Below are positions 1-30,243 of a stretch of 30,243 nucleotides of DNA, in pieces. Position numbers and translations under genes: made by a program. Under the pieces are notes generated by a model. The model made no database searches, was not told the DNA's origin, and was given only the letters and a program-made list of their open reading frames with translations. Numbering within the stretch: the stretch's first letter is position 1; each line of letters begins with the position of its first letter. The stretch covers positions 1 through 30,243 of the IMG/VR virus record IMGVR_UViG_3300042090_000448, one strand, 5' to 3'. The DNA is from a virus.

Positions 1-330
1 CCAGTCGTCGCCCAAGATGCGGTGGTCCCATTCGTCGTGAGAAACTTACCCGAATTGCCAGTCTGAGATGGCCAGAAATTGGTGATATCAGTGTTGAGAA
101 GGACGCCATTGATGTTGTCCCACATCTTGGACGTATTCAGAATTTGGCTTGTGGTGCCCCCATCTGAAATCACTTCATCCGAGGACTTAACGTCTTCATT
201 CTGAATCCAGCCTGCATAGGCGGTCAGCAATATCAACCCACGTAAAAGCCGGGTCCATATAATCAACCGCTGGATTGATAACTTGGGTATTCACAACCAC
301 GCCCGATTGAATCTTTGCGTATGTGTCCAT
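1..330 (-). CDS. Tail-fibre-like protein, partial, apparent frameshift
   Basis: The ATG at 330 overlaps the TAA of the upstream adhesin gene by one base (TAATG), so this frame should be translated by coupling. The first frame reads about 34 phage-like residues (MDTYAKIQSGVVVNTQVI... then AFTWVDI) and then stops after a low-quality tail at 196-198. From about 228 leftward the next frame is open to the window edge. It reads on sensibly (TAYAGWIQNEDVK..., later NSGKFLTTNGTTASWATTG), and the last phrase is a motif typical of phage fibre domains. Joining the two frames by removing one base near 'GATATTGCTG' gives a continuous fibre-like protein. I infer one gene broken by a one-base shift (real mutation, assembly error or recoding). 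No classic slippery heptamer is visible. The alternative is a genuine 44-aa protein followed by a separate gene with a rare start codon. Confidence 0.5.
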
Positions 331-2282
331 TAGTTCCAATACTCCACAATGATTGCGCCTTGGGTTGCCGCACCACCAGTCAATGCCACAGGCGATGTAC
401 CGGAGTTTCCTGCGCCACCGCCTCCGCCACCATAACCAGTTGCAGCAGCGCCGGATGTTCCACCAGTAGCAGGAAACCAAGCCGCTTGACCGCCAGGACC
501 CATGGGAGAGCTACCCCCGGAGTTGGCCGGAAAACCGGCAGTACTCGACGGAACTGAATTTGACGATTGCCCCGTAACGGCGAAAGTTAGATTAGAAGTA
601 CCACCGCCCGAAACACCGGCCGCGCCGTTTGCGAAAGGACCAATTGTCCCACCTGTTCCACCAAATGCTGTGTATGTAGTTGCGCCAACAGTGAGTGTGG
701 TATTCCCGCCATTTCCGCCCGCCGCTCCAGACGCAGTAGAGCCACCGGCGCCTATCGCGATCGTATATCCAGTAGAAGGAGAGAGCCCCGTTAACCAGAC
801 GCTACCAAAACCGCCGGCACCACCACCTGCAGAGCTTCCGCGCGCAGCAGTACATCCACCGCCACCACCACCGCCACCAATAAGAGTAAACTTAAATGTA
901 GTACTCGTAGTAATTGTCGAAGGAGTCGTATAGGTAGTTCCACTGGTCAAAGTTGTGGCGCCAACCTCAATACCTAAATTAGTCCTCGCACCAGAAACAG
1001 TAGAACCATTCGTTCCGCCGTTGGCAACCGGAAGAATGCCAGTAACGCCCGTGGTGAGACCAAGGCCCGTTGCATTGGTCAGAGTTAATGAAGTCGGAGT
1101 ATCAAGACTTGGACTAATGAGAGAAGGACTATTGGACAAGACAACGGAACCCGATCCCGTCGATGTGGTAGCTCCTGTGCCTCCGTTAATCACATTCACG
1201 ACGCCGGTTATTCCACTTGCCGGAGCCGCGATGCTCGATTGTGATGCAGCTGTAATCAACCCCTTGCCATTCACAGTGAACGTAGGGCTCATACTCGCAG
1301 ATCCAAATGAACCCACATTTGAATTCACGGTAGACAGAGTTAAGGTCGTATTTCCAGGTCCGATCGCCGATCCATCTCCGGTCAGCTGAGTAATGTAATT
1401 ACCTGATGCTGCTTTACTGTTGAATGTGTTCCAATCGGTAGAAGATAGATAACCACTGGTGGTCGCTCCAGCTTGGATAATGCTGATGTTTGGAGTTGAG
1501 CCACCTGAGCTTAAAATCGGAGTGGTTGCAGTCACGGAGCTAACAATGGATGCAGCGGTGGTTCCAACAGGATAAACGAAATAGACAAGCTGACCCTCAG
1601 CCGGGGCCGTATTGAAAGTTACAGTTGTTCCCGACAAGCTCCAGCCATAAACAGCATTATTAGAAGCGACCTGAAGCCCATCGATAGAAACAATCAAAGC
1701 GCTTTGAGAAACTGGAGTATGGCTTGTGGTAAACGTAACATTCGAACCATTAGAAACGCCCGTTACAGGGCTTTCTGCATACCAAGTAATGCCGTTACTC
1801 GAAATCGAAGTAATCCGGCCATCAGCACCGACCGTCAGAAGAGGGGAAAGATATGTGCCAGCCGTTACGCCAGTGTTGGAAAGAGTCGCAGTAGTTGAGC
1901 CGGGCCCAATTGCCATTACCGCGCCAGTTAGCTGAGTAATCGCTCCGGTTCCTGGATTTGCTTTGAAGCTCGGATCAACGCCAGGGCCATTATCTGTGAG
2001 CACATCGCCAGATGCGACCGGACAGACCAAGTGCACATTGGCAGTAGATTCGCCAACTACTACGCAGTTTGAACCAAGATTCGCAAGCCCAGTGCCACCA
2101 CCAGCAACAGAGTCAACACCCAGGGAGACAGTGACTCCGCTATGCGTTCCGGTGAAGTTCGGGAAGTCGTAGAAAAAGGTCGTGACATTATTGGTGTCAG
2201 TAGACAGCTTAGACGTAGTCGGGGGAAGCCCCGCCTGCGCTATCGCAGTCAAAAGAAGAAGTAAACCAAGCCATTTCTTCAT
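330..2282 (-). CDS. Signal-peptide-bearing glycine-rich tail fibre / receptor-binding adhesin
   Basis: This 650-aa protein starts with a clear export signal (MKKW, then a Leu-rich core, then AIAQAG), with likely cleavage after AQA near residue 17. The middle has fibre-type repeats: 'ITQLTG...AIGPG.TT.TLS' occurs near residues 115-137 and again near 295-317, plus 'VNGGTGATT'-type phrases. From about residue 467 to the end it is extremely glycine-rich, with a run of eight glycines, GGAGGFG and several GGNGG/GGTGG blocks. It ends in GAIIVEYWN, an ending seen in phage adhesins with polyglycine-helix sandwich domains. The inferred role is host-surface recognition at the distal tail. It overlaps the upstream gene by four bases (ATGA) and couples to the next ATG. 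A Sec signal is odd for a virion fibre; a periplasmic or surface-displayed product is the alternative. Confidence 0.75.
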   Translation of the reverse strand: MKKWLGLLLLLTAIAQAGLPPTTSKLSTDTNNVTTFFYDFPNFTGTHSGVTVSLGVDSVAGGGTGLANLGSNCVVVGESTANVHLVCPVASGDVLTDNGPGVDPSFKANPGTGAITQLTGAVMAIGPGSTTATLSNTGVTAGTYLSPLLTVGADGRITSISSNGITWYAESPVTGVSNGSNVTFTTSHTPVSQSALIVSIDGLQVASNNAVYGWSLSGTTVTFNTAPAEGQLVYFVYPVGTTAASIVSSVTATTPILSSGGSTPNISIIQAGATTSGYLSSTDWNTFNSKAASGNYITQLTGDGSAIGPGNTTLTLSTVNSNVGSFGSASMSPTFTVNGKGLITAASQSSIAAPASGITGVVNVINGGTGATTSTGSGSVVLSNSPSLISPSLDTPTSLTLTNATGLGLTTGVTGILPVANGGTNGSTVSGARTNLGIEVGATTLTSGTTYTTPSTITTSTTFKFTLIGGGGGGGGCTAARGSSAGGGAGGFGSVWLTGLSPSTGYTIAIGAGGSTASGAAGGNGGNTTLTVGATTYTAFGGTGGTIGPFANGAAGVSGGGTSNLTFAVTGQSSNSVPSSTAGFPANSGGSSPMGPGGQAAWFPATGGTSGAAATGYGGGGGGAGNSGTSPVALTGGAATQGAIIVEYWN

Positions 2283-2740
2283 GAGCTAAGCACCCATTGA
2301 ATCGTATACATTTGAGTCCCACTATTTGGACAAATCGAAAGATTATGGCTCATCGGCATGAATCCGGTGTCTCTACCTGGTTCCATCTTCATCCCGTTTG
2401 TCGCGCTAGCCGTAGAATTCGAATCACACCAGCGCATGAAATCAGTATTTGAAGAATCGGCCTCAAGCAAGAAGCCAACCGCATTGGCGGGCTTAGTGAT
2501 GGTGGTGGCAGAAGAAATTGAGCCCTGAGAAAAGCTGCCATTGAGATTGACCGGCGCACTACCGCCCGACGTATCAACCAGTAGGGCACCAGAGGCATCC
2601 GTCTGCAGAGGCTGAAGATTTCCGCTTGGATTTTCACCCGCAACGAGTGTGGCATCCGCTGGAATTGGACTCCCATTAGGGCCAACGCTCGCATTTGAAC
2701 CGCCAATTACGCCCGGATATGATGCAAAAAAGTTTGGCAT
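2279..2740 (-). CDS. Small virion-associated protein, 153 aa
   Basis: Not assigned to a named family. The protein begins MPNFFASYPGVIGG and is rich in Ser, Asn, Thr and Gly, a composition typical of phage tail and appendage proteins, with no membrane segment. Phrases such as 'LQTDASGALLVDTSGG' resemble short beta-structured segments found in phage structural proteins. It starts three bases after the stop of the 130-aa gene and ends in an ATGA overlap with the adhesin gene, so all three are probably co-translated. I infer a tail or fibre accessory protein (base, adaptor or chaperone of the adhesin) from context only. Confidence 0.55.
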   Translation of the reverse strand: MPNFFASYPGVIGGSNASVGPNGSPIPADATLVAGENPSGNLQPLQTDASGALLVDTSGGSAPVNLNGSFSQGSISSATTITKPANAVGFLLEADSSNTDFMRWCDSNSTASATNGMKMEPGRDTGFMPMSHNLSICPNSGTQMYTIQWVLSS

Positions 2741-3133
2741 TTAGGTTACCTTCGCCTCTAGAAGCGCCTGCAAAGTCCCGGTTCCAGATGTGAAAGTGTA
2801 GATCGGTCGGACCGCATAGCCACCAAGAGAATCCACATCAATAAATCCGTTCCCCGTGTTTCCAGATAATGGAACAGCCGTCACCGAGCTCCCGTTATAG
2901 ACTACTGGGATAGTGTTCCATATTCCAGCATTCAAAACGCCGCCTACCGCGTTTTCCGCGTAATCATTTGAAACTTGAATGGAAACTGTGCCAACAGGAG
3001 ATGTGCCGGACCAAGTGAAGGCATAACTAAACATTGGAATTCTTAAGATAATACTTGGAAGGCCCACGATGTTTCCGGACATATTTCCGTTCACAATCGA
3101 GCCGTACTGTTTGATTAAAGGCCTTTCACTCAT
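2741..3133 (-). CDS. Small phage structural protein, 130 aa
   Basis: The start is preceded by AAGGGG at good spacing from ATG. The sequence has a predicted beta-sandwich character: 'SYAFTWSGTSPVGTVSIQVS', 'GNTGNGFIDVDSLGGYAVRP', and an ending 'GTGTLQALLEAKVT'. This pattern (TGTVSIQVSNDY ... IDID.LGGYAVR..YT..SGTGTL) recurs in small hypothetical virion proteins of tailed phages, from memory of the family and not from a search. It sits between the largest ejection-protein candidate and the fibre genes, consistent with a tail or appendage component. The exact role is unknown. Confidence 0.6.
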   Translation of the reverse strand: MSERPLIKQYGSIVNGNMSGNIVGLPSIILRIPMFSYAFTWSGTSPVGTVSIQVSNDYAENAVGGVLNAGIWNTIPVVYNGSSVTAVPLSGNTGNGFIDVDSLGGYAVRPIYTFTSGTGTLQALLEAKVT

Positions 3134-3192
3134 TTTAACCCCTTATCGGTTCAGGCTCATGGCCCTAGTGTTCAATACTGTCTAGTTCGGTG

Positions 3193-5796
3193 CTAATCCC
3201 ATGCGGCCTGCCTCTGGGCCGCCGCCTGATCTTGTGTGTAATGATTCTCTGCAATCTTACCCATTTTGCTAGTATTTTTTGCTTGCCTTTTTGGAGCCCC
3301 AGTCGGAGGCATCGCGGGCTTGGGTGCATAGATCGCCTGAATGGATTGAATTGCCTGTGGCGTCATCGTCGAATCAAGAGGTTGACCCAAGAACATACTC
3401 AATCCTTGTCTCACTCGATAACTCGGTTTTTCCTCATCCACCCCGGCTTGCATGATTTTTTGAGTAAGTTTCTTAGACATGTGATCATGAATCTCGGGCC
3501 AAAGAGATTTGAAATGATTCAGAGTTTCTGGCGTAAGGGTTCCTGCTTTAATGTGATTGAGAATGCCAAGGGGCTGAATCGCAAGATCAAGAGCTTTTTG
3601 ATAAGAGCGATGTTGATCCGTGTTTTCTCGAGAAGTGTCAAATGCAAGCTTGGGTAATGGTTTTTGAGGCCGGACGGAGTTCAAATAATTAGCCACCCTG
3701 ACCTTGGCACCAGCAAGCATTGCCGCATGATCTGGTAGAGCCTTCCCCAGCTTTTCAAAGCCCCTTAAAGCGGGCTGGACAGGCTCATCGGGCATAGCAA
3801 CAGGCTCTGGCTTTATGACTTCACCGCCGTGCGCGAACTTTTGAGATGGAGTGGGCGACGGAGCAGGTTGTTGAATCTGAGACTGAAATTGCCGGTCCAA
3901 CTCCCCATTCTCTAAATACTTATCAATTTTTTCTTTATCTTTATCGGATGTGATTGCATCAACGGCCCGCGCTCCGCCGGCCTTAAATAAAGAATTAATC
4001 CCATCAGAAAGCTTTCCAGCACCCTTCGCAGCAGATTCTGCATAACCCAGGACTTTTCCAGCCGAATGGGGTGCATTACCACTCAGCGCTTTGACTACAA
4101 ACGGCAGAACTGATTGCTTAACTTTTCTTCCAATGGCTTCCTCAAAGTGAGGAACAATAGCGCCAGTTAAAGCACCCGCAACGCCGCCACCAATTGCGCC
4201 AGGAATCCCATATTGCTTATACCCCTCTTGCTCACCAATAGCGGCTCCAGCAACTCCATGTGCCGCGCGGTTAGCAAATCCAGGAACACCAAATTGGTAA
4301 AGAGAATCCGCAAATTTAGCGCCAGCACTCTTTTCACCATAAGAGTCTTTGATGAGTTCGGTTGGCGGCGTGAAAAGGGGCGATTCAAGTCCATATTCAG
4401 AGTGAAGCGCATTGATTTCTTGCTGCATGTTTTCTGAACCGTTCACCCAGCGCTGAACAAAGCGAGCCTTGTCGGATCCGGCAAGCTTCCCCTTTTGTTG
4501 CTGGTTCAGATAAGTCTCAACAGTACCGGATTTGATAACCTTATTTCCCTCATCCTCAAGAGGAGTTGGAGAAAAGCTTTCAGAAAACTTTCTTAAAAAG
4601 TCCTTATTAGCTGGCATGAAATTAGAGACAGATGCATTCAGCCTCTTTTGAAAGTCTCCGGCGTCATTCCATACGTCTGAATCTTCTAGAGTAGTGCCAA
4701 GATCATGATAAAGAGCGCCGGCCCTCTTATTAGTTAAGTCTCTTTCTCGTTTTTGAAACTCAGCTAACTCATCTCCAACGCGCCTTTTCATCGAATCCGT
4801 AGCTTGAAACACATCAGCCGGAGTCGGCGGCCTTCCAATCGGTTGCAGAGTAATTGGATCGATTTTTGGAGTTACTGAATCTTTCCACTCTCTTACAATG
4901 TCCTGAAGTCCTGAGTTGTTTTGCAAGTCACCGGATAATGATGAAAGTTTTTTAGCCACATCATTGACGTGCTGATCTACCTGGTCTTGAGTTACATCTT
5001 GAGTAAGTCTTGCAATGTTTGAGGCCTTACCTTGGCCAGAGCCATACATGTAATCTCTTGCCGCATCGTTTGATGCCAAAAGATTGCCCATTTGCTCGGC
5101 GGTAGACTCAGTTACATTAGGGTTTTCATTCCAAAATTTAAGGCGACTTCCGGCGTCACTCAAAAACTGTGACAGCTTAGTGCCAATATTTGATTCACCA
5201 ATTGCCCTTAGAGCCGGAGTAGCAACCCGCTCCATTGCGGCACCGCCAACGCCCCCCAACAGAGAAACAGCCCCATCAGCCATCAAAGAAGACGGAGCAG
5301 CCTCATGTGGATCTAGCCCCTCTTGCATTGCTCGAGACGCCTTGTCTACGCCAAGAAAAAGACTTGTTTCAAGAGTGTTCTTAATTACAGAGGATGCGAA
5401 ATTGCCTACTTCTGCGGCCTTTGCCGCCGCTCCCGCTGCGGTTCCAGCAGCTGAAATTCCAGCACCAATTGGACCTGCGACTAATCCAGCAAGTTCTCCG
5501 GCTCCAGCGACGAAAGGGTGCGCTTCCGCTCTTTGAGCTTCGGCCTTTTGTTCCTCAGCCGCAGCTGTATCTGGTAAATATTTTTCCTCAAGGCCAGCGA
5601 GTGGCCCCAAAACACCACGCCTCACGGCCTCAACGCCAGTTTTCCAGGTATCAAGTAAACCAGAACCCTGGTCTGGAGCCGAAGGTAGATCTTCAGGCGG
5701 AACCTCTTGCCCTGAAAGATTAGGCTGAGCGGGTTGACTGGCGGACTCTGGAAGATCCTCGGGAGGAACCTCCTGACCGCTTACTGGTAATACCAC
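3193..5796 (-). CDS. Large internal virion / DNA-ejection protein candidate, 867 aa
   Basis: No enzymatic motif was recognised. The N-terminus carries an 11-residue exact repeat, SGQEVPPEDLP, at residues 6-16 and 28-38. Two Gly/Ala-rich hydrophobic stretches follow, around 95-130 (AGLVAGPIGAGISAAG) and around 515-555 (GAIGGGVAGALTGAIVPH). These glycine-zipper-like segments suggest membrane insertion, as in ejection proteins that build a channel through the cell envelope. The rest is mostly charged helix. A 'FAHGGEV' phrase near residue 657 matches the AxGG motif shared with other genes here. It is the third and largest of three consecutive genes after the nozzle, like the inner-core sets of T7 (gp14-16) or P22 (gp7, gp20, gp16). 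The assignment rests on position and composition. It overlaps the upstream gene by 16 bases. Confidence 0.6.
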   Translation of the reverse strand: MVLPVSGQEVPPEDLPESASQPAQPNLSGQEVPPEDLPSAPDQGSGLLDTWKTGVEAVRRGVLGPLAGLEEKYLPDTAAAEEQKAEAQRAEAHPFVAGAGELAGLVAGPIGAGISAAGTAAGAAAKAAEVGNFASSVIKNTLETSLFLGVDKASRAMQEGLDPHEAAPSSLMADGAVSLLGGVGGAAMERVATPALRAIGESNIGTKLSQFLSDAGSRLKFWNENPNVTESTAEQMGNLLASNDAARDYMYGSGQGKASNIARLTQDVTQDQVDQHVNDVAKKLSSLSGDLQNNSGLQDIVREWKDSVTPKIDPITLQPIGRPPTPADVFQATDSMKRRVGDELAEFQKRERDLTNKRAGALYHDLGTTLEDSDVWNDAGDFQKRLNASVSNFMPANKDFLRKFSESFSPTPLEDEGNKVIKSGTVETYLNQQQKGKLAGSDKARFVQRWVNGSENMQQEINALHSEYGLESPLFTPPTELIKDSYGEKSAGAKFADSLYQFGVPGFANRAAHGVAGAAIGEQEGYKQYGIPGAIGGGVAGALTGAIVPHFEEAIGRKVKQSVLPFVVKALSGNAPHSAGKVLGYAESAAKGAGKLSDGINSLFKAGGARAVDAITSDKDKEKIDKYLENGELDRQFQSQIQQPAPSPTPSQKFAHGGEVIKPEPVAMPDEPVQPALRGFEKLGKALPDHAAMLAGAKVRVANYLNSVRPQKPLPKLAFDTSRENTDQHRSYQKALDLAIQPLGILNHIKAGTLTPETLNHFKSLWPEIHDHMSKKLTQKIMQAGVDEEKPSYRVRQGLSMFLGQPLDSTMTPQAIQSIQAIYAPKPAMPPTGAPKRQAKNTSKMGKIAENHYTQDQAAAQRQAAWD

Positions 5797-7451
5797 TTGC
5801 CGTCCTTTTGAACCATTTTCTTGCCACTTTTTGATACATCACCCTGTGGTGCGGCCTGAGAAGGAGCTTTTCCGCCGCCACGCTTAACGCCATAAGCATC
5901 AAGGGTTGTATTAAGTCTAGACTCATTACTTCTAATCATCTCTTGGAATTTGGCAGTACTGCCCATGACTTGGGGAATAATATCAAGGGGATTTTTAGCA
6001 AATTGCTCGTCATACCAGCCAAGCCGTCCCTGTGTAAGCGCTCCTCCGTGGATTGAATCATTATAGAAGTTCTTCATTTCTTCTACTTTTTGTTGAGCAA
6101 CGGCCCTGTCGCTTGGATCCCATCGATTAAAATCAAGTCCCTTATGTCCTTGAATAAATGACATAAGATCTTTTCCTTTAGCGTCCAAAATATTTTGAGC
6201 ATTAACCTGATCGCGAACACTTTGAGGAATTGCCACAGACGCATCCCCAATTCCGGGAAGGTGTCTTTCCGATTGATAATCGCTTAATGTTTTTCCTTCG
6301 GCTCCGAGTCCAGCCAAAGCCATGTTCTGATTTTTCCAATTGTTCTCAATTTGCTGACCAGTTAATGCATTTTGATTTGCAGCATGAGAATCAGCCGCCG
6401 ATTGAAGCATTTGATGAGCGGCCGCCATATTTTGTTTCATTGGACCCGGAGGCTGTTTATTGACTTGATCGCCGGCCTGTTGGAGCACGCTCATGAACAT
6501 GGCCTGTTTTGCATAGTTCATTTTGGCTAGATCGGCATTGGCGTTATTTATGCCAATTTCAGACAATATCTTTTGCGCTTCAACTGGCTGATTTTTAGTT
6601 AATGCCTCTTGATATTTACCTTGAAGGTCTCTCAGTTTTAATTCAGACAAAGCAGTTACATGCTGATTTGCCATATTCCAGGCACTGAATTGATTTGCTT
6701 TGGTTGCCTTTTGAGCTTCAATGTCATTATCAATCTGTTTTTGCATGGCTTGCATAATGACGTTCGGCTGATGAGTAAGGCCTGAACCCATGCCAGCGGC
6801 AAGCATGCTGAAAAACATCCCAATCTTACTTGGAACTCCGCGATCCGATCCGTCTGGATTTTTAGCCCAGAAATCATGCATGGTCTTTGGCGTTATGGTT
6901 CCATTTCCAACAAGAGTCTTGAGCTCGTTGTAATGATCATTTAGTTGATTTGCGATCGTATTAGCGTCTAGAGGACTAGAAACGATGTTTGTTGGGCTTG
7001 GCGCTTGGGCTTTGGCCTGTTTTTGAGCAACAGGCGGTTGTTGTTCTTCATCATCCTTATCACTAAATGAAGTTTTATCTTCATCAGTTTCAGGTTGGGG
7101 TTGTGGCTGTTGTCCAGCGTTTGGATTTACGCCAGTTGTCGCCTCGGGGCCTGGATCAGACACGCCCGGAGTATATTCTGCTGGAACCGCAGGAGTCTGT
7201 GGTTGATCTGTAGCCCCATCGGGAGATGGATTCGGCTCGGGAGATGGATTCGGCTCAGGATTGGGCCCCCCGCCATTAGCCATCTTTTGAGCTTTTTGGC
7301 CATGCAATGGGATTTTATCAAGCTCTGCACGCATTTTGGGGGATAACTTACTGTGAGCAATCTTAATCTCATGACCCATGTCATGCTTAAAGACCGTCAT
7401 ATTATTGTCTGAAGAAACTTTTTTAAGTTTTCTAAGATCTAGGCCTTTCAT
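5781..7451 (-). CDS. Internal virion / ejection protein candidate, 556 aa
   Basis: The start ATG sits in an ATGA overlap with the stop of the 433-aa gene. The N-terminal 60 residues are basic and amphipathic and end in 'KMANGGG'. They are followed by a proline/glutamate repeat (PNPEPNPSPEPNPSPDG) and a long disordered linker rich in Pro, Gln, Asp and Glu to about residue 150. From about 170 to 510 it is mainly helical, with many Gln, Asn, Met and Ala residues (coiled-coil-like). It ends in KSGKKMVQKDGKWYYQ. No catalytic signature was seen. Position as the second of three large proteins downstream of the nozzle gene supports an inner-core or ejection role. A structural scaffold or unrelated virion protein cannot be excluded. 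Confidence 0.55.
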   Translation of the reverse strand: MKGLDLRKLKKVSSDNNMTVFKHDMGHEIKIAHSKLSPKMRAELDKIPLHGQKAQKMANGGGPNPEPNPSPEPNPSPDGATDQPQTPAVPAEYTPGVSDPGPEATTGVNPNAGQQPQPQPETDEDKTSFSDKDDEEQQPPVAQKQAKAQAPSPTNIVSSPLDANTIANQLNDHYNELKTLVGNGTITPKTMHDFWAKNPDGSDRGVPSKIGMFFSMLAAGMGSGLTHQPNVIMQAMQKQIDNDIEAQKATKANQFSAWNMANQHVTALSELKLRDLQGKYQEALTKNQPVEAQKILSEIGINNANADLAKMNYAKQAMFMSVLQQAGDQVNKQPPGPMKQNMAAAHQMLQSAADSHAANQNALTGQQIENNWKNQNMALAGLGAEGKTLSDYQSERHLPGIGDASVAIPQSVRDQVNAQNILDAKGKDLMSFIQGHKGLDFNRWDPSDRAVAQQKVEEMKNFYNDSIHGGALTQGRLGWYDEQFAKNPLDIIPQVMGSTAKFQEMIRSNESRLNTTLDAYGVKRGGGKAPSQAAPQGDVSKSGKKMVQKDGKWYYQ

Positions 7452-8749
7452 TTTCGAGCCCTTCTTTTGGCCAGAATATTATCTACAAAATCGGCACTAT
7501 TCTTCTCTGGATTTTTACTCTTAGTCTCGCTGCGGGGCACAACTATGCCACCTTCTTGTAGATTCTTTTTAACGGTATCATTGGCATAGGAATTTTTAGC
7601 ACCACCTACTTTTGGCTTACCACCAATTTTCTCACCAACTTTCATTGGATCGGCGCCATTTCTAACGGCCTCGACAGCCCTGGGAGATAAATAAACTTCT
7701 CCGGGCGACAAAAGAGCTGGAACCTTTCCGCCTTTAGCAAAGGTAGAGGTAACTCCCATGTTTTGAGCCGATGTGGCTTGTCCACCAACAGGATTGGTTA
7801 CAGGAGCGCTGGATTGAACGTCCATTGCATTGGTGCCTTGATCTTGTCCAACTGGTTTTTGAGCAGGCTTTTGAGGAGTTCCCGCACCGAAGCCACTCGA
7901 TGTAGCCGGATACGGAACATTTTCGGCCTGAGAGGGCGGCATGGAAGTATTTTGAACCAAGAATTGACCAAATGAGGGGGAACCACCGCTACCACCGAAG
8001 GGTTGGCCACCGGAATATCCGCCATCAGCCATCTTTTGTGGAACCTCACCGCCGGCGGCCATGCTAAATCCAGCAAGTCCAGCCGATCCAAGAGCTCCAC
8101 CGATAAGACCCTGTTGACCCTGTAACATTGTGCCAGCAAGTCCGGCGTTCGCATTATTGATGTTGGATTGCATCGCAACTTGGTTCGTATTGTAGCCCTG
8201 AAGCGCGTTAAGAAGCTGTCCCTGCTCCGATTGCTGAGCCTGCACATTGGCATTGGTTTGGCCAATTTGCTGACCTGCTTGAGTCGTAGCAAGTTGACCT
8301 GCACCCTGAATTGCCGCGACTTGATTCTGTGCTTGTTGAGCTGCCTCTTGTCCAACGGCTTGTTGCTGAGTCGCAGCGCCTTGTTGCGCGGCTTGACGGG
8401 CGATTAATCCCACATTGGAACCAGCACCGCGTTGACCGGCCATAAGCGCAGCTTGGTTAGCTACGTTTGCGGCAGTGTTTTGATTAAATTGAGCTTGAGC
8501 AGGATTTACAGCACCGCTTGCGATGCCCTGAAGTTGACCATAAACCTGAGATTGATTCTGAACGCCCTGTTGAGCCTGCAGGGCCTGTAAAAGCTGTTGC
8601 TGAGAGGTTAGACCGCCCTGAACCCCGGTGTAGGCTTGTTGAACTTGCTGTGAGTTTGTAGGAGCTATAATATTAGCGGATTGGGGGCCTGCAAAGCCAG
8701 TCCCGCCGGCTCCACCGCCCAATCCTGCAAGTCCAGGTAACGAACCCAT
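7448..8749 (-). CDS. Gln/Ala-rich internal virion protein with AxGG motifs, 433 aa
   Basis: Residues about 30-210 are dominated by Gln, Ala and Asn in a helical pattern (for example LLQALQAQQGVQNQSQ, RQAAQQGAATQQQA), resembling the small ejection proteins of podoviruses. A hydrophobic Gly/Ala stretch (about 215-232) precedes 'MAAGGEV' and 'KMADGGYSGG'. A disordered linker follows, then a distinct C-terminal module of about 97 residues starting near 337: FAKGGKVPALLSPGEVYL ... KPKVGGAKNSYANDTV ... EGGIVVPRS, ending basic (AKRRARK). I recall this C-terminal module as recurrent in uncultured phage genomes; its function is unknown to me. It starts by TGATG coupling to the acetyltransferase gene and ends in ATGA with the next gene. 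Confidence 0.6.
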   Translation of the reverse strand: MGSLPGLAGLGGGAGGTGFAGPQSANIIAPTNSQQVQQAYTGVQGGLTSQQQLLQALQAQQGVQNQSQVYGQLQGIASGAVNPAQAQFNQNTAANVANQAALMAGQRGAGSNVGLIARQAAQQGAATQQQAVGQEAAQQAQNQVAAIQGAGQLATTQAGQQIGQTNANVQAQQSEQGQLLNALQGYNTNQVAMQSNINNANAGLAGTMLQGQQGLIGGALGSAGLAGFSMAAGGEVPQKMADGGYSGGQPFGGSGGSPSFGQFLVQNTSMPPSQAENVPYPATSSGFGAGTPQKPAQKPVGQDQGTNAMDVQSSAPVTNPVGGQATSAQNMGVTSTFAKGGKVPALLSPGEVYLSPRAVEAVRNGADPMKVGEKIGGKPKVGGAKNSYANDTVKKNLQEGGIVVPRSETKSKNPEKNSADFVDNILAKRRARK

Positions 8750-9081
8750 CAGATTTCCCTTTCAAATAATACGAAATCAACACCAGCGGACGCAAGCTTC
8801 ATCCCGTAAGAGAGAGGAAGTCTTAAACTTTCGGTACTGTTTTTAGCACTCGGGACAACACAGCCCATCAACTTGGCACAGCCCTCTTTTTTGGCTATTT
8901 TTGAGATCTCATCGAGCATCTGTGTCGCTGTTCCAGCTTTTCTAAAGTCAGACTCAACAAAAATGTCGATAATGTAGACTGCCTTCTGCTCCGGGATAAT
9001 CCGATAAGTCGCAAACCCATGCCCGGTCTCTAAGATCCGGTCGTTAGTGCGTTCGGTCAAATATTTAGCATAAAGAGACAT
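8749..9081 (-). CDS. GNAT-type acetyltransferase, 110 aa
   Basis: A compact GNAT fold is suggested by strand 'AVYIIDIFVESDFRKAGTATQMLDEI' (residues about 34-59). Here the RKAGTA phrase matches the acetyl-CoA pyrophosphate-binding motif (R/Q-x-x-G-x-G/A) before an amphipathic helix. Next comes 'GCAKLMGCVV', and the C-terminal half ends 'FVLFEREI', as in the last strands of the family. At 110 aa it is shorter than most GNATs (about 140-170) but similar single-domain versions occur in phage tail regions. Its substrate is unknown; modification of a virion or host protein is possible. The ribosome site is weak (GGGG before ATG) and lies in a possible RNA fold with the upstream intergenic sequence. 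Confidence 0.7.
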   Translation of the reverse strand: MSLYAKYLTERTNDRILETGHGFATYRIIPEQKAVYIIDIFVESDFRKAGTATQMLDEISKIAKKEGCAKLMGCVVPSAKNSTESLRLPLSYGMKLASAGVDFVLFEREI

Positions 9082-9140
9082 AGGTGTGCCCCAAGTTTTG
9101 AGCCGGTATCAGCAGACGCTCGCATATGTCGGAAATGGGG

Positions 9141-12100
9141 CTAAGAAGGTGAGCCGTAAGACGTTGCGGCAGGCTGAGGACGCCAGCCTTTCTTCACCGC
9201 GACCACAAGATTTAGACCAGACAGCGTAAGTCCAGCGCCAGCCCCAATCCCAAATGATGGATCATAGAGTTCGCTCACGCTGACCTGAAAAGAAGTGCAG
9301 CGCATCTTATTTAAGAACACCCGGCCTTGCTCAACAGCAGCAGGGGCGCCAGTATCACTGGATCCGCCGCCATAGGGACTTAACTGACCATAAACCGGCA
9401 TCTCAGGCGAACCATAAAGAGGTCCGTAATTAGTGGGGCTCACTAATGTGGCCTGAACTGGGCTCGGATTGTAGTCATAGGCAATCTGCATGTTGAGCTT
9501 ATGCGGACTATAGTATTGACCCAAGAGATAAACCCAGTAAGCACGCTGGTAACCTTGCAGGCCGCCCAGCTGAATCCAGGACGTAGTGAAGTTCATAAGA
9601 ACTGGGCTCGAACCGTCTAGATAAACGCCTGGTGTTTCCTGAAAAACAGAGCCCTCAGCGTTCAAAAATGTGTGAAGATCTTGATAAATACAGCTAGAGA
9701 CAGCCGGGACATTAACAAATGTGCCCCATTGACCATAATAGTAATCGTACATCAGGGTTTGGCCCGTGCTCAGAGTGAATCTTACCTGGTTGGTTGCCGG
9801 CACAAGAACCGCGCTATTAACGAGACTTGAGTTAAATTGTTCGACGGGTGCGCCGATGTAATTCGTGGATAAATCACGCCCAATGATCCAGATACCTTTA
9901 TCACTTTGAAACATGACACCTTGAGGCGTAATAACGATGCTGTTTTGATTTGTACACCCAACAGCGGACGTAATGAAAATGGGCTGACTGTACTGACTGT
10001 TTGCGCCCGTGTTGTCTGGCCCGGTGCCATTGATGTAATAGATGGCTCCAGACGCTTTCCAAATGAGAAGCTTGTCGTCCATTGGAGCAAGCGCGGTAAC
10101 TGGTCCGGTGTTGCCCTGCGATCCAGTAGAAGGAGCGATGTAAAACGTCAAAAGATCGCTCATCTCAACAGGCGTTGCTTCAATGACTTGCTTGGAATAC
10201 CAGAGAAGGTTTTGATCTTCGGCATCCACCATCCAGAGCCTATCGTCAAAAAGGGCTAAGATGTTGCTAGCCGGACCATTCACGTTTTCGATCACGCCAC
10301 CAGTCGTATAAATAATGTTGTTTCCAACGATTGAGGCGTCTGCGAGCGTATCCACATAAGTTAAATAATCAGTTGTCGTGGAATTAAGCTGCGCATGTGT
10401 AATGGAAGTCACCTGATAATACGTCTGATGCTCAACACTCCATCGGTAAATCACGATCTTTAAGGGATTAGCGATTTTATAAGTTAATCTAAGATATGGA
10501 ATATAAAGGGTTACGCTTCCGGCTGTTCCTGTCCCAGTTGTCGTGACTGCGACGGGTATAGATGGAGCTGAGCGGTAAATGTTTCCCTGATTATCAGCCC
10601 ACTCATAGGTGACTTGATAATAGTAAGCATCAGTGTTGGTTGCACCATCGGGCTGAGCCGCCATGCTTCCGCCAGTAGCGCTCCACGTCGCCTCAACACT
10701 ATCGGGCCAAAGAAAAAAGTCGTTTTCAACGGGCAAATACCCATCGTAATTCCATAAGAACCCGCCCGCCATTTGAAGATTAGATCCAATTTCTGCCGTA
10801 TCCACTTTTTGAGAGCTAAAAATGAGCGAAACAAGATTGATACCTGTCTGACTATAAATTCCGCCCGTCGTGGTCTGTTGAGTATTACTGTTGGTCGATA
10901 AAGCCTCAACCAAGTCCTTATACAGATAAGCAATCTGTGCTTCATCTCCATCCACGTTAACCGACGGAAGTCCTAGCGTGAGATATCCCCCACCGTTTTC
11001 ATATGCAAGCTTAGCCACAACAATGGGCATCGCTTCAGTACTCGCTCCATTCATCAGAAAATATGTGTTTTGATAAGGACTTTGATAGGCGGCTAAGAAA
11101 TATTCAATCCCATTAACAATGAAAGCCTTCGACGCAAGACCTACGCTTCGAACGGCCGTAACGGTTGGGCCAACTACACCGACATCACTGACAGTGACGG
11201 AATTCACATAATGCGTTGGAATAGATGGATCATATCCATACCCATTGGCTACTTCATAATAAACCGTACACACCCCATTTTGAGCGGCTGAGGCGATGTT
11301 AACCACGGTTCCTGATGTAATCATTTCTACAGGCGCGAAGATCTGCGCCATCATGTAGGTAATTGCAAACGTGTATCCAGCTGAAGATCCAGAGCCGTAA
11401 AAGCTCACGTAAATCGTGGTATTCGCATAATCTATAGTCATCGACAGAATGCTTGCTTGATGGCCAGTAAATGTAGCGGCGCTTGAAACAGCCAGAAAGT
11501 TCGTAATGAACTTTACTTGAACCGATGTTCCTCCGCTTGTTGTTCCATATGCGATGTACAGATTTTTATTTGCTACAGCGCCATCCCAGGAAAGGGCATT
11601 TGTTGGATCGTAGTTCACAGCAACATCATTTGCAGGGGTTACAAGGGTGGGGTTGTTTATGGAAATTGCGATGAACTGAAGATGATAAGAGCCACCAAAG
11701 TCATTGGTGAAAACTACAATGAAATAAACCCCAAGCACAAACACTCTTGGGCTTCCCGATACAACGCCGCCATTAGCAGGCAGCAAAGTCGGAGCAATAA
11801 TATTTTGGCCAGTAACGGAGTCTGCAACTGCATACTTATATTCGGTAATGCCGTTGTTGATTTCAGAATATGCAGTACAGACAAGACCGTTGCTAGCAAT
11901 TGCCGCATCGGCCTGGATTTGATTGATGCTGTTTCTAATTAGAGGAAGAGTCGATAGCTGAATGGGCGAAACATTTCCGCGAGAAACCCACGTCTCATTA
12001 CCCTCGTTGTATGCATAAATAGACTGGCCAACCGCAGTCAGATTGCCATTGAAAGTGGTTAGATAAGTTGAGGACGCATTAGGAAGAGATGCAAGCTCTT

Positions 12101-12248
12101 GATAGCCATTTCTTTTTTGAAGCAGGCCGCCCTTAGTAAAAATCGAGTTTTCAAGTACCAAAAACTTACCCAAAGTGACTTGCTTTGGATCGGTCTTGGT
12201 ATCGAGACCCTGAGCGAAATTAATCGGAACGGCCTGCTTCTGCAGCAT
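9141..12248 (-). CDS. Tail nozzle / tail tubular protein B-like, 1035 aa
   Basis: This is the longest gene in the window. The N-terminus, 'PINFAQGLDTKTDPKQVTLGKF' followed by 'KGGLLQKRNGYQEL', is a signature I associate with podovirus tail-tube/nozzle and stabilisation proteins (T7 gp12 or P22 gp10 type). The body has repeated blade-like beta segments (RLWMVDAEDQNLLWYSK; DDKLLIWKASGAIYYINGTG; GVMFQSDKGIWIIGRDL; TLMYDYYYGQWGTF), typical of the beta-propeller in those nozzles. It should close the short tail below the adaptor and contact the ejection proteins encoded just downstream. No membrane segments are visible. The family assignment is inference from motif memory, length and gene order. 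Confidence 0.75.
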   Translation of the reverse strand: MLQKQAVPINFAQGLDTKTDPKQVTLGKFLVLENSIFTKGGLLQKRNGYQELASLPNASSTYLTTFNGNLTAVGQSIYAYNEGNETWVSRGNVSPIQLSTLPLIRNSINQIQADAAIASNGLVCTAYSEINNGITEYKYAVADSVTGQNIIAPTLLPANGGVVSGSPRVFVLGVYFIVVFTNDFGGSYHLQFIAISINNPTLVTPANDVAVNYDPTNALSWDGAVANKNLYIAYGTTSGGTSVQVKFITNFLAVSSAATFTGHQASILSMTIDYANTTIYVSFYGSGSSAGYTFAITYMMAQIFAPVEMITSGTVVNIASAAQNGVCTVYYEVANGYGYDPSIPTHYVNSVTVSDVGVVGPTVTAVRSVGLASKAFIVNGIEYFLAAYQSPYQNTYFLMNGASTEAMPIVVAKLAYENGGGYLTLGLPSVNVDGDEAQIAYLYKDLVEALSTNSNTQQTTTGGIYSQTGINLVSLIFSSQKVDTAEIGSNLQMAGGFLWNYDGYLPVENDFFLWPDSVEATWSATGGSMAAQPDGATNTDAYYYQVTYEWADNQGNIYRSAPSIPVAVTTTGTGTAGSVTLYIPYLRLTYKIANPLKIVIYRWSVEHQTYYQVTSITHAQLNSTTTDYLTYVDTLADASIVGNNIIYTTGGVIENVNGPASNILALFDDRLWMVDAEDQNLLWYSKQVIEATPVEMSDLLTFYIAPSTGSQGNTGPVTALAPMDDKLLIWKASGAIYYINGTGPDNTGANSQYSQPIFITSAVGCTNQNSIVITPQGVMFQSDKGIWIIGRDLSTNYIGAPVEQFNSSLVNSAVLVPATNQVRFTLSTGQTLMYDYYYGQWGTFVNVPAVSSCIYQDLHTFLNAEGSVFQETPGVYLDGSSPVLMNFTTSWIQLGGLQGYQRAYWVYLLGQYYSPHKLNMQIAYDYNPSPVQATLVSPTNYGPLYGSPEMPVYGQLSPYGGGSSDTGAPAAVEQGRVFLNKMRCTSFQVSVSELYDPSFGIGAGAGLTLSGLNLVVAVKKGWRPQPAATSYGSPS

Positions 12249-12259
12249 TACTTGTATTC

Positions 12260-12535
12260 TTAGGTATTCTGAAACAGAGCGTAAACAATTACGCTAGTGC
12301 TAGGTTGATTGTTGCTCACAGGAGTGTTTGGTGGCACATAGACGGTTCCGCCAGTTAAACTGGTAATGCCAGCGCCACCACCACCGCCAATATTGATGTT
12401 TCCGCTCACGTAGCTAATGACTGCAAATTGATTGGAGGCGGTAGTGAAAATGGCGGCGCTAACGCCAGCAGATGTTGTTCCTGCAAAGCCGCCCACCACA
12501 TTAGTGCTTGATTTAGTATTTACTGGAGTTGACAT
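12260..12535 (-). CDS. Small structural protein, 91 aa
   Basis: A short Ser/Thr/Gly/Val-rich protein without charged clusters. It begins MSTPVNTKSSTNVVGGFAG and contains a pentaglycine (NIGGGGGAGITSLTGGTVYV) between likely beta strands, ending STSVIVYALFQNT. The style (beta strands around a glycine-rich loop) is shared with the duplicated proteins at 21389-22518. It lies between a fibre-like gene and the nozzle gene, two bases from the former. I infer a small appendage or head-fibre component. No family recognised. Confidence 0.5.
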   Translation of the reverse strand: MSTPVNTKSSTNVVGGFAGTTSAGVSAAIFTTASNQFAVISYVSGNINIGGGGGAGITSLTGGTVYVPPNTPVSNNQPSTSVIVYALFQNT

Positions 12536-12537
12536 GA

Positions 12538-13641
12538 TTACCTCGGTATAAAGTGCACAATGGCTCCGCAGTCATTTGCTCCGGTCATTGCGCTTAATAC
12601 GTCAAACCTGATGGCTTGACCTGCGTTAATATTAGTCGTGGCTACAACTGGCTTTACAACACCAGTCTGTGCCCCTACCGCCGAATTCGAATCGGTCCAA
12701 ACGCCAGCGGCGGCGGTTGAATCAATGCTACCAACTGTGCTTAGAATCGACGTAAACGATCCGCCGGAACCACCAACCTTGATATCAAACTGGGTTGTAC
12801 CAGCCGATCCAGCCACATCGTTATAAATCCAAACCGCAATGATAGTTGCATTGAAATCAAACATACCATAGCCATCAATTTCGGTAAGAGGAAAACTGGG
12901 GACAGTTACGGAGTAAGGACCATTCAATTTGAATTCATATACTTGATAATTATTATTAATCTGAACAATCCCGGCAGGATTCACGGACAATTGATTGCTT
13001 GAAATGATGATAGAGGTTCCATCAACAGTCCATGGCGCGGCCATATTTCCAAACTGATCCAGAGTCATGAATGACTGCTGCGCAGGAAGCAAAGGCAGGC
13101 TCAGTTGATAGTTTAACGAAAGGATGCCGGTCGGGGCCAGCGTAACAAATTTACTGTTGGCAACATTATTCCCGATTAGAATTGATCCGCCTTCAATATT
13201 TCCGGGGGTGTTCGCAGCTTGATCTACAACAAGAGTACCGGCAACGAATCCTGCGGTTGCCGTCCCGCTTGAAATGCTTGAGCTTGTGGCGTTGATTCCA
13301 CCATTTTTGGAAATCTGAACTTGGTTACCGTTTCCGTCGTTATACCAAAGATCAACACCGACAACATAAAGACAATCAAGATCTTGAGCGCCAGATAGAT
13401 TCAGCGATTGAGATTGAAATCTTACACTTCTGAGTTCGGTTGCATTGTTGTCATTGAATGCAAGATCAACATTGATATTCATCCCATCTGGAGTAATTTG
13501 GACACCCTCACCAGATGAGTGATTGTGTTGATCGATTACAGTCAGACTCGCATTGATATTGTTGGCCCAATCCGGACTTGGATCTGTGCCCACTGAAGGG
13601 ATAGACAGACCCATATTTGGGCTAGTCGTGTAATCAGCCAT
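12538..13641 (-). CDS. Tail fibre / appendage protein, 367 aa
   Basis: The N-terminus has the plan of many phage fibre anchor segments: 'MGLSIPSVGTDPSPDWANNINASLTVIDQHNHSSGEGVQI'. The phrase ending in H-N-H-S-S-G-x-G (residues about 38-46) is a recurrent fibre motif. The middle is rich in Asn, Ser and Gly and reads like repeated fibre beta-structure (SGTATAGFVAGTLVVDQAANTPGNIEGG). The C-terminal 140 residues look like a compact beta-sandwich (VYEFKLNGPYSVTVPSFPLTEIDGY ... IVHFIPR), perhaps a knob or carbohydrate-binding head. The role is inferred: fibre or spike attached near the adaptor/nozzle. The start codon is part of a TAATG coupling with the next gene downstream of it. Confidence 0.65.
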   Translation of the reverse strand: MADYTTSPNMGLSIPSVGTDPSPDWANNINASLTVIDQHNHSSGEGVQITPDGMNINVDLAFNDNNATELRSVRFQSQSLNLSGAQDLDCLYVVGVDLWYNDGNGNQVQISKNGGINATSSSISSGTATAGFVAGTLVVDQAANTPGNIEGGSILIGNNVANSKFVTLAPTGILSLNYQLSLPLLPAQQSFMTLDQFGNMAAPWTVDGTSIIISSNQLSVNPAGIVQINNNYQVYEFKLNGPYSVTVPSFPLTEIDGYGMFDFNATIIAVWIYNDVAGSAGTTQFDIKVGGSGGSFTSILSTVGSIDSTAAAGVWTDSNSAVGAQTGVVKPVVATTNINAGQAIRFDVLSAMTGANDCGAIVHFIPR

Positions 13642-13934
13642 TAGAAGACCTCCAGCGACACCATGCAGGGCGCAGAACTGTTCAACAAAAGAGTAAGTGA
13701 AGGAGTCGTATTTTGGCTCTGCTCATCGTAAATTGTGGAAGCAGCATCGATTCTAATAGTCCGCCAACCGATCAGAGCGCGTCCCAATCCAGTATTGACT
13801 ACATTGAGTCCAGCAACCAACTTTACGCCCGGTAGAATGTTGGATTGAAGTGACTTGTTTGCAAGAAACGGATTGATGATAGAAGCCCATTTCGTCTGCA
13901 TCTGAGATAGGCTCAAGCCCCAAGGAAGCTGCAT
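13641..13934 (-). CDS. Small conserved phage structural protein, 97 aa
   Basis: The ATG at 13934 overlaps the TGA of the adaptor gene (TGATG); a TTG two codons earlier is possible but unnecessary. The sequence contains 'MQTKWASIINPFLANKSLQ', 'GLNVVNTGLGRALIGWRTIRI' and an ending 'LTLLLNSSAPCMVSLEVF'. I have seen this layout (W...LNP.LANP ... VNH.LGR...GW.I ... LTL.LNS.A..TV.L.VF) repeatedly in small podovirus genes beside tail genes, annotated only as hypothetical or structural. A fibre-adaptor role is inferred from its place between adaptor and fibre. Confidence 0.6.
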   Translation of the reverse strand: MQLPWGLSLSQMQTKWASIINPFLANKSLQSNILPGVKLVAGLNVVNTGLGRALIGWRTIRIDAASTIYDEQSQNTTPSLTLLLNSSAPCMVSLEVF

Positions 13935-15001
13935 CACCAACCACCGTTCGCCGAGCCACCAGCAAACCCAGTGCCCCCATAAACAGGATCTTGGCGTGTC
14001 TCAGAAATAGTATCTGGGATACCAGCATCACGATTGCTTGCGGCTTGTTCAATCCTTGTTTTAAGAAACAAAAGCTCTTGATCCAGCTTGTCCGTGTTTG
14101 CGCCCTCTTGCTCTTTGTCGATCGCGTATTTGGCGGCTCTAACTATTGGATAGCGTAACCATCCAGAAGTACCGAGCGTGGTTAAATCCGTGTCTTTCAA
14201 CAAGCCTGGAAGCTTAGGAGAGTACCAGAGAATGAGTGTCTGTGATCCGGCAGGAGTGGGAATGATATTGATATTATTCCCCATAAGACGATAACGCATG
14301 TTGTACACACCATAAATTGTGCTGGTGCTGTTGGGATAAACATATTGATTCCTTTTAATGAAATCAAATCTAAGAAGACTTACCCGAGATGGAGTAACTG
14401 TACTTGTATTTACGTTAAGATCGACACCAGCTAACTTGTAAAATGCTTGTGCAGGAACGCCAGAAATACCACTATAGTTGCCGCCCAAATAATTTGTAAC
14501 CCCATCAGGCAAAGGATAATTTGCCGTGGTTCCATTGGTTTGAATTGCGACATAATTCTGAGCAAAGTAATCTTCATACGTGGTCATGAGCAAATCATAA
14601 AGCTCATACATTGCCAAACGAATGAACGCATTCCACTCACTGTTTGTAACGAAACCGGAATTCACACGGTCTGCAGTTTGTTGTGAACGAAGCCTTAATT
14701 CAAAAAGACTCATTTCACTGGGGGGAGCAGCGACCATCTGTGTGACTGAGCTGTAAGGCCCAGTTCCAGACAGATTAACGCCCGCCACCTGGTAGTAGTA
14801 CATAATACCTACTCCAGGCAGCGAGTCGACAAACTGTGTAGTAACTCCAGTGGTTGCGTAGTCAACGAAATTAACTCCATCCGTGGATCGCTGAATCTGA
14901 TAAGACGTAGCGCCCAGGCTTCCTTGCCAGGTAAGCAAGATGTTTCCATCAGCTTGCTCAGCAACTAAATTCTGAGGCTGATAAGGAAGTACGGTAGGCA
15001 T
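13934..15001 (-). CDS. Head-tail adaptor with N-terminal FN3 domain, 355 aa
   Basis: Residues about 5-92 form a fibronectin type III domain: 'PQNLVAEQADGNILLTWQGSLGATSYQIQRS' with the conserved Trp, then 'YYYQVAGVNLSGTGPYSS' with the Tyr/Asn-x-Ser-G pattern. Residues about 95-355 look like a podovirus connector/adaptor (T7 gp11 or P22 gp4 type): 'LRLRSQQTADRVNSGFVTNSEWNAFIRLAMYELYDLL', 'LILWYSPKLPGL', 'WLRYPIVRAAKYAIDKEQEG...LDQELLFLKTRIEQ'. The protein should sit below the portal ring, with FN3 domains displayed outward. Such adaptors are usually near 200 aa, so the FN3 adds a distinct N-terminal domain. The gene lies next to the capsid-side genes, as expected. Confidence 0.75.
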   Translation of the reverse strand: MPTVLPYQPQNLVAEQADGNILLTWQGSLGATSYQIQRSTDGVNFVDYATTGVTTQFVDSLPGVGIMYYYQVAGVNLSGTGPYSSVTQMVAAPPSEMSLFELRLRSQQTADRVNSGFVTNSEWNAFIRLAMYELYDLLMTTYEDYFAQNYVAIQTNGTTANYPLPDGVTNYLGGNYSGISGVPAQAFYKLAGVDLNVNTSTVTPSRVSLLRFDFIKRNQYVYPNSTSTIYGVYNMRYRLMGNNINIIPTPAGSQTLILWYSPKLPGLLKDTDLTTLGTSGWLRYPIVRAAKYAIDKEQEGANTDKLDQELLFLKTRIEQAASNRDAGIPDTISETRQDPVYGGTGFAGGSANGGW

Positions 15002-15023
15002 AAAACCAACCCCTTATTTAAGA

Positions 15024-15758
15024 TCAGTTAACGCTGCTAGGGTCTCCAGCAACCATGATCGGATCAGCAGAGCTTTGATCAAAGTAGAAGGTCATTCCGA
15101 CTACCGAGTTGTTAGCAGGAGCCGTTGCAACAAGAGTAGTAACGCTCGAGCTGGTAGCAGCAAGGAATCGAACCAGAACATAAGCGCCACCATTAGCAGC
15201 AATACTGGCGTTATTGATTTCTTGGTTCGGATCGCCGATCACGTCAACAACTTGAATTCCAGATCCTGCAGCAGCAGGAGCCTGAACAACGCCAGTGCCA
15301 ACCCCCGCAGCGGAACTAGTAGCGATAAAACTTTGTCCTACAGTCGGGACTAGACCCATCGGAAGGCCAACGGCTTGCCAGTTAGCAGCGCTCGAGGTTC
15401 CAACCGAAGTAATCACATAAGGATTGCCTACAGTAAGACCAGAGCTGATGTTGATGTTACTTCCAGAGAGTTGGCTAACAAAACCAGAGAAACCACCAAG
15501 ATAGATATTAAAATTTTGCTTGAATTGAATCAGGGCATAGCCAGCAGCAGGATTAGGATTCAATGCGCCGTTATTGCTTCCGGGTGTTGCAGAAGTGTGC
15601 ATGAATACGTTGCGAATCCAACCATTGGACTTCAAAGATCGAATGCCAAGACCATTGCCATTAGAACTATCGACAACAAAGTTGCAGTTAATGAGGATTG
15701 GCTGAGTAAGGTTAGAATAGTGAAGACCTTTGTTCTTACCACCGCGAAAAACAGACAT
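15024..15758 (-). CDS. Structural protein downstream of capsid gene, 244 aa
   Basis: The start has AAAGGAA at about seven bases before ATG. The first half (NCNFVVDSSNGNGLGIRSLKSNGWI, NPNPAAGYALIQFKQNFNIYLGGFSGF) resembles a conserved phage protein found directly after the major capsid gene in several podovirus-like genomes. An internal module of about 50 residues (SGLTVGNPYVITSVGTSSAANWQAVGLP ... GVGTGVV) resembles a small beta domain that recurs in unrelated phage structural proteins. The C-terminus ends in a strand-rich segment. Capsid decoration or head-tail joining is a reasonable guess; no function is proven. The terminator after the capsid gene separates it from high-level capsid transcription. 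Confidence 0.6.
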   Translation of the reverse strand: MSVFRGGKNKGLHYSNLTQPILINCNFVVDSSNGNGLGIRSLKSNGWIRNVFMHTSATPGSNNGALNPNPAAGYALIQFKQNFNIYLGGFSGFVSQLSGSNINISSGLTVGNPYVITSVGTSSAANWQAVGLPMGLVPTVGQSFIATSSAAGVGTGVVQAPAAAGSGIQVVDVIGDPNQEINNASIAANGGAYVLVRFLAATSSSVTTLVATAPANNSVVGMTFYFDQSSADPIMVAGDPSSVN

Positions 15759-15865
15759 GAGTTATTCCTTTAGGCCCGGTAATTGCTCTCGATCCGGCAC
15801 CGGGCACCTGGACCGCTAGTACGCAAGCTTGGGCTTGCCTCGTATGTGTCTGTTTTGGTGCTAAT

Positions 15866-15900
15866 AAAAAGGGGTGGGGCCGATCAGGAGCCCCACCCCC
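15866..15900 (-). terminator. Rho-independent terminator after the capsid gene
   Basis: Read on the minus strand, a perfect 10-bp GC-rich stem (GGGGTGGGGC at 15899-15890 paired with GCCCCACCCC at 15880-15871) with a 9-base loop is followed at once by TTTTTATT. This is a textbook intrinsic terminator 17 bases after the capsid stop codon. A smaller 6-bp hairpin (GCAAGC/GCTTGC, 15823-15838) lies just beyond it. It should give capsid-rich transcripts with partial read-through into the tail genes. Confidence 0.93.
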
Positions 15901-15916
15901 AACAATTCAGTACGTT

Positions 15917-17224
15917 TTAAGCACTGAGCTGAACATTCATGTTGTAACCAGGAGCCGAGCAAATCACATTGCCGTAATAAGCAATGCGGATTTCCAGGGC
16001 GTCAGCGTTACCAACACGCAGACCTTCAAGGCCTTCCATACCGTAAGTAAGGATATGGGGAGCCTTGCCAAGCGTGCGAAGCTTGAACGTATCAACAGTC
16101 AATACGTTTGCAGATTGAGCCGGTTGCGAGCGATCAGCCAGCACCGGAATCTTGCCATAAGCGCTGTGGAAATGAATTGCTTCAAATGCCACCGGCACTT
16201 CGTCATGCTCAAGTTGAACGTATTGGACTTTAGCGCCCAATTCATTGATCAGCGTAGCGTAGCTAACAAAGTCAATGATGATCAAGTCAGGAGCAGCACC
16301 TTCTCGGTTTGCCAATGCAAGAGCAGAAGTCAATCCTTCAGCGATAGACTGAGCTTGTGCATTGTAACGGAGACCGCCCAAACGGGTCACGTCTGCAGAG
16401 CGGTTAACTCCCCAGAAGTTATCGTTCGACGGCGGATCCACAACCGGAATCCATGCAGCTAAGCCAGACAAGCCCAATAGGCCTGCAATGGTCGAAGCAC
16501 CACCGATACCGATATCACCAAGCACTTGGAGATAGTCGCCAGCACCCCAAGAGGTTTGCGGTGCACCTTGAACAACGGTTCCAGAGATGACGCCAGTTCC
16601 ACGGTTAACCGCAGTAATCTGGATCGCATCAATGGTACCAGGAGTGTTTTGAAGTGCAGCACCACCGTCGGTAGCCGAAGCTTGAAGAACCATTCCAACT
16701 TCGAACTGAACAACAGCCTGGCCGTTAGCCAAGGTGAAGGTCAGAGTCGGAGCAGAATAGGAAACGCCAGCAGAGCTAATGACACCGCGAGAAGCGGTAC
16801 CGCCCGAAAACAATTCAAACGCCATGTTGTTCGAAATGTTACGGAAACCATTATCAAGCGTACGGCTTGCTTCATCAACAAACGCGCCAGCATTTGTCTT
16901 GGTTTGCTCCATCAACAAGTTGGTGATGGTAACGAGTTGATAATCCTGAATCGCATAAACGAAATAGGACACAACGCTCGTTGCGGTTTGCTGATTTTGT
17001 GCGTTCGCAAATACGTGCGCACGGCCAGCAGGATTGGAATACTCGAGCGGCACAGGAATATACTTACCTGCGAAACCGTCCGGGGATTCGTTTTTCGGAA
17101 TCATCGCGAGCCAAGGGTTCTTGGCATACACGATGTTCTTCATGTAGTCTTTATCGTCCGTGTAAAGCTCTTTCAACGCAGCAATCTGGTTGGAAGAGTT
17201 TGCATAGACTGGAGAAACAGCCAT
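15917..17224 (-). CDS. Major capsid protein, 435 aa
   Basis: This is identified as the major head protein from its place directly after the scaffold and portal genes, its size, its good ribosome site (AAAGGAAG before ATG) and the strong terminator behind it. Motifs fit podovirus capsids: an N-terminal helix 'IAALKELYTDDKDYMKNIVYAKNPWLAMIPK', then 'GKYIPVPLEYSNPAGRAHVFANAQ' and 'TITNLLMEQTKTNAGAFVDEASRTLDNGFRNISNNMAFELF' (long spine helix). An internal beta insertion covers about 140-215, with a C-terminal 'APGYNMNVQLSA'. The HK97 fold is expected for all tailed-phage capsids but is not directly visible. Assembly would need the scaffold encoded next to it. Confidence 0.88.
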   Translation of the reverse strand: MAVSPVYANSSNQIAALKELYTDDKDYMKNIVYAKNPWLAMIPKNESPDGFAGKYIPVPLEYSNPAGRAHVFANAQNQQTATSVVSYFVYAIQDYQLVTITNLLMEQTKTNAGAFVDEASRTLDNGFRNISNNMAFELFSGGTASRGVISSAGVSYSAPTLTFTLANGQAVVQFEVGMVLQASATDGGAALQNTPGTIDAIQITAVNRGTGVISGTVVQGAPQTSWGAGDYLQVLGDIGIGGASTIAGLLGLSGLAAWIPVVDPPSNDNFWGVNRSADVTRLGGLRYNAQAQSIAEGLTSALALANREGAAPDLIIIDFVSYATLINELGAKVQYVQLEHDEVPVAFEAIHFHSAYGKIPVLADRSQPAQSANVLTVDTFKLRTLGKAPHILTYGMEGLEGLRVGNADALEIRIAYYGNVICSAPGYNMNVQLSA

Positions 17225-17259
17225 TTTTGCTTCCTTTGTTAAGAGGAAGCGCGTTTAAG

Positions 17260-18261
17260 CTACTTCCTCAGTGTACCGCGCATAGCTGCAATTGCTCTGG
17301 ATCTTCGATCCAAAGGAATTGATGCACCGTCGCGGCTTGTTAATGTTTTCATTTGTTTGCCTTGTGACTGCGGCTGAGCTTGGACGGGCTCGGGAGCAAG
17401 TTTGCTCATAACCTTTTTGAACTTAGCTAACTTAATGGCCTCATCTAGTAGCTCATTCTCAACTTGATCCATCACCGCTTTATTATCCAGGACTTGTCCT
17501 GTCTTTTTATAGTGGGAATAGACTTTATTGAGTGCGCGCTGTAGACCATTTCTCCCGAGAAACATTTCATACTGATCGGAACTCTTTGCGAGAGATTCCA
17601 TATCATCTGCAATTTGATTCAAAGCAGATTCCTCTTGAATTTGCTCTTGAGTAACGAACCTTTCATCCACACCTTTTTTAAGGGCCTCAAGTTCGTCTCT
17701 CAGTGCTTTTACTTCAGGAGTAACACCGCTTTGATTTGCTAGAATTGCTTCCGTGAGTTGGTCATAAGTTAGACCGGCGTCAAAAATCTTCAGTGGATTA
17801 GCGAGCAGATCGGCCTTGGAGATAAACTCACCTTCCGGAGGCTGAGCAATCTTGGCTTCACGTTCTGCTAATTCTCTCTCTTTAACTTGGAGAGCCCGCC
17901 TTTGCTTAGCGATGGCGGCACGTTCTGGAGTAATGTACTGGGTTGACTCCGCAGCTACATTAGGTTGTCCACCTACGTCTGTAGTGGTGCTAGGGGCCTC
18001 AGGAGCCACTTCAACCGGAGCCTCTGGAACAACCAAAGCGTCGTCACGATTAGTGGAGTAATTAGTTTTCATCACAATCTTGCGCACATCGCGGGCGCGT
18101 TCGACTGGATCCTGCTTTTCTTCTCTCGTTGGTTCTTCACCTGAGGCGATTGCCTTGGCTGCCGCAAGTTTTCCGGCATCTGCCGTTTGACCTACGTTGA
18201 TATTACCTAAGTCTGTTCCTGGATTTCCGCCCGCACCTGCAGGCATTGCGCTGATCTTCAT
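17260..18261 (-). CDS. Capsid scaffolding protein, 333 aa
   Basis: The protein lies between portal and capsid genes and has scaffold features. The N-terminal 110 residues are disordered and Pro/Glu/Ala-rich. Long charged coiled-coil segments follow (ERAAIAKQRRALQVKERELAEREAKI near 113-138; VKALRDELEALKKGVDERF near 183-201). It ends with a short basic helix (LDRRSRAIAAMRGTLRK), reminiscent of the positively charged C-terminal helix by which P22-type scaffolds bind coat protein. There is no protease motif, so removal of the scaffold may be by exit rather than cleavage. Assignment is by composition and gene order. Confidence 0.82.
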   Translation of the reverse strand: MKISAMPAGAGGNPGTDLGNINVGQTADAGKLAAAKAIASGEEPTREEKQDPVERARDVRKIVMKTNYSTNRDDALVVPEAPVEVAPEAPSTTTDVGGQPNVAAESTQYITPERAAIAKQRRALQVKERELAEREAKIAQPPEGEFISKADLLANPLKIFDAGLTYDQLTEAILANQSGVTPEVKALRDELEALKKGVDERFVTQEQIQEESALNQIADDMESLAKSSDQYEMFLGRNGLQRALNKVYSHYKKTGQVLDNKAVMDQVENELLDEAIKLAKFKKVMSKLAPEPVQAQPQSQGKQMKTLTSRDGASIPLDRRSRAIAAMRGTLRK

Positions 18262-18291
18262 ATATTTCCTTCCTCGGTAACTTCCGAGACG

Positions 18292-20220
18292 TTAAGCAGC
18301 TGGTTGACCTACTGCGTTTGGCACTAAAGGCGATTGAGGTAGAGGCTGAGGATTGGCTTGCGGAACTGGAGCAGGAGCGGGGGGCATTGCGGCTTGCATT
18401 AATGCCTGCACTTGCTTGAAGTAATCACGCAGCATGTCGGCTTTAGTCTCTTCAAGCTTACAAGCTAAATACAGATTCAGGTATTTGACAACGATTTGTT
18501 GAGCCAAGTTCAAATCTAAGAACACATCGGGCTCAATGTATTTTCCGTCCTCAACGATTGAATCAAGTTGTTGATAGATCCGCTCTTCAGACGCGTTGTC
18601 CAAGCGTTCATTCTGTTCAAGATCCGGAAAGCGCATCAAACGTGCACCTTCTTTAATTGTAAGAATACCCGCCTGGACAAGCTCAGTAACCGTCTGAATA
18701 CGGCCGGCAGGAGTACGTGGAAGCGCGCTTTCGGTAAAGCATTGGATAACGAAAGGATCCTTCAGAAACTTCATTGCAGGCAGATCAATCTCTTTAGTTC
18801 CGTCTTTATTAGGATAAACCGTCTGATACTTACCTTCGCGCTCTGCGATATCTTTAGCGGTTTCGGCGATCAGATAAGCCCCGTCTACGAAGATATTGTC
18901 GTATTTCTTCGAGATAGCGGCGAAGCGGTCTGTGGCAATATCGTCGTAAGAGCGAATGGCAGCGCCCGAGTTAAGGCCTTCTGGCTTTTGAGAGGTCGCC
19001 TGCATTGCAGACACGCCAGTTTGTTGAAAGCCATACTGAATCAGCTTATCGCGCTCAGCATAAAGCTCTGGGGCATTACATGGCGCAACCTCATAAGAGG
19101 GCTTAACCCCAGAATAGGTAATGATCACGCCGATTTCATTGTTCTGATGAGCCTTAACGACCTTAGAGTTCTGTTCAATAAAGATACGGGGAACGCCAAC
19201 AAGTGTGATAGCTCGAGCAATCGTATAAAGAATACGGTTCAAACCCATCTGGGTGCCAAAGAGCTGTGTTGCCAAGCCTTGGCCAAAGAACCCAAGGAAT
19301 GGGTCCGAGTAGTTCATGAATACAAATGGGAACTTGGGCTTATTCCACTCCTCGTCGTAAATTATTCCGCTTTGGAGAGCGAGTGTGTGGCGTCCAGGAA
19401 CATATCCAGGCGCTTCGGGATCGGGCCCAGATGGAAGCTTCCATCCTTCAACGACCATGACTTGGTCCGATGTAGTCCTTCCACTATCAGGAGACTGATC
19501 AGGAACGGAGTTAGGAGCGGCAGCAATAATCAGTTGAGCAGCTTTATCGCTATTAGCAATGAGCTTATCACGATCCATAAGCTTAACTTGGATAAGGCTT
19601 TGGGGCTCACCATTAATCGCGTCATTTTCATCCACGTATAGATCAGTAATCATGACTCGGTCAACAGCAACCTTATTGTCGTGACCCTCATAGACCTTAA
19701 GACAGCCCGTGCCCATTACAAGGCAATCCCTAAGCATCTGGACGGCCTTATCGTAATACTTGGTCTGATAGAACTCGCCCATGATGAATTGGTTGAGTCT
19801 TTGGGCAAGGTGACGTTGCTTGTAATCTCCGCCGTCAGTTAAGAACTTGGGCTCAGGACGATTCTGAGAAAGACGAGAAACAAGAGTGTCTGTGCAAGCT
19901 TGAATAAGATTAAAGGTAGGCCGATCATCTGGAAGGGTTTTAGTCCTATCCATCTTGCTGACATTAGAACCAGCATAAGAATAAACAGAAAGTCCGCAAT
20001 ACATCCGAATGTCAACAGCGCGCTGACGAATACGATAAGTTTGGTTGGTTTTTAAATAGGCAGCAGTCCCGCAAAGTTCTTGAGCAAGCTTAATCTCATC
20101 GTCAGCCTTCCACCACTCAGCTAAAATCGAAGCCCCGTCTAACTCAGAGTTAGACTTAGTTTTCATGATCTTTCGCTGAACAGCGTTTTCTTTAGGCTTA
20201 TATGGCTTGCTGATCTTCAT
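18292..20220 (-). CDS. Portal protein, 642 aa
   Basis: Size and gene order (terminase, portal, scaffold, capsid) fit a podovirus portal. Recognisable stretches include 'VSRLSQNRPEPKFLTDGGDYKQRHLAQRLNQF' (about residues 110-142), 'YYDKAVQMLRDCLVMGTGCLKVYEG' and 'GLNRILYTIARAITLVGVPRIFIEQNSK'. Another is 'TSQKPEGLNSGAAIRSYDDIATDRFA', matching the conserved wing/stem-clip style of P22/T7-like portals. The C-terminus is Pro/Gln/Ala-rich. Twelve copies would form the vertex ring, bind the terminase during packaging, then the adaptor. The start overlaps the 84-aa gene stop by ATGA. Confidence 0.9.
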   Translation of the reverse strand: MKISKPYKPKENAVQRKIMKTKSNSELDGASILAEWWKADDEIKLAQELCGTAAYLKTNQTYRIRQRAVDIRMYCGLSVYSYAGSNVSKMDRTKTLPDDRPTFNLIQACTDTLVSRLSQNRPEPKFLTDGGDYKQRHLAQRLNQFIMGEFYQTKYYDKAVQMLRDCLVMGTGCLKVYEGHDNKVAVDRVMITDLYVDENDAINGEPQSLIQVKLMDRDKLIANSDKAAQLIIAAAPNSVPDQSPDSGRTTSDQVMVVEGWKLPSGPDPEAPGYVPGRHTLALQSGIIYDEEWNKPKFPFVFMNYSDPFLGFFGQGLATQLFGTQMGLNRILYTIARAITLVGVPRIFIEQNSKVVKAHQNNEIGVIITYSGVKPSYEVAPCNAPELYAERDKLIQYGFQQTGVSAMQATSQKPEGLNSGAAIRSYDDIATDRFAAISKKYDNIFVDGAYLIAETAKDIAEREGKYQTVYPNKDGTKEIDLPAMKFLKDPFVIQCFTESALPRTPAGRIQTVTELVQAGILTIKEGARLMRFPDLEQNERLDNASEERIYQQLDSIVEDGKYIEPDVFLDLNLAQQIVVKYLNLYLACKLEETKADMLRDYFKQVQALMQAAMPPAPAPVPQANPQPLPQSPLVPNAVGQPAA

Positions 20221-20471
20221 TGTTTACCTACAAGCTCGGGATCATTTTCAGGAACGCCACCCATCGCATAGTGCATCGCTTGGGCTTCAGTCAGCATCCC
20301 AGTTGGGAAGTTAGCGTATGGATCTTCTGGAATTTCATCCTCAACAACGGCTTGGCGCTCGACAGGTAAATCACCTAGCTTAAGCTCAATGCCACCCATC
20401 TTAAACTCTTGAACACCTTGCTTACGCAAGAGTTTCAATAGCTTTTGAAGTTCATTCAGATTGTTGATCAC
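20217..20471 (-). CDS. Small conserved phage protein before portal, 84 aa
   Basis: The best start is GTG at 20471, eight bases after GGGAAG. The first 25 residues form a Leu/Lys-rich helix (NNLNELQKLLKLLRKQGV), then 'EFKMGGIELKLGDLP' and a short acidic region. It ends with 'AQAMHYAMGGVPENDPEL'. Two 'MGG' phrases echo the AxGG motif in neighbouring genes. Similar short proteins occur just before portal genes in uncultured phages; function unknown. It ends in ATGA with the portal gene, so it is likely translated with it. Confidence 0.6.
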   Translation of the reverse strand: MINNLNELQKLLKLLRKQGVQEFKMGGIELKLGDLPVERQAVVEDEIPEDPYANFPTGMLTEAQAMHYAMGGVPENDPELVGKQ

Positions 20472-20476
20472 AGGAA

Positions 20477-21385
20477 TTACTTCCCTTTGCCGTAGCTCTT
20501 ACCTTCGCCAGGAACGGCCATCTTATCGCGCTTAGCTCTGGACTTAAGAACTCGAGCGATAATGTCAGCGCGGTCATGGTCCTCTGCCGCATCGCCATCT
20601 TCATCGCCTTCATTTGCGCCAGTTGCTTTGAATTCAAGATCATCTCTGAGAGCTAAATCATCGAACTCATTTGGTTTATCTTTAGCCATCTCATCAGGAA
20701 CGCTAGCGGATTCACCTTGGTCTTCATTGGCGACTTTGCCGCCCTGGGAATAACCCTTAGCTCGGCCCATGACGATCTTCATGACCATTGGATGAATCAT
20801 ATCCATATCGCCGGCGCCTTCATCTTCAGCGCCCATTTGGTTCATTACAGGATGTTCAACATGAGAATCTGGGGCATCCATGTGTGCAACATGTTCGGCT
20901 AGTTCCTGCTCGAGATGCGCTTCTGGCATCAAGTCGCCATCGATCTCAGGCTTATCTTTGGACTGATAAGAGCCGATGTAACCGCCTTCAGCCATCCGAT
21001 GAAACGCTTCCATTGCCCGTTCACGTTTAGACTTCATTTCTCCACCTTTCGCGAACCCAAGCGCTTTCTTCGCGTTTGATACCGCATCAGAGACCGATAC
21101 ATCTCCGCTATTAAATCCCTGAGTAAATTGCTTAACCTTTTCTGGGTCAAGGACCGGACCTGAATCAGCCTTAGTGTCTCCGCCGTCGGCATAACAGCCT
21201 TCCATACAGTGTTCGGGGCCACCGTGAGCACAATGTTCTACATGACCGCCATGTGCATGATGCTGGGCCTTACGCTTGGTTGCATAAGCAATTGCCAGCG
21301 CCTGCTTCTGTGGCTTTCCTGCACCAATCTCAGCCTTGATGTTGTGTTCGAACGCTTTATCAGATCGACCTTTGACCAATGGCAT
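20477..21385 (-). CDS. AxGG-motif protein with His/Cys-rich cluster, 302 aa
   Basis: The N-terminal 40 residues (MPLVKGRSDKAFEHNIK, then AGKPQKQALAIAYATKRKA) are a module I recognise as very common in phage and prophage proteins of unknown role. Residues 42-64 hold seven His and three Cys (QHHAHGGHVEHCAHGG, then EHCMEGC), a possible metal-binding cluster. Six xA/S-x-G-G phrases are scattered through the protein (HAHGGHV, CAHGGPE, YADGGDT, FAKGGEM, MAEGGYI, YSQGGKV). The centre is Met/His/Asp-rich, and the C-terminal third is acidic then basic, ending KSRAKRDKMAVPGEGKSYGKGK. No enzyme motif is seen. Its place before the portal gene suggests a head or packaging accessory. Confidence 0.65.
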   Translation of the reverse strand: MPLVKGRSDKAFEHNIKAEIGAGKPQKQALAIAYATKRKAQHHAHGGHVEHCAHGGPEHCMEGCYADGGDTKADSGPVLDPEKVKQFTQGFNSGDVSVSDAVSNAKKALGFAKGGEMKSKRERAMEAFHRMAEGGYIGSYQSKDKPEIDGDLMPEAHLEQELAEHVAHMDAPDSHVEHPVMNQMGAEDEGAGDMDMIHPMVMKIVMGRAKGYSQGGKVANEDQGESASVPDEMAKDKPNEFDDLALRDDLEFKATGANEGDEDGDAAEDHDRADIIARVLKSRAKRDKMAVPGEGKSYGKGK

Positions 21386-21388
21386 GAT

Positions 21389-21754
21389 TTACCCCAGGGA
21401 AACTACGGCCGAAACCGCGTTTAAAACGTTATCTTCTGCAGCGGCTGAGCTAAGCGCTACCGTGAATGTATCTTGAGCCGCAGCACTAATCGGAACGTAA
21501 AACCCATCCGATCCTGCGGTGCTTGTGAAGATCGTGGTTCCATTTTGTTTAATCGTTGCGACCACAGCCGAAGGATAACTGAGATAGTTCGGATCAGTAG
21601 GATCGGTTTGCGACAATCTTGGAAGCTTAATCTTGCCTTTCAAAACACAGTTAATAGCCAAAGGCATGACGATCGTCAGAGTCTCAAGGCCTGAGATGGC
21701 AAAGTTCTGACTGTAAACATTCGCACCATTCACTGGATAAGTTGGAATGCTCAT
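21389..21754 (-). CDS. Small structural protein, paralogue of upstream gene, 121 aa
   Basis: A compact beta-rich protein: 'QNFAISGLETLTIVMPLAINC', 'AVVATIKQNGTTIFTSTAGSDGFYVP' and an ending 'AQDTFTVALSSAAAEDNVLNAVSAVVSLG'. The order, spacing and C-terminal pattern match the 255-aa protein encoded immediately upstream, without the glycine-rich insert of that protein. I infer a tandem duplication. The role may be a capsid decoration or head-fibre subunit because the genes lie between terminase and portal. The start is in an ATGA overlap with the 255-aa gene. Confidence 0.6.
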   Translation of the reverse strand: MSIPTYPVNGANVYSQNFAISGLETLTIVMPLAINCVLKGKIKLPRLSQTDPTDPNYLSYPSAVVATIKQNGTTIFTSTAGSDGFYVPISAAAQDTFTVALSSAAAEDNVLNAVSAVVSLG

Positions 21755-22518
21755 TGTTCACCCACCTCAATGCTTACGTTAGCTTTGATTACGTTCAGCG
21801 CATTATCTGCTGCGAGCGAACTCGAAAATACGATCGTAATTGAGTCGTTAGCGTTACAAAGAAGATTTGTATAAAACTGTGCGGTCTCCATTCGGCCTGC
21901 AATCGTCGGCATCGTGTAAACAGGAGTTCCATTTTGATTCACAACGATAGATAACGTCGATAGTATTCCAGCAAACGATGTTGGAGTGTTTGTGTAGGCG
22001 GGGGGCTGATTATACCCTGAGTTTGATGCTCCGAATCCTTGGCCAGTCGATCCATCTCCGAGACCACCGCCGCCTTGAGAAAACTCCGCAAGAGTTCCTC
22101 CACCAGCGCCTGCTCCGTAACCACTTCCGTTTCCCGACGCGTTATCATTAACGGCACCCGATGCTCCACCTCCAGAACCACCACCATCAAAACCACCAAA
22201 CGCACCACTCGGAACAGTGTCGCTGAATCCTAATCCAAGCGCACCATTACCCAATCCTTGTTGAGCGCCAGTCGTTTGATAACTCGGCAGATAAGCAGGA
22301 GATGTTCCAGTCACGCCAAAGCCTAGATCAGCACCTGAACCAGCTCCAGCCCCTTCTGATGTTTGGTGAGGAAAGCTCACTTGGCAGCGAACCTGAAACG
22401 GAATGTTGGATGTAGCAATTCCATTCGGTGGAATCGTTGCCGGAACAGTATAAGTCAAAGTCCCAAGCCCTGTTTGAACGTAGTTAGTCGCTAATTGTAG
22501 CGTTCCATTTGTAGCCAT
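21751..22518 (-). CDS. Structural protein with glycine-rich insert, 255 aa
   Basis: The N-terminal strand region (LATNYVQTGLGTLTYTVPA) and C-terminal region (LSIVVNQNGTPVYTMPTIAG ... NDSITIVFSSSLAADNALNVIKANVSIEVGE) align by eye with the 121-aa neighbour. Between them, residues about 55-175 form a Gly/Ser/Asn-rich, low-complexity segment (GGGSGGGASG, GYGAGAGGGT, QGGGGLGDG, TGQGFGASNSG). This could be a surface-exposed flexible or polyglycine-helix domain. I infer a displayed head or vertex protein with a glycine-rich loop, for example for weak surface adhesion. Start is TAATG-coupled to the 81-aa gene. Confidence 0.6.
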   Translation of the reverse strand: MATNGTLQLATNYVQTGLGTLTYTVPATIPPNGIATSNIPFQVRCQVSFPHQTSEGAGAGSGADLGFGVTGTSPAYLPSYQTTGAQQGLGNGALGLGFSDTVPSGAFGGFDGGGSGGGASGAVNDNASGNGSGYGAGAGGGTLAEFSQGGGGLGDGSTGQGFGASNSGYNQPPAYTNTPTSFAGILSTLSIVVNQNGTPVYTMPTIAGRMETAQFYTNLLCNANDSITIVFSSSLAADNALNVIKANVSIEVGEQ

Positions 22519-22763
22519 TAAATATGCTCACCTTCTTCATGTGGTTCAGAATCCATGAGTTCGAATGCAGACCTAAAGATAGATGCCGCACCACTGTAAT
22601 CTTTTGCATTTAAAGCAGAGTGAAGCTCCTGCATTGCACCTTCGAGAGAATCAACGACATCATCGTCTTTCTCATCTTCTTCATCGGGCTTCCGCTCGAC
22701 TTTATCCAGCTCTGGCTTCAAAGCCATGCCGCCTTCTTTTTTATCTTTTAGGAATGGAAGCAT
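22518..22763 (-). CDS. Acidic small phage protein, 81 aa
   Basis: Ribosome site AGGTGATCA precedes ATG. After 'LPFLKDKKEGGMALKPE' comes a very acidic stretch (KPDEEDEKDDDVVDSLEG) and an amphipathic helix 'AMQELHSALNAKDYSGAASIFRSAFELMDSEPHEEGEH'. This last segment matches a short conserved phage motif (L..A...KD......A...AFE..DS.PHEEG.H) often found close to portal/terminase genes, from memory. Function unknown. It lies directly after the tRNA gene and is probably translated from the same transcript. Confidence 0.6.
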   Translation of the reverse strand: MLPFLKDKKEGGMALKPELDKVERKPDEEDEKDDDVVDSLEGAMQELHSALNAKDYSGAASIFRSAFELMDSEPHEEGEHI

Positions 22764-22806
22764 TGATCACCTGCAATCTACAGGCGTCTGGAATGGGGCA
22801 TTTGAA

Positions 22807-22880
22807 TGGCTGGCGAGGTAGTAATCGAAACTACTTCTTCCGGTTAACAGCCGGACGCAGGACCTTCCTGCTACTCGCCA
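22807..22880 (-). tRNA. tRNA-Asn (GTT anticodon), CCA encoded
   Basis: The minus strand folds into a full cloverleaf of 74 bases including CCA. The 7-bp acceptor stem is TGGCGAG/CTCGCCA. Bases 8-9 are TA. The D arm is GCAG/CTGC with GG in the loop. The anticodon stem TCCGG/CCGGA closes the loop CTGTTAA, giving anticodon GTT after the invariant T33. A short variable loop (AGAA) follows, and the T arm GTAGT/ACTAC closes the loop TTCGATT (fits TTCRANY). The discriminator base is G, as in bacterial tRNA-Asn, followed directly by genomic CCA. It sits in the 120-base gap between the 67-aa and 81-aa genes and must be processed from the operon transcript. Confidence 0.95.
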
Positions 22881-22883
22881 ACT

Positions 22884-23087
22884 TTACTGCTTAAACTTTC
22901 TTTGCATCTTAGCCCAGAATGCCTTGGTCTGAATCGTGGGCTTACCATTCTTTAATACCCAACCCAAGTCAGGATCCCAAACATTTACTGAATCTAAGTC
23001 ATAAGGCTTAGGTGCTTCGGCCTCATGATCGGTAGAGACTCTCAAGGACAGATTCTTACGTCTAGCTAAAATCCCTTTAGTTCCCAT
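22884..23087 (-). CDS. Small hypothetical protein after terL, 67 aa
   Basis: The ATG at 23087 overlaps the TAA of the large terminase gene (TAATG); a TTG two codons upstream is a weaker option. The protein is basic at both ends (ILARRKNLSLRV; KAFWAKMQRKFKQ). The centre reads 'EAPKPYDLDSVNVWDPDLGWVLKNGKPTIQTKAFW', which may be a small beta hairpin. No family is recognised. It ends four bases before the tRNA gene. A packaging accessory is possible from context only. Confidence 0.55.
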   Translation of the reverse strand: MGTKGILARRKNLSLRVSTDHEAEAPKPYDLDSVNVWDPDLGWVLKNGKPTIQTKAFWAKMQRKFKQ

Positions 23088-24544
23088 TACCAACCTATGG
23101 GTTCATCCTGAAATCCAGGCATCTCAGGCCAACCGCCTTGTTCCTGCTCTTGTTGCTTCTTAAAGTGTTCAATCGCCTGATCAAAATGATTCTCGTTCAC
23201 TTTCTTATACCAACCCGGAGATCCTACAGCGTGCTTGATCACAATAGGATCGCTGATCGTTGGCCTGCTCATCAAAGCATAGCGCGTTTCATCATATGCG
23301 TCATCTCCTGATAATGGATCACCTTCCGTGGCATCAACCTTAAGAACATCCTCAACATGATCAGGATCATGAATCATCCGAGACAGCGTATCGAACGTGA
23401 TCGGACACGTATCGAAGATGAAGAACCTAGGCTTACCCGAAGCCTTACCTCTCCAAGCTAAGTAATCCCTAAGCTGAGCTGCGCCTTGAATCCGGTCTAT
23501 GACCGCTGGGACAAGATTAATGCCATGCGTTCTAAATTGCTCTGCCACTGTTGGAGGTTGTTTGTCATCTCTGAGTGTGCTCTTTTGAGTCCAACAATCT
23601 CTGCCAGCAACAATCGGATAGAGCTGTGCTGTGTCGCTGAAAGCGTTAAGTTTTTGCGCGAAGACATCAACTCGCACTCCTGCTTCGATAAGTTCTCGAT
23701 ACTTGTAAGTGTTTCCATCTTCATCCGTTGCGTACCATCCAAAAGCTGCTGGATGATTGAATCCATAGTCATAGGCTCCGAAACGGTTCCAGTGGTTTGG
23801 GATGGGGAAGGATCTGATGAAATGGACTTCTTTCGTGATCTCTTGGAAGAATTGCCCTGCGAAGATGTTCCAGTCTCCATATCTATATGCCTTTCTAAGT
23901 GCTTCGTTTGGTTCAGATTCTAAGCGGGTGACATAAGCCGGATCAGCCGCCATAAGCGCTGTGTTATCGTCCACCAGAGCTTGAATAAATGTATAATCGT
24001 TGGGGTTTTCTCTCTCATTGAAGCGTCTTTCAATGAATAACCGCTTGAGCCATCCGTGGCCCACACCACCCGGATTGCCTGTAAGGATTGCCCTGGCCAA
24101 AATGCCGGTTCGGGATGACCGATTGGAACCAAGCAATCGTCTAAACATAGCTTCTGGCCATTGACCAGCCTCATCAATTGCCAAGTCATGAAACTCTCGG
24201 CCTTGATAAAGATCAACGTCCGTTTCATTATTACAATGACAGAACTGAAGAGTTGAACCATTTGGAAGTGTTAACAGCTTTTTCGCTTCATTCCAATATT
24301 CTCTGAGGGCTGGGAAAGCCTGAAAGAGTGGTCGAATGTGATTTCCCTCGAGCTCAGGATAAGTGCGCCTAAATATGGCCCCAGTACTTCCAGCGTAGCG
24401 GAAGCGCCGCAGGAGCATGATAAGCTGCAAACCTTTCGATTTTCCTCCACCTTTGGCTCCACCGTAAAAAGTAATGGGCGTTTCTTCGATCGCTTTAAGG
24501 AACGCCTTTTGTTTCGGCTGGAGCGCGATTCGGAACTCAATCAT
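23087..24544 (-). CDS. terL: Terminase large subunit (packaging ATPase-nuclease), 485 aa
   Basis: Packages phage DNA through the portal. Walker A is GGAKGGGKS at residues 28-36, Walker B is LAIDE at 121-125 with the catalytic Glu at 125, and the coupling motif LTGNPGG lies near 154-160. The nuclease domain shows 'YGDWNIFAGQFF' (222-233), 'GAYDYGFNHPAAF' with catalytic Asp 259, 'AGRDCW', and a late acidic motif 'SGDDAYDETRYALM' near 430. Length is standard for the family. The start codon directly follows the stop of the small-subunit candidate, and portal lies a few genes downstream. Confidence 0.96.
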   Translation of the reverse strand: MIEFRIALQPKQKAFLKAIEETPITFYGGAKGGGKSKGLQLIMLLRRFRYAGSTGAIFRRTYPELEGNHIRPLFQAFPALREYWNEAKKLLTLPNGSTLQFCHCNNETDVDLYQGREFHDLAIDEAGQWPEAMFRRLLGSNRSSRTGILARAILTGNPGGVGHGWLKRLFIERRFNERENPNDYTFIQALVDDNTALMAADPAYVTRLESEPNEALRKAYRYGDWNIFAGQFFQEITKEVHFIRSFPIPNHWNRFGAYDYGFNHPAAFGWYATDEDGNTYKYRELIEAGVRVDVFAQKLNAFSDTAQLYPIVAGRDCWTQKSTLRDDKQPPTVAEQFRTHGINLVPAVIDRIQGAAQLRDYLAWRGKASGKPRFFIFDTCPITFDTLSRMIHDPDHVEDVLKVDATEGDPLSGDDAYDETRYALMSRPTISDPIVIKHAVGSPGWYKKVNENHFDQAIEHFKKQQEQEQGGWPEMPGFQDEPIGW

Positions 24545-24826
24545 TCACCCTTCTTCTTTCTTTAAGAAGTCTTCCACAACAATCTTAATGCCCATCTCAG
24601 CATTCACTTCAACATTCTTCTGCTTGGCATAAATGTATTCCATGAACTTCAGCCACATCTCTGCTCGCTGCATTGCCGGCAGCTGCATCATATCGTTGAA
24701 GAAAAGCTTAATCACATCAACAGGATCTCCATTCTCTGTTTGAATCTGGTCTAAAGACTCAAAGATCGTATGGCGTTTATTCTTAGAGCCTTTCGGCCTT
24801 CCTGGATTACCTTTTTCGAATGGCAT
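24545..24826 (-). CDS. Probable small terminase subunit, 93 aa
   Basis: Begins MPFEKGNPGRPKGSKNKRH, an AT-hook-like basic segment (GRPKGSKNK) seen at the start of DUF5681-type phage proteins next to terL. The rest is helical: 'PVDVIKLFFNDMMQLPAMQRAEMWLKFMEYIYAKQ' with an acidic end. Direct adjacency to terL (stop and start touching) and the DNA-binding-like N-terminus support a role in recognising viral DNA. It is shorter than most TerS proteins, and the central oligomerisation domain cannot be confirmed by eye. The start is immediately preceded by two 14-bp repeats rather than a clear Shine-Dalgarno sequence. Confidence 0.65.
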   Translation of the reverse strand: MPFEKGNPGRPKGSKNKRHTIFESLDQIQTENGDPVDVIKLFFNDMMQLPAMQRAEMWLKFMEYIYAKQKNVEVNAEMGIKIVVEDFLKKEEG

Positions 24827-24854
24827 ACCGTGTATTTTTTACCGTGTATTTTTT
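24827..24854 (-). repeat. Tandem 14-bp repeat abutting terminase small-subunit start
   Basis: Two perfect copies of AAAAAATACACGGT (minus strand) run head to tail, the second ending at the base before the ATG. The repeat replaces the normal ribosome-site region. It could be an operator, a translational control element, or a simple slippage duplication. Confidence 0.9.
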
Positions 24855-24882
24855 ACGTAGTTTACGTTCACATCTGCGTCAA
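24854..24882 (-). promoter_or_regulatory. Possible promoter with palindromic operator upstream of terminase genes
   Basis: On the minus strand a good -35-like TTGACG (24882-24877) is followed, 17 bases on, by TACGTA (24859-24854), a weak -10 match. The -10 overlaps a palindrome, ACGTA-AAC-TACGT (24867-24855), which looks like a repressor or activator site. This is one of the few noncoding gaps in the operon. The promoter call is tentative; the palindrome itself is certain. Confidence 0.35.
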
Positions 24883-24890
24883 AACTGGGG

Positions 24891-25220
24891 CTAAAATTTA
24901 CGAGGAGAACTACGCCCTTTTTCCTCTTTCCCTGATAACGCAATGCTTATGGCCTCTTGTCTTGCTGCTAATGCTGCTGCAACAGCTGGGGTTTGGGCGA
25001 TTTGAGAAACGCTTGGCTCTTGTGCCATCTCATCCAAGATCCGTTGTGTGCTTGGGCTCTGTGCATTCCTTGGCGGTCTTGGTTGCCATTGCGGTTGCGT
25101 AATCGTGGGTTGATGGGCGAGAGTCTCAATCTCTTTAATGCGGCCTGTTATCGCCTCTTTAGTTGCCTTGGGAAGCTTATGGTTGAGTAATAGGTCTAAC
25201 AAGAATGAGAGTTCGGTCAT
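24891..25220 (-). CDS. Conserved phage hypothetical protein, 109 aa
   Basis: The N-terminal helix 'MTELSFLLDLLLNHKLPKATKEAITGRIKEIE' is followed by a Pro/Gln linker (QPTITQPQWQPRPPRN) and the short motif SPSTQRIL. The C-terminal helix is 'AQTPAVAAALAARQEAISIALSGKEEKGRS', with a basic end SPRKF. I recall this architecture (SFLLDLLLNHKLP ... PSTQ.IL ... TPA..AAL..RQ.AI) from several uncultured phage genomes; function unknown. It shares the PSTQ-x-IL motif with the next upstream gene. ATGA overlap with that gene shows coupling. Confidence 0.6.
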   Translation of the reverse strand: MTELSFLLDLLLNHKLPKATKEAITGRIKEIETLAHQPTITQPQWQPRPPRNAQSPSTQRILDEMAQEPSVSQIAQTPAVAAALAARQEAISIALSGKEEKGRSSPRKF

Positions 25221-25846
25221 TTGCGTTTAAACCAGTTCTTTAGTTCTAGAAAGTGTCCATGGGTCCAAAAGGTCTTATCGCTTGGCTTCGGAGGGGGCGG
25301 TGCAGTTACCACCATGGGCTGTGTCTCATATGCTTTTGGCTTTGAAACTCTTTTAAGTTCCTCTTCACTAAGAACAGCAGGTGGACTGCATAAGTATGTA
25401 TGGACCGCAGCTTCTTTGCGCTCCTCGCCCGTCGCAGACTTTTCGCTTTGGCCAATCGAGTTCTTGGGTCTGCGTCTAATGGCCTCAACATGTGATACTT
25501 CCTCAATAGTTACAGGACGTTCACCTACATCGATATTGCCGTCTTTGTCTCTAATCTGACAATCAACTAGGGGCCTAAAGAAGTGTTCCTCATCCTTCTC
25601 TTTTGGTCTGGCTAGAATGGCCTGCGTTGATGGGGCCTGTGCCGTTGGGTCAATCCCATGGCGTTGTTTCCTAATCTCAGCAAGCTTTCTGTTTTCCTCT
25701 CGCTGGGCTTCGCTATACGCCAGCATTTTAGCCATGTAATGCGCATAGCCTGCGGACTCTGCGTCACGAGCGGCCAAGACCTTGGCATTCATGGTGCCAA
25801 TCTTTTCGGCGTAATCAGGAATGATTTGAACTAGGTCTTTAGCCAT
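25217..25846 (-). CDS. Charged helical protein with PSTQ motif, 209 aa
   Basis: No known domain recognised. Residues 1-68 are a charged helix (LAARDAESAGYAHYMAKMLA, AQREENRKLAEIRKQ). The motif QAPSTQAILARP lies near residues 69-80, similar to QSPSTQRIL in the 109-aa protein. A middle section 'FFRPLVDCQIRDKDGNIDVGERPVTIEEVSHVEAIRRRP' could be a small folded domain. The C-terminus has a proline run (VTAPPPPKPSDKTFW) and a basic end (LKNWFKRK). Its ATG overlaps the stop of the 98-aa gene (TAATG). I infer a role with the adjacent small proteins, perhaps in early head assembly or packaging. Confidence 0.55.
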   Translation of the reverse strand: MAKDLVQIIPDYAEKIGTMNAKVLAARDAESAGYAHYMAKMLAYSEAQREENRKLAEIRKQRHGIDPTAQAPSTQAILARPKEKDEEHFFRPLVDCQIRDKDGNIDVGERPVTIEEVSHVEAIRRRPKNSIGQSEKSATGEERKEAAVHTYLCSPPAVLSEEELKRVSKPKAYETQPMVVTAPPPPKPSDKTFWTHGHFLELKNWFKRK

Positions 25847-26142
25847 TAGTTATGAATCTTACCCGGACCATTGGCGAACACGCGGTCTTGTGGAGTTGAT
25901 ACCTGGGCCTTGACAGCGCCCCTTGGCGCCGCCACCGACACTGTCTTTTCTTCAGTCCATGGTTCATAAGCAGCAACGTTAGTGCTCGGAATGTATTGGG
26001 TTTTTCCTTTGTAGCTCACTTTAAGCTCTTTTTCAGCGCGGTTATATTCCAGTTCAAGTCCTTCACGATTAAATAACTTCTCTCCGTGATTCTTGCCGCC
26101 TAAGAACAGTGGGTGGTGTAGTTGCGCATAACTGACTTTCAT
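25846..26142 (-). CDS. Conserved phage hypothetical protein, 98 aa
   Basis: Sequence reads as a small beta-barrel-like domain: 'MKVSYAQLHHPLFLGGKNHGEKLF', 'GLELEYNRAEKELKVSYKGKTQYIPSTNVAAYEPW', then a flexible tail 'AQVSTPQDRVFANGPGKIHN'. The pattern (Y-N-R-x-E-K-E-L-x-V-x-Y-x-G, then IPSTNV) is one I have seen in a recurrent uncharacterised phage family. The role is not known; a single-domain nucleic-acid or protein-binding adaptor would fit the size. It is TAATG-coupled to the 209-aa gene. Confidence 0.6.
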   Translation of the reverse strand: MKVSYAQLHHPLFLGGKNHGEKLFNREGLELEYNRAEKELKVSYKGKTQYIPSTNVAAYEPWTEEKTVSVAAPRGAVKAQVSTPQDRVFANGPGKIHN

Positions 26143-26152
26143 ATAGATCCTT

Positions 26153-26617
26153 TCAAAAGAACGGGTTGAATTTACAATCTTTATATTTCTTATTCCAGAT
26201 GGTCATCCCGGTATTAGTTAGGTGCGTGATGTATTTGAACGGGAACTGAACTAAGGCGTTGCCGATACCGATCTTGCGGTTGTCCTTGTGCACCCAGACA
26301 AAGTGAAGCGCTTCGGGCTCACTGACTGAGAATCCTAAGCACACATCCTGATCGTCCGATAAGACCGCAAGCCTTACGATGCATTGGGGCTTCGATAGTA
26401 CATTTTTGATATATTGTTGATATGCGGCGAAATAACTATTGCTATCGATAAGTCTGAAGAAGTCGTTGCCAAAGCGTAATGTTCTTAGCCACTTAGCTAA
26501 CACCATGTTTCGATAGTTTTCTGGGAGTGCTGATCCGAGATGAGGAACAACTAAGTAGCTGGCTTTTTCTTCCAGCGGTATCTCAGCTGCTCTGGTGTCC
26601 AATTCTTGATCCCCCAC
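26153..26617 (-). CDS. GNAT-like protein, 154 aa
   Basis: The C-terminal half resembles the acetyltransferase core: 'CIVRLAVLSDDQDVCLGFSVSEPEALHFVWVHKDNRKIGIGNALV', where K-D-N-R-K-I-G-I-G fits the acetyl-CoA-binding motif (R/Q-x-x-G-x-G/A). The N-terminal part 'YLVVPHLGSALPENYRNMVLAKWLRTLRFGNDFFRLI' recurs in phage proteins of this type. The start is uncertain: GTG at 26617 overlaps the neighbouring gene by 66 bases and has a close, poorly spaced GAGGA. A TTG five codons later has better spacing. No substrate can be proposed. Enzymatic activity is inferred, and a degenerate GNAT fold with another job is possible. Confidence 0.6.
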   Translation of the reverse strand: MGDQELDTRAAEIPLEEKASYLVVPHLGSALPENYRNMVLAKWLRTLRFGNDFFRLIDSNSYFAAYQQYIKNVLSKPQCIVRLAVLSDDQDVCLGFSVSEPEALHFVWVHKDNRKIGIGNALVQFPFKYITHLTNTGMTIWNKKYKDCKFNPFF

Positions 26618-26982
26618 CTATCCTCATATTTCCTGATAATCAGGCGAACCGTCCTTCGGTATCGCTTCATGCCTAACTTCTCGAGCGCTACACAGATTTC
26701 AACAATCTTAGCGCCCTCAGCTTTTAAAACCATTACTACGCGATCGACAGAACAATCAAAACAAGCAGCGTGTAGACACCCATTAAGTTCTCGGAAGTAT
26801 TGCTCTTTAGCTTCCCGTCTCACTGGATCCATCTGCCGGTAAACATTGGGTGAGTTTTGCTTAAGAACTCTTTTCTTTCCGATAGACTTTTCTATGTCAG
26901 CAAGTCCCGCCTCTTTAAGTATTTCTTCCCACTCATCGGACAGTTCTTTGAACTCATCCGTTTGATAGTACTTCTTTTGCAT
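26551..26982 (-). CDS. Hypothetical basic protein with helix-turn-helix-like end, 143 aa
   Basis: ATG at 26982 has AGGG eight bases ahead; a GTG three codons upstream is less likely. The N-terminal half is charged helix (YYQTDEFKELSDEWEEILKEAG). The middle has 'CLHAACFDCSVDRVVMVLKAEGAKIVEICVALEKLGMKRYRRTVRLIIRKYED', which reads as two or three helices with a turn (VEICVALEKLGMKRYRRTVR) of helix-turn-helix type. The end is basic (YRWKKKPAT). A DNA-binding role is plausible but unproven. It overlaps genes on both sides, typical of this compact operon. Confidence 0.5.
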   Translation of the reverse strand: MQKKYYQTDEFKELSDEWEEILKEAGLADIEKSIGKKRVLKQNSPNVYRQMDPVRREAKEQYFRELNGCLHAACFDCSVDRVVMVLKAEGAKIVEICVALEKLGMKRYRRTVRLIIRKYEDRWGIKNWTPEQLRYRWKKKPAT

Positions 26983-27388
26983 CAGTGGCACCCTGGGTAG
27001 GTAGGGCCGTCACTTCGGCAAGTTTGGTTTTTTCGGCTTCCTCAGCGGCAAGTCTAGCTTTCGCCGCATCCCGAATCTCATGCCGAATAGAATCTGCTAC
27101 TTGGTTGATAGCAAATTTACGCACGCACTTAATGAAATAAAGATCAGTTTCGAAATCAACGGTGGGACCAAGATGCAATAGCTGGTCAGCAAGAGCGAAC
27201 TTAATGCTTTCAGGAGTCGCACCAGGAATGCATGCGCCCGAGATAATGCGGTCACTCCAAGTCTCAAACTCTTTTTTGCCCAGCGGTAGCGGTCGTTTCT
27301 CATTAAGTTGGTCTTTGATAACTACAGCCGGGGTGTGGATGGTGTTTCGGCCAGTCAATCGTGCCAGCCAATGCCAAATGATTTTCAT
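26954..27388 (-). CDS. Hypothetical helical protein, 144 aa
   Basis: Starts with a short Trp/Leu-rich amphipathic segment (MKIIWHWLARLTGR) that could touch a membrane but is too short and charged for a confident transmembrane helix. The body is helical: 'LPLGKKEFETWSDRIISGACIPGATPESIKFALADQLLHLGP', 'YFIKCVRKFAINQVADSIRHEIRDAAKARLAAEEAEKTKL'. This pattern resembles small hypothetical phage proteins upstream of terminase genes. ATGA overlap with the 85-aa gene. Function unknown. Confidence 0.5.
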   Translation of the reverse strand: MKIIWHWLARLTGRNTIHTPAVVIKDQLNEKRPLPLGKKEFETWSDRIISGACIPGATPESIKFALADQLLHLGPTVDFETDLYFIKCVRKFAINQVADSIRHEIRDAAKARLAAEEAEKTKLAEVTALPTQGATDAKEVLSNG

Positions 27389-27642
27389 GCGGTGGTCGGT
27401 CCTTCTTCGGTGATATCAAGCTTAGGTGCCGCCGGTTCGGCGGGAAGCTTAGAGGCCTCTTGCCTTAAAGCAAGCATCGCCTTGAGATGGTCGTCTTGGC
27501 TCTTTAAAAAGCGCTCAACATGCTCATTGGCTTCGGCAACCATACAGGCATCATGGCCATACATAACAGCATGTTGATTATATTCTTGGTTAATTTGTTC
27601 TTTGGTGCGCGGTTTTGGCGCGAATCCAAGCGTCTTGCTCAT
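27385..27642 (-). CDS. First gene of the leftward operon, hypothetical, 85 aa
   Basis: A strong ribosome site (AAGGGGG) lies seven bases before ATG. The protein is a charged helix: 'FAPKPRTKEQINQEYNQHAVMYGHDACMVAEANEHVERFLKSQDDHLKAMLALRQEASKLP', with a disordered acidic tail. No family recognised with certainty, though 'INQEYN.HA...G......' resembles small coiled-coil phage proteins. As the first gene after the divergent junction it should be transcribed from a promoter in 27643-27729. Confidence 0.5.
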   Translation of the reverse strand: MSKTLGFAPKPRTKEQINQEYNQHAVMYGHDACMVAEANEHVERFLKSQDDHLKAMLALRQEASKLPAEPAAPKLDITEEGPTTA

Positions 27643-27729
27643 CTGATCCCCCTTAAGCTGCTTGCTTTTTTGTAGATGCTACGTAAACTTTTGAGAGTTG
27701 CAACAATATTCCTTAAGGAGGATGAATTT
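27643..27729. promoter_or_regulatory. Divergent promoter region between operon and lysis cassette
   Basis: This 87-base gap separates genes reading away from each other, so it must hold or lie near two starts of transcription unless both are read through. On the minus strand TTGCAA, 16 bases and TAGCAT is a possible promoter. On the plus strand TTGCTT with 16 bases to TAAACT (27684-27689) is a weaker one. AAGGAGGA at 27714-27721 is an excellent ribosome site for the first lysis gene. The 9-mer ACGTAAACT (27681-27689) is also found in the regulatory region before the small terminase gene. Confidence 0.4.
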
Positions 27730-27891
27730 ATGGCATGGTTGCTAGCAAATTGGGTGCATTTGATTGTGGCGGTTTTGGCAGTAGCAGAAATCGCTTCTAT
27801 GTTTCTTCCAGGCGCAAGCGGAACTCTTGCGGGCGTGATCGGCGCTCTTGCATCGCTTCCGGGCGTTAAAGACCCACAAATCGGTAAATAA
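27730..27891 (+). CDS. Holin-like small membrane protein, 53 aa
   Basis: ATG at 27730 is chosen because AAGGAGGA lies eight bases upstream. One clear hydrophobic helix (residues about 3-27, WLLANWVHLIVAVLAVAEIA) is followed by a Gly/Ala/Leu-rich second half (GTLAGVIGALASLPGV) that may be a second, weaker membrane segment, and a polar end (KDPQIGK). The size and place at the head of a cassette with a lipoprotein and a DUF5675 gene suggest a holin that permeabilises the inner membrane. The family is not recognised; alternatives are a superinfection or membrane-anchoring peptide. Confidence 0.6.
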   Translation: MAWLLANWVHLIVAVLAVAEIASMFLPGASGTLAGVIGALASLPGVKDPQIGK

Positions 27892-28067
27892 TGAGTCTCT
27901 CGGCCATTATCACGTTAATCACGGGTGTGCTTCAGTTTCCGCAGGCTGTGACTCAATTAATTCAAACATTGAGACAGACCCCTGAGGAGCAACAAGCCGC
28001 TTTGATTGCGACAATGATGGCCGAGGCTCAAAACTTCCAAAAGACCGGGCGACCGACTTGGAACTAA
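27891..28067 (+). CDS. Small conserved lysis-cassette protein, 58 aa
   Basis: The ATG at 27891 overlaps the stop of the holin-like gene (TAATG). The reading frame gives a hydrophobic amphipathic start (MSLSAIITLITGVLQFPQAV), then 'LIQTLRQTPEEQQAALIATMMAEAQNFQKTGRPTWN'. The ending (TPEE...L......A..F..TGRP.W) resembles a short protein found in comparable places in other phages, from memory. It is probably membrane-associated and may help the holin. Function not known. It overlaps the following lipoprotein start by ten bases, supporting its reality as part of a coupled unit. Confidence 0.65.
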   Translation: MSLSAIITLITGVLQFPQAVTQLIQTLRQTPEEQQAALIATMMAEAQNFQKTGRPTWN

Positions 28068-28363
28068 GTAAACACTTTATTGCGGGTCTTGGACTCGGGC
28101 TATTACTAGCGGCGTGTGCTGGCGCTTCATTCCCATATCACTACTACGGCATTGACCTATCAGACTCTCTTCTTAGGGGCCCGACAACTCAAGATGATTT
28201 AAGCTTATCAGCTACGTGTATGCCAACGTCTGGCGACGCATCCCCATGCACCGGGATCCTAACCAGTGAGTTTCTTGCTCTTAAACAGGATTACATCAAC
28301 ACAAAGAACGAATTAAATAGCTGTCAACAAAAATTGGTGGCCTATGAATCTAAAGTTAATTAG
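28058..28363 (+). CDS. Phage lipoprotein of the lysis cassette, 101 aa
   Basis: Starts at TTG 28058 inside the end of the 58-aa gene; no ATG gives a complete signal. A short positive start (ELSKHF) and a hydrophobic core (IAGLGLGLLL) lead to lipobox LAAC with the lipidated Cys at residue 20. The mature part reads 'FPYHYYGIDLSDSLLRGPTTQDDLSLSATC', then a helix 'FLALKQDYINTKNELNSCQQKL' of coiled-coil type. The helix and outer-membrane anchoring fit an o-spanin or spanin-like role, although it is not embedded in another reading frame as classic Rz1 genes are. An alternative is an envelope lipoprotein for superinfection exclusion. Confidence 0.65.
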   Translation: MELSKHFIAGLGLGLLLAACAGASFPYHYYGIDLSDSLLRGPTTQDDLSLSATCMPTSGDASPCTGILTSEFLALKQDYINTKNELNSCQQKLVAYESKVN

Positions 28364-28742
28364 ACAGACTTTTGCGCTTTATGGGATTGAAGGCGAGTTG
28401 TTTGACGATAAAGGGCTTCATGTTTGTTTCACGCTCGAGCATGCCTATCAACAGGCCGATGGCTCTTATCAGCCCAAGGTCCCACCAGGCATCTATATCT
28501 GTCAGCGTGGTCAGCACCGGCTAGAAGGCATGAACAATAGCTTTGAGACATTTGAAATCACGAATGTGCCCGGACACACCAATATTTTGGTCCATAAGGG
28601 TAATTATAATAATGATTCCGAAGGGTGCGTTTTAGTCGGCGCAGCGCTCGGCGTTGGATGCATTTTAGAGAGTGCAATAGCGTTTGGGTCATTTTTACAA
28701 CTCCAAGAGGGATTGGATTCGTTTACCTTGACGATTCAATAG
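28344..28742 (+). CDS. DUF5675-family protein, candidate cell-wall enzyme, 132 aa
   Basis: Matches the DUF5675 layout: 'LHVCFTLEHAYQQADGSYQPKVPPGIYICQRGQHRL' then 'FETFEITNVPGHTNILVHKGNYNNDSEGCVLVG'. His 84, Asp 91, Ser 92, Gly 94 and Cys 95 recall the H...S-x-G-C active site of L,D-transpeptidases (YkuD), so a peptidoglycan-acting role is plausible, and its place after holin- and lipoprotein-like genes agrees. Catalysis is inference; the family is officially of unknown function. It overlaps the lipoprotein gene by 20 bases and the opposite-strand neighbour by 20 bases at its end. No export signal is seen, so release would depend on the holin. Confidence 0.75.
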   Translation: MNLKLIRQTFALYGIEGELFDDKGLHVCFTLEHAYQQADGSYQPKVPPGIYICQRGQHRLEGMNNSFETFEITNVPGHTNILVHKGNYNNDSEGCVLVGAALGVGCILESAIAFGSFLQLQEGLDSFTLTIQ

Positions 28743-29058
28743 TGAATTCGACCATTCGATAGCAGATAAAACCACAGCCATATTTATCACAGCCGGGCTG
28801 GCAATCGGTTCTAAGCGGCTTACTCGAAATGTTATGGTCCATGCAGTCATTGGATAGGCTACAAAGCTGTAAGAACTCCTTGCCGGCGTTCCTGAGGGCT
28901 TTGCGGCGTGCTACAGGCTCGGTCTTAGCCAATCCAATACCACAAGCCTTTACGATGTTATCCGTGCGTTGACTGGATTCATCGGTACAAAACCAATGAT
29001 CGGCCTGAGCTACTGAAGAACAAAACAATAAGACAAAGGCTGTGGTGTATTTAAACAT
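28723..29058 (-). CDS. Exported Cys-rich protein, 111 aa
   Basis: ATG at 29058 lies seven bases after GAGGGGG, which overlaps the stop codon of the upstream lipoprotein gene; a TTG two codons earlier is disfavoured. The signal peptide is MFKYTTAFVLLFCSSVAQA, likely cut before DHWF. The mature protein has nine Cys (HWFCTDES, VKACGIG, LQLCSLSNDCM, RTDCQPGCDKYGCGFICYRMV), mostly paired and likely disulfide-bonded in the periplasm. No family recognised. It overlaps the end of the DUF5675 gene by 20 bases on the opposite strand. It may be an accessory (moron-like) envelope factor. Confidence 0.65.
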   Translation of the reverse strand: MFKYTTAFVLLFCSSVAQADHWFCTDESSQRTDNIVKACGIGLAKTEPVARRKALRNAGKEFLQLCSLSNDCMDHNISSKPLRTDCQPGCDKYGCGFICYRMVEFTIESSR

Positions 29059-29069
29059 AAACAACCCCC

Positions 29070-29315
29070 TCAGAAGCAGCTGGTTTGACCGCTAACGGTG
29101 GTGCAGCTCATTGGGCGAGTGGTGTTATGCCCCATTCCAGCCCAAGGGTTGCCGCGCGCTTGCCGTGCAGCTATCTCTAGACTACTTTCAGTGTAGCACT
29201 CGTTATCGCTTGAGAAGTGTTCAGCATGGTCAACGCACCAGTCATGAACCGTTTGATGTGCGCAGCCAGAGGTTAGTAATAGACCCACTAAGATTGCCAG
29301 ATTGAGTGTTTTCAT
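29070..29315 (-). CDS. Small lipoprotein, 81 aa
   Basis: ATG at 29315 gives a proper lipoprotein signal: MKTLNLAILVGLLLTSGC with lipidated Cys 18. A GTG six codons upstream would add a poor start. The mature part has several Cys (DWCVDHAE, NECYTES, MSCTTVSGQTSCF) and a helix 'ESSLEIAARQARGNPW'. It precedes the exported Cys-rich gene by 11 bases; both probably act together in the envelope, perhaps against superinfection or in host-surface change. No known family. A possible promoter with repeats lies just upstream. Confidence 0.6.
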   Translation of the reverse strand: MKTLNLAILVGLLLTSGCAHQTVHDWCVDHAEHFSSDNECYTESSLEIAARQARGNPWAGMGHNTTRPMSCTTVSGQTSCF

Positions 29316-29334
29316 GCTTCCAGTATGAAGCACT

Positions 29335-29368
29335 TTTTACACTCTGAGAATGTGTATAGTTTTACACT
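29335..29368 (-). promoter_or_regulatory. Possible operator with direct repeats before the lipoprotein gene
   Basis: On the minus strand AGTGTAAAA occurs at 29368-29360 and again at 29343-29335, and an inverted repeat GTGTA...TACAC (29367-29352) surrounds TATACA, a -10-like hexamer with TTTTTG 17 bases upstream. The arrangement suggests a regulated promoter, but the -35 is weak. Confidence 0.35.
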
Positions 29369-29371
29369 GTG

Positions 29372-29470
29372 TCACCAAAAACAATAACAAAGGCTAAATG
29401 CAATACAGGATAAGGCTAGACAGAACACGAACGCTGGGATCGCATCTTCTTCTAAACTAAAATACTTCAT
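29372..29470 (-). CDS. Membrane microprotein, 32 aa
   Basis: Reads MKYFSLEEDAIPAFVFCLAL followed by 'SCIAFSLCYCFW'. After a short acidic start comes one strongly hydrophobic helix with four Cys, ending directly in Trp. The ATG overlaps the TGA of the 19-aa frame (ATGA), with a purine-rich GGAAAGAAG ahead. Its coupling, composition and position in an otherwise noncoding gap suggest a real one-pass membrane peptide. Function unknown; too short for a database family call by eye. Confidence 0.45.
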   Translation of the reverse strand: MKYFSLEEDAIPAFVFCLALSCIAFSLCYCFW

Positions 29471-29526
29471 TTTTTCTTCTTTCCGCAGCTACAGATAAAT
29501 CCAAGACAACTCCACTTATGTTTCAT
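29467..29526 (-). CDS. Cys/Lys microprotein, 19 aa
   Basis: The ATG overlaps the stop of the DUF1064-like gene (ATGA), and AAGGA lies about six bases before it. The peptide (MKHKWSCLGFICSCGKKKK) has three Cys and a Lys tail. Its stop overlaps the start of the 32-aa frame. It may be a translated linker that hands ribosomes on, or a true micropeptide (small metal- or membrane-binding). Low confidence because of its length. Confidence 0.35.
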   Translation of the reverse strand: MKHKWSCLGFICSCGKKKK

Positions 29527-29870
29527 TTCTTATCCTTAGGTATAATCACATCCACAAGCTTGGGCCTAGCATAAGTCCCGCCCCATATCTCAAGCTTGCC
29601 TGGTCCATAATGCGCCCAGAGGCGTTTTAAGAGGTTCCATCGTTCGGTAGCCATTCCCTTGGCCTCACAGTAGATCGTCGAACCTGAGCCAACGTCGACA
29701 AAGCTGAAGTCTATTTTAGTTGCTATCGCAGCATCGGTCAGTTCACATCTCACCTGACGCTGAATATCTGATATCTCGCCGGCCTTCTGCCTCAAGTAAA
29801 GAAGTTGATAAACGGCGGCCTCTAATCGGCTTGGAAAGTCTCCCGTGCGCTGAGCTTTATATTTATTCAT
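29523..29870 (-). CDS. DUF1064-type endonuclease-like protein, 115 aa
   Basis: Matches the DUF1064 plan: N-terminal 'MNKYKAQRTGDFPSRLEAAVYQLLYLRQKAGEISDIQRQVRCEL' (conserved Glu in the SRLEA segment), then 'KIDFSFVDVGSGSTIYCEAKGMATERWNLLKRLWAHYGP'. Here Asp of K-I-D-F and Glu/Lys of C-E-A-K form the D...ExK pattern of restriction-endonuclease-fold nucleases. In phages, such proteins are thought to act on DNA (junction resolution or genome processing). Length is normal for the family. The enzymatic role is inferred from motifs. Confidence 0.75.
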   Translation of the reverse strand: MNKYKAQRTGDFPSRLEAAVYQLLYLRQKAGEISDIQRQVRCELTDAAIATKIDFSFVDVGSGSTIYCEAKGMATERWNLLKRLWAHYGPGKLEIWGGTYARPKLVDVIIPKDKK

Positions 29871-30078
29871 TTCCCCACTCCGGCTTATAGAACTCTTCTA
29901 GCCGCCTTGACCACCGAAGGAAAGACTTTCTTTGGTCCCCCGCAGGACAAGCACAGGCAAAAGCGTATTGACTTCCGGGTGAACCAATTCGTTCTGCCCA
30001 GAAGTATCCAAGCCCCTTGCAGCACGAACACGACTTGGCCCTAATTAGATCAAAAGGCAAAACGTTTGAATCAGGCAT
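29863..30078 (-). CDS. Zinc-ribbon-like small protein, 71 aa
   Basis: Five Cys in two groups, SCSCCKGLGYFW (residues 16-27) and FACACPAG (40-47), with the C-x-x-G-x-G phrase seen in DnaJ-type zinc fingers. The C-terminus is basic and aromatic (RKSFLRWSRRLEEFYKPEWG). Zinc binding is likely; partner unknown, possibly nucleic acid. The start overlaps the upstream gene by eight bases and its end overlaps the DUF1064-like gene by eight bases. Confidence 0.6.
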   Translation of the reverse strand: MPDSNVLPFDLIRAKSCSCCKGLGYFWAERIGSPGSQYAFACACPAGDQRKSFLRWSRRLEEFYKPEWGNE

Positions 30079-30243
30079 CTTCCACCAGGGTCAGACCCTC
30101 TTTCTCATAAGCATCCGCAACCAAAGAATCGTAATATGCATCCGTTTCTTCCATCCCAATATCAGCGAAAGCTTTCTCAATTTCCCTCTTATCTACTCTA
30201 ATCTCTTCTTCTCTAATCTTCTCTTCTCTAATCTTCTCTTCTC
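30071..30243 (-). CDS. Charged-repeat protein, C-terminal part only
   Basis: An open frame runs from the right edge to TGA at 30071-30073. It begins in a highly charged helical repeat (EEKIREEKIREEEIRVDKRE) and ends with 'DAYYDSLVADAYEKEGLTLVEDA', a plausible compact acidic tail. The repeat is encoded by 15-bp tandem copies. The start of the gene lies outside the window, so its function cannot be given. Confidence 0.6.
   Translation of the reverse strand, partial: EEKIREEKIREEEIRVDKREIEKAFADIGMEETDAYYDSLVADAYEKEGLTLVEDA
30198..30242 (-). repeat. 15-bp tandem repeat inside a coding region
   Basis: Two perfect copies of ctaatcttctcttct (plus strand, 30213-30242) and one degenerate copy before them (30198-30212). 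Each unit adds five residues (I-R-E-E-K type), so copy-number change would keep the frame. More copies may lie outside the window. Confidence 0.85.

Follow-up and report, generated by a model that had tools for sequence, protein, structure and literature searches.

Why would a phage keep a single tRNA-Asn gene between the genes for its large terminase subunit and its portal? The question was addressed in the window, which is the whole 30,243-nt stretch of DNA analysed here and represents a partial record (a virus contig); the 6,900 bases that were compared with a longer record, G001 (36,333 bases), were identical. The window virus is a short-tailed-type phage, and the genes from 330 to 27642 are all located on the minus strand, in the same direction as the tRNA, which bears out an earlier claim of co-direction with the structural genes. 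The features that concern the locus are as follows.

23087 to 24544, minus strand: terL, large terminase subunit (phrog_979, 6.9e-43; Terminase_6N), two genes upstream of the tRNA
22884 to 23093, minus strand: 69-aa ORF, function not assigned, between terL and the tRNA and overlapping the end of terL
22807 to 22880, minus strand: tRNA-Asn(GTT), complete cloverleaf with encoded CCA and Asn-type U1-A72 and G73
22518 to 22763, minus strand: 81-aa ORF (g225), function not assigned, directly downstream of the tRNA and conserved in the group
21751 to 22518, minus strand: 255-aa ORF (g217), without a family match
18292 to 20220, minus strand: portal (phrog_156, 4.8e-8; P22_portal, 5.9e-5, under gathering)
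15917 to 17224, minus strand: probable major capsid protein, from gene order and conservation, without a family match

The tRNA therefore lies between terL and portal, as an earlier note on this DNA had stated; its immediate neighbours, however, are two small ORFs, and several ORFs without assigned function separate the 81-aa ORF from the portal gene.

The only tRNA that ARAGORN identified in the window was tRNA-Asn(gtt), at the position claimed for it and on the minus strand. The Rfam tRNA model (RF00005, cut-off of 29 bits) matched positions 22810-22880 of the same strand with 54.1 bits (E = 3.5e-9), and the cloverleaf was the minimum-free-energy fold of the RNA (-30.6 kcal/mol, z = -3.7), with none of 200 shuffled sequences being as stable. 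The sequence, TGGCGAG-TA-GCAGGAAGGTCCTGC-G-TCCGG-CTGTTAA-CCGGA-AGAA-GTAGT-TTCGATT-ACTAC-CTCGCCA-G-CCA, contained every element that had been listed for it from inspection: T33, the GTT anticodon, the TTCGATT T loop, a discriminator G and an encoded CCA. In the RNA, the GUU anticodon and U33 are both present in the loop CTGTTAA, and U1-A72 and G73 are as in E. coli tRNA-Asn. These results confirmed that the window carries a real tRNA-Asn. The variable loop has 4 nt. The D arm was unusual, with six possible pairs (GCAGGA/UCCUGC) around an AGG loop, and had G14 and C21, whereas A14 and A21 are present in nearly all relatives. The A14/A21 core contacts, which are usual but not obligatory for bacterial-type tRNA-Asn, are not made by the window copy, and a D arm of this kind could lower the function of this tRNA.

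To assess selection, 26 divergent tRNA-Asn copies, including that of the window, were aligned. The proportion of paired cells was 98.9% in the acceptor stem, 97.7% in the anticodon stem and 100% in the T stem, compared to means of 61%, 47% and 66%, respectively, when partners were shuffled among these related sequences, which is a lenient test. Up to six pair types were found per stem position, showing that the stems covary. U1-A72 and G73 were present in all 26 copies, and the anticodon loop was CTGTTAA in 24 and CTGTTAC in two. Covariation of the stems together with fixed U1-A72, G73 and GTT loop points, on this comparison, to selection for a working tRNA-Asn. The 74 bases of the window tRNA were also unchanged in the related contig L003, in which terL is 89% and the 69-aa ORF 94% identical at the DNA level; this identity is only suggestive, because the adjoining 43-base spacer behind the tRNA was likewise unchanged.

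One possibility is extra dosage: the phage would boost tRNA-Asn simply to meet a high asparagine demand of its structural proteins. The tRNA is co-directional with the late genes, and Asn codons make up 6.1% of those downstream of the tRNA (447/7343; 268 AAT and 179 AAC) compared to 4.0% upstream, so that the late proteins are mildly Asn-rich, as the earlier note had proposed. However, Gly, Ser, Thr and Gln were also raised downstream of the tRNA, yet the group mostly carries an Asn tRNA; furthermore, the orthologues of the major capsid, portal, nozzle and scaffold proteins were no richer in Asn in contigs that carry tRNA-Asn than in those that do not (p = 0.13-0.97). As carriers and non-carriers did not differ in these four proteins, Asn richness was rejected as the driver of tRNA presence, and extra dosage is considered a rather doubtful explanation. 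Classical codon compensation also fits poorly, given that bacteria use a single anticodon, GUU, for the two Asn codons. A late-transcribed tRNA-Asn is located at the left end of the Rhodococcus Cluster CA actinobacteriophages, for which codon compensation was judged unlikely by the authors (PMC13313380); those phages are siphoviruses, carry two or three tRNAs close to that end and are unrelated to the window group.

The distribution of the gene was determined using the probable major capsid protein as a marker for finding related contigs. This protein had many relatives in viral contigs and none among phage isolates, indicating an uncultivated group. A scan of genome contigs with the single capsid sequence gave no match; with an alignment as the query, one 36% match was obtained in a MAG of the Rhodobacteraceae, which is too distant to name a host.

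A total of 76 related viral contigs was searched with the Rfam tRNA model; these were not dereplicated except for obvious duplicates (L044 and L045 are one phage), and all counts are therefore of records and not of independent events. A tRNA-like match was found in 34 contigs, 30 of which carried tRNA-Asn; the anticodon was GTT according to ARAGORN in 29 of these and ATT, read from the sequence, in the remaining one (L006). Other isotypes were rare (Met in four records, Gln in one and Gly in one, plus two tRNA-like matches). Approximately half of the 76 contigs, many of them at least 35 kb in length, had no tRNA, which indicates that it is dispensable. As counted from gene maps, tRNA-Asn flanked terL (within ~1.3 kb) in 23 of the 30 carriers, and did so with two quite different terL types. 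The location had previously been described as unusual for a phage tRNA; this holds as a general impression, but within the group the terL flank is the normal site. The 69-aa ORF was retained in L003-L005 and L013, and was absent where the tRNA abuts terL.

The terL-proximal tRNA-Asn follows terL in some relatives, precedes it in others and may also lie on the opposite strand. This variation bears on the possibility of operon punctuation, whereby excision of the tRNA would split the late mRNA and separate terL from the downstream genes. In the window the tRNA does lie inside a co-directional gene run, with no convincing promoter or terminator near it; however, because its position and strand vary among relatives, no fixed mRNA cut is conserved, and such a role is very unlikely.

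Other features were observed at the tRNA loci of relatives. In five of them the upstream ORF, either terL or a small gene before the tRNA, has as its stop codon the TAG formed by U8-A9-G10 of the tRNA, and so crosses the 5' acceptor strand:

L031, 2342-2351: TAG-stop site
L050, 2465-2474: TAG-stop site
L052, 4149-4158: TAG-stop site
L058, 3453-3462: TAG-stop site
L012, 7440-7449: TAG-stop site

At three loci the encoded RNA is tRNA-like, with well-formed acceptor, D and T arms but a greatly expanded anticodon region:

L121 (record of L008), 1501-1617: tRNA-like RNA with expanded anticodon region
L118 (record of L070), ~1501-1600: tRNA-like RNA with expanded anticodon region
L036, 11366-11450: tRNA-like RNA with expanded anticodon region, called Pyl(cta) by ARAGORN

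In L009 a second, degenerate tRNA (1665-1746) directly follows the tRNA-Asn, and C5-cytosine DNA methylase genes are located near the tRNA in L039 (1618-2430), L096 (464-1231), L112 and L123.

Comparison of relatives that share the order terL, 69-aa ORF, tRNA and g225 revealed that the tRNA-Asn sequence is clearly different in L004, L005 and L013, while the flanking genes align. The tRNA-Asn identity was thereby shown to persist through wholesale sequence replacement at the slot. In two further relatives, L007 (terL 82% identical to that of the window) and L006 (87%), the tRNA gene was split:

L007, 6848-6869: remaining 5' part of an older tRNA-Asn, matching the intact L005 tRNA at 21/22 positions
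L007, 6876-6949: intact, different tRNA-Asn(GTT)
L007, 6951-7508: HNH_3 ORF, starting 2 bases after the intact tRNA-Asn
L007, 7512-7531: 3' remnant of the older tRNA
L006, 2062-2091: 5' half of an older tRNA
L006, 2099-2521: HNH_3 ORF
L006, 2478-2549: second tRNA with Asn-type ends, ATT anticodon and loop CTATTAA
L006, 2557-2594: 3' half of the older tRNA, acceptor strands complementary at 7/7 positions

Both ORFs encode an HNH catalytic domain (HNH_3, 4.7e-12 in L006 and 3e-8 in L007), and the insertion site is intact in relatives, as is evident from the 7/7 acceptor pairing of the L006 halves and the 21/22 match of the L007 remnant to L005. In each of these contigs, an HNH gene with a second tRNA-Asn has been inserted into an older tRNA-Asn gene. 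A group I intron was considered and rejected, as no intron family was detected up to E = 0.1 in L006 or L007. Searches with 3'-half and with 5'-half patterns found no split tRNA beyond these two. HNH_3 was present in six of 50 records of the group, two of which were L006 and L007; the window record gave no HNH_3 match and its tRNA is without an adjacent HNH gene. The suggestion that the tRNA marks a recombination site was partly borne out at this slot in two relatives, by insertion of an endonuclease gene and a tRNA inside a tRNA.

A scan with the L007 HNH protein recovered only two full-length relatives, L137 and L138, both in unrelated phages, and in both the HNH ORF adjoins tRNA-Asn(GTT):

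L138, 2918-2993: tRNA-Asn(GTT), with the HNH ORF from 3001
L137, 3582-3660: tRNA-Asn(GTT), with the HNH ORF ending at 3543

Among the other 77 HNH_3 loci, which have mainly the HNH domain in common, a tRNA was located within 300 nt in three, and the nearest was never Asn. The agreement among the three full-length members is striking, though these are few. The L006 HNH protein had no informative relatives, and in phage isolates only partial, distant HNH matches were found.

Two other loci were recorded during these comparisons. Positions 15-84 of L138 gave a sub-threshold match to YrlA, a Y RNA-like family (37.7 bits compared to a cut-off of 69), near another tRNA-like RNA. In L037 (6105-6930) a GIY-YIG/NUMOD3 endonuclease ORF is followed by an 89-nt RNA, called Asn(GTT) by ARAGORN, that has a long variable arm and lacks a TTCGA loop.

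From the split genes we infer that HNH cassettes may home into tRNA-Asn genes, with the carried tRNA rescuing the function that is destroyed. In its strongest form this would mean that self-rescuing homing cassettes both target and carry the terL-flanking tRNA-Asn: competing phages would have their tRNA-Asn gene cut by the HNH enzyme, and the cassette would bring a different, functional tRNA-Asn as a replacement. Selection would then keep one tRNA identity as the sequence was repeatedly overwritten, and the odd D-arm tRNA of the window would be a product of this turnover. This strong form is advanced only tentatively. The linkage of HNH genes and tRNA-Asn in L006, L007, L137 and L138 could also be read as that of a selfish passenger, a tRNA that is useless to the phage and persists only by riding homing endonuclease cassettes. 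However, most carriers, including the window, have no adjacent HNH gene and yet keep the identity determinants and stem pairing; a purely selfish tRNA is thus quite unlikely.

The nearest precedent for turnover of the slot is SegB of T4 and T6, a GIY-YIG homing endonuclease encoded in the region of the tRNA genes (PMC2988022, PMC13096335) that associates with tRNAs without isotype preference (PMC13096335). In L006 and L007, as with SegB, which promotes tRNA inheritance or amplification, a homing-type endonuclease gene is located next to phage tRNA genes. In contrast to SegB, which is intergenic in a tRNA cluster, the enzyme here is of the HNH_3 type and is associated with a lone tRNA-Asn beside terL, the insertion lies inside the tRNA gene and brings another tRNA for that amino acid, and the window itself has no endonuclease. 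Homing endonuclease genes are common near terminase genes, whose neighbourhoods are favoured sites for them (PMC10448857), in agreement with the location of the genes found here; no description of tRNA-carrying cassettes inside a tRNA gene was found there. In the open-licence literature, within its limited coverage, no endonuclease insertion inside a phage tRNA gene was found, nor was an HNH gene inserted in a tRNA gene with a spare tRNA for the same amino acid. The window tRNA is a known sort of gene; the insertion of an HNH gene with a spare tRNA is apparently an undescribed variant, as far as that literature extends.

The earlier note had also offered an integration site as an alternative. 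The tRNA might be an integration-related copy, either an att site or a tRNA that replaces a host gene broken by integration, as in tRNA-dependent lysogeny (PMC10865867), where, likewise, a gene of the same isotype is broken and a phage tRNA takes its place. One relative, L022, has a junction of this kind:

L113 (record of L022), 619-1500: weak tyrosine-integrase ORF, ending exactly at the start of the tRNA
L113 (record of L022), 1501-1574: tRNA-Asn(GTT)

In that phage, tRNA-dependent lysogeny could be the source of the junction. For the window the proposal was not supported: a PF00589 search detected no integrase in this partial record or in the 36-kb G001, integrases were present in only three of 50 records, and the terL slot was far from any. 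Furthermore, in tRNA-dependent lysogeny an integrase breaks the host gene, whereas here, with no integrase seen, an HNH insertion breaks the older gene of the phage itself. An integration-related origin is very improbable.

Retention of a single isotype suggests, as a hypothesis, a pressure specific to tRNA-Asn, such as a tRNA-cleaving defence. The phage tRNA might replace a host tRNA-Asn cut by a defence nuclease, and precedents for this exist: phage tRNA-Tyr offsets retron-Eco7 and phage tRNA-Lys offsets PrrC (PMC11555353), and tRNA-Tyr is amplified in response to Septu (PMC13096335). Phage tRNAs that face tRNA-cleaving defences may also carry escape changes in the anticodon loop (PMC10264068). 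The present group resembles these systems (PMC10264068, PMC11555353) in that a single tRNA identity is retained under selection. In those systems, however, the tRNA is Tyr or Lys and the nuclease is known, whereas here it is Asn and any nuclease is hypothetical; nearly all copies have the ordinary bacterial anticodon loop, with no escape changes of the kind reported in PMC10264068. Replacement of a cleaved host tRNA is possible, with the balance somewhat against it.

The reading that best accommodates these results, with an estimated probability of about 0.6, is that the gene provides a late-expressed supply of tRNA-Asn, or insurance for it, from a slot that is turned over by homing cassettes. 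The tRNA would be made as part of a long late transcript, from which host tRNA-processing enzymes would be expected to cut it, and a host enzyme would presumably charge it. It would then add to, or replace, the host tRNA-Asn pool during synthesis of the structural proteins, and the gain from a phage copy may lie in quantity, or in its survival when the host pool is damaged. Homing of HNH cassettes into the gene, with rescue by the carried tRNA, would account for turnover of the slot. The most tentative part is why it is asparagine that is kept: since GUU reads both Asn codons, a host nuclease or some other shortage of tRNA-Asn may be responsible rather than codon preference.

The question of why phages retain certain tRNAs has long been open. 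In this group approximately 40% of contigs keep one tRNA identity, mostly in one slot, with a sequence that has been repeatedly replaced, so that function becomes separable from descent. Because one anticodon reads both Asn codons, a group with a single tRNA identity points away from codon choice and towards supply or protection of tRNA-Asn. The joint insertion of a tRNA and an HNH gene suggests that no intron is needed for a homing gene to invade an RNA gene, provided that it carries a spare copy along.
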